NCBI GenBank assembly: GCA_024653355.1 | Contig: JANLFQ010000001.1 | Location: 828,576-892,575 of the forward strand | Length of the DNA: 64,000 nt | Reading direction: 5' to 3' | Source: a candidate division WOR-3 bacterium | GTDB taxonomy: Bacteria > Hydrothermota > Tepidihabitantia > Tepidihabitantales > Tepidihabitantaceae | In this document: positions 1 to 64,000 of the stretch, piece after piece | Layout: every line of letters begins with the position of its first letter | Position numbering within the stretch: position 1 is the stretch's first letter | The notes under the pieces: generated by a model | Told to the model about the DNA's origin: nothing | What the model saw: only the letters and a program-made list of their open reading frames with translations | Databases searched by the model: none | Made by a program: the position numbers and the translations under genes

Positions 1-572
1 TTGCCCTCGGCAATACGGCTCACCGCCTCCTTAACATAAGGAAAACGGGGATAACGCTGCACCAGTGCGACAAGCGAATCAACACCCTCTTGAACCTCGC
101 CCTGCTCAATTTCGTAAATCGCAATGTAGTAATCGGCGAGCTCACCCAGTTTAGGAGACCGCTTTTTGACACCCTCGAGCACAATCCGGGCGCTCCCTGC
201 CTCACCACTTCGGAAAAGCGCCAGCCCCCGATAAAGTTCCGCCTCGGGCAGATGCGGCGATTGGCTAAAAGCCAGACCCAACCTTTCGAAATAACTCGCC
301 GCCCGGGCATAATCACCCTTTTCATAGTAACTGCGACCAATCAGAAACAGGGCATCGTCAACCCAGCGGGATTTGGGCCACCGATTAATCACCAGCGCCG
401 ACTTCTCAATCGCCTTATCAAACTTGGGCAGTGCCGCACCTGTCTGACCCTGTGCCTTCAACCTCATACCCTCCCGATAAAACATTTCGGCATTGTAAAA
501 GGTGTTAAAATAGGCGCAGCCGACAAGTGCTACGCCCAGGGCAGCAACAAAACCAAATCGCAGCCAGTTCAA
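1..572 (-). CDS. TPR lipoprotein, partial (C-terminus beyond the left edge)
   Basis: The reading frame is open from a TTG at 572 to the window edge, about 190 codons. The N-terminus starts MNWLRFGFVAALGVALVGC, a signal peptide ending in a lipobox (L16-V-G-C19), followed by AYFNTFYNAEMFYREG and repeated helical pairs such as ALFLIGRSYYEKGDYARAA, typical of tetratricopeptide repeats. The start is supported by a GAGGA ribosome site 4-5 bp upstream and a promoter just before it. The arrangement resembles BamD/YbgF-like outer-membrane scaffolding lipoproteins, but the C-terminus is missing and no exact family can be named. It is probably anchored to a membrane and acts in protein-protein contacts. 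Confidence 0.8.
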   Translation of the reverse strand, partial: MNWLRFGFVAALGVALVGCAYFNTFYNAEMFYREGMRLKAQGQTGAALPKFDKAIEKSALVINRWPKSRWVDDALFLIGRSYYEKGDYARAASYFERLGLAFSQSPHLPEAELYRGLALFRSGEAGSARIVLEGVKKRSPKLGELADYYIAIYEIEQGEVQEGVDSLVALVQRYPRFPYVKEAVSRIAEG

Positions 573-587
573 TCTATCCTCAAAAAG

Positions 588-616
588 AAAATACTTCTAA
601 ACCTATCTTCTGTCAA
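588..616 (-). promoter_or_regulatory. Sigma70-type promoter of the TPR lipoprotein gene
   Basis: On the minus strand TTGACA (611-616) is followed after 17 bp by TATTTT (588-593). The predicted transcript start is near 581, giving a leader of about 9 nt that just holds the GAGGA ribosome site before the TTG start at 572. Confidence 0.65.
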
Positions 617-637
617 GGAAACAGCCCGCTGGAAAAA

Positions 638-1165
638 TCAATGTCTGATGGAACTCGGCACGGGCAATCCGAGTACCGTGTCGCCCGGTTTGACATTGTG
701 GACTAAAAACCAGCCCGAATTTACCTCCAGTGCGTAACTTGCCGGCCGGGAAGACTGATATCTGGTTACGGTGTCAAGGGGCGCCATCTCCATAATATCG
801 GTAATCACGCCATTCTTATCGATAAATGCAATCGCCAGGGGAATATAGGTATTCTTCATCCAGAAGCGCAGCGTTTGCTCATTTTCAAAAACAAAAATCA
901 TCCCCGAATCCGGATGCAGTGCCGTACGGAAGGAAAGCCCCTGAGTTTGCTTTTCGGGCGTTGCCGCCACCTCAGCCTCAATCCTGTTTCCCTTGATTGT
1001 CAGGGTAACAGCCGATTTTTCTTGCAAACCCGCTCTCCCGCTTGTCTCCTGACGCTGTAGATCGAACCGCTTCTTTATCCGACTCCGGCAGGCGCCGGCA
1101 CAAAAAAGGGAGAAGAGCAATACCCCGACCCCGGCGCAAAAGACAAAAAGAGTCTTAACCTTCAA
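638..1165 (-). CDS. DUF192 family lipoprotein
   Basis: The C-terminal ~115 residues match the DUF192 fold: the stretches TQGLSFR, GMIFVFENE, RFWMKNTYIPL, IAFIDKNGVI and YALEVNSGWF are the family's usual signposts. The frame is open up to 1213, but the TTG at 1165 gives a compact signal peptide (MKVKTLFVFCAGVG...) ending in CAGAC, a plausible lipobox, so I prefer it; 1213 would add 16 residues encoded inside glyS. The gene overlaps the end of glyS by 11 bp and is probably co-transcribed with it. DUF192 proteins are small beta-rich secreted or periplasmic proteins of unknown function. The family call is firm, the exact start less so. Confidence 0.85.
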   Translation of the reverse strand: MKVKTLFVFCAGVGVLLFSLFCAGACRSRIKKRFDLQRQETSGRAGLQEKSAVTLTIKGNRIEAEVAATPEKQTQGLSFRTALHPDSGMIFVFENEQTLRFWMKNTYIPLAIAFIDKNGVITDIMEMAPLDTVTRYQSSRPASYALEVNSGWFLVHNVKPGDTVLGLPVPSSIRH

Positions 1166-3221
1166 GGACAATCTGGGAAAGGTCTGCGACCTGGGCAAAA
1201 AGCGACCGCACATAAGAGAGCAGACGGAGCCGATTCATCCTTAACCTTTCATCTTCACACATCACCAGTACATCATCAAACAACCGGTCAATCGCCGGGC
1301 GTAAAGAGAGCAAAAGTTCCAGTGCCGCACGATAGTCAGCCCGGTGCAGTTTATCTTTCAGTTCGGGCGCAATCTGCTGCGCCTCATCCCACAAAACCCG
1401 TTCCGCCTCTTCCTGAAACAGCGCCTGGTCTGGTAATCCGGAAACCTCCTGACCGCGCAGGATGTTTGCAACCCGCTTCTGCCCGACAATCAACCGCGCA
1501 AACTCGGGCTGGTCGCGAAACTCAACCAGCGCCTGTGCCCGGGCACGGGCTTCACTCGGTGTGTGCCACACCGTTGCTAAAACCGCATTCGCCACATCGT
1601 ACCTTATACCTTCCTCGGCAAGGATTGCGCTCAGCCGCTCCCGGAAAAGTTCCAGCACCATCTCCTGCACCTTACTGTCGCTACTGCCTAACAGTGCTAA
1701 ACCCTTATTCACCAGTTCGGGAATCCCCACCGGCAACCGCTTCTGCAAAATGATGAGCAGCACCCCGGTTGCCTGACGCCGAACACCGAACGGGTCCTCA
1801 GAACCGGTCGGAATTTCACCCGCAAGATAGGTGCCCACGATATTGTCGGTCTTATCGGCAATACTCAACACGCTGCCCAGCAACGATTCGGGCAGCCGGT
1901 CTTGCGGGCTTTTCGGCAGATAATGCTCTTTAATCGCCTGGGCTATTAGGTCCGGCTCGCCTAAAAGTTTCGCATAAATACCGCCCATCACACCCTGCAG
2001 CGAGGTAAACTCCTTTTCGCGCACAACCGAGGTCAACAAATCCGTCTTACATAAAAGCGCCGCCCGGTCCAGCAGAAGTTCATCAATCCCGCCAATCGTT
2101 TGGGCAAGAAATCGGCACAACTCCCTGAGCCGTTGCGTCTTTTCGTAATAACTGCCCAGCCCTTCAATCCAGACAACCCGCTTCTCCTCCTCAACCAGCG
2201 GCTCCAGCCCGACCTTCAAATCGCTTTGGACAAAAAATCGGGCGTCACGCAACCGCGACTCAATCGCCCGCTCGTACCAGAACCGCACCCAATCCTTATC
2301 GCAACCCGGCGTGTTTGCCACTGCGATAAAGAAAGGCAGCAACTTACCGTTCTGATCCTGAATTGAAAAACAGCGCTGATGCATCTTCAAAGCGGTTATC
2401 AAAACCTCTTTGGGCAGAACAAGATAGTCCGGATTAAACTGACACCGAATCGGCTCGGGATACTCGGTGATATTCACCGTCTCCTCAATTAGCTCCGGGT
2501 CCGGCACAACTGTTCCCCCAACCTCCTGTGCCAGTTGCTGACAACGCTCAATTACCGCCTCCCGCCTCTGTGCCGGATTGACCATCACCTTACAGTCTAA
2601 CAGCACCCGCTCGTAATCTTCCGGCTGAGCAATCACCACCGGCTGGGAACTGAAATTACGGTGCCCCATGGTCCAGTTTCCCGACTCAATGCCGTCAAAC
2701 TCAAACCGTACCTTTTCCTCACCAAAAAGGCATAAAATCCAGCGTATCGGTCGGGAAAACCGTATTCCGGAACTACTCCAGCGCATCGTCTTGGGGAAAG
2801 GCAGGGTCCGGACCAAATCCGCGAGACTATTTTCTAAAATCGCCTTGACCGGCACCGGGGGCACATCCTTTTTTACAAACAGATACTCGCCCTTCGGTGT
2901 TGTCTTCACATACAAATCTTCTACCCCTTTACCCTGGGCTCGGGCAAATCCGATGGCCGTTTTTGACGGCTTCCCTTCCGAATCAAAACCCGCCCGCTTT
3001 GGGGGACCCTGCAACTCAACCACACCGCCCGGTTTTTCTTCCGGCACATCACTTATCCGTACCGTTATCCGGCGCGGCGTGTAAAATATCTCACTTGCTC
3101 CGGTCTTGAGTCCGTCCTCTTCCAATCGGGCACAAATCCGGCGCAAAAGCTCACAAGCCGCCGGTTCAATCACACCCGGTGGCAACTCCTCGGTGCCAAT
3201 TTCCAGCAAAAAACTCCTCAC
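1155..3221 (-). CDS. glyS: Glycyl-tRNA synthetase beta subunit
   Basis: The product (688 aa) starts MRSFLLEIGTEELPPGV, the signature N-terminus of the GlyS beta chain of the alpha2beta2 glycyl-tRNA synthetase, and continues with LPKEVLITALKMHQRCF and a C-terminal DALR-like anticodon region. It binds tRNA-Gly and supports charging by the alpha chain GlyQ in the cytoplasm. The frame stays open to a TTG at 3248, but that codon lies inside the promoter; the GTG at 3221 fits both the family start and a leaderless transcript. glyQ is not next to glyS, unlike in many bacteria, so the alpha subunit must lie elsewhere. Confidence 0.95.
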   Translation of the reverse strand: MRSFLLEIGTEELPPGVIEPAACELLRRICARLEEDGLKTGASEIFYTPRRITVRISDVPEEKPGGVVELQGPPKRAGFDSEGKPSKTAIGFARAQGKGVEDLYVKTTPKGEYLFVKKDVPPVPVKAILENSLADLVRTLPFPKTMRWSSSGIRFSRPIRWILCLFGEEKVRFEFDGIESGNWTMGHRNFSSQPVVIAQPEDYERVLLDCKVMVNPAQRREAVIERCQQLAQEVGGTVVPDPELIEETVNITEYPEPIRCQFNPDYLVLPKEVLITALKMHQRCFSIQDQNGKLLPFFIAVANTPGCDKDWVRFWYERAIESRLRDARFFVQSDLKVGLEPLVEEEKRVVWIEGLGSYYEKTQRLRELCRFLAQTIGGIDELLLDRAALLCKTDLLTSVVREKEFTSLQGVMGGIYAKLLGEPDLIAQAIKEHYLPKSPQDRLPESLLGSVLSIADKTDNIVGTYLAGEIPTGSEDPFGVRRQATGVLLIILQKRLPVGIPELVNKGLALLGSSDSKVQEMVLELFRERLSAILAEEGIRYDVANAVLATVWHTPSEARARAQALVEFRDQPEFARLIVGQKRVANILRGQEVSGLPDQALFQEEAERVLWDEAQQIAPELKDKLHRADYRAALELLLSLRPAIDRLFDDVLVMCEDERLRMNRLRLLSYVRSLFAQVADLSQIVLEG

Positions 3222-3227
3222 GCAGGG

Positions 3228-3255
3228 ATAATATTTATCCCAGAACAAATGTCAA
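3228..3255 (-). promoter_or_regulatory. Promoter of glyS, predicted leaderless
   Basis: Minus strand TTGACA (3250-3255), 16 bp, TATTAT (3228-3233), then only CCCTGC before the GTG at 3221. Transcription should begin at or next to the start codon. No ribosome site precedes the GTG. Confidence 0.75.
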
Positions 3256-3347
3256 TTCACGCCATAATACATCCGAAAAATTAAGCAACTTTTTGCCCGT
3301 CGTATCCCAGCCCACTCGTTGCTAATAATCAACATCTCGCTTTTCAT

Positions 3348-3375
3348 TTGACCTGATATCAGGCGATAGTAAAAT
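3348..3375 (+). promoter_or_regulatory. Promoter of the HEAT-repeat gene, predicted leaderless
   Basis: TTGACC (3348-3353), 16 bp, TAAAAT (3370-3375), then 7 bp to the GTG start at 3383. It is divergent from the glyS promoter, about 90 bp away. Confidence 0.7.
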
Positions 3376-3382
3376 TATACCT

Positions 3383-4045
3383 GTGGCTAAAAACTGGCTG
3401 ACACCGCTCCTTGCAACCTTCCTGATTTTTGCCTGTCAGTCGGAAACCGCCCGTCTGCACAAACAACTTACCAGCCCAGACCCCGAACTCCGTGCTTACG
3501 CCGCAAAACGGCTGGGCGAACTCAAAGACAAACCTTCGGTTCCCCTTTTGCTCAATCTCCTTGAAGACTCCGTGCCCGTGGTACGGTTTGAAGCCGGACT
3601 GGCACTGGGCAAAATCGGCGACAAACGGGCGATTGAACCGCTCTTCAACGCCATCACAAAAGAACCGCAGGAAGACATCGCAATGGCGTTCACCAAAGCG
3701 CTCGGTGATTTGGGCGCCGAAGCGCTTGATTACCTCATCACATTAATTAGCGCACCGCGCGGTCTGGTGCGCATGACCGCATGCCGGGCACTGGGCAGAA
3801 TCGGCGCCAACAAAGCGGTTGACCCATTAATCGGGCGTCTTAACGACCCTGACCCCCAGGTGCGCAAAGCCGCCATTTCTGCCCTGCGCCGGATTGGTGA
3901 CCCGAAGGGAATGGCGGCAATCGAGCGCCAACTTGCCAGCCCGGACTACACCACCCAAGAGGCCGCAGAACAGGCTTTAAGCGGTTCAGGCTATGAAGAA
4001 CAGTTGGATGAAATTCGCTCGATTCTGCGCCGACTAAACCGCTAA
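3383..4045 (+). CDS. HEAT-repeat lipoprotein
   Basis: The protein (220 aa) starts with a short signal peptide (MAKNWLTPLLATFLIFAC) ending in a lipobox-like F-A-C at residue 18. The rest is built of about five ~31-residue HEAT/PBS-lyase-type helical repeats: YAAKRLGELKD, VRFEAGLALGKIGD, AMAFTKALGDLG, VRMTACRALGRIG and VRKAAISALRRIGD. Such repeats form curved scaffolds for protein binding; no catalytic residues are visible. It stands alone between two promoters. The GTG start is set by the promoter spacing. Function beyond a membrane-anchored scaffold is unknown. Confidence 0.85.
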   Translation: MAKNWLTPLLATFLIFACQSETARLHKQLTSPDPELRAYAAKRLGELKDKPSVPLLLNLLEDSVPVVRFEAGLALGKIGDKRAIEPLFNAITKEPQEDIAMAFTKALGDLGAEALDYLITLISAPRGLVRMTACRALGRIGANKAVDPLIGRLNDPDPQVRKAAISALRRIGDPKGMAAIERQLASPDYTTQEAAEQALSGSGYEEQLDEIRSILRRLNR

Positions 4046-4279
4046 AAACCGTTCCTTTGACCGGAGTGAAACCGTCCTCAAACTTCGGGCAGGAAAAAGT
4101 CCGCCTTTCAATAGACCAGACAACCCGACTTCACTCTAAAACCAACCTTAAACTTACCCCGGACGCAAATATCCCATACCATCCCGGTAACTACCCCGGG
4201 GTTGGGCAGGGAAAATTACACCCCAAAAGATTAACCATTTGAAAAACAAAATCTTACGCCGACAATTCCCATCCCTGAC

Positions 4280-4299
4280 TGTATACTTTAAAGTATACA
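4280..4299. promoter_or_regulatory. Perfect 20-bp palindrome, possible operator
   Basis: The half-site TGTATACTTT is followed directly by its exact reverse complement AAAGTATACA. Symmetric sites of this length without a loop are typical of dimeric DNA-binding regulators. It lies about 120 bp upstream of the -35 box of the GWxTD operon, outside the core promoter. No regulator gene is adjacent. Confidence 0.5.
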
Positions 4300-4415
4300 A
4301 CCGCACCCATTCACAATCCTGCGCTGGTGTTGAATTAACGCAAAATTTTCCCTGTTAAACTCAAACGCTCTCTTACCCCAGCGTTTGTTGTCCAGCCAAA
4401 TTCTCACCCCTATCC

Positions 4416-4444
4416 TTGACTTTAACTGAATAATTTCCTAAACT
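4416..4444 (+). promoter_or_regulatory. Promoter of the GWxTD gene pair
   Basis: TTGACT (4416-4421), 17 bp, TAAACT (4439-4444), then 13 bp to the ATG at 4458. The predicted leader is about 6 nt and contains no ribosome site, so translation is probably leaderless or nearly so. Confidence 0.6.
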
Positions 4445-4457
4445 TAAAGACTGAACA

Positions 4458-5627
4458 ATGAACATTATTATGGCGGTCGCAGCGGTGTTGAATATGGTAA
4501 CCGGGCAGGGAAATTTGAAAGTTGAAATGGACCAGATGGTGTACCTCGACAGTACCCAATCGCCCTATCTTGAACTGTCTTACGAAATTCCTTACAGTTC
4601 GCTCTCTTTTGTTAGGGATTCCGGACGGTTTGTCGCCCGGTTCCGCCTCACCCTTGAGGTGCTTGACAAAAAGCAAAATCTCCTTTTTGCCGAGGTGTGG
4701 GAAAGACGACACGGACTTAACGACTACCCGTTAACCCAGCGCTCAGATTTGAGTTTCAACGAGTTGCTCACCACACCCATACCTCGTGCCGGAACGGCGC
4801 TTCGGCTCACCGTCCAGGACCTGCAGAGCGAGCGCCAGGCGGTTGCCACCCTTCCCGTTAAAATTGAACCCGGCGCCCTTCGGTTGCGTGTTTTGAAATC
4901 CGGGCAGATAAATCCCGGACGAACCTACGGGCTTAACGACACAATCGAGATACGGGCTGAAGCCGGTTCCGGACCTAAAGGCGACAGTGTCCAGTTTGTC
5001 CTTCATAAAGGTTCAAGGGTAGTCCAGCGCCAAACTCTACCGGTTGTCGAATCGCTTGGACTCCAGAGAGCGTATTTTGTTCTGCCGGTTGCCGATTCCG
5101 CGGGCATCGCCCGGCTCAGTTCCGGCGCGTACACACTTGAAGCGTCGCTTCTATCACAAGAGAGCATCTTCCCGGCGACGAAAACCGATTTTGCGGTCAA
5201 CCTTCCTTTCTATTACGACGATAGCCTCTGGGCGGTGAAGGTTGACCAGTTACTCTACATCGCCTCCTACGAAGAGATGCGGCAGTTGAAGAAAACACCC
5301 CGCGGCCAGCGGCTCAAGGCATGGCAGGAGTTCTGGCAGGATAAAGACCCCAACCCCTCCACTGCGGTCAATGAGAAAGAAGAAGAGTACTTTGAGCGCA
5401 TTGCCTATTGCGAAAAAAACTTTTCCCGGGGCGATAAGGGTTATCGAAGCGACCGGGCAAAGATTTATGTCCTGTACGGACCACCGGACCAGATTGAGTC
5501 GCAGCCCTTTAACATCGACCGCCCCGCCCAGGAAATTTGGTACTACTATGAAAGAAACCTGACATTTGTATTTGTCGACCGTTTTGGGTCCGGTGAATTT
5601 GTCCTGCAAACCCCGGGGAGGCGTTAG
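4458..5627 (+). CDS. GWxTD domain-containing protein, first of a tandem pair
   Basis: The protein (389 aa) begins with a short hydrophobic signal-like segment (MNIIMAVAAVLNMVTGQ) and then beta-rich sequence. The last ~120 residues carry the GWxTD domain: a helical stretch with KAWQEFWQDKDPNP and EEYFERIAYCEKNF, then GYRSDRAKIYVLYGPPD (in place of the classical GW-TDRG) and EIWYYYERNLTFVFVDRFGSG. GWxTD proteins are periplasmic or secreted proteins of unknown function, frequent in candidate phyla and Ignavibacteria-like groups. The stop codon directly abuts the ATG of a second, related gene, so the two are one operon and may be partners. Confidence 0.85.
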   Translation: MNIIMAVAAVLNMVTGQGNLKVEMDQMVYLDSTQSPYLELSYEIPYSSLSFVRDSGRFVARFRLTLEVLDKKQNLLFAEVWERRHGLNDYPLTQRSDLSFNELLTTPIPRAGTALRLTVQDLQSERQAVATLPVKIEPGALRLRVLKSGQINPGRTYGLNDTIEIRAEAGSGPKGDSVQFVLHKGSRVVQRQTLPVVESLGLQRAYFVLPVADSAGIARLSSGAYTLEASLLSQESIFPATKTDFAVNLPFYYDDSLWAVKVDQLLYIASYEEMRQLKKTPRGQRLKAWQEFWQDKDPNPSTAVNEKEEEYFERIAYCEKNFSRGDKGYRSDRAKIYVLYGPPDQIESQPFNIDRPAQEIWYYYERNLTFVFVDRFGSGEFVLQTPGRR

Positions 5628-6884
5628 ATGTTAAGTTTACTATTGCTCAGTTTAACCGTTTTCAACACACTGCAGTTTGACCTCGATTGGGCGGTTTTCC
5701 GGAGTGAGAACGACTCCGGTCGGGTTGAATTTTACTACGGCGTGCCCTACGACCAGCTAACATTTCAACCCGGTACCGAGGGCATTTTTGCCCTATTTAC
5801 GGTCGGTACGGAGATGAATGGAATTGATGTCCAGTTTAGCGAATCCGGCACGATAAACAAACGCGCCCGCGTCAAAAGTTTTCAGGAGGCGGTACAGCAC
5901 CAGCGGACATTTGTTGACCAGTTCAGCATCATTGCCCCGCCGGGCAGTTATCAGGTCCGGGTAACAATCGCCGACTCTTTGAACCAGGGCACAATTATCG
6001 ACACGGTAAACATCCCGGATTTCACCTCCCGCCTCGCCCTGAGTTCTATCCAGCTGGCGCTTGCCATCCTGCGGGACACCGCCACCGGTAGATTTGTCGT
6101 TGTGCCCAATCCCGGACGCCGGTTTGACTCCCGTGCCCAAAACCTGTTCGCCTATTGGGAAGTGTACGGACTTTTGCCCGACTCCGGTAATTACCAGTTC
6201 TCCTACCTCCTGCTTGACCGCACAACACAAGACACCGTTGTCCGTTCCCTGCCGGTTGTTCGGAAAAAGTCAGGCTCAAAAGCCACCGTCACGCTGGAAC
6301 TGGGGATTGAAAACCTTGCCGAGGGCTCGTATATCTTTGCCGTGAATGTCACCGACCTGAGCACCAACCAAACGGTCAACGCCCGTCAACAGTTTACCAT
6401 CGGGAGTCCGGCACCAATACCCCGTCCCTATACCTTTCAACCCTCGCCCCAGGAAGAAAAGTACTACCGGAAACTGGAGTTCATCGCCACGCCCAAAGAA
6501 CTGGCTTACTACAATTCGCTTTCCGACACCGGTAAAATGTCGTACCTCGCCTGGTTCTGGTCAAAACACAATCTCGCTGAGTTTGTGCGCCGCATGGAAA
6601 CCGCCGAGGGCCGCTACCGCAGCGGCCGCACTTCCGGCATAAACACCGACCGGGGTCGGGTCTATGTCCGCTACGGCGAACCGGATGCGGTGGAACGCAA
6701 AACGATGGAGATGGAGATCAAACCCCGCGAATACTGGTTCTATTACCAGTTAGGGTACACCTTTGTCTTCATCGACACCCGGGGTGACGGTAATTACCGC
6801 CTCGCCTGGACCAACAGTCCTGACGAACCCGCCACCGGACTGGAAAACCTGTTGACCCCGGAAGAAATTGACCAGTTTCGGTAA
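5628..6884 (+). CDS. GWxTD domain-containing protein, second of the tandem pair
   Basis: The 418-aa product starts with a weak signal sequence (MLSLLLLSLTVFNTLQF) and shares the layout of its upstream neighbour: beta-rich N-terminal two thirds, then a GWxTD-type region with SYLAWFWSKHNLAEFV, GINTDRGRVYVRYGEPD and REYWFYYQLGYTFVFID. A GGGAGG ribosome site sits in the 3' end of the previous gene, with no spacer between stop and start. Paired GWxTD proteins with similar folds suggest a complex at the cell surface or in the periplasm, which is inference. The function is not established. Confidence 0.88.
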   Translation: MLSLLLLSLTVFNTLQFDLDWAVFRSENDSGRVEFYYGVPYDQLTFQPGTEGIFALFTVGTEMNGIDVQFSESGTINKRARVKSFQEAVQHQRTFVDQFSIIAPPGSYQVRVTIADSLNQGTIIDTVNIPDFTSRLALSSIQLALAILRDTATGRFVVVPNPGRRFDSRAQNLFAYWEVYGLLPDSGNYQFSYLLLDRTTQDTVVRSLPVVRKKSGSKATVTLELGIENLAEGSYIFAVNVTDLSTNQTVNARQQFTIGSPAPIPRPYTFQPSPQEEKYYRKLEFIATPKELAYYNSLSDTGKMSYLAWFWSKHNLAEFVRRMETAEGRYRSGRTSGINTDRGRVYVRYGEPDAVERKTMEMEIKPREYWFYYQLGYTFVFIDTRGDGNYRLAWTNSPDEPATGLENLLTPEEIDQFR

Positions 6885-6889
6885 CGGGT

Positions 6890-7690
6890 ATGCCAATGAC
6901 CGAAAAAGACCGCTGCGCCCTTGTCGAATTTAACACCTTCAAGAGCGACTGGTGTGTTCTGCCCGCCGGTCTTGACTTCTCTTTGGGTGATTTCGTTGTC
7001 GTCGGTGATGAAGAAGGCGAAGATTTGGGCAAACTGGTAATGATTGACACCACCGGTGCTCGCCCCGCTGAAGCGGTCGTTTTGCGCCGCGCCACGGAAG
7101 AAGACCTCCGCATCCGTCAGGAACTGGACCGCAAAACCCGCCAGACACTGGAAATTTTCCGCCAGTTGCGTGATGAGTATCGGCTGGAGATGCAGGTGGT
7201 TGGCGCCCACTGGCGGTTGGATAAGAAAAAGGTCTGTTTTTACTTCATATCCGACCAGAAACTGAACTTCCGGATGTTCCACAAAGCGCTCGCCTCGGCG
7301 CTCAATGTACGAGTGGCAATTAAACAGATTGGCGTCCGCGACCATGCGCGCCTTCTCGGTGGCATTGGCACCTGCGGTCGCATACTGTGCTGCCAGCAAT
7401 TTCTCAAGGAGTTGAAACCGATTACCCTGCGGATGGCGCGCCAGCAGAACCTGTTTGTCGAACCGACCAAAATCTCCGGGCTCTGTGGCAAACTGCTCTG
7501 CTGTCTTGCCTATGAAGAAGAAACTTACCGCTGGCTACTCCTTTGTCCGCGTATCGGCGACCAGGTGAAAACCGCCCGTGGTGTGGGAACGGTTACCGGA
7601 GTTGACCCTTTAACCCATCGTCTCACAGTCCGTTATCAAGAAGGCACCGAGGAAACGGTTGCGCTCGAGGAGGTGAACAACAATGAATAA
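6890..7690 (+). CDS. ricT: PSP1/RicT (YaaT) family iron-sulfur protein
   Basis: The 266-aa protein has the PSP1 C-terminal domain with the two cysteine clusters GTCGRILCCQQFLKEL and SGLCGKLLCCLAYEEE, followed by a KOW-like tail (GDQVKTARGVGTVTGVDP). In Bacillus subtilis RicT forms a [4Fe-4S] complex with RicA and RicF that aids RNase Y mRNA maturation; these partners are not seen nearby. The protein is cytoplasmic. It follows the GWxTD pair by 5 bp and overlaps thiC by 8 bp, so it is probably read in the same transcript. The family call is firm; the RNA-processing role is carried over from Bacillus. Confidence 0.9.
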   Translation: MPMTEKDRCALVEFNTFKSDWCVLPAGLDFSLGDFVVVGDEEGEDLGKLVMIDTTGARPAEAVVLRRATEEDLRIRQELDRKTRQTLEIFRQLRDEYRLEMQVVGAHWRLDKKKVCFYFISDQKLNFRMFHKALASALNVRVAIKQIGVRDHARLLGGIGTCGRILCCQQFLKELKPITLRMARQQNLFVEPTKISGLCGKLLCCLAYEEETYRWLLLCPRIGDQVKTARGVGTVTGVDPLTHRLTVRYQEGTEETVALEEVNNNE

Positions 7691-8924
7691 ATCAACATTA
7701 GCGGCGATCGCCCGAGAAGAAGGGCTGAAGCCCAATGAACTGCGCCGCTTGGTCGAATCAGGCAGGGTTGTTCTTCTTCAGAATCGGAAGCGGAAAATCA
7801 AGCCGCTTGCCATTGGCGAAAAAACCCGGGTCAAGGTCAACGCCAACATCGGCACATCGCCGGACCGGGTTGACCTGGAAACAGAACTGGAGAAACTGCG
7901 CGTTGCAATTACCGCCGGTGCCGATACGATAATGGACCTTTCGGTGGGCGGTGATGTGGACGAAATTCGCCGGGAGATTATTCGCAACGCCCCGGTTCCG
8001 GTTGGCACTGTGCCCATCTACCAGGTGGCAATAACCGCGCGTCAGCACCGGCGCTCTTTCCCCGAAGTTACCGTTAAAGACATTTTCCAGGGTATTGAAA
8101 AACACCTTGCCGATGGTGTTGACTTCATCACCGTCCACTGTGGCGTCACCCGAAAAAGTTTCAGCACCGTACGCCGCCGTTTGGGTGGTGTTGTCAGCCG
8201 GGGTGGCGTGATGATGATGGAATGGATGAAGTTCAACAATCGGGAAAATCCCCTTTATGAGCACTACGACGAACTGCTCGCAATGGCAAAAGAGTACCAT
8301 GCCACCCTGTCTTTAGGCGATGGACTGCGGCCCGGTGCCATTGCCGATGCCACCGATGAGGCACAGATTTCTGAACTTTTAACCATTGGTGAACTGGTGC
8401 AGCGTGCCCGGGCGGCTGGTGTTCAGGCAATGGTTGAAGGCCCGGGTCACATTCCGATTGACCAGATTGAGGCGAACATTTTACTTGAAAAGACGGTCTG
8501 CGACGGCGCGCCGTTCTATGTCCTTGGTCCTCTGGTAACCGACATCGCCTGCGGTTACGACCACATTACGGCGGCGATTGGTGGCGCCCTTGCCGCCTAT
8601 TACGGTGCCGATTTTCTCTGTTATGTCACCCCGTCAGAGCACCTCGGACTGCCCGATGTCGAGGATGTCCGGGAAGGGGTCATCGCATCGCGCATTGCCG
8701 CCCATGCAGCAGATGTCGCCCGGCATCACCCGGGCGCGATTGACTGGGACAACAAACTTTCCCGCTTTCGTGCCCGCCTCCAGTGGGGCAAAATGATTGC
8801 CCACAGTCTTGACCCGGAACGGGCAAAGGCGGTTTTTGCCATTCAGCCTTCGCGCACCGAAGGCGCCTGTACAATGTGCGGCGAATTTTGTGCGGTAAAG
8901 AAAACAAAGGAGACGCTTCTATGA
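7683..8924 (+). CDS. thiC: Phosphomethylpyrimidine synthase ThiC (short form)
   Basis: ThiC is a radical SAM enzyme that rearranges aminoimidazole ribotide to hydroxymethylpyrimidine phosphate for thiamine synthesis. The 413-aa product has the family stretches NANIGTSPDRVDLETELEKL, GADTIMDLSVGGD, HCGVTRKSF, EGPGHIP and YDHITAAIGGALAA, and ends with the cluster motif CTMCGEFCAVKK (C-x2-C-x3-C), the spacing of the short archaeal/clostridial-type ThiC rather than the ~600-aa form. No other thiamine gene and no TPP riboswitch is present. The ThiC paralogue BzaF, which makes hydroxybenzimidazole, is a less likely alternative because no bza or cobamide gene lies nearby. Confidence 0.93.
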   Translation: MNKSTLAAIAREEGLKPNELRRLVESGRVVLLQNRKRKIKPLAIGEKTRVKVNANIGTSPDRVDLETELEKLRVAITAGADTIMDLSVGGDVDEIRREIIRNAPVPVGTVPIYQVAITARQHRRSFPEVTVKDIFQGIEKHLADGVDFITVHCGVTRKSFSTVRRRLGGVVSRGGVMMMEWMKFNNRENPLYEHYDELLAMAKEYHATLSLGDGLRPGAIADATDEAQISELLTIGELVQRARAAGVQAMVEGPGHIPIDQIEANILLEKTVCDGAPFYVLGPLVTDIACGYDHITAAIGGALAAYYGADFLCYVTPSEHLGLPDVEDVREGVIASRIAAHAADVARHHPGAIDWDNKLSRFRARLQWGKMIAHSLDPERAKAVFAIQPSRTEGACTMCGEFCAVKKTKETLL

Positions 8925-10012
8925 TTAAACCAAAATACAAACTCTACACACCGGGACCGGTCGCGGTTCCGGCTGACTACCTCAAAGCCCTGAACAACGA
9001 CCTCGTTTACCACCGCGAGGCAACTTTTGCATCCCTTCAGGATTCAGTGATGAAGGGACTGGCAAAACTTTTCCTTACCAGCCAGCCGGTCTATGTCCTC
9101 ACCGCTTCGGGGACCGGTGCGATGGAAGCGGCCGTCGCCAATCTTGTCAACCCTCAGGACCGGGTTATCGTTACCGTTTGTGGTAAGTTTGGTGAGCGCT
9201 GGCGAGAACTGGCTATCAGGTTCGGGGGTTATGTTGACGAACTCAATCGCCCTTACGGTGAATCCATCCCTCCCGAAGAACTGGAGCGCAAACTGAAATC
9301 AAACGATGCTGCCCGCTGCGTTTTTACCACGCTCACCGAAACATCCACCGGTGCCCTCAACGACATCAAAGCGTTTGGCGAAATCTGCCACCGCCTAAAC
9401 CGAATTCTAATTGTTGATGCCGTTGCCGGTATGGGTGTTGATGAACTGCAAATGGACGCCTGGCATCTCGATGTTGTCATTGCCGGTTCACAGAAGGGGT
9501 TGGCGGTGCCACCCGGACTGTCTTTCATCGCCCTCAGCCCCCGTGCCTGGGAACAGGTTGAGAAGTGCAAAAACACCCGTTACTACTTTGACCTGCGCAA
9601 ATACCGCCAGTTTGCCGAAAAGGGGCAAACACCCTGGACCCCAGCAATCTCAATCTACTATGCCCTTGACCTCGCCCTCAAGAAATACCACCGGCGCGGT
9701 GTTAAGAAAATCTGGCAGGAAAAGGCAACCCTTGCCCGTTATGTTCGGGAAAAGGTCGTAAAGATGGGACTTACCATTTTCCCTAAGAACCCGGCAAACG
9801 CCCTCACCGTCATCCGCTTACCTGATGGCGTGGACGGCACGAAAATCGTTGACATCTGCAAGACCCAGAATCGCATCCTTCTCGCTAATGGTCAGGCAGA
9901 AATGCGCGGCAAGGTGGTGCGCATCGGCCATATGGCACCGATGACAAAAACCGAAGCCGACCGGGTACTAAAACAGTTCTATCAGGCTTACAAGAAGGTT
10001 GCGGGAAAGTAA
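8921..10012 (+). CDS. Class V PLP-dependent aminotransferase (alanine/serine-glyoxylate type)
   Basis: The 363-aa protein starts MIKPKYKLYTPGPVAVP, the usual opening of the alanine-glyoxylate/serine-pyruvate family. Further landmarks are ASGTGAMEAAVANLV, the TSTGALNDI stretch, IVDAVAGMG, and GSQKGLAVPPGLSF with the Schiff-base lysine. The ATG at 8921 overlaps the thiC stop (ATGA) and has AAGGAG eight bases upstream; an in-frame ATG at 8876 lies within thiC and is rejected. Substrates cannot be fixed from sequence: serine, alanine, aspartate or phosphoserine are possible donors. Coupling to thiC suggests one operon, but no shared pathway is obvious. Confidence 0.9.
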   Translation: MIKPKYKLYTPGPVAVPADYLKALNNDLVYHREATFASLQDSVMKGLAKLFLTSQPVYVLTASGTGAMEAAVANLVNPQDRVIVTVCGKFGERWRELAIRFGGYVDELNRPYGESIPPEELERKLKSNDAARCVFTTLTETSTGALNDIKAFGEICHRLNRILIVDAVAGMGVDELQMDAWHLDVVIAGSQKGLAVPPGLSFIALSPRAWEQVEKCKNTRYYFDLRKYRQFAEKGQTPWTPAISIYYALDLALKKYHRRGVKKIWQEKATLARYVREKVVKMGLTIFPKNPANALTVIRLPDGVDGTKIVDICKTQNRILLANGQAEMRGKVVRIGHMAPMTKTEADRVLKQFYQAYKKVAGK

Positions 10013-10025
10013 TAACCTGAAGGTC

Positions 10026-10065
10026 GCAGTAGTTAACAAGTTGTAAATTAACGAGTTAATACTGC
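10026..10065. other. Imperfect hairpin after the aminotransferase gene
   Basis: GCAGTA and TTAAC (10026-10037) can pair with GTTAA and TACTGC (10055-10065) with a one-base bulge and a 17-nt loop. No T-run follows, so it is not a standard intrinsic terminator; it may protect the mRNA end. Confidence 0.3.
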
Positions 10066-10127
10066 GTTCCAGCCCCATCTGCTCACATTCGGAAAACCGT
10101 TTTCCATCGGTTTTATTACCTAACACA

Positions 10128-10177
10128 TTGAAAATCAATTAATTAACGCATAAAAACCCTGCGGCATAAGTAGTGCA
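10128..10177 (+). promoter_or_regulatory. Two overlapping promoter candidates for the small membrane protein
   Basis: A sigma70-type pair TTGAAA (10128-10133), 17 bp, TAAAAA (10151-10156) lies just ahead of CGGCATAAGTAGTGCA (10162-10177). The latter has GG and GC separated by exactly 10 bp with GGCA and TGCA flanks, the -24/-12 layout of sigma54 promoters, though other consensus positions differ. Confidence 0.45.
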
Positions 10178-10199
10178 TATTTAACCTGTGGGAAGGAAG

Positions 10200-10382
10200 A
10201 TGAAATTAAAACGCACGCGTCCCTCAAACCTCCTGCTTGCCGGGTTACTCGTAATTACGCTCGGCTGGGCAGCCAGTGCCAATTTGGGTCCGGCTGAAGC
10301 GCTCATACCGATTGCCGGTGTTATTACCGGTTTAACAATCCTTACGACTGTTGTCTCGGGCGGACCAAGGGCTTTTCTCTAA
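10200..10382 (+). CDS. Small two-segment membrane protein, unrecognised
   Basis: The 60-aa product has a basic N-terminus (MKLKRTRPSN) and two hydrophobic segments, LLLAGLLVITLGWAASA and ALIPIAGVITGLTILTTVV. The ATG at 10200 is preceded immediately by a GGGAAGGAAG ribosome site; the GTG at 10188 is inside that site and is rejected. I do not recognise a family. It has its own promoter region and faces the phosphatidyltransferase operon tail to tail, 16 bp apart. The first segment could also be read as a signal peptide. Confidence 0.6.
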   Translation: MKLKRTRPSNLLLAGLLVITLGWAASANLGPAEALIPIAGVITGLTILTTVVSGGPRAFL

Positions 10383-10398
10383 CAACACTTTCGTTCTG

Positions 10399-11040
10399 TT
10401 AATCCTGTTCACCCGGCAGCCGGAATTTGACCATTATCCGCAAAAAAACAACGAGGTAATTGATAAAAGAAACCACTATCAAAACCAGGACCGTGTAATC
10501 GGCAAAAACCTTCAGATGGTCCAGACGGGGTACAATTCCGCTCAGGAAACCGTTTCCGGCATCGCTGCTTAAGGTGTAGAAAAGAATCAGCAGGGCAAAC
10601 GCACAGCCCGTAATCTTTCCCACCACATCAGAAGAGACAAAAGAACCCCGAAACTTCATCACCACCGCGCTGCCCGCGAGAATCAGCAAATCACGCAGGA
10701 TGACCGCCCCGGCAACAAACAGCGGCAGGTCGCTGATGAAAACCAAAGTAATCAATACCGACCCAATCCAGATTTTGTCAACCAGATGGTCAAGCACCCG
10801 CCCGGTATTAGAAACCTGTCCCAATCGCCGGGCAAGAAAACCGTCCAGGGCATCGGTTGACCAAGAGATAAGCATCACAATCACTGCGGCAACCGCGGCA
10901 CGCCGAAAAAGAAAAAAAAGGACCAGTGGCAAAAGCACCAAACGCGAAATTGACAGAAGGTTGGGAATGGTCAGCAAACGGTTTCCATTTTGGGGCTCGC
11001 CCTTTTCTATTCTGTCTTTCACCTTTGACTCCCGGACCAT
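10399..11040 (-). CDS. CDP-alcohol phosphatidyltransferase (PgsA-like)
   Basis: The enzyme transfers a phosphatidyl group from CDP-diacylglycerol to an alcohol in the membrane. The catalytic motif D-G-x2-A-R-x8-G-x3-D-x3-D is complete: DGFLARR, then GRVLDHLVD. The 213-aa length and five to six hydrophobic helices fit the family. Phosphatidylglycerophosphate synthase is the most common member and is the best guess, but the acceptor alcohol cannot be read from the sequence. The gene overlaps nadK by 22 bp at the end of the prfA operon. Confidence 0.85.
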   Translation of the reverse strand: MVRESKVKDRIEKGEPQNGNRLLTIPNLLSISRLVLLPLVLFFLFRRAAVAAVIVMLISWSTDALDGFLARRLGQVSNTGRVLDHLVDKIWIGSVLITLVFISDLPLFVAGAVILRDLLILAGSAVVMKFRGSFVSSDVVGKITGCAFALLILFYTLSSDAGNGFLSGIVPRLDHLKVFADYTVLVLIVVSFINYLVVFLRIMVKFRLPGEQD

Positions 11041-11879
11041 TTCAACTTTTTGCGCAGGATTTCAAAATAACTTTTCTTTTTCGGCACGACCAGCCGTACC
11101 GCGTGCTTTGCCCGGGTCACGATTAAACGGTCGCCCCGGTGAAAAACCCAGCGGTGCTGCCCGTCAAGAGTCACCACCGCCTCCTCTGATTTACCGGTGA
11201 GTTCTAATTCAACTGTCCCGTCTCCCGGTAAAACAATCGGTCTTGCGGTCAACGCGTGCGGACAGAGCGGGGTAATGACAAGCGCCGTCATCGTCGGATA
11301 AAGAACCGGACCACCGGCGGCAAGCGAATAAGCGGTTGAACCGGTCGGCGTTGCGACAACAACCCCGTCACCCACAAACTTATTCAAAAACTGACCCTGC
11401 CAGTTTAAAACCACCTCCACGACCCTGCCCGAAGGACCCATATTCACCGCACAATCGTTAAAGGCATACCCCATCTTTTTCTGTCCCGCACCATCAATCA
11501 TCTGACAGGCAAGCACCATCCTTCTTTCCTCGCCAAACTTACCCCGGACAAAATCACAAATTCCCTGCCGCGCCTCACCGGTCGAAAATTCGGTCAGAAA
11601 ACCAAGACCCCCTAAGTTCACCCCCATTATCGGCGTCTCCCTTTCCCCGACCATCTGGACCGCTCGCAGAAGCGTTCCGTCGCCTCCTAACGCCACCACG
11701 AGGTCAACATCTTTAATCCCCTTGCGGAAGTGCCGAATTGCCATCACCGGTTTGTCGGCAAGAGAGACATCAAAACCTTTGTCTTTCAGCCAGCACATTA
11801 GTTCCGGCACAAACCGTTGTGCTAAAGGCTTACTCCAGTTTACCACCAGCCCGATTTTAATCTTCTTACTGGACTTCAC
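11019..11879 (-). CDS. nadK: NAD kinase
   Basis: The cytoplasmic enzyme phosphorylates NAD to NADP. The 286-aa protein carries the GGDGTLLRAV motif, VNLGGLGFLTEF, a NDCAVNMGPSGRVVEV stretch (the family usually has NE here) and DGVVVATPTGSTAYSLAAGG, all characteristic of PpnK/NadK. It overlaps prmC by 14 bp and the phosphatidyltransferase gene by 22 bp, so the four genes prfA-prmC-nadK-pgsA-like are translationally coupled. Confidence 0.95.
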   Translation of the reverse strand: MKSSKKIKIGLVVNWSKPLAQRFVPELMCWLKDKGFDVSLADKPVMAIRHFRKGIKDVDLVVALGGDGTLLRAVQMVGERETPIMGVNLGGLGFLTEFSTGEARQGICDFVRGKFGEERRMVLACQMIDGAGQKKMGYAFNDCAVNMGPSGRVVEVVLNWQGQFLNKFVGDGVVVATPTGSTAYSLAAGGPVLYPTMTALVITPLCPHALTARPIVLPGDGTVELELTGKSEEAVVTLDGQHRWVFHRGDRLIVTRAKHAVRLVVPKKKSYFEILRKKLKWSGSQR

Positions 11880-12774
11880 CCTTCACCTCCATCATCTCTT
11901 TTCCGCCCTCCTGTTCTTTACGATAAAAGACATAACGTACCTTACGGAACAGGTCGCACTCAACTTTCGCGCCTGGTAACAACCTGCGCACAAACGCACC
12001 CTGGGTATGGTCAATTTCCAGCGCCAGAACCCCGCCCGGTGCCAGTAGTCCAATACCTTTGGTTATCAACATCTTAACCACTTTCACCCCTTTCGCACCG
12101 CCGTCAAGACTGATGCGGGGTTCATAATCCCGCACCCGCACCGATAAACGAGGCAATCGCTCGCCCGGAATGTAAGGTGGGTTGGATATCAACAGGTCCA
12201 CCTGACCCCGTATAAAATTAAGTTTACCATCGATTGGCGTCATTGTCTGAACCAATCGCACCCGCTCACTTAACCGATAGCGCCGCACATTCATCTCTGC
12301 CACCGCCAGAGCCTGCGGCGAAACATCAACCGCCCACACTTCGGCATTGGGAAACATCCGCGCCAGCGCAATGGCAATGCACCCGGAACCCGTGCCATAA
12401 TCAACAATCACCTCCGGGTTCTTAACCCACGCTGCCGCCCGAAGAACCAGTTCTTCGGTTTCCGGTCTGGGAATGAACACCCGCTCGTCAACATACAGTT
12501 CCAAGTCCAGAAAATACGCCTTCTTAACGAGATACTGAACCGGTGTTCCCCTCTTTACCGCCCTGACCATGTACCAGAACTCCTGGACCTGCTTCGTGTC
12601 CATCTGTCGGCTATCATAATAAAGCTGGTGTCTTTTTAATCCCAGCATCCCCATCAAAAGAAACTCCGCCTCTTCTCGGCGAATCAATCGTGCCGCACTC
12701 TTTAACTCCGCAACCGTTGTTGTCTTCTCTTTATCCTGCTCCAATTCAATTTCCGAGCATCCATCAGCTCTCAC
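11866..12774 (-). CDS. prmC: Release factor glutamine methyltransferase
   Basis: PrmC methylates the glutamine of the GGQ motif in release factors. The 302-aa protein has the SAM-binding loop [15 protein letters not shown] and the NPPYIPGE motif that positions the glutamine. It starts with GTG, overlapping the prfA stop (GTGA), the classical gene pair. An N-terminal helical release-factor-binding domain occupies the first ~110 residues. Confidence 0.95.
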
Positions 12775-13841
12775 AGCGCCGCCTCCGCCTTCTCCAGTTC
12801 CCGAAACAGCGGGTCAAGTTCGCCATCCAGCACCGCTTCGAGATTGTGCAGGGAAAAACCGATGCGATGGTCGGTAACCCGATTCTGGGGAAAATTATAA
12901 GTGCGAATTTTCTCACTCCGTTCACCGCTACCGATTTGCTTCCGTCGGGTTTCGGTCGTGCGCGCCATCTCCTCTTGACGACGCATATCACCCAGCCGCG
13001 CCAGCAGTACCTTCATCGCTTTCATTCGGTTCCGTGCCTGCGACCTCTCGTCCTGACACACGACGGTAATTCCGGTCGGAATATGCGTAAGCCGCACCGC
13101 CGAACTTACCTTATTCACATTCTGTCCTCCGTGCCCGCCGGCCCGGAATGTCTCCATCTTGATTTCATCCGGATTCACTTTCAACTCAAACTCCTCCTGC
13201 TCTAAGAGTACCGCCACCGTAACCGTTGAAGTGTGAATCCTTCCTGACGCCTCAGTTTCCGGCACCCTTTGCACCCGGTGGACACCGCTCTCAAACCGAA
13301 AGAACCGATAAGGTGAATCACCCTCCACCGCGAACACAATCTCCTTAAGCCCCTTCAGGTCGCTCGGTCGGGAAGAAAGCACCTCCACCTTCAAATTGTG
13401 CCGTTCCGCATATCTGGAGTACATCCGGAACAAATCCGCGGCAAAAAGCGCCGCCTCTTCGCCCCCTGCTGCCGCCCTAATCTCCACGATACAACCCTTT
13501 TCCCATTCGGGCGGTTTCGGGCGCAACGCCTCCTCCAGTTCTGTTACCAGTTTTTCCTCCGCCTCCTGCAACCTTTTCAACTCTACCTCAGCAAGCTCTC
13601 TCATCTCGCCATCCTGAGTAGTCCGAACAAGCCCTTCAACATCCCGTTGTTCCTGCCTCAATCTTTCATACTCAGTCCAGCGCGCCAGAATTGCACTCAA
13701 CTGCCGGTGCTCCTTCGTCAATGTCTGCAGCCGAGGCACATCCTTCATTACCTCCTGGTCGACAAGCAACCGCTCAATCTCTATTTTACGTTGTTGAAGC
13801 GCCTCAAACTTCTTTTTAAACTCCTCAAAAGAGACTGGCAT
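12771..13841 (-). CDS. prfA: Peptide chain release factor 1
   Basis: RF1 ends translation at UAA and UAG. The 356-aa length, the GGQ motif at residues 238-240 ([12 protein letters not shown]) and the decoding tripeptide P-E-T at 194-196 within [14 protein letters not shown] identify RF1; RF2 would carry SPF. The N-terminal ~100 residues are helical and charged. The upstream region has no consensus promoter; a weak TTGGGG/TAACTG pair and a purine-rich GAAAGAAAG stretch precede the ATG. Confidence 0.96.
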
Positions 13842-13987
13842 AAAAGCTTTCTTTCAGTTAAAACTAAAGGAATTGCCCCAACCGAACCACAGACCTACAA
13901 ACTCTAAAACTTTGAAACTTTCCAGCCACAACTCATTATCTTTACCATAAAACCGCTGTCAACAACCGCCCTTAATTCGAATTTAAC

Positions 13988-14016
13988 TTGACACGAAACT
14001 ATTATCCTTCTATAAT
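13988..14016 (+). promoter_or_regulatory. Consensus sigma70 promoter of the 1336-aa propeller gene
   Basis: TTGACA (13988-13993), 17 bp, TATAAT (14011-14016): both hexamers are perfect. The leader from about 14023 to the ATG at 14122 is roughly 100 nt and ends with AAAGGAGG, in contrast to the leaderless units elsewhere. Confidence 0.85.
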
Positions 14017-14039
14017 CAAACTGGCTGTTGATAGCAGCT

Positions 14040-14070
14040 GGGGCTGAGACCAATCTAAATACTCAACCCC
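14040..14070 (+). other. Hairpin in the mRNA leader of the propeller gene
   Basis: GGGGCTGAG (14040-14048) pairs with CTCAACCCC (14062-14070) with one C-A mismatch and a 13-nt loop. It sits near the 5' end of the leader and may stabilise the transcript. The CTGAGA core recalls the thi-box but the second half of a TPP aptamer is absent. Confidence 0.35.
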
Positions 14071-14121
14071 GGGTTACATTTTTAATTAATGAAACCAAAC
14101 GCAGGCAATTAAAAGGAGGCT

Positions 14122-17100
14122 ATGATGAGAAATCTGGTTGTCGGTTTAATTGTGCTCTTGACACTGGGGTTTGCCGACACCCTTCTTGTCGAAAACTTTG
14201 ATGCTCCCTGGACACCCCAAAACCCACCCCCGGGCTGGAAGGTTATTTACGACAGTTTAAACCCCCAGAATTATGCCGATTGGCACCGGGAACCGGCAAA
14301 CGCCGCACCCTGGACCGACCATCCTTCACCATATCCGGCAATCTTCTGGCAACTGAACCAGAACCAGACCCCGGATATGCTCATCTCTCCGGTCATCAAC
14401 TGCGCCACCTATCGTAATATTGTCCTCACCTGCAGCACCTACTTTTCACACCGAATTTCTAACTCCTATACCGCTCAGATCCGTTACTCAATTGATGGTG
14501 GCCAAACATTTCCTTATGTTCTCAGGGACTATTACGAACAAAATGTCGGGCCCGGGGTTCTCGAATCTTTTGAACTACCTTCGGCAACCAGGCGCGATAG
14601 TGTTGTCATCGCCTGGATTTTTCAGGGTGATTTGTTCAACATCAACTGGTGGATGTTTGACGATGTCGTCGTTACCGGAGACTCAATCCTTACTTACGAC
14701 ATCCGGTGCCAGCGTATTTTAGAACCCGACTACTTTGAACTTCCGGGCAACCTTTATCCTCAAGCCCGCTTTCGCAACATCGGTTTACAGGACCAGTACG
14801 ATATACCGGTCTATTGCGAACTTTTTGACAGCCTTGGCAACGCTCTCTACCTGTGGCAGGACACAATTGATACCCTCCTTGCTCTCACCGGCGAGAAGGT
14901 GTCGTTTTTTGACTCTACCTCCTTCCCGTTGACCGCTGGTCACTACTCAATCAAGTTCTGGTGCGCGGCGGACTCCGACTACAACCGCGCTAACGACACC
15001 CTGACCCGCAACTTTGTGGTCTCAACCCTTGAAGAGATTGCCAATGACAACGGCACTCCTGCGGGTTATCGCACCTGGCCCGTAGGCCATTACGGCTGGG
15101 GTGCCAAATTTTCTATCTCCAACCCGGTTTTTATAGAATCGCTCAAGGTTTATCTTAACTCGCCAGTTAACCCGGCACATTCGCGATACCAACTTGCCAT
15201 CGCTCCTGACCTTGGCACCGGAATGCCCGGACCCTTCATATTTAAGACCCCGGTTCTTTACGCAGCACCGGGCGCGGGCTGGAACTCGGTCTTCGTTGCT
15301 GACACCGGCGAACAGATACCGGTTGTCGGCGACTTCTATGTTTTCTACCTTCAGGTTGGAGAACCGCCTGAATGCCCGCAACTCGCCAACGATGGCAACC
15401 TCAATAACCCCAACAACTATTGGACCTACTACCGGGACGGAACAATGCTCCCGGAAACACCACCTGGTGACCTGATGCTCCGGGTCGTTGTCAATCACGA
15501 GCCGCTTACCCCTTCAAATCAAGACGCCCGGGTGACATTTATCGAACAACCGCTCTATGAATTCATCCAGCGTCCCTTTGATGCGCCTTGCCCGATTCGT
15601 GCCCATATTGAAAACTTTGGCATTGACAGTTTATACAACATCCCGGTACGCTGTTCGGTTATCGATATAACCCACAATCCGCTCTTCACGGGCTCTGCCA
15701 CCATTGCCGCGCTGGGACCGGGTGACAGGATTGCGGTCGACTTCAACGGCTGGGTCCCAACAACCGCCTCCCAGCCCTGTTCGGTCATCGTCTATTTTGA
15801 CTGGAGCGGCGCGCCGATTGGTGATGAGGTACCGCAGAACGACGAGAAACGGTTCGGGTTTGACCTTGTCAAGGGTGCTTATACGGGCAGAGTCGCCACT
15901 GGTTACGCCTGGATTGACTCCGACACCACCGGTGGTCCGGTTTACTCATGGATTGACACCAGCGGTGCGAACATCGCCATCCAGCGGGAGGACGAATACC
16001 GCATCTTCGTACCCATCGGCTTTGACTTCCCCTACTCCGATACAACCTACAATAACTGTTATGTATGCACCAACGGCTGGCTTTCGCTCGGTTATGACCC
16101 CCACGAATTTGCGCCCAACCCGCAACGCATCCCGAACACCAACCTGCCAAACGCCCTGATTGCACCGTGGTGGGCTGACCATGAACTCCGTTCTGCCGGA
16201 AAGGTTTACTACAAAACAATCGGCCAGTCACCTAATAGACAGTTCGTCGTCATCTGGCAGAATGTAAACCTGAAGTACACCGACACTACCGACCTCGTAA
16301 CCTTTGAAGCCATCCTCAATGAAAACGGCACCGTGGTCTTTCAGTATCAGGATGTAACCACCGGCGACTTGAACTACGACTACGGCAAAAACACATCAAT
16401 CGGCATTGAAAACAAAGAAGGTAATGGCGGTGTTAACTACCTTTACTCCCTGCCCCCTCTTTCCGCAGCAACCAATGACCCCCAGAACCGATTAACATCA
16501 GGTCGGGCGATAAAACTGTACCGTGAGTTTCGGGACGCCGCGGCACTTGATATAGTGACACCCGCGACTTACACATTCCCGGAGACGCTTTACCCTCAGG
16601 TCAAAATCCAGAACTACGGCACCGTGGGTGATTCTATCTGGGCTTACCTGAGAATAATGCCGGGCGATTATTTCGACTCTGTCCTTGTAACTGGACTGGC
16701 ACCCGGTGCCGAGACAACCGTAACGATGCCAAGCACCTGGTATGGTCGCGGCACATTCTCGGCAGTATGTTCAACCGCAATGGCTGGTGATATCAACCCG
16801 GCTAACGACATCTTCAGCAAAGTCTTTATCTCTTCTTCCTGGGTGCAGCGTGAAGACATTCCGATTGGTCCTTCCCGCCGCAAAGTGAAAAACGCCTCCC
16901 TCGTCTATGTGCCGGCAACCAATAAACTGTATGCGCTCAAAGGCGGCAACACAAACGAATTCTACTCTTATGACATCGCTACCGGCACTTGGGAATCACT
17001 ACCCAGTATGCCGCTGGACCCGTCGGGCAAAAAGGCGAAAGAGGGTTGCGACCTCACTTATGACCAGTTCACCGGCACGCAGGGCACCATATGGGCAATC

Positions 17101-18132
17101 AAAGGTGGCGGTGTGCCTGATTTCTACTCGTTTGACATCGCGAGCCGAACCTGGCAAATCAGGCGGTCGGTCAGCGTGCGCGGATTTACCTTCCGCTGGC
17201 CCAAAATCGGCGCCGCTCTCGCCTATGTCCCGACCCATGGTCCTGAGGGTGCGGTTTACTGCGCAACCGGCAACAACTCACTTACCTTTGTCCGCTATGA
17301 TATCGGTGCGGACACCTGGGCACGCTGCCCGGATGTACCTTTTATCCCAATCCGTCGTCGTTCCTGCCGTTACGGCACGGATATGGTGTATGACGGTGAT
17401 AGTATCATCTACCTCCTCAAAGGTAACAACACCACCGAAGTCTGGAAATACTACCCCGCGTTCGACTCCTGGTATCTTACACCTCTTGACCAGGTCAGTC
17501 TAATCGGCAATCGTAACCGCCGGGTTAAAGCAGGTGGTGCGATAACTTATCTAAACTCCAACCTCTATGTACTCAAAGGTGGTAACACCCAGGAGTTCTG
17601 GTCTTATCCAGTCGGAGTACGCGACTCCTGGGTCCAGCGCTCTGACATTCCAATTGCGCTAACCGGCAAACGCACCAAAGTCAAACGTGGTGCCGCCCTT
17701 GCTGCCACTAACAGTGCCATCTTCTGCCTCAAAGGCTCCTATGTGTATGAATTCTGGGAGTACCGTCCTGAGACTGACTCTTTAGGCAATCTGCCGCTGT
17801 TCTTCACCACCCCTGAGCGTCAGGGAGTAATGGCAGAAAATACGCCATTGCCAACGGCACCTGAATTGGCTCTTTTCCCCAACCCGATCGGCAAAAACAG
17901 CCTGACTATCCTGTGCAACCTGCCCGCCTCCCAGCACATCCGGCTTACTATCTACGATGCGACCGGCGCCCAAACCAAAAACATTCTCAACAGCACCCTA
18001 CCCGCCGGTAGGCACAAATTCACCTGGAATCTGATAACCGACAAAGGAACCTATGCCCCACCTGGTGTCTATTTCCTGAAGTTGGAAACCGGCAATAAGG
18101 TATACTCTCGGAAACTTATCGTCCAGCGTTGA
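14122..18132 (+). CDS. Large secreted beta-propeller protein with C-terminal sorting-like domain
   Basis: The 1336-aa protein starts with a signal peptide (MMRNLVVGLIVLLTLGFADT). Residues ~20-200 resemble a jelly-roll adhesion domain, followed by several CARDB-like Ig repeats (VKIQNYGTVGDSIWAYL and similar). Residues ~900-1220 form six kelch-like units with the recurring core LYALKGGNTNEFYSYD, including YLLKGNNTTEVWKY and YVLKGGNTQEFWSY, where LKG replaces the usual kelch GG. The last ~85 residues (ALFPNPIGKN, LTIYDATG, PPGVYFLKLETG, SRKLIVQR) match a FlgD-like/type IX secretion C-terminal sorting domain. It is therefore probably exported and held at the surface. A strong ribosome site, consensus promoter and terminator suggest high expression. 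Confidence 0.88.
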   Translation: MMRNLVVGLIVLLTLGFADTLLVENFDAPWTPQNPPPGWKVIYDSLNPQNYADWHREPANAAPWTDHPSPYPAIFWQLNQNQTPDMLISPVINCATYRNIVLTCSTYFSHRISNSYTAQIRYSIDGGQTFPYVLRDYYEQNVGPGVLESFELPSATRRDSVVIAWIFQGDLFNINWWMFDDVVVTGDSILTYDIRCQRILEPDYFELPGNLYPQARFRNIGLQDQYDIPVYCELFDSLGNALYLWQDTIDTLLALTGEKVSFFDSTSFPLTAGHYSIKFWCAADSDYNRANDTLTRNFVVSTLEEIANDNGTPAGYRTWPVGHYGWGAKFSISNPVFIESLKVYLNSPVNPAHSRYQLAIAPDLGTGMPGPFIFKTPVLYAAPGAGWNSVFVADTGEQIPVVGDFYVFYLQVGEPPECPQLANDGNLNNPNNYWTYYRDGTMLPETPPGDLMLRVVVNHEPLTPSNQDARVTFIEQPLYEFIQRPFDAPCPIRAHIENFGIDSLYNIPVRCSVIDITHNPLFTGSATIAALGPGDRIAVDFNGWVPTTASQPCSVIVYFDWSGAPIGDEVPQNDEKRFGFDLVKGAYTGRVATGYAWIDSDTTGGPVYSWIDTSGANIAIQREDEYRIFVPIGFDFPYSDTTYNNCYVCTNGWLSLGYDPHEFAPNPQRIPNTNLPNALIAPWWADHELRSAGKVYYKTIGQSPNRQFVVIWQNVNLKYTDTTDLVTFEAILNENGTVVFQYQDVTTGDLNYDYGKNTSIGIENKEGNGGVNYLYSLPPLSAATNDPQNRLTSGRAIKLYREFRDAAALDIVTPATYTFPETLYPQVKIQNYGTVGDSIWAYLRIMPGDYFDSVLVTGLAPGAETTVTMPSTWYGRGTFSAVCSTAMAGDINPANDIFSKVFISSSWVQREDIPIGPSRRKVKNASLVYVPATNKLYALKGGNTNEFYSYDIATGTWESLPSMPLDPSGKKAKEGCDLTYDQFTGTQGTIWAIKGGGVPDFYSFDIASRTWQIRRSVSVRGFTFRWPKIGAALAYVPTHGPEGAVYCATGNNSLTFVRYDIGADTWARCPDVPFIPIRRRSCRYGTDMVYDGDSIIYLLKGNNTTEVWKYYPAFDSWYLTPLDQVSLIGNRNRRVKAGGAITYLNSNLYVLKGGNTQEFWSYPVGVRDSWVQRSDIPIALTGKRTKVKRGAALAATNSAIFCLKGSYVYEFWEYRPETDSLGNLPLFFTTPERQGVMAENTPLPTAPELALFPNPIGKNSLTILCNLPASQHIRLTIYDATGAQTKNILNSTLPAGRHKFTWNLITDKGTYAPPGVYFLKLETGNKVYSRKLIVQR

Positions 18133-18149
18133 AAAACGGGTTAATACTG

Positions 18150-18182
18150 AATCGGGGGTGGTTTTACCGCCCCCGATTTTTT
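18150..18182 (+). terminator. Intrinsic terminator after the propeller gene
   Basis: AATCGGGGG (18150-18158) pairs with CCCCCGATT; with the inner TGG/CCG the stem reaches 12 bp around a TTTTA loop, followed by a run of T. It ends the plus-strand transcript before the convergent DUF4321 gene. Confidence 0.9.
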
Positions 18183-18221
18183 CAACCAATAAATCTATCA
18201 GCCCATTTTAATGGTTAATAA

Positions 18222-18503
18222 CTAAAACCGATACCAGAGATAGACCGCCAGAATCAACAAGAGCACCGCAAAAGTAGTTACCGCAAATGAAAGTCCAAAA
18301 GTTAATGTTGCGAACCCAAGATTTAATGTGAATGTCGGCACTCCAATCTGCATTGATTTAAAAAAGAAATCACGCACCGGACCCGGCGGAAACAGTCCGG
18401 ATAGAAAATAAGAAAGTATGCTGCCGGCAATTCCCGCGACGACGATTGCCAGAATTAAGAGCCCAATTGACCTGCCACCCGAACGCACTCCTCTACTCTT
18501 CAT
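18222..18503 (-). CDS. DUF4321 small membrane protein
   Basis: The 93-aa product has a basic N-terminus (MKSRGVRSGGRS), a first transmembrane helix (LLILAIVVAGIAGSILSYFL), a middle part with LNLGFATLTFGLSFAV and a C-terminal helix ending in YLWYRF, the layout of DUF4321 proteins. The function is unknown. AAAGGAG lies 7 bp before the ATG. It follows the Gx-type membrane protein gene by 58 bp and has a promoter overlapping that gene's stop, so it may be expressed both alone and with the upstream genes. Confidence 0.75.
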   Translation of the reverse strand: MKSRGVRSGGRSIGLLILAIVVAGIAGSILSYFLSGLFPPGPVRDFFFKSMQIGVPTFTLNLGFATLTFGLSFAVTTFAVLLLILAVYLWYRF

Positions 18504-18537
18504 AATTTAACTCCTTTTGATTCTCTCCTGATTAAAA

Positions 18538-18565
18538 ACTATAACATCCCATTATCTTTAATCAA
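18538..18565 (-). promoter_or_regulatory. Promoter ahead of the DUF4321 gene
   Basis: Minus strand TTGATT (18560-18565), 16 bp, TATAGT (18538-18543). It overlaps the stop codon of the upstream gene. A ~30-nt leader with AAAGGAG follows. Confidence 0.5.
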
Positions 18566-19074
18566 GCGTATTCCTTTATCCTTAACTGAATCAAGCGGGC
18601 AACAATGCCGATACCGGTACCGGTCCCAACCCCTATGATGATAAACACCGGTAAAAGCCGCCAGAGCGCCGGACTCTGTATCAGTGCAAACCGGGCAACC
18701 AGAAGTTGGCCGATATTATGAAAAACACCACCCGCGACACTTATCCCTACAACACTTACCACCTTCCGACCAAAAACCCAGACAAGTAACATTGCCCCGA
18801 GCGCAAAAACACCCCCGACCGCACCGAAAAAAAAGAAAGGTGTCAGAAACCGGCCGGTGATGATTGAACCGAGAATCAACTTTGCCAGAAAAACCAAAGC
18901 CGCCGCGGTTAATCCCAGCTCTGTTAACGCCAGCACCACCGCAACATTTGCAACCCCAATACGCAACCACGGCAGCGGCGTTGGGAGCAAGTTCTCCACG
19001 GTGTAGAGCCCAGCCGCAAGTGCTCCATAAATCGCTATCCGCCTGATTCTATCTTGTAATACCATCAACCCCAT
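18562..19074 (-). CDS. Gx transporter / HepI-like membrane protein
   Basis: The 170-aa, very hydrophobic protein has about five transmembrane helices and the family landmarks YTVENLLPTPLPWLRIGVAN, LAKLILGSIITGRFL, and GGVFHNIGQLLVARF. The family was named after heptaprenyl diphosphate synthase component I but is now seen as a small transporter-like (Gx) group. It is encoded just after a NusG-domain-II protein, overlapping it by 26 bp, and both lie downstream of apbE. In my recollection the same two families are called EetB and EetA in Gram-positive flavin-based electron-transfer loci; that link is inference. A second in-frame ATG at 19065 is also possible. Confidence 0.82.
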   Translation of the reverse strand: MGLMVLQDRIRRIAIYGALAAGLYTVENLLPTPLPWLRIGVANVAVVLALTELGLTAAALVFLAKLILGSIITGRFLTPFFFFGAVGGVFALGAMLLVWVFGRKVVSVVGISVAGGVFHNIGQLLVARFALIQSPALWRLLPVFIIIGVGTGTGIGIVARLIQLRIKEYA

Positions 19075-19411
19075 CGGCCTGCGTGATTTGAACTATTACC
19101 CGATTCGGTGCACATACGCTCATCTGTCCGGAAATGCTAATCCAGCCGGTACGAACACAGATTTTATTCAAACAGTCTGACTCCCGCACCCGAACCCGTT
19201 TACCTTTAACCTCAACGACCGTTTTCCCTACCGGACCTATAAGGGTGACACAAGTGTCCGCCGGCAACACAATCCTCTGTACTCCTTCGATTGACTTAAT
19301 CACACAAACATTAGCAGTCCCCGCCCTGGTCCAGAATAAAACACCACTCCCTGCCCCCAAGACAAGGAAAAATCCAATCAGAATTAAATCTCCCACCTTA
19401 ACTATTTTCAC
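19049..19411 (-). CDS. NusG domain II-containing protein
   Basis: The 120-aa product starts with one transmembrane helix (VGDLILIGFFLVLGAGSGVL) and continues with the NusG_II domain: VIKSIEGVQRIVLPAD, RVRVRESDCLNKICVRTG, WISISGQMSVCAPNRVIVQI. The cysteines at C-x4-C and the SVCAPN motif are the family hallmark. I choose the GTG at 19411, which overlaps the stop of the radical SAM gene as GTGA; an ATG at 19447 would add 12 residues without family support. The domain is extracytoplasmic, anchored in the membrane, of unproven function. Confidence 0.85.
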   Translation of the reverse strand: MKIVKVGDLILIGFFLVLGAGSGVLFWTRAGTANVCVIKSIEGVQRIVLPADTCVTLIGPVGKTVVEVKGKRVRVRESDCLNKICVRTGWISISGQMSVCAPNRVIVQITQADGVDGITR

Positions 19412-20394
19412 AATACTATGTCCACCTTTCTTCCGCAACGCTGACATTTGCCATCTTTTATTCCCACAACTCTGCCCCGGTATTGACTGCGGTCAACCAG
19501 TTTCGTACCACACGCGGGACAAAATGTGTCCCGGAACCGTTCATCCAATGCGATATTCCCTAAATACACATAATCCAGTTTCTTTCGGGCAGTCTCGGCG
19601 GCTCGAATAAGTGTCTCTACCGGTGTTGGGGGTTCCTGCACCTGGTATCTTGGGAAAAAACGGGAAAAATGCAAAACCGTATTCCTGCCCAGACTGGCAA
19701 CAAAGTCGGTCAGTTCAAAAATTTCCTCATCTGAATCGTTCTTGCCCGGAATCAAAAGGGTGGTCAATTCCACAAGGCACCTCGTTCGGGCAGTTCTGAT
19801 TGTATTTAAAACGGTCTCAAGGTCGCCATGGATATAATCCCGATAAAATTCCTTTCGGATAGATTTCAAATCAATATTCATCGCGTCAACTATCGCTAAA
19901 AGTTCATCCAAAGGTTCGGGGTTGATCATCCCGTTTGTAACTAACACATTCTTAATTCCCGCCTTATGCATCAACTCCCCGGCATCCAGCAAATACTCAA
20001 ACCAGATGACCGGTTCCGAATATGTCCAGGCGATAAACCGGCAACCTGACTCCATAACCATTCTTAACAACTCTTCTGGATTAACATATCGACTGGGCGC
20101 TACCTCCTGCGATATTTCCCAATTCTGGCAGAACGGGCACTGCAGATTGCAACCATAGGTTGCGACGGAAAAAATCTCTGCCCCGGGATAAAAGTGGTAA
20201 AGGGGCTTTTTTTCAATTGGGTCAACCGCCATTGACACCACTTCACCGTAATTGATGGCAAAAAACTTACCATTGATATTCTTCCTACCGAGGCAGCGTC
20301 CCAACTTCCCTGAGGCAACCAGACACCGATTCGGACACAAAAGACAACGCACCCTTTCACCTTCAACCGTGTAGTAACGCGCCTCTTTATTCAT
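19408..20394 (-). CDS. amrS: AmmeMemoRadiSam system radical SAM enzyme
   Basis: The 328-aa protein has an N-terminal cysteine set (C17-LL-C20-PNR-C24 and C34), the radical SAM cluster C82-x3-C86-x2-C89 in YGCNLQCPFCQNWEIS, and a C-terminal zinc-ribbon-like set (CPACGTKL, CQRCGRKV). These define the radical SAM member of the AMMECR1-Memo-radical SAM trio; the reaction is not established. The usual AMMECR1 and Memo partners are not in the window. It overlaps apbE by 8 bp, so here it is coupled to a flavin-transferase gene. Confidence 0.88.
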   Translation of the reverse strand: MNKEARYYTVEGERVRCLLCPNRCLVASGKLGRCLGRKNINGKFFAINYGEVVSMAVDPIEKKPLYHFYPGAEIFSVATYGCNLQCPFCQNWEISQEVAPSRYVNPEELLRMVMESGCRFIAWTYSEPVIWFEYLLDAGELMHKAGIKNVLVTNGMINPEPLDELLAIVDAMNIDLKSIRKEFYRDYIHGDLETVLNTIRTARTRCLVELTTLLIPGKNDSDEEIFELTDFVASLGRNTVLHFSRFFPRYQVQEPPTPVETLIRAAETARKKLDYVYLGNIALDERFRDTFCPACGTKLVDRSQYRGRVVGIKDGKCQRCGRKVDIVL

Positions 20395-21367
20395 CTACCC
20401 TCCCAGCCTTTTTTGTAACTACGGAATCACCCTGCATCTCAAAAAAAAGTGCCCCCCATTTTGCGGCCCCGCTCCAATCTTGAATGTTAGCCTGCTTTTT
20501 ACTTACAAACTCCCTACCGGCATCGCCCAAACTAAACAGCGCCGTGGAATAGGCATCCGCTTCCCAGGCATTTGGTGCCAGGACCGTTACTGCAACCCAG
20601 CGTGAAGCCGGATAACCGGTTTTTGGGTCAATTATGTGGCAGTAGCGCTGGTCACCAACTTCAAAAAAATTCTCATAATCGCCCGAGGTTGAAACCGCTT
20701 GATTTTTCAACTCCAGCACCCTTACAATCCCTTCCCCCCGTGGATTCTGCACCCCAATTCGCCACACCTTATTCCCAAACACCCGAATGTCACCGCCTGC
20801 ATCAACCAGTCCTTCGCTCAAGCCCGCCGACTCCATAATCGCTACCGCCCGGTCAACCGCATAACCAACCGCAATGCCACCAAGGTCGACATTGACATTT
20901 TCACCAAGAATTACACTGTCGCCGGATACCATTACCCGACGATAATCAACCCGCTTTAACATTGCTTTAACCTCGGCGCTTTCAGGTACACGGTAATTCC
21001 GGTCATAAAACCCCCATAATCGCATCAACGGCGCCACGGTGATGTCAAATGCACCTGCCGTCTCTTCGCCCATTGCTTTTCCTTTATTAATCAGATCGCG
21101 CGTCTCCTCCGAAACCCGCATCCTCCTTAACCGGTTCAACTGTACCACTTCGCTCTTATCCAGAAAGATTGACCACAATGTGTCCAGCCGATGCATCTCC
21201 TTAAAAGCTTTACGCACCGCATTATAAGTCGCTTCTTTTGTCTTCCCTCGTGCACAAATCCGGATATAACTACCAAAACCAATTTCAGTCTCATCAACCT
21301 GATAAACCGGGTGCGAACAACAACAAAAAAACATTAAGCTTAATATCCCGGTTAAAAACGGTCTCAT
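20387..21367 (-). CDS. apbE: FAD:protein FMN transferase, lipoprotein
   Basis: ApbE attaches FMN covalently to threonine in exported or membrane flavoproteins. The 326-aa product begins MRPFLTGILSLMFFCCC, a lipoprotein-type signal, and contains TAGAFDITVAPLMRLWGF, VDLGGIAVGYAVDRA, GLVDAGGDIRVFG, and HIIDPKTGYPASRW, the family motifs for FAD and metal binding. The frame is open to 21388, but the ATG at 21367 fits the signal peptide and lies 6 bp after a -10 box, while 21388 falls in the promoter spacer. No FMN-binding target protein is visible nearby. Confidence 0.93.
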   Translation of the reverse strand: MRPFLTGILSLMFFCCCSHPVYQVDETEIGFGSYIRICARGKTKEATYNAVRKAFKEMHRLDTLWSIFLDKSEVVQLNRLRRMRVSEETRDLINKGKAMGEETAGAFDITVAPLMRLWGFYDRNYRVPESAEVKAMLKRVDYRRVMVSGDSVILGENVNVDLGGIAVGYAVDRAVAIMESAGLSEGLVDAGGDIRVFGNKVWRIGVQNPRGEGIVRVLELKNQAVSTSGDYENFFEVGDQRYCHIIDPKTGYPASRWVAVTVLAPNAWEADAYSTALFSLGDAGREFVSKKQANIQDWSGAAKWGALFFEMQGDSVVTKKAGRVDE

Positions 21368-21373
21368 CGCAAA

Positions 21374-21402
21374 ATGATAAGCCGGCACTTCCTTTGGGTC
21401 AA
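21374..21402 (-). promoter_or_regulatory. Promoter of the apbE operon, predicted leaderless
   Basis: Minus strand TTGACC (21397-21402), 17 bp, TATCAT (21374-21379), then TTTGCG and the ATG at 21367. No ribosome site is present. Confidence 0.75.
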
Positions 21403-21414
21403 GCCTAAATTTAT

Positions 21415-21442
21415 TTGCCCTCTCAGTAATATAGAGTATTAT
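21415..21442 (+). promoter_or_regulatory. Promoter of the M23 peptidase gene
   Basis: TTGCCC (21415-21420), 16 bp, TATTAT (21437-21442), then 13 bp to the ATG at 21456, giving a leader of about 7 nt without a ribosome site. An overlapping TATAAT at 21440-21445 is an alternative -10. It diverges from the apbE promoter. Confidence 0.5.
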
Positions 21443-21455
21443 AATTCTATCAACT

Positions 21456-22721
21456 ATGTTAAAGCCCCGTCCACTACTTGAACCGGTATCCCCTCAAGTC
21501 CGCAAAAGTAACTCGCTTCGCCTGCTCGTTGTTGTGAGCGTGATAATTTTTACCACCTTGATATTCATTCTTGTCCGGCCCCGGCACCCTCGGACAGTAA
21601 CTTCACCTGCCCAATCCCAGGCGCTACCACTTACAACTAAAAGCTTTGCGGTTCAGCCCGGAGAAATTTTGCCATTTGTTTTCAACCGTGCCGGTGTCCC
21701 CACTCAAATTTCAGACCAAGTTATTGGTGCTTTAGGTGGGTTTGGTTTCAACTTCCGCCGCATCCGACCTGGTGACAGTCTTATCATTGTCTATCGCTGT
21801 GACTCGATTGTTCAAATTCGCTACTGGCGCAACTACGACTCCATCTACCAGATTGACCTCGATTCCAGTCCATTCACCGTTACATTAACCTCCCTCCCCA
21901 TCAGCACTGTCCCCACTGTTATCAAAGGTGCAATCACCGGCTCCCTGTATCAGTCGTTACTCAATTTAGGAGAAAAACCCGTTCTGGTTGCCGCTTACAC
22001 CGAAATTTTTGATTGGGAAATCGACTTCTTCTCGGAAACCCAACCCGGTGATTCTTTCATTATACTGGTGACGCGTAAATATCTCGACTCGGTGTTAGTA
22101 GGCTATGGTAAAATTATCGCTGCCCGCTACAAAGGAGTAATTGGTGAATTCAACGCCTTCCTTTTCACCGACCCGGAAGGAAATACCGACTACTACAACC
22201 CGGATGGGTTATCAATGCGTAAACTCTTCTTAAAATCGCCCTTGCGTTTCTCCCGTATTTCCTCCTTCTTTGGCAATCGGTTCCACCCGATACGCCACAT
22301 TCGCTGTGCTCATCACGGCATCGATTATGCAGCACCAACCGGCACACCGGTTTCTTGTGTTGCCGATGGTCGCGTTATTTCCGCGGGCTGGTACGGTGGT
22401 TACGGACGTTTGGTGCGCATCGGTCACCGTGATGGTTACGAAACTCGTTACGGCCATCTAAGTAGTTTTGGCAAAGGAATAAAAACCGGTGCACCGGTAA
22501 CCCAGGGACAAATTATCGGCTATGTTGGCTCAACCGGCCTTTCTACCGGTCCGCATCTGCACTACGAAGTACGTAAATTTGGCACGCCGGTCAACCCGTT
22601 GCGTCTAAACCCACCTCGTGCCGGGGCGCTTAAACTCGCCTACCTGCCCGCTTTTCGCTCCTATCGCGACAGTTTGCTTTCGATTCTAAACCAACCGCTG
22701 CCGCAACAACCAATCCCATAA
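21456..22721 (+). CDS. M23 family metallopeptidase (MepM-like)
   Basis: The protein (421 aa) cuts peptidoglycan cross-links in the periplasm. An N-terminal membrane helix (LRLLVVVSVIIFTTLIFILV) is followed by a LysM/OapA-like region and a C-terminal LytM domain. The zinc ligands are visible: H287 and D290 in HHGIDYAAPTGTPV, and H367/H369 in GPHLHYEV. The last 30 residues overlap the 3' end of comF on the opposite strand by 92 bp. The promoter lies directly upstream; the gene stands alone. Confidence 0.92.
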   Translation: MLKPRPLLEPVSPQVRKSNSLRLLVVVSVIIFTTLIFILVRPRHPRTVTSPAQSQALPLTTKSFAVQPGEILPFVFNRAGVPTQISDQVIGALGGFGFNFRRIRPGDSLIIVYRCDSIVQIRYWRNYDSIYQIDLDSSPFTVTLTSLPISTVPTVIKGAITGSLYQSLLNLGEKPVLVAAYTEIFDWEIDFFSETQPGDSFIILVTRKYLDSVLVGYGKIIAARYKGVIGEFNAFLFTDPEGNTDYYNPDGLSMRKLFLKSPLRFSRISSFFGNRFHPIRHIRCAHHGIDYAAPTGTPVSCVADGRVISAGWYGGYGRLVRIGHRDGYETRYGHLSSFGKGIKTGAPVTQGQIIGYVGSTGLSTGPHLHYEVRKFGTPVNPLRLNPPRAGALKLAYLPAFRSYRDSLLSILNQPLPQQPIP

Positions 22722-23421
22722 CCTCGGCGGCACCTGCTTTACGCAACTCCTCGGCGGCTGCCGAAAGCGTCGCGCCCGTCGTCATCACATCGTCAATTAG
22801 TATCACCCTCATTCCATCAAACCGTTGCCCCTTTTTCACACCAAAGGCGCCCCGGACATTGCTAAATCGACCTTCGTCGCTATTCTGTTTTGTTTGACTT
22901 GGGGTATTCTTCTTACGAACCAAAAGGTCGGCAAACGGAATACCGGTTATTTGCGCCACCTCTTCCGCTAAAAGAGACGCCTGATTGTAACCCCTTTCCC
23001 GCTGCCGTGCCGGATGTAACGGTACTGGACAAATTCGATCCGCCCTTTTCAAACCGCTATCCTGTTCCAACAGAAGCGCCAGAGCCCCGCCTAAAATTGG
23101 TACCAGTGCCTTTTTCTCCTGATACTTCAACGCCTGAATTAAACCTACAAACGGCTTCCCGTAAACACCGACCGCTCGAATCCGACTCAATGCCAGCGGC
23201 GGGTCACAGCAACCACATCTGCCCGCCCCGGGTAAACAGGGTCTACCGCATCGACCACAAACATCCAGTTCACTGGTGAAAAGCAACAGCCGGCAGGAGT
23301 CACAGATCAGCCCATCTTCAATCTCATCATCGCAGCCAAAACAAACGGGCGGGAAGAGAAAATCGATAAACGGTTTAAACAACCGCGGCACGCGGGCGAA
23401 AGTCGCCCCGAGAAAACTCAT
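22630..23421 (-). CDS. comF: ComF family phosphoribosyltransferase-like protein
   Basis: The 263-aa protein has an N-terminal zinc-finger region with paired cysteines (CFGCDDEIEDGLICDSC, CGRCGRP) and a PRTase domain with GVYGKPFVGLIQALKY, PVPLHPARQRERGYNQ and the PRPP loop VILIDDVMTTGATLSAAAEE. ComF supports DNA uptake in competent bacteria and is widespread also in non-competent ones. It is the last gene of the lysS operon and overlaps lgt by 4 bp. The C-terminal tail (after VVAAAVG) runs into the opposite-strand M23 gene and is longer and more charged than usual. Confidence 0.92.
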   Translation of the reverse strand: MSFLGATFARVPRLFKPFIDFLFPPVCFGCDDEIEDGLICDSCRLLLFTSELDVCGRCGRPCLPGAGRCGCCDPPLALSRIRAVGVYGKPFVGLIQALKYQEKKALVPILGGALALLLEQDSGLKRADRICPVPLHPARQRERGYNQASLLAEEVAQITGIPFADLLVRKKNTPSQTKQNSDEGRFSNVRGAFGVKKGQRFDGMRVILIDDVMTTGATLSAAAEELRKAGAAEVMGLVVAAAVGLESKANCRDRSEKRAGRRV

Positions 23422-24194
23422 TTGCGGCGCAGGAAGATAACGAGAAGAACCAGCCCGATTAGCGTCAAACCTAATGCGACAATCTGATTACCCCAGAAAT
23501 TTGCCTCGTTCTCGTAAAAACGAACAAAATCAATTCCGAACCGGAAAAGCGAATACAGAATCAATATAATCGAAAACAAAACACCGGGCTTGAGTTTTCG
23601 TCGTTCCAGAAATAGGGCAATTCCAAAAAGAACAAACCCGGCAAAAGAAGAAAACAGCTGGGTGGGATAAATCGGTTGCCCCGGAAACTGGGCACCGGCT
23701 GCTGAGTTGGGAGGAAAAATCACGCCGAGGAACGAATCGGTAGGCTTGCCAAAACAACAACCATTGAGAAAACATCCAATCCTTGTAAACCCCTCACCGA
23801 GCACTACCGCGGGTGCTACCGCATCAAGCAGTTTCACTACCGGCAGGTGATTGCGCCAGACATACAGCAACCCGGCAACAAATCCGCCGAGAAATCCACC
23901 GTAAAACATCAAGCCAGAAAGTCCGGGTGGGTTACCCCAAAACTTAATCGTATCAATCAGATTGTAACGGAACTCCTCCCAGTGAAACGCCACATAAAAA
24001 AGTCGCGCCCCCAAAACCACCGCCAGAAGCACCCACAAAGCCAAATCGGTTATTTTCTTTGGGTCAACACCAAACCGCTTTGCCCGACTTTCGACAATTG
24101 CGATGCCCAGGATAAAAGAGATAAAGAGCATCACACCGTAAGAATAAAGTTGAAAGTTGCCCAATCTTAAAAGCACTGGAAACACCTCAGCCAT
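23418..24194 (-). CDS. lgt: Prolipoprotein diacylglyceryl transferase
   Basis: Lgt moves diacylglycerol from phosphatidylglycerol to the lipobox cysteine of prelipoproteins in the inner membrane. The 258-aa protein has seven predicted membrane helices and the signature GEGFTRIGCFLNGCCFG, plus GLMFYGGFLGGF and YPTQLFSS. It matches the many lipoprotein signals in the window. It overlaps selA by 8 bp and comF by 4 bp. Confidence 0.95.
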   Translation of the reverse strand: MAEVFPVLLRLGNFQLYSYGVMLFISFILGIAIVESRAKRFGVDPKKITDLALWVLLAVVLGARLFYVAFHWEEFRYNLIDTIKFWGNPPGLSGLMFYGGFLGGFVAGLLYVWRNHLPVVKLLDAVAPAVVLGEGFTRIGCFLNGCCFGKPTDSFLGVIFPPNSAAGAQFPGQPIYPTQLFSSFAGFVLFGIALFLERRKLKPGVLFSIILILYSLFRFGIDFVRFYENEANFWGNQIVALGLTLIGLVLLVIFLRRK

Positions 24195-25593
24195 CTCCCT
24201 TCGTCAGCGCCCAGATAAGGGCATCGCCAACAATTGAAACCTCGTCGCTCCGGATTGTGCGGAAGTCAAGGTACAGTTCCTCGTTTGCCACCCGGGCAAA
24301 AACCGGTATCGAGTAAAACCGCAGCCTCTTTGCCAGTTCATCAACCGATATTCCTTTTGGTTTAACTGTCAGGGCGATTGAATCAAGCGTCTCTGTCGCC
24401 AGCGAGCCGCCTCCGACTTCCGCCTTTGTCGGTCGAATGGCAAACTCCGCTTTATCTTTTAACCTATCCTTTATTCGCACCAGAAGCGCCCGCGCCCCCT
24501 CTTCCATCTGCGCAAGCGGCTTTAAAATGACCTGAAACAGAGCATGTTCTCGAATTACCCGTTCTTCATCAAGAAAAAGTTCTAATGTTCTTTCCAGCAC
24601 CGCATAGGTCAGTTTGTCACAGCGCAGTGCCCGGGTAAGCGGATTTTTCTTCATCCGCTCAATCAACACCTTTTTACCAACAATGATGCCTGCCTGACCG
24701 GCACCAATAAGTTTATCACCTGAGAAACAAACAACATCAGCGCCGAGCGCAATTGACTCCCCAACCACCGGTTCTTTCGGTAAGCCGTATTTAGAAAGGT
24801 CAACTAAAGCGCCCGAACCTAAGTCATCTATTACCGGGATTTGATGCTTCCGCCCCAGCGCTACCAGTTCCGCCAACCCAACCTCCTTGGTAAAACCAAC
24901 AATGCGGTAATTCGAGGTGTGCACCCTTAAAATCGCTGCTGTTTCCGGGGTAATGGCATTTTCATAATCCCGCAGATGGGTGCGATTGGTTGTCCCCACC
25001 TCTACCATTCGGCACCCGCTCTGGCGCATCACATCGGGGATTCGAAACGAACCACCAATTTCAATCAACTGCCCCCGAGACACAACAACCTCTTTGTCCC
25101 GGGCAATCGTGGAGAGAATAAGCAAAGTCGCCGCGCAGTTGTTGTTCACCACCATTGCCGCCTCGGCTCCGGTCAGTTCACAAAGCAGCGGTTCAATATG
25201 GCGATATCTACTTCCTCGCCTCCCGTCTCTGCGATTGATCTCCAGGGTGCAAAAATTTTCACTGACATCAATCAACGCCTGCTGTGCCACCCGGGCAAGA
25301 GGTGCTCGGCCCAGCCCGGTGTGTAACACCACGCCCAACCCATTTATTGCCCGGACCAGACTGGGTTTATGGTTCTCCGCCAACCTGAGCCGCAACACTT
25401 CAATGTCAAACTGCGCCTCTTTTCCGTTGAGAATTTCTGCCCGCACCTCCTCCAGATAACGCCGGATTAACCATTTTGCCAGTCGCGGATGCAACCCGGT
25501 AATAACCGCTGACAACCTCTCATCGCCCATAACCTTTTCCACCGCCGGCAACTGGCGCAACCGTTCCTTTTTTTCTTGCTCAGTTAATCCCAT
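24187..25593 (-). CDS. selA: L-seryl-tRNA(Sec) selenium transferase
   Basis: SelA converts seryl-tRNA(Sec) to selenocysteinyl-tRNA(Sec) with selenophosphate. The 468-aa product has the N-terminal domain (LRQLPAVEKVM), the RRDGRRGSRYRHIEPLLCEL stretch and the PLP lysine K294 in FSGDKLIGAGQAG. selB, selD and a tRNA-Sec gene are not in the window. It lies 3 bp after mcsB and overlaps lgt by 8 bp, so selenocysteine synthesis is read together with protein quality and lipoprotein genes. Confidence 0.94.
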   Translation of the reverse strand: MGLTEQEKKERLRQLPAVEKVMGDERLSAVITGLHPRLAKWLIRRYLEEVRAEILNGKEAQFDIEVLRLRLAENHKPSLVRAINGLGVVLHTGLGRAPLARVAQQALIDVSENFCTLEINRRDGRRGSRYRHIEPLLCELTGAEAAMVVNNNCAATLLILSTIARDKEVVVSRGQLIEIGGSFRIPDVMRQSGCRMVEVGTTNRTHLRDYENAITPETAAILRVHTSNYRIVGFTKEVGLAELVALGRKHQIPVIDDLGSGALVDLSKYGLPKEPVVGESIALGADVVCFSGDKLIGAGQAGIIVGKKVLIERMKKNPLTRALRCDKLTYAVLERTLELFLDEERVIREHALFQVILKPLAQMEEGARALLVRIKDRLKDKAEFAIRPTKAEVGGGSLATETLDSIALTVKPKGISVDELAKRLRFYSIPVFARVANEELYLDFRTIRSDEVSIVGDALIWALTKGDG

Positions 25594-25596
25594 AAT

Positions 25597-26640
25597 TCAA
25601 CGCACCAACTTCTCGCGGATAAAAGTTGCCCGACGCTCATCCTGTTCGTCGCCGCGCAACTTTTCACCTAAAACTGCCTGAAGGTTCGCCGGCCGAACCA
25701 GGATTAACAACTGAGTTACCTCAGCGAGTCTCAGTTCATTGATAATCCCCAGCGCCACTCCGAACCGCACCATCGCCAGTAAATCGGTCGCTTCTTCAGT
25801 AGAGATAATACGGGCACCACGCAAAAGCCCCAGGGAACGAAATACTTTGTCTTCAACTTCAACCCGCAGGTTGTGCATCAAAAACTGTCGCGCCTTGTGT
25901 TCATAATCAACTATCTGCCGGCAGACGCTACTGACCACCTCGACAATTTCTGCCTCTGACTGTCCAAGGGTTCGCCGATTGGAAATCTGAAACAAGTTTG
26001 CCCGGGACTCGGTCCCTTCGCCGAATACGCCGCGCACCAGCAAACCAAGGGCGTAGGCGCCACGCAAAACCCGCTCAATCTCTTTGGTCAGCACCAGCCC
26101 GGGCAAGTGAAGAAAAACCGAAACCCGAAGTGCGGTACCGACATTAGTCGGACAACTGGTAAGAAATCCGAACTCGGGTGAAAAGGCATAAGCCAGTTGC
26201 CCCTCAAGTTTTTCATCAAGCTCGGCTGCTTTTCCAAACGCCGTGACGAAATCAAAACCTGATGCGAGAACCTGAAACCGGATGTGGTCTTCCTCATTGA
26301 CCATTAGACTCACCGTCTCGTCCTCAGAAACAAAAAGCCCTTTCCGGGTTTTACTGGTTATCAAATCAAGTGATGCCAGATGCCGTTCCACAAAATAGAG
26401 CCCATCTGGTTCGGCGAGCATCTCTTCTTCAAAAAATCGCCCTTGTTTTAGAAACCCGATGTCGGCAAGTGCCCAGCGCACCGTCTCCAGAACCAACTCC
26501 TGCTCAAACTGTTTCATCCTGACGACAAATGGAACATCAATCAGATTACGCGCAAATCGCACCCGGGTGGAAATGACCACATCAGAATCAGGCCCGCTGC
26601 TGGACAACCAGGTACCGACCTTCTCAGGAGTCAGTTTCAT
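25597..26640 (-). CDS. mcsB: Protein arginine kinase
   Basis: McsB phosphorylates arginines of proteins, in Bacillus marking them for ClpCP degradation. The 347-aa protein shows the phosphagen-kinase pattern: VVISTRVRFARNL near residue 25, the catalytic cysteine C163 in LTSCPTNVGTALR, and RANLFQISNRRTLG toward the C-terminus. It overlaps mcsA by 17 bp. Neither ctsR nor clpC, the usual neighbours in Firmicutes, is adjacent. Confidence 0.94.
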   Translation of the reverse strand: MKLTPEKVGTWLSSSGPDSDVVISTRVRFARNLIDVPFVVRMKQFEQELVLETVRWALADIGFLKQGRFFEEEMLAEPDGLYFVERHLASLDLITSKTRKGLFVSEDETVSLMVNEEDHIRFQVLASGFDFVTAFGKAAELDEKLEGQLAYAFSPEFGFLTSCPTNVGTALRVSVFLHLPGLVLTKEIERVLRGAYALGLLVRGVFGEGTESRANLFQISNRRTLGQSEAEIVEVVSSVCRQIVDYEHKARQFLMHNLRVEVEDKVFRSLGLLRGARIISTEEATDLLAMVRFGVALGIINELRLAEVTQLLILVRPANLQAVLGEKLRGDEQDERRATFIREKLVR

Positions 26641-27121
26641 CCCCTCTCCGTTTCAGGCGGTCGCGCAGCGCTGCCGCCTTTTCATAATCCTCCTGTTTTA
26701 TCGCCTTTTCCAGTTCCGCCCGCAGGCGCTGAATCTCCAGGCGCTCCTGGGCGCGCTTTCTCCCCTGATTTGCCGTCTTTCCAATATGCTGGACCGCGCC
26801 GTGCAACCGCCGGATTATCGGTTTTAACTTTTCGGTAAACGCCTGATAACAATCGGCACACCCGAGCCTTCCCGCCCTCTTAAATTCGGCAAAACTCATC
26901 CCGCAGCGCGGACAGATAACTTTGCTATCGCTCTCCTCCATCCTGGACTTCAATTCGGCAATGACCGCACCGCTGTCGGGCTCGCATTCCTCAACTCCGG
27001 TAAGCCCTCGCTTCTTGGCACATTCGGCGCACACATTCAAATCGGTTGCCTTCCCCTCCTTATCCAGCTGTCGCACCACCAGCGTCGCCTCTTTTTTTCC
27101 GCAGATATCACACAGTTTCAT
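26624..27121 (-). CDS. mcsA: McsA, activator of the arginine kinase
   Basis: The 165-aa protein starts MKLCDICGKKEATLVV and holds paired zinc-binding motifs (CDICG, CAECAKKRGL, CPRCGMSF, CADCYQAF) followed by a UvrB/UvrC-type coiled motif (LEKAIKQEDYEKAAALRD). This is the McsA layout. The ATG at 27121 has GGAGG 7 bp upstream; an in-frame start at 27139 would add six residues without support. The gene overlaps lolD by 14 bp and mcsB by 17 bp, consistent with a McsA-McsB complex. Confidence 0.92.
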   Translation of the reverse strand: MKLCDICGKKEATLVVRQLDKEGKATDLNVCAECAKKRGLTGVEECEPDSGAVIAELKSRMEESDSKVICPRCGMSFAEFKRAGRLGCADCYQAFTEKLKPIIRRLHGAVQHIGKTANQGRKRAQERLEIQRLRAELEKAIKQEDYEKAAALRDRLKRRGDETDS

Positions 27122-27794
27122 CTTCCAGCCTCCCATCACACAACCTTAACTTCCTTTGCGCCCGGACTGCCAGTGCTTCATTATGGGTGACAACTAAAAT
27201 CGTCCTGCCTTTTTCCTGGCTCAATTTCACCAGCAAATCCATTAAAGCGTTTGCTGACCTCGTGTCCAGATTGCCGGTCGGTTCATCGGCAAACACCACC
27301 ACCGGCGTATTTGCCAGCGCCCGAGCCACCGCTACCAGTGCCCGTTCACCGCCGGAAAGTTCACCCGGCCGATGTTGCAACCTCGTCGTAAACCCGACCT
27401 CTTCCAGCACCTGTTTCGCCTTTGTCAACGCCGTTTGTCGCTCAACACCGGCAATAAGCAAGGGCACGGCGACATTTTCCAGCACGGTAAACTCTGCCAG
27501 AAGATGATGGAATTGAAACACAAAACCGACCTTCTGATTACGCAACTCCGGCAACCTTGATTCAGGATACTTGAAAATATCAACAGAATCAAGAATAACC
27601 CGGCCTTTATCGGGCCGGTCCAAACCGCCGAGGATGTGTAAAAGCGTCGATTTCCCGGAGCCAGATGGCCCAACAATTGCCACAAGTTCACCATGGCGAA
27701 CTTCAAATTGAACCCCTTTCAGCACATCCAGTTTTTCGGGTCCGGTTTTAAAACTGCGCCAGAGCCCATCGGCAATCAGCACCGGCTCATTCAT
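27108..27794 (-). CDS. lolD: Lipoprotein-release ABC transporter ATPase
   Basis: The 228-aa ATPase has Walker A GPSGSGKSTLLHIL, Q-loop VGFVFQFHHLLAEFTVLENV, signature LSGGERALVAVARALA, Walker B VVFADEPTGNLD and H-loop VVTHNEALA. The FHHLLAEFT stretch and TGNLD are typical of the LolD/MacB group. It overlaps its permease gene by 8 bp. Together they should extract lipoproteins from the inner membrane; a LolA-like carrier is encoded at 48979-49620. Confidence 0.92.
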   Translation of the reverse strand: MNEPVLIADGLWRSFKTGPEKLDVLKGVQFEVRHGELVAIVGPSGSGKSTLLHILGGLDRPDKGRVILDSVDIFKYPESRLPELRNQKVGFVFQFHHLLAEFTVLENVAVPLLIAGVERQTALTKAKQVLEEVGFTTRLQHRPGELSGGERALVAVARALANTPVVVFADEPTGNLDTRSANALMDLLVKLSQEKGRTILVVTHNEALAVRAQRKLRLCDGRLEDETV

Positions 27795-29052
27795 ACCGAA
27801 TCGCCTCCACCGGTTGCAGTTTCGCTGCCCGGTAAGCAGGATAAATGGTGGCAGCGAAGGTGATAATCAGCGCCGACAAACAGACGACAACAAAATCCTG
27901 CCACTGCATCTGCACCGGCAGATTTTTAATAAAATACACATCACCCGGTAAGTTTACAAAGCGGTAACGGTTCAAAAGCCAGGAGACGATAAATCCAAAA
28001 ACCGCGCCCGCGCCGGTGCCAATCACACCAATAGAAGCGCCCACCATCATAAATATCCGGGTAATACTTGGTGACTTCGTCCCGATTGTCTTTAAAATCC
28101 CGATTTCGCGGGTTTTTCTGATAACCATCATCGTCAGCATCCCGATGATGTTGAACGCCGCCACCAGCACAATGAGCACCAGGACAATAAATGTCACCGT
28201 CTTTTCCAGTCGCAGGGCGGTAAAAAGGTTTTTGTTCTGCGTTATCCAGTCAATCGCTCGAAACGGCATATCCAGTTTCATTGCAATCCGGCGCGCTACC
28301 CGCCCCGCATTGTCGACATCAATCACCCGGACCTCATAACCGTTCACCTTGCCGGGCATGCCGAGAAACTCCTGCAGGTCGCGCAACCCCGCAAACACCA
28401 AACTGGCGTTGTACTCATACATCCCGGCATCAAAAACACCGTTGACCCGAAAAGACTTTGTCCGGGGCAGATACCCTAAAGGTGTGCCCGTCCCGGAAAA
28501 TGGCGAGGCGAGAACAATTCGGTCGCCGACAAACACCCCTAAAGACCTTGCCAGTTCTACGCCGATCACTACCCCGGAAGAGTCAAAAGAGAATGAACCC
28601 TCAATAACGCTTCGGGCAACATCAGTCAAATTTCCTTCCAGTTCCGGTTCAATACCGCGCACCACACCGCCTTCTACCAGCCCGCCCGCTTTCATCAAAA
28701 TCTTGGAATAAAGAAACGGTGCCACCGCAACTACCCCGGGCACACTCCTGATTTTCTCTACTATCGAATCACCGGCGCCCGCGTAGTCAATCGGCTTGTA
28801 CCCGTACTGGGAAACAACAATATGGGGCGATGAACCAAGAATCCTGTCCCGCAGCTCTTTATGAAAACCGTTTTGCACCGAAAGAACGATGATAATCGCC
28901 GCCACACCAACAAAAACCCCACCCATCGCGATTGTTGCATTTCCCGAAAACGACCTCTTGCCCCGCCCCCGAAGATAACGGCGGGCGATGAAAAACTCAA
29001 ACGCCAGCCTCCGGCTGAGGGAACTTTCCCGGAGTGAAGCGTCCTGACCCAT
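27787..29052 (-). CDS. lolE: Lipoprotein-release ABC transporter permease (LolC/LolE type)
   Basis: The protein has one N-terminal helix (AMGGVFVGVAAIIIVLSV), a long periplasmic domain and three C-terminal helices with FIVLVLIVLVAAFNIIGML and the MMVIRKTREIGILKTIGTK coupling stretch, the LolC/E pattern. Only one permease gene is present, so a homodimer with LolD is likely. The ATG at 29052 follows the lysS stop by 3 bp; a TTG directly before it is possible. Confidence 0.92.
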   Translation of the reverse strand: MGQDASLRESSLSRRLAFEFFIARRYLRGRGKRSFSGNATIAMGGVFVGVAAIIIVLSVQNGFHKELRDRILGSSPHIVVSQYGYKPIDYAGAGDSIVEKIRSVPGVVAVAPFLYSKILMKAGGLVEGGVVRGIEPELEGNLTDVARSVIEGSFSFDSSGVVIGVELARSLGVFVGDRIVLASPFSGTGTPLGYLPRTKSFRVNGVFDAGMYEYNASLVFAGLRDLQEFLGMPGKVNGYEVRVIDVDNAGRVARRIAMKLDMPFRAIDWITQNKNLFTALRLEKTVTFIVLVLIVLVAAFNIIGMLTMMVIRKTREIGILKTIGTKSPSITRIFMMVGASIGVIGTGAGAVFGFIVSWLLNRYRFVNLPGDVYFIKNLPVQMQWQDFVVVCLSALIITFAATIYPAYRAAKLQPVEAIRYE

Positions 29053-29055
29053 CAA

Positions 29056-30519
29056 CTACTTTCCCTTCTTCAACTGCGGGAAAAGAATCACATCGCGGAT
29101 TGAATCCTGATTGGTAAAAAGCATCACCAGCCGGTCAATGCCGATACCCAAGCCACCAGTGGGTGGCATACCGTACTCCAGGGCACGGCAGTAATCTTCA
29201 TCGAGGGTGGCGAACTCTTCATTCCTTTGCACCGCCTCCTCAAATCGCTGCCTTTGCTCCAGCGGGTCGTTCAGCTCACTGAAGGCGTTACCGACCTCAA
29301 GACCACACACCACCGGTTCAAATCGCTCAACCAGCCTGTCATCTTCCCGATGGGGCTTTGCCAGAGGCGTGGTTTCCTTGGGATGGTCCATCACAAAAGT
29401 TGGCTCAACGATACTTTCCTGAATCAGCTCGCTGAACAACTTGTCGAGCAACTTAGCCCGCGTTGTCCCCGGTTTAACCTCGATACCGAAACGCGCCGCC
29501 ACCTTGGTCAGCAGTGTATCACTCAACTCCAGCGGATTAACTTCGATTTTCTCCTGCAGCGCCTCAACAAATCGCAGTCGGCGCCACGGTTTACCGAAGT
29601 CAATCCTGTGGCCACTGAATTCAATCTCGGTTTTACCGTACAGCTCCTGCGCCAGAAACTTAAAAAGTTCTTCAACCAGTGTCATCATATCGTGATAGTC
29701 GGCGTAAGCCTGATAAAGTTCCATCTGGGTAAATTCGGGATTGTGAAACCGGTCCAGTCCCTCATTGCGAAAATCCTTGCCAATTTCGTACACCCGCTCC
29801 AGTCCGCCCACGATCAACCGTTTGAGATACAACTCATCCGATATCCTCAGAAACATCTCCTGTTCCAGCACATTGTAATAAGTTTGAAACGGCCGTGCCG
29901 CAGCGCCACCGTAAATCGGCTGTAAAACCGGTGTCTCAACCTCGATAAAACCCCGCTGCTCAAGAAACTGACGGATAAGACGGATGATCTTGGACCGCAT
30001 TTCAAATACCCGTTTTGAATCTTCATTAACCAGAAGGTCGAGATACCGTTGCCGATAGCGCATCTCCACATCCCGTAATCCATGAAACTTCTCCGGCAGG
30101 GGTTGAAGCGACTTCGCAAGCAATTGCCACTCCTGGACATGAACCGTCACTTCGCCCGTCTTGGTCTTAAAAACCTCGCCCCGCAGCCCGAGCACATCAC
30201 CGATGTCCAGCAGTTCCAGCAGTTCATAAACCTTTTGCCCCAGAGTATCCTGCCGCAAATAGACCTGTAATTTGCCACTCGTATCCTGGATATGAGCAAA
30301 CTGCGTCTTACCATGCCGGCGTCGCGTCACAAGCCGGCCCGCAACACTCACCACCTTACCCTGAAGCGCCGCGAAGTTACTGACCACATCAGCGGCATAG
30401 TGGGTGCGCTCAAAACGATAGGCATAGGGCAAAATGCCCTCTTGCCGCAACTGGGAAAGTTTCTGCATCCTAACTTCATAACCCGTCGGGGTTGCCGGTT
30501 GCAATTCTTGACCGTTCAT
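29056..30519 (-). CDS. lysS: Lysyl-tRNA synthetase, class II
   Basis: The 487-aa enzyme charges tRNA-Lys. It has the N-terminal OB-fold (VSVAGRLVTRRRHGKTQFAH), class II motif 2 (YEIGKDFRNEGLDRFHNPEF) and motif 3 (GLGIGIDRLVML). The ATG at 30519 starts 7 bp after the -10 box; a TTG two codons upstream is possible but would sit closer to the box. It heads an eight-gene operon through comF. Confidence 0.96.
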   Translation of the reverse strand: MNGQELQPATPTGYEVRMQKLSQLRQEGILPYAYRFERTHYAADVVSNFAALQGKVVSVAGRLVTRRRHGKTQFAHIQDTSGKLQVYLRQDTLGQKVYELLELLDIGDVLGLRGEVFKTKTGEVTVHVQEWQLLAKSLQPLPEKFHGLRDVEMRYRQRYLDLLVNEDSKRVFEMRSKIIRLIRQFLEQRGFIEVETPVLQPIYGGAAARPFQTYYNVLEQEMFLRISDELYLKRLIVGGLERVYEIGKDFRNEGLDRFHNPEFTQMELYQAYADYHDMMTLVEELFKFLAQELYGKTEIEFSGHRIDFGKPWRRLRFVEALQEKIEVNPLELSDTLLTKVAARFGIEVKPGTTRAKLLDKLFSELIQESIVEPTFVMDHPKETTPLAKPHREDDRLVERFEPVVCGLEVGNAFSELNDPLEQRQRFEEAVQRNEEFATLDEDYCRALEYGMPPTGGLGIGIDRLVMLFTNQDSIRDVILFPQLKKGK

Positions 30520-30526
30520 CGGCAAA

Positions 30527-30554
30527 ACTATATCCAGCCCCCCTTCAAAGTCAA
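30527..30554 (-). promoter_or_regulatory. Promoter of the lysS operon, predicted leaderless
   Basis: Minus strand TTGACT (30549-30554), 16 bp, TATAGT (30527-30532), then TTTGCCG and the ATG at 30519. Confidence 0.75.
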
Positions 30555-30567
30555 CTCAGTCCGCTAC

Positions 30568-30596
30568 TGGACATTGCCTCGTAACCATTATAAAAT
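30568..30596 (+). promoter_or_regulatory. Promoter of ruvX, predicted leaderless
   Basis: TGGACA (30568-30573), 17 bp, TAAAAT (30591-30596), then 8 bp to the ATG at 30605. It diverges from the lysS promoter; the two -35 boxes are 13 bp apart. Confidence 0.65.
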
Positions 30597-30604
30597 TCTT
30601 TACG

Positions 30605-31057
30605 ATGTCCCGTATCCTCTGCCTTGACCTCGGTGAACGACGCACCGGCGTGGCGATTTCCGATGAAACCCGCACCATTGCCCAGAGCCTTACCACCATC
30701 TCCCACAAAACCGACAAAGAACTCATCACCGCAATCCAGCACCTCAGCAACAATTACCATGTCGGCAAAATTGTCATCGGTTTGCCCTTGAGCCTTTCCG
30801 GCAAACCCAGCACCCGCTCAGAAAAAATTCGCCAGTTTGCTCACAAACTGAGTGCCAACCTTGCCTTGCCGGTCGAACTTTTTGACGAACGGTTCTCAAC
30901 CACCCGCGCCCAGGAAATCTACACCGAAGTAACTGGCCGGCGTTTTCGCCCCACCAATAACCGGCGCCGAACCGCAACCCATCCTATTGACCGTATTGCG
31001 GCAACTGTCATCCTGGAAAACTACCTTGCCCAACTCAATAACCGGCACGAAAGCTAA
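30605..31057 (+). CDS. ruvX: Holliday junction resolvase-like protein RuvX/YqgF
   Basis: The 150-aa RNase H-fold nuclease begins MSRILCLDLGERRTGVAIS, with the first catalytic Asp in LDLG, then VGKIVIGLPLSLSGKPSTRS, PVELFDERFSTTRAQE and a final D in HPIDRIAATVILENYL. Members process 16S rRNA precursors or act on branched nucleic acids. It is followed 3 bp later by mltG, a frequent pairing. Confidence 0.92.
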   Translation: MSRILCLDLGERRTGVAISDETRTIAQSLTTISHKTDKELITAIQHLSNNYHVGKIVIGLPLSLSGKPSTRSEKIRQFAHKLSANLALPVELFDERFSTTRAQEIYTEVTGRRFRPTNNRRRTATHPIDRIAATVILENYLAQLNNRHES

Positions 31058-31060
31058 ACT

Positions 31061-32038
31061 ATGAACCCCAAGTTCAAGTTTCATCTCCTAATCTATTGCT
31101 TACTTCTCCTCCTTTTCAGCCCAAACTGTAATGAACAACTTCCCCCTGCATTTGCCGGACCGAAAAGAGAAATCACCATCAAGCCCGGAATGTCGCTCAC
31201 GGCAATTGCCGAAAGTTTGCGCCAGCGGCAGGTTATCAACTCGGTTCTCGTCTTTCGTTTCCTTGCCTGGCTGAACAACTATGAACCCCGAATCCAGCCC
31301 GGGCGGTATCGTTTTGCCCCCAACACCGACCCGCATCTGGTCTTAAAAACACTCGCCCGCGATGTCCCGGCACTTTTGATGGTAACCATTCCCGAAGGCT
31401 ACACAACCAATCAGATTGCGCAACTGCTCCATCAAAATGGTATTTGCCCGGGTGACAGTTTTCTCGCTGCCTGTCGCGACACCGTCCTGCTCCGTTCCCT
31501 TGACATCCCTTTCAAGACGGCAGAGGGTTATCTCTTCCCCGAAACTTACGAATTCCAGACCGGCTCTGACCCACGCGCCATTGTCCGCCGTCTTGTGCGT
31601 CAGTGTCGTCTTGTCCTGACCAGTTTAAAAAAAGAAGCCAAAACCGCCCTATCAGAACCCCAGGTTATCATCCTCGCCTCTATCGTTGAAAAGGAAGCAA
31701 AGATTCCGGAAGAGTTCCCGATAATTGCCGGTGTCTTTCTCAACCGCCTCCGGCGCAACCTGCCTCTTCAATCCTGCGCAACCGTTGAATTCGTCCTGCC
31801 CCAACCCAAAGAGCGCCTTTCTTTTAACGACCTGAAAACACCCTCACCTTACAACACCTATCTCCACCCCGGCTTGCCACCCGGTCCAATCTGCAATCCC
31901 GGTAAACTGGCACTCAAAGCGGTACTATTTCCCGCCCAACACAACTACCTCTTCTTTGTCTCACGGGGTGATGGCACTCACATCTTTTCAACAACCCCCC
32001 AGGAACACGAAGCGGCGGTGCGTAAAATCAACCACTGA
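31061..32038 (+). CDS. mltG: Endolytic transglycosylase MltG
   Basis: MltG cuts nascent peptidoglycan and ends glycan synthesis at the inner membrane. The 325-aa protein has an N-terminal hydrophobic segment (LLIYCLLLLLFS), a LysM-like region and the YceG domain with TIPEGYTTNQIAQLL, ILASIVEKEAKIPEE (catalytic Glu), LQSCATVEFVL, SPYNTYLHPGLPPGPICNPG. A cysteine after the hydrophobic segment (SPNC) makes a weak lipobox. Gene order ruvX-mltG is common. Confidence 0.93.
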   Translation: MNPKFKFHLLIYCLLLLLFSPNCNEQLPPAFAGPKREITIKPGMSLTAIAESLRQRQVINSVLVFRFLAWLNNYEPRIQPGRYRFAPNTDPHLVLKTLARDVPALLMVTIPEGYTTNQIAQLLHQNGICPGDSFLAACRDTVLLRSLDIPFKTAEGYLFPETYEFQTGSDPRAIVRRLVRQCRLVLTSLKKEAKTALSEPQVIILASIVEKEAKIPEEFPIIAGVFLNRLRRNLPLQSCATVEFVLPQPKERLSFNDLKTPSPYNTYLHPGLPPGPICNPGKLALKAVLFPAQHNYLFFVSRGDGTHIFSTTPQEHEAAVRKINH

Positions 32039-32055
32039 ACACCGGTTAGAAAAAT

Positions 32056-32083
32056 TTGACCAGAGTCTCTAAATTTTTATCAT
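32056..32083 (+). promoter_or_regulatory. Promoter of the acyl-CoA synthetase gene
   Basis: TTGACC (32056-32061), 16 bp, TATCAT (32078-32083). A leader of about 24 nt contains AAAGGAG (32102-32108) before the ATG at 32114, so this unit is not leaderless. Confidence 0.65.
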
Positions 32084-32113
32084 ATTAGTTCAATTTCGCA
32101 CAAAGGAGTAACA

Positions 32114-33838
32114 ATGAAAAAAGAACTAACCGAGTTTTTAAAATTGCGCGACTTTATCTTGAGTGGTCCAGATTACACCACCTGTCGCGAGAAGTTTTAC
32201 TGGCCCCGGCTGGTAAAATTCAACTGGGCACTGGACTACTTTGACTACATCGCCCGCGGTAACAACAATCGGGCGTTAATTTACGCCGACGAAGCCGGTG
32301 CGGAAAAACAGGTTACCTTCGAGGAGATGCGACAGAAAAGCAATCAGGTTGCCAATCTCCTCATCGACCTCGGACTTAAAAAAGGCGAACGGGTGCTTGT
32401 GATGATGGACCACTCGGTCGAACTGCACCAGATTTTACTGGGAATAATAAAAGCGGGCGGGGTCATCATCCCGGTTTCAACGCTCCTCTCACCCGACGAT
32501 GTTGCCGACCGCATCACCGCGGCGGAGATAAAGTTCGCCTTTGCCCACCGCGAATATCTTGATAAGTTTGCCCGCGCCGATTCCCTCACCGCTAAAATCG
32601 TGGTCGATACCGCACCTGACAATCCGCCTGCCACCTGGATTGACTTCGCCACCGTTGCTAAACTCCCCACCGAATTCCAGCCACCTTTTGTTACCTATTC
32701 CACCGACGAACTTTGTTCCTTCTTCACCTCCGGCACCACCGCCAAACCAAAACTGGTCATCCACACCCACAACTATCCGGTGGGTCATCTCACAACAACC
32801 TACTGGCTCGGCTGCAAAAAAGGTGATATCCATTACAACATCAGCGCCCCGGGTTGGGCAAAGTACGCCTGGAGCAGTTTCTTTGCGCCCTGGAATGCTG
32901 AAGCCACAATCTTCGTTTACCGCTACAAAAGGTTTATCGCCCGCGATGTCCTATCAATGATAGAGAAGTACCGGGTGACGACCCTGTGTGCGCCCTTGAG
33001 CGTCTGGAAACTGTTTTTAGTGGAAGACCTGAGTGCCTACCGGTTCGCTTTTAAGCAACTGGTCAGCGCTGGTGAACCGCTCAACCCGGAAATCCTGCGC
33101 CAGGTAAAGGAGAAACTCGGTTTAGATTTACGCGAAGGCTATGGCCAGACTGAAAGCACCCTGATGATTGGCAACTTCATCGGCGAGCCGATTCGCGAAG
33201 GCTCCCTCGGTAAAGTGGCACCGGGCTACAACATCGTCCCGGTGAACGAACTGCTCGACCCGGTAAAATTTAACGAAGACGGTCAACTGGCGGTTGAGAT
33301 TTATCCGGTTAAACCATTAGGACTCCTTTACGCCCTGAACGACCCGGAAAAAAACGCCCAGGTGTTTAAAGGCGGCTACTACCTGACCGGTGACACCGCT
33401 ACCGTTGACGAAGACGGCTATTTCCAGTTCATTGGCCGAACCGACGATGTGTTCAAGAGCCTTGACTATCGCATCAGTCCATTCGAGGTGGAGAGCGAAC
33501 TGATGGAGCACCAGGCGGTACTCGAAGTTGCCGTCGTGCCCACTACCGACGAACGCCAGCGTATCGTCCCCAAGGCGTTTATCGTTTTGAAACCGGGCTT
33601 CAACCCGAACCGTGCCATGGCGCTTGAAATCTTCCGTTTCATCCGCGAACGTATGGCACCTTACAAACGACCCCGCACCATTGAATTTATGCGGGAATTC
33701 CCTAAAACCATCAGCGCCAAGGTGATGCGTAAAGACTTAAAGGCGTACGACCAGGAACTGAAAAACAAAGGCGTCCGGGGCGAGTTCGAATTCAAAGAGT
33801 CCGAATTTGCGGCAGAGCTTGATTTGAGCCGGAAATAG
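32114..33838 (+). CDS. AMP-forming acyl-CoA synthetase
   Basis: The 574-aa enzyme activates a carboxylic acid to its CoA thioester via an acyl-AMP. The AMP-binding motif is FFTSGTTAKPKLVIHTH; further motifs are REGYGQTES, YLTGDTATVDEDGYF, GRTDDVFKSLDYRISPFEVE and the catalytic lysine in PKTISAKVMRKDLK. The N-terminus (KFYWPRLVKFNWALDYFD) places it near the medium-chain/acetyl-CoA synthetase branch. The exact acid is not known. It has its own promoter and no coupled neighbour. Confidence 0.92.
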   Translation: MKKELTEFLKLRDFILSGPDYTTCREKFYWPRLVKFNWALDYFDYIARGNNNRALIYADEAGAEKQVTFEEMRQKSNQVANLLIDLGLKKGERVLVMMDHSVELHQILLGIIKAGGVIIPVSTLLSPDDVADRITAAEIKFAFAHREYLDKFARADSLTAKIVVDTAPDNPPATWIDFATVAKLPTEFQPPFVTYSTDELCSFFTSGTTAKPKLVIHTHNYPVGHLTTTYWLGCKKGDIHYNISAPGWAKYAWSSFFAPWNAEATIFVYRYKRFIARDVLSMIEKYRVTTLCAPLSVWKLFLVEDLSAYRFAFKQLVSAGEPLNPEILRQVKEKLGLDLREGYGQTESTLMIGNFIGEPIREGSLGKVAPGYNIVPVNELLDPVKFNEDGQLAVEIYPVKPLGLLYALNDPEKNAQVFKGGYYLTGDTATVDEDGYFQFIGRTDDVFKSLDYRISPFEVESELMEHQAVLEVAVVPTTDERQRIVPKAFIVLKPGFNPNRAMALEIFRFIRERMAPYKRPRTIEFMREFPKTISAKVMRKDLKAYDQELKNKGVRGEFEFKESEFAAELDLSRK

Positions 33839-34148
33839 ATAGCGAGAAAAACGCACCGGATAAGGCTCTAAAAAGATAGATGCGAACATTAGCGCAAACT
33901 GGCAAAACATATATTACGGCTTCTAATTATAAGACCCCATTCTCGAGCAAAATTAACGGGATTATAACTAACAGAAAATAAAATAGTTAGAAAGAAGATA
34001 CCGCCCTCTGGGCCGTACCGGGGACTATTTCTACCAACCCCTTCTCTTTAACTGTAATATCTGTAACGCTTGCGGTGTGAACCTCTTCCCTAATTATCCA
34101 TTAAGTTTTGATTCTATAGTAACTTGCCGTGTGACTAACCCGAACAAA
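33839..34148. other. Gene-free stretch of about 310 bp
   Basis: It separates the synthetase gene and the convergent methyltransferase gene. Base composition is A+T-richer than the genes. The only notable item is CCGTACCGGGGAC near 34014-34026, which recalls the GGGGACA motifs of the 46.5-47.3 kb gap. No hairpin with a T-run was seen. Confidence 0.4.
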
Positions 34149-34796
34149 TCAAGCGGTCGATTTCCGGGCAACAACCACGACAAAACTTGCTCCAGGTACA
34201 TAACCCTCCTGCGGCTCTTCAATGACGACCGTTTCTCCTGGACCTTGAAACAGGGTAGAAACGGTGCGCAGGATTTCAAAACCCGCCTGTCGGGTTAGCC
34301 CGGCAACCGTATTGTAGTCATCAAACCGGGCGTGTCGGAACAACTGATGACCCTGATGCGCCTTCTCAAGATAACTTCTTCCCCACTTTCCATTGCGGTC
34401 AAGATAACCGTTGACCAATCTACCTTCAGGCTTCAGCACCCGATAAATCTCCTTTAACACCGCCAACGGTTCGCCAAGAAACTCCCAGGTCGTCAAAAGA
34501 AACACCGTACCGAACGAACCGTCTTCAAACGGCAGGCTTTCACCTGATGCACAAAACACCTTTATCCCGCGTCGGCGGGCAAATTCCAGCAATTTTTCTG
34601 AAGGGTCAACACCCGTCTCGATTCCCAGCTGTTCGGCAAATCTGCCACTGCCCACGCCCACCTCAAGCCAGGGTTTGGGCAAATAGGCTAAAAGCGGTTT
34701 CAGTGCCGCCAGTTCAATCTCAAATGCCAGTTTCCCTTTGGTATCGTACCAGGCATCGTACTTGGCGGCCTGCTCATCAAACGGACTTTTCACCAT
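34149..34796 (-). CDS. Class I SAM-dependent methyltransferase
   Basis: The 215-aa protein starts MVKSPFDEQAAKYDAWYDTK, typical of small UbiE/type-11 methyltransferases, with the SAM loop WLEVGVGSGRFAEQLG, acidic VDPSEKLLEFA, and LPFEDGSFGTVFLLTTWEF. The ATG at 34796 lies one base after the stop of the DsrE-like gene; an open frame to 34856 inside that gene is rejected. The substrate is unknown. Co-transcription with the DsrE-like gene is likely. Confidence 0.85.
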   Translation of the reverse strand: MVKSPFDEQAAKYDAWYDTKGKLAFEIELAALKPLLAYLPKPWLEVGVGSGRFAEQLGIETGVDPSEKLLEFARRRGIKVFCASGESLPFEDGSFGTVFLLTTWEFLGEPLAVLKEIYRVLKPEGRLVNGYLDRNGKWGRSYLEKAHQGHQLFRHARFDDYNTVAGLTRQAGFEILRTVSTLFQGPGETVVIEEPQEGYVPGASFVVVVARKSTA

Positions 34797-34797
34797 T

Positions 34798-35151
34798 TCA
34801 GAAGACGAGCACAAAATAGCCGGCTTCAAGGTAACGGGCAACGCTGGGATGGCCATTCATCTCATCCAGCAGTTTGAGCCCCTGCTCCATTACCGCCGGC
34901 ACCACTGTGTTCTTCTGGGCGCACGCCCGGCACACACCGTCAATCAACTGCGCCTTCTTTGCCTGCTGCCAGATATTGGCAAAAGGTTTGGTCTCATTGC
35001 GCAAGAGCGAAACCTGCTTGGTCGCATCACCCTCAATCACCACCCTCACCTCCCAGCCCCGTTCCTTCATATCCAGCGCATTCAACAAAGTATGGGCAAA
35101 CACCACCGGGTCAGAACTGATTGCAAGCAGAATTACGCTTTTTTTCTCCAT
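34798..35151 (-). CDS. DsrE-like family protein
   Basis: The 117-aa protein begins with a beta strand (KSVILLAISSDPVVFAHTL) and continues with GWEVRVVIEGDATKQ, a DGVCRACAQK stretch with two cysteines, and a C-terminal LEAGYFVLVF. This is the size and pattern of DsrE/DsrF-like small alpha/beta proteins, some of which relay sulfur on a cysteine. No sulfur-metabolism gene is near, so the role is open. Confidence 0.75.
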   Translation of the reverse strand: MEKKSVILLAISSDPVVFAHTLLNALDMKERGWEVRVVIEGDATKQVSLLRNETKPFANIWQQAKKAQLIDGVCRACAQKNTVVPAVMEQGLKLLDEMNGHPSVARYLEAGYFVLVF

Positions 35152-35157
35152 ACAATA

Positions 35158-35186
35158 AATCTATTTTAATTCTCCTTTTCCGTCAA
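35158..35186 (-). promoter_or_regulatory. Promoter of the DsrE-methyltransferase pair, predicted leaderless
   Basis: Minus strand TTGACG (35181-35186), 17 bp, TAGATT (35158-35163), then TATTGT and the ATG at 35151. Confidence 0.7.
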
Positions 35187-35198
35187 TCATCGCCAACC

Positions 35199-35227
35199 TT
35201 GCCAATATCAGATTTTCCAGTTTAATA
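35199..35227 (+). promoter_or_regulatory. Promoter of the alcohol dehydrogenase gene, predicted leaderless
   Basis: TTGCCA (35199-35204), 17 bp, TTAATA (35222-35227), then 6 bp to the ATG at 35234. It diverges from the previous promoter with 12 bp between the -35 boxes. Confidence 0.6.
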
Positions 35228-35233
35228 ATCTCA

Positions 35234-36283
35234 ATGCGGGCAATGCGGCTTTTACATCAGGCACCAGTTGAGACCAACCCCTTGCAATTGCTTGACATCC
35301 CTATCCCAGAACCCGACGCCGGTCAAATCCGGGTCCGGGTTCTGACCTGCGGTGTCTGCCACACCGACATCCATGAAATCGAAGGCGACCTGAAACTACC
35401 CCGATTACCTTTAACCCCGGGACACGAAATCGTGGGTGTCGTTGATAAGCACGGTCCCGGTGTTAATCTTCCGCCTTGCGGCACAATTGTTGGCATCCCC
35501 TGGCTCGCCGCAACCTGCGGTAAATGCCTCTACTGCCAGCAAGGTCGAGAAAACCTTTGCGCAAACATCCGCTTCACCGGCTTTCACACCGATGGTGGCT
35601 ATGCCGAATACACACTGGTCCAGTCCGGTTACTGCTATCCGTTACCCCAAAAACTTGACCCGATTAGCGCCGCACCTTTTCTCTGTGCCGGTGTCATTGG
35701 TTACCGTGCTTTGCGCCTTGCCCTGCCAGTTAACACCTTTGCCGACTACTGCCCAAAACAAAATTCTCTTAACCATCTTACCGTTGGCCTTTACGGATTT
35801 GGTGCTTCAGCGCACATCTGTCTCCAAATCCTCAAACACTGGGGTTGTCAAACCGCAATTTTCACCCGTGCTCGGGTTCATCAAGAGCATGCCTGGCAAC
35901 TGGGTGCTGACTGGGTCGGTACCGCTCAGGAAACACCGCCCTTTAAACTTGACGCCGGCATCATCTTTGCACCTGCCGGTGAACTGGTTCCCCTTGCCCT
36001 GAGCCATCTCAACCCCGGTGGCACACTTGCCCTTGCCGGTATCCATATGAGTCCAATCCCGTCTTTTGACTATTCCCTCATCTATCAGGAACGTACCGTC
36101 CGCTCTGTTGCCAATAGCACCCGTCAAGATGTTGTTGACCTTATCAACCTCGCCGCCGAAATTCCGTTAAAAACCACGGTCACAACCTTCCCCCTGCATC
36201 AGGCAAACGAGGCGTTGATTGCCGTCAAAAAAAGTTTGTTACCCGGTGCCGCGGTTTTAACAGGCGAAAGTGCCCGTTCTTGA
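35234..36283 (+). CDS. Zinc-dependent alcohol dehydrogenase
   Basis: The 349-aa medium-chain dehydrogenase has the catalytic zinc site CGVCHTDIHEIEGD and TPGHEIVG, the structural zinc site CGKCLYCQQGRENLC, and a Rossmann region (VGLYGFGASAHICLQIL). It oxidises or reduces an alcohol/aldehyde pair with NAD(P). The stretch FTGFHTDGGYAEY is typical of the AdhP/YjgB-type subgroup. The substrate is not known. The next gene has its own promoter in the 30-bp gap. Confidence 0.92.
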   Translation: MRAMRLLHQAPVETNPLQLLDIPIPEPDAGQIRVRVLTCGVCHTDIHEIEGDLKLPRLPLTPGHEIVGVVDKHGPGVNLPPCGTIVGIPWLAATCGKCLYCQQGRENLCANIRFTGFHTDGGYAEYTLVQSGYCYPLPQKLDPISAAPFLCAGVIGYRALRLALPVNTFADYCPKQNSLNHLTVGLYGFGASAHICLQILKHWGCQTAIFTRARVHQEHAWQLGADWVGTAQETPPFKLDAGIIFAPAGELVPLALSHLNPGGTLALAGIHMSPIPSFDYSLIYQERTVRSVANSTRQDVVDLINLAAEIPLKTTVTTFPLHQANEALIAVKKSLLPGAAVLTGESARS

Positions 36284-36308
36284 CTGGAGAATTACATCGG
36301 CAATAATT
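36280..36308 (+). promoter_or_regulatory. Promoter of the polyamine gene pair, predicted leaderless
   Basis: TTGACT (36280-36285), 17 bp, ATAATT (36303-36308), then 5 bp to the GTG at 36314. The -35 box overlaps the stop of the dehydrogenase gene. TAATTG shifted by one base is an alternative -10. Confidence 0.55.
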
Positions 36309-36313
36309 GAGGC

Positions 36314-37459
36314 GTGAAAAAGTTCGATAACCAAACTCAAACCTACCTCAAGAAACTCCGTGCCGCCCTGCCCGGACTGGCAAAAAAGCACGGCACACCG
36401 CTCTTCATCATCAGTCGCACCCTGCTGCTCGCCCAGCTCAGCCGTTTCCGCAAACTCCTGCCCCGGGTTGAACCGTTTTATGCTGTAAAGGCGAACCCCA
36501 ACCCCGAAGTGATAAAACTCCTTGCCCGGCACGGCTGTGGCTTTGATGTCGCATCCGAACCGGAGATGGAACTTGTCCTCGGTGCCGGGGTTGAGCCCGA
36601 AAGGCTGATTTTTGCCAACACCATTAAACGGACGGGCGCAATTCAGTTCGCCCGGCACCGCAGGGTGAATCTGATGACCTTTGACTCCGAATACGAACTA
36701 ACCAAAATTGCCCGCTATGCGCCCGGTGCCCGGGTTTTGGTCCGTATCAAGGTCCCGAATGTCGGCTCGGTGGTTGAACTGTCCCTGAAGTTCGGTGCCG
36801 AACCGAGCGATGCCGTTCCTTTCCTGCTCAAGGCGCGCAAACTGGGACTGGAACCGGTGGGTATCGCCTTCCATGTCGGTTCCCAGTGCACCTATGGCAA
36901 CAACTACCTTGAAGCGCTGGAACTCGCCAAGATTATCCTTGCCGAAGCGGCGCAAAAAGGACTCAAATTAACCATGATTGACATCGGGGGTGGTTTCCCC
37001 ATCCGCCATTTTGACTCCGATGAAGACTGGTTTGCGGAGATGGCGCCGGCGCTCAATCTCGAACTGGCGCGGCTGTTTGCGCCGGAAATCCGTATCATCG
37101 CCGAACCCGGACGGACGCTTATCGGACCGGCTGCCATCCTTGTGATGTCGGTTATTGGCAAGTCGATTCGTAACAACAAACACTGGTACTATCTTGACGA
37201 TGGCGTCTACGGCGCGCTCTCCGGAACGATTTTTGACCATTGCAAATACCAGTTTGAAGCCTTCAAAAGGGGTCCAACCCAGTTAACGACCCTTGCCGGA
37301 CCAACTTGTGACTCCCTTGATATCATCTCGCCGGCTGAAGAACTGCCCGAACTGGAGTTGGGCGATTTGGTATTCGCCCGCAATATCGGTGCCTACTCAA
37401 TAACGCACGCTACCAGTTTTAACGGCATACCGCCGGCAAAAACCGTTGTTGTCCCTTAA
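36314..37459 (+). CDS. Ornithine/lysine decarboxylase, alanine-racemase fold (ODC family)
   Basis: The 381-aa PLP enzyme makes a diamine from a basic amino acid. PLP lysine K59 lies in FYAVKANPNPEV; further motifs are FHVGSQC, IDIGGGFP (225-228), EPGR (264-267), the catalytic cysteine C332 in GPTCDSLD and the DDGVYG loop, all of eukaryotic-type ornithine decarboxylases. Whether ornithine, lysine or both are used is not decided. It is followed 9 bp later by a deoxyhypusine-synthase-like gene, which points to polyamine synthesis. Confidence 0.92.
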   Translation: MKKFDNQTQTYLKKLRAALPGLAKKHGTPLFIISRTLLLAQLSRFRKLLPRVEPFYAVKANPNPEVIKLLARHGCGFDVASEPEMELVLGAGVEPERLIFANTIKRTGAIQFARHRRVNLMTFDSEYELTKIARYAPGARVLVRIKVPNVGSVVELSLKFGAEPSDAVPFLLKARKLGLEPVGIAFHVGSQCTYGNNYLEALELAKIILAEAAQKGLKLTMIDIGGGFPIRHFDSDEDWFAEMAPALNLELARLFAPEIRIIAEPGRTLIGPAAILVMSVIGKSIRNNKHWYYLDDGVYGALSGTIFDHCKYQFEAFKRGPTQLTTLAGPTCDSLDIISPAEELPELELGDLVFARNIGAYSITHATSFNGIPPAKTVVVP

Positions 37460-37468
37460 GGAGGTGCT

Positions 37469-38635
37469 ATGAAGAAAGATTATCGTTTTCGCCCAGACCT
37501 GAGTGAATTGCCCGATTGGCTGCGAAACCGGCGTTGCCCCCGCAAAAAAATTTACCTCTCGGGTAAACGCATCCTGCCCCCGGCTGTCACCGGTAAAGAA
37601 AAACTGACCGACCTCATTAACGAAACTTTCCTCGCCTACAACTCCGCCCGTTTACGGCAGGCTTGCGAACTTTTTACCCAAAAGATGCTGCGCCCCAAAA
37701 CGGTGGTCGGAATGTCTCTTGCCGGTGCCCTCACCCCTGCTGGATTAGGACCATCCTGCATCGTGCCGTTGATCAAAGCGGGATTCGTTGACTGGATTGT
37801 TGCCACCGGTGCCAATATGTATCACGACCTTCACTTCGCCTTCAACTTTCCGCTTTATTGCGGCTCCCCAGCGGTAGACGACACCGACCTGCGCAAAAAC
37901 GATGTCGTGCGAATTTACGACATCTTCTTGGGCTACACCGACTGCCTCTGTGCCACTGATGAAATTCTCCGAAAAATTCTTGTCCAGCCCGAATTTCAAA
38001 GGGAAATGGGCACCGCTGAGTTCTACTACCTTCTCGGAAGATACGCCGCCGAATGGGAAGAAAAGACCGGCAACAGAGATGTCAGCGTCCTCGCTGCCGC
38101 TTACCGCTGTGGTGTTCCCATCCACACCAGTTCACCCGGTGATTCTACTATCGGGATGAACATCGCCGGGCTGGAACTGAAAGGTTTAAAGTTGCGCATC
38201 AACCCCTCAATCGATGTCAATGAAACCACCTCCTATGTCCTTTACGCCAAACGTTCGGGCGGCGAATCTGGTGTCCTCTTAATCGGGGGTGGCTCGCCCA
38301 AAAACTTTGTGCTTCAGACTGAACCCCAGATTCAGGAGATTTTGATGTTACGCGATGTCGGGCAGGACTACTTTATCCAGTTCACCGATGCCCGGCCTGA
38401 CACCGGCGGGCTTTCGGGCGCGACACCCCACGAAGCGGTCTCCTGGGGAAAAGTTGACCCGAACCGGTTACCGGATGCCATCGTCTGCTATCTCGATAGC
38501 ACCGTCGCCCTGCCGCTCTTAACCGCGTACGCCCTTGCCAAACACAAACCGCGTAAACTGCGGCGCCTTTACGACCGACGACCGGAACTGATGGAAAGGT
38601 TGAAAAAAGAGTTTTTCCGACACACCCGGATTTAA
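37469..38635 (+). CDS. Deoxyhypusine synthase-like protein (probable homospermidine-type synthase)
   Basis: The 388-aa protein has the deoxyhypusine synthase fold: [63 protein letters not shown] with the catalytic-type lysine K278, and [18 protein letters not shown]. Family members use NAD to move an aminobutyl group from spermidine or putrescine. Bacteria have no eIF5A to modify, and several bacterial relatives are thought to make homospermidine; the adjacent ODC-type enzyme would supply putrescine. AAGGAGG lies 4 bp before the ATG. Product identity is inference. Confidence 0.87.
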
Positions 38636-38637
38636 CC

Positions 38638-40383
38638 TTAAAGTTTTTCCAGCTCCGCGGTAATCAACTGGCGCTGATATAGCCGCCAGTAAAGCCCTTT
38701 GCGCACAAGTAACTCGTCGTGACTGCCCGCCTCTTTCACCTCTCCCTGGTCAAGCATATAGATGTAATCGCACGCTGCAAGCACCGCCAGCCGATGCGAC
38801 ACCACAATCAAGGTTCGGTCTTTAATCGTGGCGAACAATTGCTGGAGCAATTCCTGCTCGGTGTCAGCATCCAGCGCCGCCGTGACATCGTCCAGCACCA
38901 GAATCGGTGGCATATTGACCAACGCCCGGGCAATGGCAACCCGCGCCTTCTGTCCCCCGGAAAGACCGCTGCCCCTTTCGCCCAGCATTTCGTCAATACC
39001 ATGGGGCAAATCCGCCACAACATCGCTCAACTGCGCCTGCACCACCACCTGCCGCAACTCCTCATCACTAACCTCACGCCCGAACAGGATGTTGTTCTTT
39101 AATGTGTCGGAAAAAAGTGTCGGCTCCTGAGGCGCATAACCGAAAAGTTTTCGATACTCCTCAAAATTGTATTCTTTGATGTCCCTGTTATTCAAAAGCA
39201 CGGTGCCACTCGTAGGGTCGATGAGCCGCATCAACAAATACAGTACCGTGGTTTTACCCGAACCAACGGTGCCGGCTATCCCCAGTTTCTTACCGAAGGG
39301 AAATACCATCGTCACATCCTTGAGCACCAACTTGTTATCATAACGGAAACTGACCCGTTCCAGTTTCAACTCGCCCGGCACCGGGGTTTTAACTCCTGAC
39401 CGCACATCCACCTCGGGTGCGGTTTCAATCAGACCGACAATGCGCTCACCGGCACCAGCTGCCCTCCGCCCCGACACAAACAGATTGCCGATGTCAAACA
39501 TTGGACCCAAAAGCATCAAGAGGTAGGCGTTGAAAGCAACAAACTCACCTATCGTTATCCTTTGACGAATTACAAAGATGCCGCCTGCCCAGAGCACCAT
39601 CAGCAATGCAACTTCGGCAATTGCCATATAAGACGCCTGTACCTTTGCCTCGGCTCTTGCTTCCTGAACCGCAACATTGACCCTGTCCGCCAGCGCCTGA
39701 CCAAATCTACCCGCCAGCTGTTTCTCCATCACAAACGCCTTGACCAACCGAATACCGGAAAACGCTACCTGTAACTGATTGTTAATCTCAGCAATCTTTT
39801 CGCGCCACTTCATAAACCAGGCGTAAATCTTTGGTCCCATATTCATCCAGCCAATGACCGCAAGACTCGCGGGCACTACCGTTAACACCGTCAACAGTAA
39901 ATTCATCTTTATCATCATTCCAACCGTGAACAGGGCTAACAGGAATGCGGCAAGAAATCGAAATATCCCGGAGCAGGCAAACCAGGAAAGTTCCTGCATA
40001 TCGTGGTCCAGTCGTTCCATCACATCGCCCGAAGGAAACCGGCTCGTGAAACGATAGCCCCGAGCAATTATCTCCCGGAACACCCGGCTCCGGAACTCCC
40101 AGGCAAACAACTCATTGGTTCTGCCCCGTAAAAACGGTAAGAAGCCATCCAGCGCAGCGCGCAAAACTCCGAACGCGACTAAAAACCCGCAGTAACGAAG
40201 CAGTTTTGTGCTCGTAATCCCCTGCTTAATTCCGTCGATAATCAGTCGTAAAATATAGGGAAATGCCACGCCAACCCCGGCGCCCACAATGGTGGTAAAG
40301 ATTAGCGCCAGAATAAGCAGTTTGTGCCGACGCCAGAAGTCGAACACCACCTTTAATCCGCTCCTGGGTCGCAGTAATGTCAT
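38638..40383 (-). CDS. ABC exporter half-transporter with degenerate Walker B (heterodimer partner 2)
   Basis: The 581-aa protein fuses six membrane helices to an ATPase domain. Walker A is GTVGSGKTTVLYLL, Q-loop GYAPQEPTLFSDT, signature LSGGQKARVAIARAL, Walker B ILVLDDVTAALD and H-loop VSHRLAVLA. The residue after Walker B is Asp instead of the catalytic Glu. Its partner at 40384 has the Glu but a changed signature, as in TM287/288-type heterodimeric exporters. It starts 1 bp after its partner's stop and ends 2 bp from the convergent polyamine gene. The cargo is unknown. Confidence 0.9.
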   Translation of the reverse strand: MTLLRPRSGLKVVFDFWRRHKLLILALIFTTIVGAGVGVAFPYILRLIIDGIKQGITSTKLLRYCGFLVAFGVLRAALDGFLPFLRGRTNELFAWEFRSRVFREIIARGYRFTSRFPSGDVMERLDHDMQELSWFACSGIFRFLAAFLLALFTVGMMIKMNLLLTVLTVVPASLAVIGWMNMGPKIYAWFMKWREKIAEINNQLQVAFSGIRLVKAFVMEKQLAGRFGQALADRVNVAVQEARAEAKVQASYMAIAEVALLMVLWAGGIFVIRQRITIGEFVAFNAYLLMLLGPMFDIGNLFVSGRRAAGAGERIVGLIETAPEVDVRSGVKTPVPGELKLERVSFRYDNKLVLKDVTMVFPFGKKLGIAGTVGSGKTTVLYLLMRLIDPTSGTVLLNNRDIKEYNFEEYRKLFGYAPQEPTLFSDTLKNNILFGREVSDEELRQVVVQAQLSDVVADLPHGIDEMLGERGSGLSGGQKARVAIARALVNMPPILVLDDVTAALDADTEQELLQQLFATIKDRTLIVVSHRLAVLAACDYIYMLDQGEVKEAGSHDELLVRKGLYWRLYQRQLITAELEKL

Positions 40384-42162
40384 CTAACCTTCCTCCGGCA
40401 CAAACTGCAACCGATAAAGTCGCGAGTAAACCCCGCCCCGCGCCAGGAGTTCCTCATGCCTTCCCTCCTCAGCAATTTGTCCCCGGTGGACAACAACAAT
40501 TCGGTCCGCCATCTGCACAGTTACCAACCGGTGCGCAACAATAATCGCAGTCCGGCCCGCGAGCAGCTCCCGTAAACCTTCCTGAATCAACGCCTCAGTT
40601 TGCGGGTCAACCGACGATGTCGCCTCATCCAGAATCAAAAGTTCCGGGTTCCGCACCAGCGCCCGGGCAAAGGCTAAAAGTTGTCTTTCGCCCAGAGAAA
40701 AGTTTACCCCGCCTTCGGCAAGCACCGTATCATAACCATCCGGGAAACGTTTGATGACCGCATCGATCCCCACCCGGGCTGCTGCTCTTTTCACCTGCTC
40801 GGCTGGAATCGTGTCATCGAACATCCGCAAATTGTCCATAACCGTACCCGGAAAAACCACCACCTCCTGCGGCACAAACCCTATCGACCGGCGCAGTGCT
40901 TGTTGGTCAATCTCACTCAAATCAATTCCGTCAAAGGTTATCTTGCCCCTTTGCGGCGCATAAAACTTCAGGAGCAGATTTACAATTGAGGTTTTTCCCC
41001 CACCCGTTTCCCCAACCAGTGCCACCTTTTCCCCTTTGTGAATCTTCAGATTGACCCCTTTGAGGACAAACTCCTCATCGTAGGCAAAACTCACCTCATG
41101 AAAAACCAATCCCTCCTTTAAATGCCGAATATCTTTCACTTTTCCTTCCGGTTCCACTTCCTGGTCAAGAATCTCAATCGTGCGCTCGGCTGAAGCCAGC
41201 GCCCGCTGCAACATATTTATCTGGTCTGATATCGCCCGCACCGGAGCAAAAAGCCGGCTGATGTACGAAACAAAAAGCACCAGGGTGCCAATCGTCAATC
41301 CACCTTTGAGCGCCCAGACCCCGCCGACGCTCAACACCAGAACAATCCCCGCCACTTCACCGAAATCAACCAGAAACCACACCAGATACCAGAGCCACTG
41401 CGCGCGCAACTCCTGCTGGAACTTCAACCGGTTCAAATCGTCCATCTTTTGGGCAAAACGGGGCTCCTGACAGAAAACCTGAACTACCGGCAACCCCTTT
41501 AATGTCTCAAGGATTAAATTGTTGATGTCCGCCACGGTCCGGCGCACACCGATATAGATGGGCCGCACCTTCTTTTGAAACAACCAGAACGCAACGACAA
41601 AAGGGGGCAGCAACGCTGCAACCAGAAGAAACAAACGCCCGTCAATTACCGCCATCACTACACCCATCCCCACGACCATCAAAAGACTCTGCATCATCAT
41701 CACTGAAGTCCGGGTAAAAAGCATCTTCAACGCCTCGGTATCGCTCTCCACCCGGGAAATCAACTTGCCGCTCGGCATCTGGTCAAAAAACCGCATCGGT
41801 AATTTAAGGATGTGCGCAAAAAGCCGTTCCTTTAAATTAGCGGCGCCCCTTTCTCCTACATAGGCGAGCCACACCATCTGAAAATAAGTGGCAAATATTA
41901 TCGCCACCTGCGTTAAAAGATAACCAAGCGAAGTCAGCGCCAGACCCTTTAAATCACCCTGACTTAAATTGACATCAATCGCACGGCGGAAGAGAATTGG
42001 CCCAATCAGCCCCAGTCCACTGGCAACCAGCAGTAAAATCCCGGCGGCGACGATCCGACCCCGATAAGGAGAGAAAAAGGGCCAGAGCCGGCGCAGATAA
42101 TCTAATGCCCGACCTCGAGGTTTTGTCTCCTCTTCGGCCAGGTCAAAATCACCGAACCACAT
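40384..42162 (-). CDS. ABC exporter half-transporter (heterodimer partner 1)
   Basis: The 592-aa protein has an N-terminal membrane domain and an ATPase with Walker A GETGGGKTSIVNLLL, Q-loop GFVPQEVVVFPGTV, Walker B LLILDEATSSVD with the catalytic Glu, H-loop VAHRLVTVQ, but the signature reads FSLGERQLLAFARAL instead of LSGGQ. That signature faces the Asp-type Walker B of the partner, giving one canonical and one degenerate site. Upstream, TGGACA with TAATAA 16 bp further on is a plausible promoter that diverges from the next gene. Confidence 0.9.
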   Translation of the reverse strand: MWFGDFDLAEEETKPRGRALDYLRRLWPFFSPYRGRIVAAGILLLVASGLGLIGPILFRRAIDVNLSQGDLKGLALTSLGYLLTQVAIIFATYFQMVWLAYVGERGAANLKERLFAHILKLPMRFFDQMPSGKLISRVESDTEALKMLFTRTSVMMMQSLLMVVGMGVVMAVIDGRLFLLVAALLPPFVVAFWLFQKKVRPIYIGVRRTVADINNLILETLKGLPVVQVFCQEPRFAQKMDDLNRLKFQQELRAQWLWYLVWFLVDFGEVAGIVLVLSVGGVWALKGGLTIGTLVLFVSYISRLFAPVRAISDQINMLQRALASAERTIEILDQEVEPEGKVKDIRHLKEGLVFHEVSFAYDEEFVLKGVNLKIHKGEKVALVGETGGGKTSIVNLLLKFYAPQRGKITFDGIDLSEIDQQALRRSIGFVPQEVVVFPGTVMDNLRMFDDTIPAEQVKRAAARVGIDAVIKRFPDGYDTVLAEGGVNFSLGERQLLAFARALVRNPELLILDEATSSVDPQTEALIQEGLRELLAGRTAIIVAHRLVTVQMADRIVVVHRGQIAEEGRHEELLARGGVYSRLYRLQFVPEEG

Positions 42163-42209
42163 AAGAAGGCTATTATTACTGAAAAAAGTCTACCTGTCCA
42201 TATAACACT

Positions 42210-42238
42210 TTGACCATAACATCACTTTTCAATATCCT
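42210..42238 (+). promoter_or_regulatory. Promoter of the glycosyltransferase-like gene, predicted leaderless
   Basis: TTGACC (42210-42215), 17 bp, TATCCT (42233-42238), then GTTAGT and the ATG at 42245. No ribosome site. Confidence 0.75.
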
Positions 42239-42244
42239 GTTAGT

Positions 42245-43324
42245 ATGACTCAACTTGTTGCCGTAACCGCCGGCATCGGCCGCGGCCATCCCGAGTATCT
42301 CCGTTCGGTCCTCACCTATCTGCCTGATGTTCCCATTGTTAAAGCAACGGGCATGGGATGGCAAATTGCCCGGCGGTTCTACCGGCTGGGAAGTAGCGGC
42401 GGTATCTGTACCGTTCTTTACAACCGCTTGCGGGCAAAGAAAAAACCGGGCCGGCTCATCCTTTGGTCTCTTCAATCGCCGGAACTGAACCGGTTAAAGA
42501 TCACCCGTGGTATTGTCCTCACCGACCACCCGCTTGTTAGCCATCTGCTCGCGCCGTACTGTCCTGTTGCCTACCTCCACGGCGAAATCGCGGCACCGCG
42601 AGCTTGTGCCATCCCCGCTGCCCGCTTCATCTTTGTGCCGGTACAAAACACCGCCGCGAAACTCATTGCCTTTGGAGTTAACCCCGATGCTGTATGTGTC
42701 ACCGGACTGGTTATTGAACCCGAACTCCTTAAAGTTGCCGAAACCGGTTTTCAATCGCGCCTCCAGCGTATCGCCTCAAACGAACCTCTTAACATCGGCT
42801 TTTTCCTCTCCGGCGCCTCACCCCGACCCCACATCAAAGCAATCCTAACTGCCGCCCGCTCCATTCTCAACGCCCGATTTCGCCCCCTTATCTTCTGCGG
42901 CGTAGATTACAAAACCGCCCGGCTATTTAAGAAAAATATCAACTGCCCGGTGTTTGTTTTCCCCTCATATTCAGAAGAGACAACCGCCACCGCTCAACTT
43001 CTACCCCAAATTGACCTTTTCGTTGCCGCAACACACGAACGAACCAACTGGGCAGTCGGCTTGGGACTACCGATGTTTGCCCTTTTGCCTCACATCGGGC
43101 CATTTGCTCCGTTGAACTTCCAGTTTGCCCGTGACCAGGGCGTCTGTCTGCCCCTTGAAAACCCGGAAAAGTTCGGCTCTTATATTTTAACCTTACGGAC
43201 TCAGGGCAAACTCCTTCAGATGGCGCATGCCGGCTGGAATAAATACCCAATCGATGGCGCCCAAAAAATCGCCGAACTTGTTCACTCAGCGATGAACAAC
43301 CATCAACCGGAAACGAATCCGTAG
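42245..43324 (+). CDS. GT-B glycosyltransferase-like protein, family not recognised
   Basis: The 359-aa protein opens AVTAGIGRGHPEYLRSVL, similar to the GxGH loop of MurG/MGDG-synthase-like glycosyltransferases, and later shows LNIGFFLSGASPRPH, FVFPSYSEETTATAQLL and a C-terminal TNWAVGLGLPMFALLPHIGPF reminiscent of the sugar-nucleotide site. No close family comes to mind. It is probably cytoplasmic or peripheral to the membrane. It has its own leaderless promoter and no partner gene. Confidence 0.6.
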   Translation: MTQLVAVTAGIGRGHPEYLRSVLTYLPDVPIVKATGMGWQIARRFYRLGSSGGICTVLYNRLRAKKKPGRLILWSLQSPELNRLKITRGIVLTDHPLVSHLLAPYCPVAYLHGEIAAPRACAIPAARFIFVPVQNTAAKLIAFGVNPDAVCVTGLVIEPELLKVAETGFQSRLQRIASNEPLNIGFFLSGASPRPHIKAILTAARSILNARFRPLIFCGVDYKTARLFKKNINCPVFVFPSYSEETTATAQLLPQIDLFVAATHERTNWAVGLGLPMFALLPHIGPFAPLNFQFARDQGVCLPLENPEKFGSYILTLRTQGKLLQMAHAGWNKYPIDGAQKIAELVHSAMNNHQPETNP

Positions 43325-43354
43325 TCCCAGTTATTAAACTAATCGCCTCGCTAT

Positions 43355-44695
43355 TTAATTTGTGATAATTACCTTGCGCAATTCCTGCCTTTGTGCTTGA
43401 TGAACAAAATACACCCCGGGACTCAGATGGGCAACATCGTTCGCACCGGCTTTAAGGTCCATCACCTTTCTACCGGTACGGTCAAACAAACCACCCTGCA
43501 CCGAACCGGAGTTCCCTGCCGTCTGAAGTAAAATTACATTCCGGACAACTGTTGGAGATTGCGTGCCCGGTTTGGTGTTAGTTGTGGTTCGCTCTTCAGC
43601 CGCAATCGGATACCCGAAAAACCCCCACATCACCTTGTAAGGCGGGGCATCGCCCTGAGTCCAGACCAGAAGCGCACCCAAACAGTTGGGTGAAAAAACC
43701 GGCTCGGCAATAGAAAAGATATTGCGTATTGAACTTCTGCTCCAGCCGGTCATAAAATAGTAAAAATGGGTGAAAATGTCCTTTGTACCGGCGGAATCCT
43801 CCTCCCAGAAAAGATAAGACCATACCGTACCCATTGTTGTCAACACCGGCGCGGTTGAACTGCCCGGAGTCGGATAACCACCACCGTTACCTCCGTGAAA
43901 ATGGACTTCGGAGTTTGTCCCGACGCTCATCTCCCAGCCCGCAGAAAATGGTTCGCCGCCCGTACTGAAATCAACCGAAGGATTGTGCAGCGGGTCAGTG
44001 CTCTCCATTAGAACCTGCTCGGGCTGCCACATACCACCAACCTGCCGGCGCTGCATTATCCGGTAAACATTTGTCTGCGAGTCAAACATTTGCCACACGA
44101 CAGAGATGCCATCGTTAAACTCCTCAATCGCGGGCCGGTCACAAACCACGCCCGCATATCCCGATACACAGAATCGGTCGCCGATAACGCCGCTCTCAGT
44201 TGCCCGACGATACCAGATTTCTCCACCCTCTTCCCATACAATATGTGCCATACGTAAAGAATCGCCGTAAACATCGGGATGAGAACAGGCAACTGTACTC
44301 TGACTGACATTGACCGGCGCCATCCGGTACTCAAGGTTACGGTAAAAGATATTCCGCACACCTGATGCTGTATCCACCATCTCCCAGACCAGATGCCGGT
44401 GACCACTCCTTCCCCAGGTTATCCCGGGATTTTGTCCTGGATACAGCGCCTGGGGTCTTGACCAGGGGGAACTACCGTTGCCCGAAGTTGCTATGTAAAT
44501 ACTTTCTGTAGATTGAAAAACCAGGGTTACGGTATCGCGGTCAAAATTAATTAACTCGGAGCGGAAGGCGAGTTTATGGCTGTTGCTTGGTCCAGTGGCA
44601 TGAGCCACATCGGTTGAACAGATGCAACCGAACTCATACTGGGCAAACACCGGGGTGACGAGCACCCCTAACAGACAAACCCAAAACGCCTTCAC
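43355..44695 (-). CDS. Secreted propeller-type protein with C-terminal sorting-like tail
   Basis: The 446-aa product starts with a signal peptide (MKAFWVCLLGVLVTPVFAQ) and contains repeated BNR/sialidase-like units (ITWGRSGHRHLVWEMVD, RMAHIVWEEGGEIWYRRA, SYLFWEEDSAGTKDIF). The last ~75 residues (GGLFDRTGRKVMDL, SPGVYFVHQAQRQELRKVII) look like a type IX-type sorting domain. The GTG at 44695 lies 6 bp after AAAGGAG; a GTG two codons upstream falls closer to the site. The function is unknown; exported and surface-linked by inference. Confidence 0.82.
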   Translation of the reverse strand: MKAFWVCLLGVLVTPVFAQYEFGCICSTDVAHATGPSNSHKLAFRSELINFDRDTVTLVFQSTESIYIATSGNGSSPWSRPQALYPGQNPGITWGRSGHRHLVWEMVDTASGVRNIFYRNLEYRMAPVNVSQSTVACSHPDVYGDSLRMAHIVWEEGGEIWYRRATESGVIGDRFCVSGYAGVVCDRPAIEEFNDGISVVWQMFDSQTNVYRIMQRRQVGGMWQPEQVLMESTDPLHNPSVDFSTGGEPFSAGWEMSVGTNSEVHFHGGNGGGYPTPGSSTAPVLTTMGTVWSYLFWEEDSAGTKDIFTHFYYFMTGWSRSSIRNIFSIAEPVFSPNCLGALLVWTQGDAPPYKVMWGFFGYPIAAEERTTTNTKPGTQSPTVVRNVILLQTAGNSGSVQGGLFDRTGRKVMDLKAGANDVAHLSPGVYFVHQAQRQELRKVIITN

Positions 44696-44716
44696 AAACA
44701 CCTCCTTTGTTGTTGG

Positions 44717-44744
44717 ATTATAACCAACATCCCAAACAAGTCAA
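44717..44744 (-). promoter_or_regulatory. Promoter of the 446-aa secreted protein gene
   Basis: Minus strand TTGACT (44739-44744), 16 bp, TATAAT (44717-44722). The short leader holds AAAGGAGG. Confidence 0.75.
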
Positions 44745-44821
44745 CAGTCAAAATCCGTTTTTTCGGAGCGAACCGTTACCCTTACATATAAGGGGAAATC
44801 AATTCACCGATCGCGCCTCAT

Positions 44822-46483
44822 TTAATACCGAACCACCTTTCCAATCCACCGTTGTTTCCCGAGCATCGCGCACACCATGTATACCCCTGCCGAGCCTTTA
44901 TCTGGTAAAGCAAGCCGATACAAACCCGGGGCAAATTGACTCCGTGTCAGTTCACCAATCCACCTGCCATCCGCGGTATAAATCTGAATATCAACTGGCA
45001 TCGTTTGCCCGAGTTTTAACATCAGCCATCTTCCCACAATCTTCAGTTCCGCGGTCAAAGTCGGTACTGGCAAATCACCCTGTTTCAGCCCCACGCCGCT
45101 TGTATCGTAACAAACCGAGTCATACCTGACATCTACCGCGGTAAAGGGAATCGAATCTTCTTCTAAACGATAAAAGGAGTCGGCAACTTCCCACTGAATC
45201 CATGGCACCGTCATAAACTCTGGCTCTTGCGTCTCAACACAAATCGGTCTCATCCCATTCTGGTCAAAGGTTGAAAGTATAAAATTTTCCCTGTTGAGGA
45301 GATTCTGGTAACTGTTGGAGTATCCGGCAATCGCATAACCGCCCCAGTTTAGCCGAACCATTGGCAGCGGAACATCATCATTCAGACCCGGGTCATGGGA
45401 ACTGGGATGAGACCGTGCCCAGACGATGTTACCATTGAAACCCAGTTTCATAAGGAGAAAATTGGCGTTTGGGATACCCGGACCAACACTGGTCGTTGGC
45501 CCACATACAACACAACCACTATCAAATGTTGGCACCAATGAACGGTCGTCAACGACCTTTTCCGCACCGTTAATCCAGCCATAACTGAACGACCAGATAA
45601 AATTCCCTGCCGGACTGAACTTGGCGACAAACAGGTTTGCCGGGTCAACAGGCTGAACAACAAAGGCTTTGGTCCAGCCGGCAACAAGGATGTCGTCGCT
45701 GAAATCAACCGCCACCGAATGAGCCTCATCTATTGAATCACCCGGTACAATCCAGAGCCATTGGGGGTTGCCGGAACCATCGGTTTTCATCAGCAGGGCG
45801 TCAAACTGATTCGGTCGCGCTGCCTTGGCTCGACCACAGATGGCAAAACCATTGTCCCGGGTTTGAACAATTGAGTAACTTTCATCCTCTATATGGTCCG
45901 GAATCATCCAGTAAACCCGGAACCAGATTACTCTGCCCAGGGAGTCAAGACGCAATAGAAACATATTCGGGTATGGCGCCGGCCCAAAACTGTGCGTCAA
46001 ACCACAAAGAGCAAAACCACGGTCAGCGGTCTCAATAATTGAATAAGGGATATCCTCAGCCCCACCACCATATACCCGACCCCACAACATATTGCCATTG
46101 GAACTGAACTTAGCGATAAATATGTTGGCCTGCGGCGCACCAATTCCATAACTCCGCGTGAAACCGCAAAGTGCATAACAGTTACCGTGTGTTCTTACCA
46201 TTGAATAGGCCTCATCATCCTGTAGGCCAACCGAAATACGCGCCCATACTGGCGTACCATACTGGTCAGTTTTCAACAGCAGGACATTGGAAAAAGCAGG
46301 AGAACCCGGACCATAACTCTTTGTCCAGCCCGCAAGACAGAAACCATCAGGTTCAACCGCCTGAACCAGGGCTGTCGCCCTTTCATCCATACTATCGCCG
46401 TATATCCGAACCGGTAACGGCTGGGACATTACCAGACCGGCAAAGACCAGCCCGGTAACCAGAATCACCGAACCCTGCTTCAT
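44822..46483 (-). CDS. Secreted delta-60-like repeat protein with C-terminal sorting-like tail
   Basis: The 553-aa protein has a signal peptide (MKQGSVILVTGLVFAGLVMS) and about six repeats of ~55 residues with the pattern DEAYSMVRTHGNCYALCGFT, FIAKFSSNGNMLWGRVYGG, the delta-60/SBBP type of beta-propeller. The C-terminal ~75 residues (VDIQIYTADGRWIGELTR, APGLYRLALP, GVYMVCAML) resemble a sorting domain. GAGGAGG lies 4 bp before the ATG. The role is unknown. Confidence 0.82.
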   Translation of the reverse strand: MKQGSVILVTGLVFAGLVMSQPLPVRIYGDSMDERATALVQAVEPDGFCLAGWTKSYGPGSPAFSNVLLLKTDQYGTPVWARISVGLQDDEAYSMVRTHGNCYALCGFTRSYGIGAPQANIFIAKFSSNGNMLWGRVYGGGAEDIPYSIIETADRGFALCGLTHSFGPAPYPNMFLLRLDSLGRVIWFRVYWMIPDHIEDESYSIVQTRDNGFAICGRAKAARPNQFDALLMKTDGSGNPQWLWIVPGDSIDEAHSVAVDFSDDILVAGWTKAFVVQPVDPANLFVAKFSPAGNFIWSFSYGWINGAEKVVDDRSLVPTFDSGCVVCGPTTSVGPGIPNANFLLMKLGFNGNIVWARSHPSSHDPGLNDDVPLPMVRLNWGGYAIAGYSNSYQNLLNRENFILSTFDQNGMRPICVETQEPEFMTVPWIQWEVADSFYRLEEDSIPFTAVDVRYDSVCYDTSGVGLKQGDLPVPTLTAELKIVGRWLMLKLGQTMPVDIQIYTADGRWIGELTRSQFAPGLYRLALPDKGSAGVYMVCAMLGKQRWIGKVVRY

Positions 46484-47347
46484 AAGACCTCCTCTTCGGT
46501 TTAATTTGTAACACCCCTGTTTATGCTATAATGCCATCCTTCCCTTTTTCTGTAACCTCCTCATCACAATCAGTATAATACCAAAATACGAATTCGTCAA
46601 ACACCTAAGTTTCCTACTTCTCAACAAAATTAAGAACAAACCGACCAGGAAACGCCATGCCTGAACCCCATCATCACATAAGACAAAACGATTATGGCGT
46701 CCCGGGAGAAAAATAAAAAGCCGATTACCCATCAATCCAAGAGCACCATTACCGATGACCCAACTTTAAAACACACATCTTTGACTGCTGATTTACCTCA
46801 CGCTGACACCACTAGCCCGAATCTACTCATTCCCCATCTGTAATAAGTTAGGTAGAATTGATTATCAAAAGCAATCCCTGGCGCCTTTCATATTTATATA
46901 CGAAAAAAAGAGGATAAGTGACAAAATACCGTACCCTCCACTGTCCGGGGACAGTTCCCAGGATTACCTCCAGGAACCCCTAACTCATCACCCTTTTTAC
47001 CCCGCACCTTACCGTTCAGAAACCTATCACGCATACCACTTTCTTCTCTATCTTATTGATAATTTAGATGGTTATACCCCAACCCCTATCACTAACCCCA
47101 TCCTGACAGATATTCCCGGCTATTTTATCACCTGTTTTCAACGCCCTTTAACACCCTGTCTCCGGTTCTATCTGATAGGGTACCTTGAATCCAGCCGTTA
47201 ACGCAATGGTAAAACCTAATCTGTCCCGTAATTCGGGGACAATTTTATTCTATAAACTATCCACTACTTATGCGGTTTTTCTTTGTCAAACTATTAGAGC
47301 CGGAAAAAGAATTGAATTAACGATTTTTACCAGGTGCCCGAAGACGG
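46484..47347. other. Longest gene-free stretch (864 bp) with inverted repeats
   Basis: No credible coding frame, tRNA or terminator was found. It holds ACTGTCC-GG-GGACAGT (46940-46955) and TGTCCC...GGGACA (47222-47241), both built around CGGGGACA. On the minus strand near 47248-47285 TTGACA is followed by AAAAACCGCATAAGTAGTGG, resembling the region upstream of the small membrane protein at 10.15 kb. It may be a decayed element or a regulatory region. Confidence 0.45.
46940..46955. repeat. Short inverted repeat with GGGGACA motif
   Basis: ACTGTCC and GGACAGT are exact reverse complements separated by GG. The motif GGGGACA recurs at 47236-47241 in a second inverted repeat of the same gap. Confidence 0.4.
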
Positions 47348-48580
47348 TCAAAACTTATCGGCAATCAAATCGTAGGTAGAACTACCAACAATTTTGACCC
47401 TGATAAATTTTCCCGGACAAGCCGTTTTGTACTGCAAACGCACCACGCCATCAATCTCCGGCGCGTCCCATTCGGTTCTGCCTTCATCCGGGAAGTCTAC
47501 GAGCACCACCACATTCTTTCCCACCATCGATTTCAATCGGGCACGCGACAGCCGCGCCTGTACCTTCATAATCCGATGCAACCGCAACTGTGCGGTTTGT
47601 TTATCAATCTGCTCTGACATTGCAAACGCCCTGGTTCCGGGTTCAGAGGAAAAGGCATAGCCGGACAGTCGGTCAAACTGCGCCTCCTTAATAAAACGCA
47701 AAAGTTCCTCAAACTCCGCTTCAGTTTCCCCGGGAAAACCGGTGATGACGGTGGTTCGCACCCGCATCTCAGGAACCTTCCTTAACCGGTTGACCAGTTT
47801 TTCCACATCCTTTCTGGTGTAACCCCGATTCATCAGGCGCAATATCCGGTCTGATATGTGCTGAACTGGCAGGTCTATGTACCGGCAGAGTTTAGAATTT
47901 GAGCCGAACTGCTCAATCACATCCTCCTGAAGATGTGCCGGATGGGTGTACATCAGCCGAATCCAGCGCACCTTTTTGACCTGCTCCAGTCTGGTAAGTA
48001 AACGCGCCAGTGCTGGTGCACCGTAAATATCCTTACCGTACAGGGTGGTGTCCTGGGCGATAAGAATCAACTCCTTAACCCCGGCACTGGCAAGCGCCTC
48101 AGCCTCGGCAACAACCTGTTCAATCGGCCGGGAACGAAAACTACCCCGAATTCTCGGAATCAAACAGTAACTGCACCGATTGTCACACCCATCGGCAATC
48201 TTCAAATAGGCGTAATGGCTTGGCGTTGAAACCAACCGGGCTGTTGTGCCGGCAAAAATCCGGCTCATCTCTTTGAGATTTAACCAGCGGTCAACGCCGG
48301 GAAACCTTTTACTTAAGCCTTTCCCATACCTTTCTACCAGACAGCCGGCAACAAAGATTTTAACCCGGGGATTTTCTTCCTTCAAAATCATCAACCGCCT
48401 TATCGCCTCCTCACTTTCCTGTACCGCCGAAGAGAGAAATGCACAGGTGGTTAGAACAATAAGGTCTGCCTGCTGCGGATTTGTTGTTAGTTCGTAGCCC
48501 GCATCAACAAGCGCACCGAGGATATATTCGGAATCAACCCGGTTTTTCGGACAGCCCAGTGCCAGCACCGCTGCCCGCAC
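47348..48580 (-). CDS. rimO: Ribosomal protein S12 methylthiotransferase
   Basis: RimO is a radical SAM enzyme that adds a methylthio group to an aspartate of ribosomal protein S12. The 410-aa protein has the N-terminal MTTase domain (ALGCPKNRVDSE), the radical SAM cluster in CDNRCSYCLIPRIRGSFRSR and a C-terminal TRAM domain (VVLVDFPDEGRTEWDAPEIDG in part). GCPKN with VDSE separates RimO from MiaB. It starts 3 bp after the thioesterase gene's stop. Confidence 0.94.
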   Translation of the reverse strand: MRAAVLALGCPKNRVDSEYILGALVDAGYELTTNPQQADLIVLTTCAFLSSAVQESEEAIRRLMILKEENPRVKIFVAGCLVERYGKGLSKRFPGVDRWLNLKEMSRIFAGTTARLVSTPSHYAYLKIADGCDNRCSYCLIPRIRGSFRSRPIEQVVAEAEALASAGVKELILIAQDTTLYGKDIYGAPALARLLTRLEQVKKVRWIRLMYTHPAHLQEDVIEQFGSNSKLCRYIDLPVQHISDRILRLMNRGYTRKDVEKLVNRLRKVPEMRVRTTVITGFPGETEAEFEELLRFIKEAQFDRLSGYAFSSEPGTRAFAMSEQIDKQTAQLRLHRIMKVQARLSRARLKSMVGKNVVVLVDFPDEGRTEWDAPEIDGVVRLQYKTACPGKFIRVKIVGSSTYDLIADKF

Positions 48581-48583
48581 CGT

Positions 48584-48979
48584 TTACACCTTCCAGAGTT
48601 TGCCAGTTGCCTCTGCCAGCACGACACCTTCCTGGTCCGTAAGCCGGCTCCGGGCATACACAATTTTCCCCTCCTCACCGGTTATCCAGCCGGAACCGGA
48701 AATCTCTTTGCCAACCGGAACCGGTTTGCGAAAACGCACGGTCATCTCCGCGGTAACGGTGTTGTACCCCCGCGGTTTCACCGACCAGGCCATCAGCTCG
48801 TCAAGGAGTGTGGCAACAATTCCACCGTGAACAATGCCGTGCCAGCCCTCATAACGCTGGGGAATGACATAATTCTCAAAACGGACGCCCGTTTCATCCA
48901 CCTTGATCGGCAACTGCAGCCCATCAGGGTTCTGCCTGCCACAGGCAAAACAGGTGTCCCGATTCTCGAGCCGTGGCAT
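48584..48979 (-). CDS. PaaI-like hotdog thioesterase
   Basis: The 131-aa protein begins with CFACGRQNPDGLQL, a cysteine motif of this subgroup, and has the hotdog catalytic stretch GWHGIVHGGIVATLLDELM followed by TAEMTVRFRKPVPVG. Such enzymes cleave acyl-CoA thioesters. The ATG shares its A with the last base of the lolA stop (TAATG). The acyl group is unknown. Confidence 0.87.
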   Translation of the reverse strand: MPRLENRDTCFACGRQNPDGLQLPIKVDETGVRFENYVIPQRYEGWHGIVHGGIVATLLDELMAWSVKPRGYNTVTAEMTVRFRKPVPVGKEISGSGWITGEEGKIVYARSRLTDQEGVVLAEATGKLWKV

Positions 48980-49620
48980 TACTGGTACTCAACTGTGGTG
49001 CCCGGCGGCGGCACAAAACGGAAAAGTTTCTGCCCGAGCACCGGATTCCATCTTTGATTCTGCAAAACAAACCGGCATCTGTTGCCCCAGTCGTCGACAA
49101 ACGAAAAGGCATCAACCCGGGAGCCGCTTTTGTCCAGTTCCAGTTTCATATCCCGAAAAACCGCCCCCGCTTCATCTTGAATTAAAAGCAGTATTGTGCC
49201 ATCGGGCAACCTCTGTTCGGTAATTTTGCCTGTTGTATCAAGGAGCGGGGCAATAAACGCCAGCAAAGGAAACGGCTCCTGTCGCCTCTGCATCACCGCC
49301 CGTTTTTCCTCCGGAAGGTAAAACCAGACAATCGATTCATTGCCCACAATCACCTGACGCATCGGCTTGGTTACCTCCAGCCGAAATCGATTGGGCATCT
49401 GAAAGTAAAAACTGCCGGCAAAAAAGGTTGTTTCTCCTGTCATCTCCGCCACCAATCTCTCAGTAAAACTGCCACTGAGCGACTTTAGCCCGAGATACCG
49501 CTCCCTTAACTTTACCCAACCCCTAATTGCAGCGTTACCACCGGACTCTGTTTCAGGACCGGCAAAAACCGCTGCGGTAATTACAGAAAAAAACCAGATA
49601 AAAAGTTGCCCGGGTTTCAT
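48979..49620 (-). CDS. lolA: LolA-like outer-membrane lipoprotein carrier
   Basis: The 213-aa periplasmic protein has a signal peptide (MKPGQLFIWFFSVITAAVFAG) and the LolA pattern: LKSLSGSFTERLVAEM, GSFYFQMPNRFRLEV, VGNESIVWFYLPEEKRAV and a C-terminal VLGQKLFRFVPPPGT. It would carry lipoproteins released by the Lol ABC transporter encoded near 28 kb. It heads the lolA-thioesterase-rimO operon. Confidence 0.85.
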   Translation of the reverse strand: MKPGQLFIWFFSVITAAVFAGPETESGGNAAIRGWVKLRERYLGLKSLSGSFTERLVAEMTGETTFFAGSFYFQMPNRFRLEVTKPMRQVIVGNESIVWFYLPEEKRAVMQRRQEPFPLLAFIAPLLDTTGKITEQRLPDGTILLLIQDEAGAVFRDMKLELDKSGSRVDAFSFVDDWGNRCRFVLQNQRWNPVLGQKLFRFVPPPGTTVEYQ

Positions 49621-49626
49621 CGCTCA

Positions 49627-49654
49627 AGCATACAGAACATCGCCCATCAGTCAA
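49627..49654 (-). promoter_or_regulatory. Promoter of the lolA-rimO operon, predicted leaderless
   Basis: Minus strand TTGACT (49649-49654), 16 bp, TATGCT (49627-49632), then TGAGCG and the ATG at 49620. Confidence 0.75.
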
Positions 49655-49729
49655 CAAAAACCCTGTGCTGTGCCTTTTCTTACATACAAACTTGACCGAG
49701 CGCGAATAATCGTTAACTTTTAATACCCG

Positions 49730-50533
49730 GTGCGGAACTTTATCACCATACTTTGCGCCCTGTTTCCTGTTATCTTTATTTCCTTTGCCGGTTGCCGGCG
49801 CAGCGCCGAAACCAGCCTGACAATCGCTGGCTCAACTTCGGTTCAACCTTTTGCCGAACTCCTCGCCGAACTGTATATGCAGAAACACCCGGGTGTCGAA
49901 ATCAATGTCCAGGGCGGCGGTTCCAGTGCCGGCATCCGCGCCGTCCAGAACCGTATCTGCGACATCGGTATGTCCTCCCGCCCCTTAACGCCCGAGGAAC
50001 AAAACCTTCAGCAGTGGACAATCGCCCTTGATGGTATCGTTTTGATTGTTCATAACCAAAACCCGGTGAGAAACATCACACTTGAACAGTTAAAGGATGT
50101 CTTCTCGGGTAAAATTCGCAACTGGCGCGAACTGGGTGGTCCCGACCAGAAAATCACGGTCATCACGCGCGAAGAAGGTTCGGGAACAAGGGGATGTTTC
50201 GAAGAAATCGTAATGCACGGGGCACACTTCGCAGCGGACGCGCTTGTTCAGGACTCTAATGGTGCGGTGCGGGAAATTGTTGCCTCGGACCCATCCGCCA
50301 TTGGTTACATCTCATTCGGGCTTGTGGATGAGCGGGTTAGGGCTTTAGCCGTTAACGGCATCACCCCTTCGGAATCAACCATCATCGCTCATACCTACCC
50401 TCTTGCCCGGCGGTTCCTTTTTCTCACCAATGGTGAGCCCAATGCCCTTGCCCGTTCTTTCCTTGAGTTTGTATTGAGTCCGGAGGGCCAGAAAACGCTG
50501 GCGGATGAAGGATTGATTAAGGCGGTGCCATGA
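49730..50533 (+). CDS. pstS: Phosphate ABC transporter substrate-binding lipoprotein (first operon)
   Basis: The 267-aa protein has a lipoprotein signal ending SFAGC (C22) and the PstS fold with LTIAGSTSVQPFAELLAE, VQGGGSSAGIRAV, DIGMSSRPLT, REEGSGTRGCFEE and IGYISFG. The TSGS-type phosphate loop is visible as GSTS. It starts with GTG; TTGACC (49692) with a weak TAACTT (49714) lies upstream. The next gene overlaps by 4 bp. Confidence 0.93.
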   Translation: MRNFITILCALFPVIFISFAGCRRSAETSLTIAGSTSVQPFAELLAELYMQKHPGVEINVQGGGSSAGIRAVQNRICDIGMSSRPLTPEEQNLQQWTIALDGIVLIVHNQNPVRNITLEQLKDVFSGKIRNWRELGGPDQKITVITREEGSGTRGCFEEIVMHGAHFAADALVQDSNGAVREIVASDPSAIGYISFGLVDERVRALAVNGITPSESTIIAHTYPLARRFLFLTNGEPNALARSFLEFVLSPEGQKTLADEGLIKAVP

Positions 50534-51369
50534 GGGAAAAGTTTTTTGAAAAGATTTTACTGCTCTGCGCCCTTTCTGCGGTCACCGCTTTGTTTTTGAT
50601 TGCCCTTTTTATCTTTTATGAAGGTCTGCCGCTCATCTTCCGAATTGGCCCGGCAAACTTCATTTTGTCTTCAAACTGGGCGCCAACCAAGGGTCACTTT
50701 GGGATATTGCCAATGATTGTCGGCTCCCTGCAAGTAACCGTGCTCGCCTTAATCCTTGGGGGCACGCTGGGCCTTGCCTGTGCGATGTTCCTTGCCGAAT
50801 TTGCCCCGCGCTGGAGCGTCCGTATCCTTAAACCGCTGATTGAACTCCTTGCCGGCATCCCTTCAGTTGTCTATGGCTTCATCGGCGTTTTGGTTCTGGT
50901 GCCCCTAATTAGAAGAACGCTCGGTGGCCCGGGATTTTCCGTTCTTGCCGCGGGCATCATCCTCGGCATTATGATTCTACCCACTGTCATCGCCATATCC
51001 CTTGACGCTTTGAACGCGGTCCCGCTCAGTTATAAGGAAGGTTCGCTCGCGGTCGGCGCCACACGGTGGCAGACGCTCTATCGGCTGACCCTGCCGGCGG
51101 CGAAAAGTGGCATAATCGCCAGTTTAATCCTCGCTATGGGCCGAGCAATCGGCGAAACGATGGCGGTCATTATGGTTGCGGGTAACGCCCTTATTATACC
51201 AAAATCGCCCCTGGAGCCGGTCCGAACCCTCACCTCCAACATCGCGCTCGAGATGGGCTACGCCTCCGGCACCCATCAGGAGGCGCTCTTTGCCACGGGC
51301 GTCGTCCTCTTCATCATCGTCGCCCTTCTCAACACTTTTGCCCTGCTTGCCCTGCGAAAAAAGGTATGA
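50530..51369 (+). CDS. pstC: Phosphate ABC transporter permease PstC (first operon)
   Basis: The 279-aa inner-membrane protein has six helices and the permease EAA-like loop SYKEGSLAVGATRWQTLYRLTL and MGRAIGETMAVIMVAGN, typical of PstC. It overlaps pstS and pstA by 4 bp each, indicating translational coupling within a pstSCABB unit. Confidence 0.93.
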   Translation: MREKFFEKILLLCALSAVTALFLIALFIFYEGLPLIFRIGPANFILSSNWAPTKGHFGILPMIVGSLQVTVLALILGGTLGLACAMFLAEFAPRWSVRILKPLIELLAGIPSVVYGFIGVLVLVPLIRRTLGGPGFSVLAAGIILGIMILPTVIAISLDALNAVPLSYKEGSLAVGATRWQTLYRLTLPAAKSGIIASLILAMGRAIGETMAVIMVAGNALIIPKSPLEPVRTLTSNIALEMGYASGTHQEALFATGVVLFIIVALLNTFALLALRKKV

Positions 51370-52202
51370 AGCGCCGCCCCTTAACAATTCAGCGTCTCGT
51401 CTGGTTTCTCCTTGCCTTACTTACCCTCTTCACTCTGACAATCCTTTTCTTCATCATCGGTTACATAACCGCCAAAGGTGTGCCAACCCTGACCCCGGAG
51501 TTTCTCTTCGGGATGCCGGAACGGATGGGCAAAGAAGGTGGCATCCTGCCGACAATTGTTTCCACCATCTATCTTGCACTCCTTGCCATTGTCATCGCTA
51601 CACCGCTCGGGGTCGGCACCGCCGTCTACCTGACCGAATACACAAGAGAATCAGCCCTGACCCGGATTATTCGCTTTGGCGCCGATGCCCTTGCTGGTGT
51701 TCCTTCAATTATCTTCGGCTTATTTGGGTTCATCCTCTTTGTCATTCATCTGAAGATGGGCTGGTCAATTCTTGCCGGTAGCCTTACCCTCGCCGTGATG
51801 ATTCTCCCGACCATCATTCGCACCAGTGAAGAAGCGATTCGGACCGTACCCTATGCTTATCGGGAAGTCAGTTACTCGCTGGGAGGCACAAAATCCCAGA
51901 CAATTCTCAATGTCGTACTGCCCAATGCCCTGCCCGGCATCCTAACCGGAATTATTCTCGGCTTGGGCAGGAGCGTTGCTGAAACGGCCGCGGTAATATT
52001 CACCGCCGGCTCATCCCTTCGCATGCCCCGTTCAATTTTCGACCCGGCACGTACAATGGCGGTTCACTTCTATATCCTTGCCCGGGAGGGAATCTCAATG
52101 CCCCGAGCCTACGGCACCGCCCTGCTCTTAATCATCTCCATCCTCTTAATCAACGCCTTCGCCTATATCCTTATGTTCCGTCTTACCCGCCGCTTCCGAT
52201 AG
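51366..52202 (+). CDS. pstA: Phosphate ABC transporter permease PstA (first operon)
   Basis: The 278-aa protein has about six helices and the coupling loop PYAYREVSYSLGGTKSQTIL, with GIILGLGRSVAETAAVIFTAG. TPEFLFGMPERMGKEGGILP near residue 40 is typical of PstA. It abuts the first pstB gene directly. Confidence 0.93.
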   Translation: MKRRPLTIQRLVWFLLALLTLFTLTILFFIIGYITAKGVPTLTPEFLFGMPERMGKEGGILPTIVSTIYLALLAIVIATPLGVGTAVYLTEYTRESALTRIIRFGADALAGVPSIIFGLFGFILFVIHLKMGWSILAGSLTLAVMILPTIIRTSEEAIRTVPYAYREVSYSLGGTKSQTILNVVLPNALPGILTGIILGLGRSVAETAAVIFTAGSSLRMPRSIFDPARTMAVHFYILAREGISMPRAYGTALLLIISILLINAFAYILMFRLTRRFR

Positions 52203-52952
52203 ATGAACGAGAAAATTACCATTCAAAACCTCTCTGTTACCGCTGATGGTAAATCAATCCTCTCCAACATCAACCTCACCATCCTGGAGCATGAAATTTT
52301 CTCCATTATCGGTCCGGCTCACTCCGGCAAGACGACCCTTTTACGAACTATCAACCGGTTGATTGAAACCCAGCCCGGGTTTAGCCGAACCGGTACGCTA
52401 CTCCTTGATGGTAAAGATGTACTTAATTGGGATATCGAAACATTACGCCGGCGGGTTGGGCTCATATTTGCCACTCCGATTCCACTACCGGGCACCATCT
52501 TTGACAACATCGCCTACGGTCCCAGGCTCAAGGGCATTCGCAACAAAAGAAAACTAACCGAGATTGTCGAACACACGCTGCGTGCTGCCTTCCTCTGGGA
52601 TGAGGTAAAAGACCGCCTCTTCACTTCGGCACTGCGGCTCTCTGGCGGTCAGCAGCAAAGGCTCTGCATCGCTCGCACCCTCGCCCTTGACCCCGAGGTC
52701 GTAATGATGGATGAACCTTGTTCGGGCCTCGACCCCATCTCCACGGCACAGATTGAAGATGCTATGCGTCAGTTAAAAAACCGCTACACCTTCATTCTCG
52801 TAACCAACAATGTCAAACAGGCGGCACGGGTCTCGGACCGGGTTGCCTTTTTTCTCGCCGGTCAACTGATTGAAGTAAACTCAGCGGAAATCATCTTCAC
52901 CCGCCCGGCAGACAAACGCACCGATGACTACGTCTCCGGACGCATCGGTTGA
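52203..52952 (+). CDS. pstB: PstB-like ATPase with altered Q-loop and H-loop
   Basis: The 249-aa protein is clearly PstB by its C-terminus ([21 protein letters not shown]) and YGPRLKGI stretch. Walker A ([11 protein letters not shown], 37-47), the signature LSGGQ (146-150) and Walker B with E171 are intact. The Q-loop glutamine is replaced ([10 protein letters not shown]90) and the H-loop histidine is Asn (VTNN, N202). It therefore probably cannot hydrolyse ATP in its own site but can offer a normal signature to a partner, which the next gene, another PstB with a lost signature, appears to be. Confidence 0.9.
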
Positions 52953-52963
52953 GGAGCAAAACG

Positions 52964-53725
52964 ATGTTAACCACCACCTACGCAAAACTCCAGACCAAAA
53001 ACCTCAATGTGTTTTATGGCGCTTTCCGGGCGGTTCAGGATGTCAACATCAACTTCCCGCCGTGTGCCATCACCGCAATTATCGGACCTTCGGGTTGTGG
53101 TAAATCCACCCTCTTACGGAGTTTCAACCGGATGAACGAACTGATTGAAGGTGCTCGCATCCGGGGAGAAATTCTCCTTGACGGTATCGATATTTACCGA
53201 CTCAATGTCCTGGAACTGCGCCAGCGCGTCGGCATGGTTTTTCAACGACCTAACGCCTTCCCGTTCTCGGTGTTCGACAATGTTGCCTATGGTCCACGAA
53301 TCCACGGTGAAAGGCGTCACTCTCGACTTGCCGAAATCGTTGAACGCAGTTTGCGGGCTGTTCGTCTCTGGGACGAACTCAAAGACCACCTTCATAAAAA
53401 TGCCTTAACCCTTACCGACGAACAGCGCCAGCGCCTCTGCATCGCCCGTTTACTAGCAGTTGAACCCGAAGTACTGCTCCTTGACGAACCCTGCTCGGCT
53501 CTCGACCCAATTGCCACTCTGCACATTGAAGAACTACTCCGCCAGCTCCGGGCGAAATACACTATTATCATCGTCACCCACAATATGCAACAAGCGGCAC
53601 GGGTTTCAGACTTCACCGGATTTATGCTTCTGGGACGCCTTATTGAGTTCGGCACAACCAGCCAGATTTTTACCAAACCAAAACACACCGACACCGAAAA
53701 CTACATTTCGGGAAAATTCGGCTAA
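52964..53725 (+). CDS. pstB: PstB-like ATPase with lost LSGGQ signature
   Basis: The 253-aa protein has intact Walker A ([11 protein letters not shown], 41-51), Q-loop (FQRPNAFP, Q94), Walker B (E175) and H-loop ([14 protein letters not shown]206), but the signature reads LTDEQ (150-154) instead of LSGGQ. Its defects mirror those of the preceding gene, so one full ATP site would form only in a heterodimer. The ATG at 52964 has GAGGAG 7 bp upstream; a TTG at 52949 overlapping the previous stop is less likely. Confidence 0.9.
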
Positions 53726-53750
53726 TTAATTGATTTTTGGTTAGTTAGCC
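53720..53750. other. Hairpin between the two phosphate operons
   Basis: GGCTAATTAA (53720-53729) pairs with TTAGTTAGCC (53741-53750) with one G-U pair and an 11-nt T-rich loop. It includes the stop codon of the second pstB gene. No T-run follows, so it is a weak terminator candidate or an mRNA-end structure. Confidence 0.35.
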
Positions 53751-53784
53751 AGAATTCGCTTTTACCCCTATACCACCGAACGAG

Positions 53785-53838
53785 TTAACCAAAAATTAAC
53801 CAAAGGGTTATACCTATTTAACTTTCTGCCCGTACCAT
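53785..53838 (+). promoter_or_regulatory. Pho-box array and promoter of the second phosphate operon
   Basis: Four 6-bp units lie at an exact 11-bp period: TTAACC (53785), TTAACC (53796), GTTATA (53807) and TTAACT (53818). A TACCAT -10 candidate follows at 53833-53838, placing the repeats at about -60 to -22. This is the layout of PhoP boxes in Bacillus (TTAACA-like repeats with 5-bp spacers). No -35 hexamer is evident, as expected for an activated promoter. Confidence 0.65.
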
Positions 53839-53876
53839 TTTTAACGATGTCTAAAAACCCTAAAAAGGAGGCAAAT

Positions 53877-55067
53877 TTGTTACGTAAATCTATCGTCCTG
53901 TTTGCGGTGGCAATTTTCACCGCCGCGCTGTTCGCCCTCGACCCAGGGCAAACTGAACTTGAACACAACGGCTGGTTCCGCTACACCAACCAATCATCTG
54001 ATTTCAAAATTACCGACCCGAGCGTCAGTCGTTTCTCTCTGGAACGGGGCTATCTCCGGTTTTCGTATCAGTGGGCTCCGCCCTTCTTTACGAAAATGAC
54101 CGTCGACATCTTCTCATCAGACAAATACCCCGAAGGAGCTACTGTCCGGCTAAAAGAGGCTTACGCCGACATCGCAATGCCCGTAGTGCGCGATTTTAAT
54201 CTCACCGCCGGTTTGCAGAAGCACTACTTTGGCCTTATCTACTCCTGGGATTACACCCATCCGGAAAAATCACTCGCCGATGACCAGGGAATTTGCGCCT
54301 CAGCCGACTACGGATTGACCATCAACGGCTATCTCCCATCTGGCCTGGGAGAACTGCAACTTGGTGTCTATAACGGCGAAGGCTATAAGTACGCTGGTAA
54401 GTACGTCAACTTATCCCCCGAACTCCTCGGTAATGTTCGACTCACACCATTCCCCGGCATCGCCCTTGGCGTCTCAATGTTCACAAATGCCGCTGACCAA
54501 ATTCATTACAAAAACGATAAAAAAGGCAGAATAACTCAATCCGGTAGCACATTTTTTATGAATGCCGACACAACAAATAAAAACCGTTTTGCCCTTGCCC
54601 CGATGTTCAAACTGGCTTTTGGTCCGGTATCTCTGCTCGGCGAATACATCAATTACAACTACACCCGCTTTTTCAGTTACTACAAAATCAACTTTGACAG
54701 CGCCGGCGCAGTTATCGACTCCACCTTAAACGAAAAGACAAAGAAATACTCGTTCAGCGGTTTAGACCTTGTGCCGACAGTTACTCTTGCAAAACGAACC
54801 TTAGAAATTTTCGGCCGCTTCTCAATGTGGGACCGTAAAGAGGAACACGACAATGAAATGCAACTCAATAAAGATAAAAGTTTCGTCCGCTACGGTGCTG
54901 GCTTTAATTACCATTTCATGCGGCGGGAGAAAGGCAAGCCCGGTCTTGAGTTCCAGTTTGCCTGGACCAGAACTCAACCCAAAAATACCGAGTTAAAACC
55001 AACCGATGTTCTGCTCGCCCAGGTGAGGTTTGAGTGGAGCACGATAATCAATAAACCAGAATTATAA
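53877..55067 (+). CDS. Outer-membrane porin-like beta-barrel of the phosphate operon
   Basis: The 396-aa product has a signal peptide (MLRKSIVLFAVAIFTAALFA), then beta-strand-rich sequence with alternating hydrophobic residues and the SLERGYLRFSYQ and RLKEAYADIAMP stretches seen in phosphate-selective (OprO/OprP-type) or short porins; the C-terminal part (VLLAQVRFEWS) ends in a strand. The TTG start is chosen because AAGGAGG (53865-53871) lies 5 bp upstream; an ATG at 53847 falls before that site. Its position ahead of pstS suggests a phosphate entry channel. Confidence 0.8.
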   Translation: MLRKSIVLFAVAIFTAALFALDPGQTELEHNGWFRYTNQSSDFKITDPSVSRFSLERGYLRFSYQWAPPFFTKMTVDIFSSDKYPEGATVRLKEAYADIAMPVVRDFNLTAGLQKHYFGLIYSWDYTHPEKSLADDQGICASADYGLTINGYLPSGLGELQLGVYNGEGYKYAGKYVNLSPELLGNVRLTPFPGIALGVSMFTNAADQIHYKNDKKGRITQSGSTFFMNADTTNKNRFALAPMFKLAFGPVSLLGEYINYNYTRFFSYYKINFDSAGAVIDSTLNEKTKKYSFSGLDLVPTVTLAKRTLEIFGRFSMWDRKEEHDNEMQLNKDKSFVRYGAGFNYHFMRREKGKPGLEFQFAWTRTQPKNTELKPTDVLLAQVRFEWSTIINKPEL

Positions 55068-55089
55068 ATAAGTTAAAGGAGGCAATAAC

Positions 55090-55950
55090 ATGAAAAAACT
55101 TCTTGCGTTAATAACAACCTTTGCCCTGAGCACATCGCTCATTGCGGGCGAAATTATCGTCAAGGGTTCAGACACAATGCTGAACCTCGTACAGCGGCTT
55201 GCTGAGGGATTTGCCGCGGTCCGTGGTGACGTCACGGTTTCGGTTGCGGGCGGTGGTTCCGGTGTCGGCATCACCGCAATCACCAACCGTGAGGTGGACA
55301 TCGCCAACGCATCGCGCGCCATCAAATCAAAGGAAATTTCGGCGGCTCGCGCCCAGGGCGTGAATCCGGTTGAAATCGTTATCGCCCTTGACGGCTTAGC
55401 GGTTATCGTCAACAGTAAGAATCCGGTAAAGAACCTTACCGTTCAGCAAATCGGTGCCATATACCGCGGAGAAATCAAAAACTGGAACGAAGTCGGCGGT
55501 CCCAACAAGAAGATCGTCCTCTATGGCCGACAACCAAACTCCGGAACCTTCGTCTTCTTCCGGGAAGAAGTGGTTAAAGGGGAGTACGCATCTTATATGC
55601 GCCAGATGAACGGCAACGCCCAGATTGTTGATGCGGTTAAAAACGACGAAGGTGGCATTGGTTATGTGGGGCTGGGCTACATTCGTAATGTCGAAGGCAT
55701 AAGACCTTTAGCGGTCGCAAAAAGTTCCCAAGACCAGTACATCTCTCCTTTGAACGAAGCCGATGTGAAAAGCGGTGCTTATCCTCTTACCCGACCTCTT
55801 TATCAGTACACCAACGGTAAACCCAAAGGTCAGGTGCTGGATTTTATTCGGTTTGAACTGAGCCCGGAAGGTCAGAAAATCGTTGAGGAAGAAGGGTTTG
55901 TTGCCGTCACCCAACCGTACATCGAAAAGAACAGTAAAATACTGCAGTGA
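55090..55950 (+). CDS. pstS: Phosphate ABC transporter substrate-binding protein (second operon)
   Basis: The 286-aa protein has a signal peptide (MKKLLALITTFALSTSLIAG), without a lipobox, and the PstS motifs IIVKGSDTMLNLVQRLAEG, VAGGGSGVGITAI, DIANASRAI, PNSGTFVFFREEV and IGYVGLGY. The phosphate loop reads GSDT rather than GSTS of the first operon. Unlike the first PstS it is soluble and periplasmic. AAAGGAGG lies 7 bp before the ATG. Confidence 0.93.
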   Translation: MKKLLALITTFALSTSLIAGEIIVKGSDTMLNLVQRLAEGFAAVRGDVTVSVAGGGSGVGITAITNREVDIANASRAIKSKEISAARAQGVNPVEIVIALDGLAVIVNSKNPVKNLTVQQIGAIYRGEIKNWNEVGGPNKKIVLYGRQPNSGTFVFFREEVVKGEYASYMRQMNGNAQIVDAVKNDEGGIGYVGLGYIRNVEGIRPLAVAKSSQDQYISPLNEADVKSGAYPLTRPLYQYTNGKPKGQVLDFIRFELSPEGQKIVEEEGFVAVTQPYIEKNSKILQ

Positions 55951-55979
55951 ACAACGATAAAAGGTAAAAGAAGGTTCCT

Positions 55980-56906
55980 GTGAAACTGCGCAAGAAGATT
56001 GACAAATTCGCAGGAATAACCTTCTTTGTTAACGCTGTTTTGGCCGCCGGGGTCTTGTTTGGTATCCTTCTCTTTCTGTTCTCCTACGGCGTACGGGCTT
56101 TTATTCCAGCACCGGGAACTGACCCCGGCGACCCAGAATCCCAGCCGCTTACAATACGCGGGTTTCTATTTGGAACTGTTTGGAACCCTGATGCCTACGG
56201 CAAACCACACTACGGAATAATCCCGTTATTTCTGGGCAGCTTTTTAACAACACTTATCGCCCTCATTATTTCGGTCCCGCTTGGTATTGCCGGTGCCATA
56301 TTTATCGCGGAACGACTAACCGGTTGGGTGCGCATCGGTGTTAAAATGGTAGTGGAACTCTTTGCCGGATTTCCCTCAGTAGTTATCGGCTTATTTGGAC
56401 TGGTAGTTCTGGCGCCTATTATTGCTCGGACTTTTAACCTTTCATCCGGCTTGAACCTTTTCACCGCCAGTATCATCCTCGCATTGATGTCTCTCCCCAC
56501 AATTATCTCAGTATCCGAAGATGCCCTGCGCGTTGTCCCTCACTCCTATCGGGAAGCAGCGTACGCCCTCGGAGCATCACCCTGGACTACCGCAATCAAG
56601 GTAATCCTACCGGCAGCGCGCTCCGGTATTCTGGCGGCGGTGATGCTTGGCTTTGGCCGGGCAATTGGTGAAACGATGGCAGTTTTAATGGTGGCGGGGA
56701 ATGCACCCATCATTCCCCGCTCGCTTTTTGACCCGGTTCGCACCATTACTACAACCCTTGCCATTGAACTGGGCGAAACCGCTGCCAATTCCATCCACTT
56801 CTTCAGCCTTTTTGCCCTTGGTTTTGTCCTCTTTGTTATCGCCTTAGCGACCAACTTAATCGCCGAATCGTTAATCAGACGGGAAAAAAGGAGTTTCACT
56901 TTGTGA
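55980..56906 (+). CDS. pstC: Phosphate ABC transporter permease PstC (second operon)
   Basis: The 308-aa inner-membrane protein has six helices, an IAERLTGWVRIG stretch, the loop SYREAAYALGASPWTTAIKV and FGRAIGETMAVLMVAGNAP. The periplasmic stretch after the first helix is longer than in the first-operon PstC. It starts with GTG and its stop overlaps the GTG of pstA by 4 bp. Confidence 0.93.
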   Translation: MKLRKKIDKFAGITFFVNAVLAAGVLFGILLFLFSYGVRAFIPAPGTDPGDPESQPLTIRGFLFGTVWNPDAYGKPHYGIIPLFLGSFLTTLIALIISVPLGIAGAIFIAERLTGWVRIGVKMVVELFAGFPSVVIGLFGLVVLAPIIARTFNLSSGLNLFTASIILALMSLPTIISVSEDALRVVPHSYREAAYALGASPWTTAIKVILPAARSGILAAVMLGFGRAIGETMAVLMVAGNAPIIPRSLFDPVRTITTTLAIELGETAANSIHFFSLFALGFVLFVIALATNLIAESLIRREKRSFTL

Positions 56907-57802
56907 ACAAAACTCTTCCACCGCCCGAAAATTACCGTCGGCTAAACAAAAAGCGTTTCACCAGTAACATCGGCTTTGCCATCCTTGCCATCCCTTTAAT
57001 AATTTTCATCCTTTTTATCGGTTTTATGGTTTTCTACCTATTCAAGAACGGTATCAATGTCGTATCCTGGAAATTTCTCACCCAGCCACCCGAAAAGGGA
57101 ATGACCGCCGGCGGAATTTTCCCCTGTATCATCGGCACATTATATGTTACTTTTATATCGCTCCTGTTTTCTGTACCAGTCGGCCTGTTTTCCGGTATCT
57201 ATCTTGCGGAGTACGCGCCAAACAACATTATTACTCAGGTTATGCGCAGCTCAATCCGCGCCCTTGCCGGTATTCCGAGTATTGTCTACGGACTTTTTGG
57301 AGTCGCTCTATTTATTCGAGCGTTCCAGATCGGCCTTTCGGTACTCGCGTCAGGATTAACCCTCGGGCTGATGAGCCTACCCTGGATTATTACAACGGTC
57401 GAGGAGTCTATTACGGCAATTCCCAACTCTTTTCGCGAAGGAGCACTCGCCCTGGGCGCAACTAAATGGGAGTCAATTCGGCGCAATGTTTTACCTTACG
57501 CATTCCCTGGCATTCTCACCGGCGTGCTCCTCGCTATCGCCCGCACCGTAGGTGAAACAGCGCCCATCCTGTTCACCGGCGTAACATATTTTACTCGTCA
57601 AATTCCCCGCACGCCCCTGGAAAAATTTATGGCGTTGCCCTATCATATCTTTGTTCTGGCAACCCAGCACGACCAACTTACCAAAGTGCGCCCGATTGCG
57701 TTCGCTACCGCGGTTGTATTACTGATTTTTGTACTCGGGTTTGACATCATCGCCTTTTTTACGAGAATGCGTTTTGCTGCAACTAACAAATGGCAGGTTT
57801 AA
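56903..57802 (+). CDS. pstA: Phosphate ABC transporter permease PstA (second operon)
   Basis: The 299-aa protein has six helices and the coupling loop NSFREGALALGATKWESIRR, with ARTVGETAPILFTGVTYF, the PstA hallmark. The stretch KFLTQPPEKGMTAGGIFPC is typical of the family. It precedes pstB by 3 bp. Confidence 0.93.
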   Translation: MNKTLPPPENYRRLNKKRFTSNIGFAILAIPLIIFILFIGFMVFYLFKNGINVVSWKFLTQPPEKGMTAGGIFPCIIGTLYVTFISLLFSVPVGLFSGIYLAEYAPNNIITQVMRSSIRALAGIPSIVYGLFGVALFIRAFQIGLSVLASGLTLGLMSLPWIITTVEESITAIPNSFREGALALGATKWESIRRNVLPYAFPGILTGVLLAIARTVGETAPILFTGVTYFTRQIPRTPLEKFMALPYHIFVLATQHDQLTKVRPIAFATAVVLLIFVLGFDIIAFFTRMRFAATNKWQV

Positions 57803-57805
57803 AAT

Positions 57806-58564
57806 ATGGAAAAAGGACATATTGAGATCAGGAATCTAAACCTCTGGTTTGGGACAAATCACATTCTTAAAAATATCTCGTTTACTATTTTACCCCGAAC
57901 AGTAACCGCCATTATGGGTCCCTCGGGGTGTGGCAAGTCCACATTGCTGCGCAGCATCAACCGGATGAACGACCTCATCACCGATACAAGAATTACCGGC
58001 AGTATCCTGATCGATGGCGAAGATATTTTCCGCGAAAAGGTTGATGTTATTGAACTGCGCAAACGGGTGGGTATGGTTTTCCAGAAACCGAACCCCTTCC
58101 CCAAATCAATCTTTGAAAATGTCGCTTTCGGTATCAAAATTCATAACCTGGCATCGGGTGAGGAGGTGTCGCGCCGGGTTAAAGAAGCACTTCAGTTGGC
58201 AAACCTCTGGGACGAAGTTAAACACCGGCTGGGAGACAACGCCTTTTCCCTCTCCGGCGGACAACAACAGCGCCTCTGCATCGCGCGCTGTCTGGCTGTC
58301 GGTCCCGAAATTATACTTCTTGATGAACCGGCTTCTGCTCTTGACCCATTTTCTACGGCAAAACTGGAAGAACTAATTGTCCAGTTGAAGAAATATTACA
58401 CCATCGTCATCGTCACCCACAACTTGCAACAGGCTGCTCGTGTATCAGAATACTGTGCCTTTTTAATGCTAGGTGAACTTGTAGAGTTCGGGCCGACGGA
58501 ACGAATTTTTACTAAGCCGCAGGATAAGCGCACCGAAGATTTTCTAACCGGTAAGTTTGGCTAA
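57806..58564 (+). CDS. pstB: Phosphate ABC transporter ATPase PstB, canonical (second operon)
   Basis: The 252-aa ATPase has all motifs intact: Walker [13 protein letters not shown]-loop FQKPNPFP (Q93), signature LSGGQ (149-153), Walker [11 protein letters not shown] (E174) and H-loop [12 protein letters not shown] (H205). It is a useful in-window reference for the two altered PstB proteins of the first operon. It should work as a homodimer. Confidence 0.95.
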
Positions 58565-58573
58565 TGTCGGTAC

Positions 58574-58601
58574 TTGTCCAGAGGAAAAATTTAGTTATCA
58601 T
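58574..58601 (+). promoter_or_regulatory. Internal promoter before phoU
   Basis: TTGTCC (58574-58579), 16 bp, TATCAT (58596-58601), then a short leader with AGAGGAAA before the ATG at 58630. It would allow phoU and the regulator genes to be made at a basal level. Confidence 0.5.
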
Positions 58602-58629
58602 TATTATAGTGACAGAGAGGAAATGAACA

Positions 58630-59298
58630 ATGACACTACTTGAAGAAAAAATCGCTGTTTTGAAAGAAAAACTGCTGGCAATGGCGGCCGCAGTAGAAAA
58701 TATGGTCGATAGCAGTATTCAGGCACTGGTGAAAAAAGACCACCAACTGGCTGAAAAGGTTATCAATGAGATTGAACCGAAAATCAACCAAGAGGAGATT
58801 GAAATTGAAGATACCGCCATTAACCTCATTGCCCTGCATCAACCCGAGGCGTCCAATCTCCGTACCATTACGATGGTTATTAAAATAAACAATGACTTGG
58901 AGCGCATCGGCGACCACGCGGTTAACATCGCCGAGGCTGCGCTGTTCCTTATCCCGCGTCCCGCGGTAAAACCGCTAATTGACCTTCCCCGAATGGCGCA
59001 ACATACGATTCAAATGCTGAGCGACAGCCTCGATGCCTTTACAAAAAAAGATGCCGAACTGGCTCGTCAGGTCTGTGCCCGCGACTCAATTGTTGATTCG
59101 TTGAAAGACCAGATTAGCCGCGAACTTATCACTTATATGACCAGTGATGCGACAACCATTGACCGGGCATTAAAACTGATGCTGATATCTTTGAATCTGG
59201 AACGCATTGCCGACCTCGCAACCAATATCTCCGAAGATGTGGTTTATGCAGTGACCGGCGCGGTAATCAAACATGGCAAATGTGAATTCCTCACCTGA
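58630..59298 (+). CDS. phoU: Phosphate signalling protein PhoU
   Basis: The 222-aa all-helical protein has two PhoU repeats, with LIALHQPEASNLRTITMVIKI in part and NDLERIGDHAVNIAEAA in the first and LNLERIADLATNISEDVVY in the second; the E/D-x-x-R/D-x-x-D/N positions bind metal. PhoU links PstB to the sensor kinase and keeps the pathway off when phosphate is ample. Its end overlaps the response-regulator gene by 26 bp. Confidence 0.94.
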   Translation: MTLLEEKIAVLKEKLLAMAAAVENMVDSSIQALVKKDHQLAEKVINEIEPKINQEEIEIEDTAINLIALHQPEASNLRTITMVIKINNDLERIGDHAVNIAEAALFLIPRPAVKPLIDLPRMAQHTIQMLSDSLDAFTKKDAELARQVCARDSIVDSLKDQISRELITYMTSDATTIDRALKLMLISLNLERIADLATNISEDVVYAVTGAVIKHGKCEFLT

Positions 59299-60007
59299 TA
59301 AAAAACAGGAACAAACGCCGCTTTCCCGAACGCGACTTATTGCAATCGTGGACGACGAACCGGATATTCTTGAACTACTATCCCTCCACCTGACAAAATC
59401 GGGTTTTAGCGTCCAAAAGATGACAAGCGGCGCCGAGCTTTATCAATTCCTCGAAAAGACAATACCGCATCTGATAATACTTGACCTTATGCTCCCGGAT
59501 GTCGATGGTATTGATATCTGTCGTTTTCTCAAACAGGAACCGCGGTTTGCCTCGATACCGATAATTATGCTTACCGCACGCGGCGAAGAATCGGACCGTA
59601 TTACCGGTTTAGAGTTAGGTGCTGATGACTACATTACGAAACCGTTTTCGCCTAAAGAGGTTGTTGCCCGTGTCCGCGCCGTACTACGGCGGCAGGAACA
59701 GATAACCGCCGACGAAAAAATTACCGTTGGTACGGAGTTGGTTATTTATCCTAAAAAGCATGAAGTAACCGCGGCGGGTAGGAAAATTGACCTCACCGCT
59801 ACCGAGTTCCGGATTTTAATGGTATTGGCAGCGAAACCCGGCTGGGTTTTTACCCGGGAGCAGATTATCGATGAACTGTGGGGCTATGACAAACCGATAT
59901 TAGACCGCACTATTGATGTCCATATTCAGCACCTGCGAAAAAAAATGGGCAAAGCGGGCGAACTGATCCGCAATATCCGCGGGGTCGGGTATAAACTCGA
60001 ACTTTAA
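59273..60007 (+). CDS. phoB: PhoB/PhoP-like response regulator
   Basis: The 244-aa OmpR-type regulator has a receiver domain with acidic pocket D27-D28, phosphoacceptor D71 (LILDLMLPDVDG-like), T101 and K123, and a winged-helix DNA-binding domain (LTATEFRILMVLAAKPG, VDVHIQHLRKKMG-like). It is the likely binder of the 11-bp-spaced repeats ahead of the porin gene. The first ~20 residues are an unusual polar extension and the true start may be later. Confidence 0.9.
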   Translation: MANVNSSPDKKQEQTPLSRTRLIAIVDDEPDILELLSLHLTKSGFSVQKMTSGAELYQFLEKTIPHLIILDLMLPDVDGIDICRFLKQEPRFASIPIIMLTARGEESDRITGLELGADDYITKPFSPKEVVARVRAVLRRQEQITADEKITVGTELVIYPKKHEVTAAGRKIDLTATEFRILMVLAAKPGWVFTREQIIDELWGYDKPILDRTIDVHIQHLRKKMGKAGELIRNIRGVGYKLEL

Positions 60008-60016
60008 AGCAACTGC

Positions 60017-61363
60017 GTGAATCTTAAACCAGAGAAGCAACTTTTCCTGCACATCCTCGGTAGGAATCTTATTGTTGCCAGCCTTCCCGCCGCTGTTTTG
60101 TTAATCCTTTCCCTGCTTAAACTACCAACAGCAACAGTCCTGGTATTCACGAGCATCGTCCTGATAGCCGTATCGATATTAAGTGCTTGGATGCTGTTTT
60201 TCCGGCTGCGGACTCTGGCGGTGGCAATTGAAGAGGTATGCGTCCGCCTCGGCTCCGGTCAGACTCCCGTGCCATCGCCACCGGTTCGTTTGCAAATAGT
60301 CACCCGTCTGTTTAATGTGTTAAACAAAACTGCCAATCGCATTGATAAAGAAATCGTCCCATTACGACAGAAAAATGCGTGGTGGGATGCCATCTTCGAC
60401 ACATCACAAGAAGGGTTGTTAATTCTGGACCGTCAAAATAAAATCATTGCCGTGAATAATAAATTACAGCAGTTTTTGAATGGCGAACAAGCCACGGGGA
60501 AATTTTACTGGGAAGTTATTCGCACACCGCATCTCTCAAATCTGCTCCAACAATTAAGTTCAGGACAATCCACCGCCTACGGTGAAATTGAGTTCAATTC
60601 AAGGACATTTCTCTGTAGCGCAGTCAATTTATACGATACCGGCCAGCGCGTTCTGACTTTTAGCGATATTACCGAAATCGTCACCACGGAAAAAATTAAA
60701 AGGGAGTTTGTTGCCAGCGTCTCACACGAACTAAAAACACCATTAACCGCAATTAAGGGCTATATTGAAACGATGGAAGAAATCGCCGATGAAACCATTG
60801 CCGTTTATTTACAAATCGTCCGCCGTCATACCGAACGCTTAATCAACCTTGTTCAGGATTTACTCAACCTCTCGGCACTGGAAAATCCGGATGTCAAGCT
60901 TTATTGGGAGGATGTCAACCTGAAAACCCTCGCGAATAATGTTCTCGCCATCTTTGAGAACTCAGCAAAAAGGAAGGGTCTGAAACTAATACAAGAGATA
61001 CCCGAACCACCACCGGTGATAAAAGGTGACGGACTGCGGTTAGAGCAGGCACTTATCAACCTGCTGGATAACGCAATCAAATACACCGAAAAAGGCACCG
61101 TGTCGCTGCGTGTTAAGGTGGAAGATGGCCAGGTAGTGATTTCGATCCGAGATACGGGTATTGGCATTCCCGCCGAACACATCCCGAGAATTTTTGAGCG
61201 ATTCTATGTTGTTGACCGCTCCCGTTCAAGACAAAGCGGTGGAACCGGTTTGGGACTGGCAATTGTCAAACATATCGTTGAACTACATCAGGGTAAAATT
61301 AGCGTTGAAAGCACCCCGGGTAAGGGTGCAGAATTCTCCGTGGTCTTGCCAATGAAAATATGA
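60017..61363 (+). CDS. phoR: PhoR-like sensor histidine kinase
   Basis: The 448-aa kinase has two N-terminal membrane helices (ASLPAAVLLILSLL and VLVFTSIVLIAVSILSAWML) with almost no periplasmic loop, a HAMP-like and PAS region (DTSQEGLLILDRQNKII), the HisKA site H237 in ASVSHELKTPLTAIKG, and an ATPase domain with NLLDNAIKYTEKG, DTGIGIPAEH and GGTGLGLAIVKHI. The short loop fits PhoR-type kinases, which sense phosphate through PstB/PhoU rather than directly. It starts with GTG and overlaps the next gene by 4 bp. Confidence 0.92.
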   Translation: MNLKPEKQLFLHILGRNLIVASLPAAVLLILSLLKLPTATVLVFTSIVLIAVSILSAWMLFFRLRTLAVAIEEVCVRLGSGQTPVPSPPVRLQIVTRLFNVLNKTANRIDKEIVPLRQKNAWWDAIFDTSQEGLLILDRQNKIIAVNNKLQQFLNGEQATGKFYWEVIRTPHLSNLLQQLSSGQSTAYGEIEFNSRTFLCSAVNLYDTGQRVLTFSDITEIVTTEKIKREFVASVSHELKTPLTAIKGYIETMEEIADETIAVYLQIVRRHTERLINLVQDLLNLSALENPDVKLYWEDVNLKTLANNVLAIFENSAKRKGLKLIQEIPEPPPVIKGDGLRLEQALINLLDNAIKYTEKGTVSLRVKVEDGQVVISIRDTGIGIPAEHIPRIFERFYVVDRSRSRQSGGTGLGLAIVKHIVELHQGKISVESTPGKGAEFSVVLPMKI

Positions 61364-62097
61364 AATTACCATTTACCATCGCTCACATTTCTGACCTACA
61401 TCTCGGTGGCTCTTATTTTGTCCCCGAGTGGGGTAATAGATTGGTCGATTTGCTGAACCGGTTAAAGCCCGACCTCATAGTTATCACCGGTGACCTCACT
61501 ACAGAAGGTCATATTCATGAATATGACCAGGTAGTCAGATATTTGAAACGATTTCATAGCAAAAATAGAATTATAGTTCCTGGAAATCATGATGCCCGCA
61601 ATGAAGGATATGTGATTTTTGAAGAAATCTTTGGTACTCGCTATCCTTTCTACAAAAAAAGTAACATAGCAATTTTTGGTGTGGACTCAAGCCAGCCCGA
61701 CATTGATGACGGACATATCGGCCGTGCCAATTATCCGATAATCACCCAGAAATTAAGTAACCCGACACAAATTAAAATCATGGCGATGCATCATCACCTC
61801 GTTCCCATACCCGGAACCGGAAGGGAACGCCATATACCCACTGATGCTGGTGATGTTTTGAAATTGTGCATCGACCTTGATATCCGCATAATACTATCCG
61901 GTCACAAACATCGTCCTTGGGTGTGGCTCCTCGAAAAAACTTGGCTCATCACTGGCGGCACTGCCACTTCACAACGCCTAAAGGGCCGGTCATATCCGTC
62001 GTTTAACATCTTGAAAATATTTAAAACCCAATTCACCTTAACAGAAATAAATGTTGCAACCGGTACAGTTCAGAAAAAACTAAAAGCGTCTCTTTGA
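61360..62097 (+). CDS. Metallophosphoesterase coupled to the Pho regulators
   Basis: The 245-aa cytoplasmic-type enzyme has the full calcineurin-like metal set: SDLHLGG (D12, H14), VITGDLT, VPGNHDAR (N76, H77), MAMHHHL and LSGHKHRPW. It belongs to the Icc/CpdA-like group that cleaves cyclic nucleotides or other phosphodiesters. The ATG overlaps the kinase stop (ATGA), so it is translated with the phosphate regulators. No signal peptide is seen. The substrate is unknown. Its 3' end overlaps the convergent propeller gene by 18 bp. Confidence 0.87.
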   Translation: MKLPFTIAHISDLHLGGSYFVPEWGNRLVDLLNRLKPDLIVITGDLTTEGHIHEYDQVVRYLKRFHSKNRIIVPGNHDARNEGYVIFEEIFGTRYPFYKKSNIAIFGVDSSQPDIDDGHIGRANYPIITQKLSNPTQIKIMAMHHHLVPIPGTGRERHIPTDAGDVLKLCIDLDIRIILSGHKHRPWVWLLEKTWLITGGTATSQRLKGRSYPSFNILKIFKTQFTLTEINVATGTVQKKLKASL

Positions 62098-64000
62098 TCT
62101 TCCTGTAATGATTAATTTTTGAATCCGCATAGCCTGCGTCGGACGCTCCTTAGAAAGTATGAAATAGACGCCGGGCTCTAAATTTCCACTAAACCGCATT
62201 CTGCCTGAAACATCAACAATATGCACCTCTCCTTCCCTCCCTCCAATAAGTTGCTTGGGCGAAGTGATAGTTAGTAAACCTTCCGGCTCACGGCAGGAAA
62301 ATTCTTGTTCGTGTTTACCTTTCTTCGTCCCCACGATTTCTGATTTGGCACATCCTTTTACTGCTGACGGGTCGAAACTCCAGAACTCCCGGGAATTGTT
62401 GCCTTTGAGCGCATAAACTTTGCCCCTCGTAAATGCCAGACCGGCACCGGTACCAACCCGTCGCAATTTTGTCCCCTTCGGTATATCTTCCATCTCCTCC
62501 CATTTATCAGCCTGGATATCGTAGCGCCAGAACTCAGTTGTCCGTCCTCCTTTGAAGGCATATATGTAATTAACGCCGTCACTGGCAAGCGCCGCCCCAT
62601 CCTTTGCACGCCGCAACCCGTTCCTACCCGTAAAAGGCAAGGAGGTGCACTCCCGCCAGCTGTCTCGGCTAATTAGATATTCATAAAACTCATTGGTCGA
62701 ACCTTTTAAACAGAAAAGCCTTTGGCCCACCGCCACCAGCGCGCTTCCCTTCTTCACCGGCTTATTTAACGCCCCACGCGGCACCGGCCGCCGCGCATGC
62801 CACTCACCCCTCTCCACCAGATAAAATAAAAAGTCATCTGTACCGCTACCTTTCAGACAGTACACCCTGCCGCTGTCCCGTTTAGGAACAAACGACAAGC
62901 CAGAACCATATCTAACATTTCTTGTCCCGTCTGGCAGACCGGGTAGTTGTTGCCAGGAGTCTAAAGTTACATCATAACACCAGAACTCTCTGGTATTCCC
63001 TCCTTTCAAAAGGTAAATCTTACTCCTGCCGTTCCAGCAGACTGCCGCTCCACCCTTCGGCTTTCTCCCTTTTATTCCACCCGGCACCGGTTGTCGTTCC
63101 ACCCAGTTTCGCTCGTTCACATCATAAAAGTACCACTCATCTGTCCTACCTTTCAATGCATAAACCTTATCGGCTGTTGCTACTAAACATCCACCCGCCC
63201 GCACCGGCAGATTCTTCACTCCAGCAGGCACCGAGAGTTCTTCCTTCCATTGCCGGTAAAGAATCGATTCAACGACAACTACCTTATTTAAGGAATCGTT
63301 GCCCGGGTTTTCGTCCCCTTGTAAATCGCAACGGGCAAAAGTTAAATAAAGTCCCGGTGTTGCCTGCCACTGCCGAAAACAAACCTCCCTCTCAGCACCA
63401 GGCTCAACCGTTGCTCTGGATGAGTCAATATACTCAAAATCCGCGTCGGCTCTCATTCGACTAACCGCAAAATATACCAACATATCCGCCGATTCTTCAC
63501 CATAATTACCCACCACCGCAACCGGCTCAACTACTCCTTCGGGCACTGTGTCTTTAGGCATTTCTATTTTGATTAGTCCTCCGTCCCTTCTTATAACGCG
63601 GACCTGTTTACTAATCGAGTCGTTTTCCCTTCTCATATCTCCAATTAGCATTGCCCCAACCCAGATTGAATAACGCCCGCCTCTTGCCCGCCAGTGCCCA
63701 AGCGTAACTAGAGAAGAACACTCGGGCGCCATCATAGTTTCAATTGAATCCAGATAAACTGCCGTTCCAGCGCTGTCGTAAATTTCGCACCGCAACCAGA
63801 AACCTGCCACCTCGTTTCCAAAATTATGAATTAGTGCCTCGGGCTGAATTTCTCCGGGATTAACGACTTCACCAGGACTTGTAATCTCAACCACACCCAC
63901 ATCCCTTACCCGAACAAAAAACGTATCCTTAACCGCATCGTTGTCATTGCGACGATCGGGGGCAAGTTGCGTTGTACAGCAAACCAAACTCCAACCCCTT
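62080..64000 (-). CDS. Kelch-like propeller protein with C-terminal sorting-like tail, partial (N-terminus beyond the right edge)
   Basis: The frame is open to the window end (640 codons). It begins inside a CARDB-like repeat (RGWSLVCCTTQLAPD), has further repeats (VRDVGVVEITSPGEVVNPGE, RVIRRDGGLIKIEMP), then six kelch-like units with VYALKGRTDEWYFYDV, YLLKGGNTREFWCYDV, YAFKGGRTTEFWRYDI and others, separated by basic loops such as NKPVKKGSALVA. The tail (PGVYFILSKERP, RIQKLIITG) resembles a sorting domain. A TTG at 63987 is in frame but family architecture shows the protein continues. It is a close architectural relative of the 1336-aa protein at 14122-18132. Confidence 0.87.
   Translation of the reverse strand, partial: RGWSLVCCTTQLAPDRRNDNDAVKDTFFVRVRDVGVVEITSPGEVVNPGEIQPEALIHNFGNEVAGFWLRCEIYDSAGTAVYLDSIETMMAPECSSLVTLGHWRARGGRYSIWVGAMLIGDMRRENDSISKQVRVIRRDGGLIKIEMPKDTVPEGVVEPVAVVGNYGEESADMLVYFAVSRMRADADFEYIDSSRATVEPGAEREVCFRQWQATPGLYLTFARCDLQGDENPGNDSLNKVVVVESILYRQWKEELSVPAGVKNLPVRAGGCLVATADKVYALKGRTDEWYFYDVNERNWVERQPVPGGIKGRKPKGGAAVCWNGRSKIYLLKGGNTREFWCYDVTLDSWQQLPGLPDGTRNVRYGSGLSFVPKRDSGRVYCLKGSGTDDFLFYLVERGEWHARRPVPRGALNKPVKKGSALVAVGQRLFCLKGSTNEFYEYLISRDSWRECTSLPFTGRNGLRRAKDGAALASDGVNYIYAFKGGRTTEFWRYDIQADKWEEMEDIPKGTKLRRVGTGAGLAFTRGKVYALKGNNSREFWSFDPSAVKGCAKSEIVGTKKGKHEQEFSCREPEGLLTITSPKQLIGGREGEVHIVDVSGRMRFSGNLEPGVYFILSKERPTQAMRIQKLIITGRSKRRF

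Follow-up and report, generated by a model that had tools for sequence, protein, structure and literature searches.

A cluster of phosphate genes lies within the window, the 64-kb stretch of DNA analysed here, which comes from the 1.88-Mb genome of a bacterium of candidate division WOR-3 (Caldifarciminota in the NCBI listing). The genes run on one strand from a porin gene to a metallophosphoesterase gene, up to 62097, the largest gap being at most 65 bp (Table 1). Upstream of the porin gene are short repeats with a period of exactly 11 bp across four units, followed by a -10 box. The first-pass annotation, which had read TTAACC, TTAACC, GTTATA and TTAACT at exact 11-bp steps ending 9 bp before TACCAT, is borne out by the sequence. 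The third unit is a poor match, with a core TTATAC that begins at 53808 (gTTATAc), and TACCAT is a weak -10 box. No -35 box is recognisable before it, and a search for sigma70-type promoter pairs at the array returned none. As the 11-bp period alone is defined, the unit can equally be written as 7+4 or 8+3 bp.

Table 1. Features of the array and of the gene cluster downstream, in window coordinates
Feature	Position	Strand	Basis or remark
Pho-box unit 1, TTAACC	53785..53790	+	T, T, A, A and C each kept in 16-20 of 20 relatives
Pho-box unit 2, TTAACC	53796..53801	+	Sequence and relatives' matrix
Pho-box unit 3, GTTATA, degenerate	53807..53812	+	Sequence and relatives' matrix
Pho-box unit 4, TTAACT, adjoins promoter	53818..53823	+	Sequence and relatives' matrix
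-10 box, TACCAT	53833..53838	+	9 bp (53824-53832) after unit 4
Probable RBS of porin gene, AAGGAGG	53865..53871	+	Sequence; kept in sister species
Porin gene, probable TTG start	53877..55067	+	Related to phosphate-selective porins O/P
pstS	55090..55950	+	PF12849, E 3.6e-43
pstC	55980..56906	+	ORF; orthologs in same order in relatives
pstA	56903..57802	+	ORF; orthologs in same order in relatives
pstB	57806..58564	+	ORF; orthologs in same order in relatives
Probable internal box-free sigma70-like promoter of phoU-phoB-phoR, TTGTCC-16 bp-TATCAT	58574..58601	+	pstB-phoU gap
phoU	58630..59298	+	PF01895, E 5.9e-47
phoB-like response regulator gene, product the presumed binder of the repeats	59273..60007	+	PF00486
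phoR-like histidine kinase gene, with PAS domain	60017..61363	+	Domain search
Metallophosphoesterase gene	61360..62097	+	PF00149

The probable start of the porin is TTG 53877 and not ATG 53847, the first start of the open reading frame, which lies 8 bp past the -10 box. A direct Pfam search with the porin gave no match; a profile of its family aligned with the Porin_O_P profile from other phyla over 270 columns, with 98.3% probability and an E value of 1.7e-14. An Rfam search of 49000-62200 detected no RNA family. A separate pst operon with two pstB copies (49730-53725) ends 59 bp 5' of the array. No Pho-box array was found in its promoter region, before pstS1 (49730), and a TTGACC...TAACTT-like promoter lies so near its GTG start (49690-49732) that the transcript may be leaderless. 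In the second PstB of this operon (52949-53725), the ABC signature LSGGQ is replaced by LTDEQ, with Walker A and B both intact. The LTDEQ-type PstB is kept in four relatives, each time paired with a normal PstB, which suggests that the two PstBs of the operon could form an asymmetric heterodimer.

The full array pattern is matched once in the window, with no mismatch. Chance repetition in AT-rich DNA, for which the frequency of TTAA in AT-rich intergenic sequence might speak, is a vanishingly improbable origin: shuffled windows, with three mismatches allowed, are expected to yield 0.01 matches, the window has a GC content of 51%, and the fixed geometry is kept across families and phyla. Chance is in fact already refuted by the conservation of the array, described below. 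A weight matrix built from 20 relatives, with the window's species and its closest sister left out, scored the site at 35.7 bits, the next best site in the 64 kb reaching 13.4 (mean -48, sd 12.6). No other site in the 1.88-Mb genome comes within two mismatches of the pattern, and matches with three are about as frequent as those of the reversed control pattern. The search for more arrays before other phosphate genes of the genome, which the first-pass annotation had suggested, thus yielded none below three mismatches. Partial forms in the same genome were close to control values, with 5 two-unit TTAAC pairs against 6 in the control and 3 half-arrays followed by a -10 box against 1.

PhoB was searched for in 60 relatives, and clusters were read where the ortholog was clear. 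All 23 genomes with a porin beside the cluster, the window's own included, carry four units at 11-bp steps and a -10 box upstream of the porin-pst cluster. The first-pass annotation had made its proposal depend on conservation of the repeats in related genomes and, since they are conserved, the proposal stands on this point. The array scored above the best of 100 shuffles in 22 of the 23 (leave-one-out), failing in G005. The offset of the -10 box from the start of unit 1 is 48 bp in 20 of the 23 genomes and 47 bp in 3. For the three most divergent boxes, the best-scoring window was taken as the position. Unit 3 reads TTTAT or TTAAT in the relatives, its fifth base being T in 19 of 20 as against C in units 1 and 2. 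In GC-rich genera the units have drifted to TTGAC or CTGAC with period and position retained, and in two genomes (G020 and G027) the array is ~0.95 kb upstream of the porin gene, with small ORFs in between. These two genomes also have a low-molecular-weight phosphatase/ArsC-like gene, named by sequence resemblance, between phoR and the Pho box (L077:709-1197). Second boxes were seen in G017, before a 112-residue ORF upstream of the porin box (L039:2237-2290), and in G130, where, of two Pho boxes ~0.5 kb apart, one stands before a small sigma-factor-like gene and the other before a porin-like gene (L233:440-1958). Extra array matches in G020 and G025 were set aside, as no clear phosphate gene was present and the control pattern also matched a few times.

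A phylum-wide scan, with a pattern that required no -10 box, detected 37 arrays in 35 of 147 genomes, the reversed control pattern yielding 2. Most of the 21 arrays that were read are located upstream of pst, porin or phosphoesterase genes, and TANNNT is found at offset 48 in 11 of them, with less than half that number at any other offset. In G061, a Pho box is directly 5' of a metallophosphoesterase gene (L214:1501-2063) whose product is 56% identical to that of 61360-62097, which suggests that the window's metallophosphoesterase may likewise belong to the Pho regulon. The array is composed of four 11-bp direct repeats, directly precedes a -10 box at a conserved offset, where a -35 element would otherwise be expected, and stands before phosphate genes in orthologous promoters. 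Judged from its sequence, it is a real, conserved TTAAC-type Pho box in an uncultivated diderm phylum, of a kind already known.

The PhoB-type regulator of the cluster has its gene beside phoU, phoR and pst. It is the genome's one PF00486 (OmpR/PhoB-type DNA-binding) protein, with a DNA-binding domain homologous to the one in E. coli PhoB (1gxp, E 7.5e-15). OmpR/PhoB regulators oligomerise in tandem on the direct repeats that they bind, and Mycobacterium PhoP binds tri- and tetra-repeats (PMC4832192). The recognition helix reads DVHI in most relatives and DTHI or DTHM in three GC-rich genomes with TTGAC/CTGAC boxes, a pairing of helix change and box drift that may be a co-change and is only a lead.

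The cluster had been predicted to form an autoregulatory circuit through its own PhoB/PhoR-like pair. The pair is indeed present downstream of the array in the same gene run, and in the window's genus phoB follows the box in an unbroken series of genes. The circuit is nevertheless qualified by a box-free promoter before phoU and by the many relatives in which phoB is outside the box-driven unit. An equivalent of the internal promoter occurs in 8 of 8 family members, with a mean of 9.4 of 12 matches as against 7.0 in shuffles; taken by itself, the window's own match falls short of significance (p 0.12). In lineages with phoB before the porin gene, the phoB upstream region contains no array, and a TTGACN/TTGAAN-type promoter is found at 10 of 12 phoB genes, most scoring better than shuffles. 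The array is constant, whereas phoB is found in different places; read-through feedback is likely in this cluster, and the basal supply appears to be separate. Many cyanobacteria are reported to be without autoregulation (PMC1906773). Autoregulation is plausible in this cluster but would be only part of the picture.

The current definition of the PHO box is built on direct-repeat units of 11 nt, with similar features reported in B. subtilis, Sinorhizobium, Corynebacterium and Streptomyces (PMC4415409). Under this definition the difference between 7-bp units in E. coli and 6+5 bp in Bacillus is one of notation. The contrast between a Bacillus-like and an E. coli box drawn in the first-pass annotation therefore fails, the 7-bp units of E. 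coli also repeating every 11 bp (PMC4415409, PMC4832192). The E. coli PhoB box (CTGTCAT + 4 bp; PMC4415409, PMC4832192) resembles the array in its 11-bp direct repeat, in its location ~10 bp before the -10 box (PMC1906773) and in the homologous DNA-binding domains of the PhoB proteins. It differs in being defined as two units, not four, and in having CTGTCAT in place of TTAACC; CTGTCAT units are absent from the array. The PhoP boxes of Mycobacterium tuberculosis and Streptomyces are likewise direct repeats of 7 + 4 bp, bound by tandem dimers and by oligomers on tri- and tetra-repeats as proposed for the array, whereas their motifs, TCACAGC and GTTCACC, are different (PMC4832192).

With the Bacillus PhoP box the array shares a TTAAC core, hexamers in tandem close to the promoter and a place before phosphate genes. 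No unit matches the hexamer TT(T/A/C)ACA at all six positions; units 1, 2 and 4 match at five. Units 1 and 2 end in C, in contrast to the published consensus, while the relatives often have A and TTAACA is present in many of their boxes. B. subtilis is without PhoU (PMC4415409), whereas the cluster in the window has phoU. The cyanobacterial SphR box (CTTAACCT, 8 bp + 3 bp; PMC1906773) has in common with the array the TTAACC core, the 11-bp period, three or four tandem units, a place before pst and phosphatase genes, and diderm hosts. Read as 8-bp repeats with a 3-bp linker, GTTAACCA, ATTAACCA and TTTAACTT match the SphR core at the 11-bp period and unit 3 departs from it; in the box of ATCC29413 phoA the third unit, TTTATATT, resembles unit 3 of the array. 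The SphR box differs in belonging to another phylum and in its more variable distance to the gene. By its letters, the array motif is nearest to the cyanobacterial box (PMC1906773) and near the Bacillus hexamer (PMC6327384).

The same architecture was found well beyond WOR-3. A scan of one genome per species for the array with a -10 box returned at least 120 stretches, of which 80 were read. Co-oriented pst or phoU genes lie within 3 kb downstream at 33 of the 80 sites read (of at least 120), the mirror direction giving 4 of 80. According to the record titles, the 33 sites are spread over Bacillota, Chloroflexota, Spirochaetota, Cyanobacteriota, Bacteroidota and Ignavibacteria, Elusimicrobiota, Omnitrophota, Cloacimonadota, Planctomycetota, Atribacteria, Delongbacteria, WOR-3 and a deltaproteobacterium. 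The first gene downstream is PstS-type in 20 of 70 cases and Porin_O_P in 6 of 70, with alkaline phosphatase, Na/Pi cotransporter and PhoU also represented; in the mirror control PstS-type genes come first in 3 of 52, and Porin_O_P in none among the matches listed. Since motif and spacing were preset in the pattern, the scan shows breadth, not frequency. About a dozen phyla, including many diderm ones, thus have the TTAAC-type architecture before phosphate genes, and with the same design in so many unrelated phyla the array is not peculiar to Bacillus.

Description of the array as a Bacillus-like box in a diderm consequently falls away, as cyanobacteria, themselves diderms, use CTTAACCT (PMC1906773) and many other diderm phyla have the same architecture. 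A box of the Bacillus PhoP type in the strict sense, which this diderm had acquired or alone possessed and which drove a simple autoregulatory operon, would account for the resemblance to TT(T/A/C)ACA (PMC6327384) and for phoB/phoR downstream in the window's genus. It is nevertheless a very remote prospect, given that motif and geometry recur in about a dozen phyla and in cyanobacteria (PMC1906773), that the box-free promoter before phoU is conserved, and that phoB in many relatives is outside the box-driven unit, usually with a TTGACA-type promoter of its own. The ancestral bacterial Pho promoter, predating the monoderm/diderm split, could have had this form of four TTAAC-like units in 11-bp steps, the last ending 9 bp from the -10 box, with its geometry retained in at least a dozen phyla, unit 3 as a conserved weak unit and the CTGTCAT (E. 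coli) and GC-rich variants derived from it. We offer this origin tentatively, as a possibility that falls somewhat short of an even prospect.

It is highly probable that the four repeats constitute a Pho box acting as a PhoB-activated switch for porin-pst and the genes reached by read-through, with a basal box-free promoter before phoU. When phosphate is scarce, the PhoR-like kinase would phosphorylate the PhoB-like regulator, and four PhoB molecules, as two tandem dimers, would line up along the same face of the DNA, each occupying one 11-bp turn, the last unit taking the place of a -35 element. Bound PhoB would recruit sigma70 polymerase to the weak TACCAT box, with transcription predicted to start near 53845. 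This would switch on porin-pstS-pstC-pstA-pstB and, via read-through, phoU-phoB-phoR and the phosphoesterase gene. Basal PhoU, PhoB and PhoR would come from the separate promoter before phoU, so that read-through would add positive feedback. The Pho-type operator in activator position before porin-pst, as originally proposed, is supported by a conserved array that stands before a -10 box without a -35 element. Certain OmpR/PhoB regulators repress, and the repeats might serve PhoB as a repressor or bind another regulator altogether. This is highly unlikely: the arrangement resembles class II activation, repressors more often have sites that overlap a complete promoter, and a search of the PF00486 family detected no second member in the genome.

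With activation by PhoB as the preferred reading, an uncultivated phylum gains a well-supported circuit from sequence alone, consisting of one regulator, one four-unit array and one operon. The results also suggest that bacteria at large, and not Bacillus in particular, use the TTAAC box at a fixed distance from the -10 box as a Pho promoter. The evolution of the PhoB operator becomes testable through matched pairs of regulator and box, including those of relatives in which TTAAC is drifting to CTGAC.
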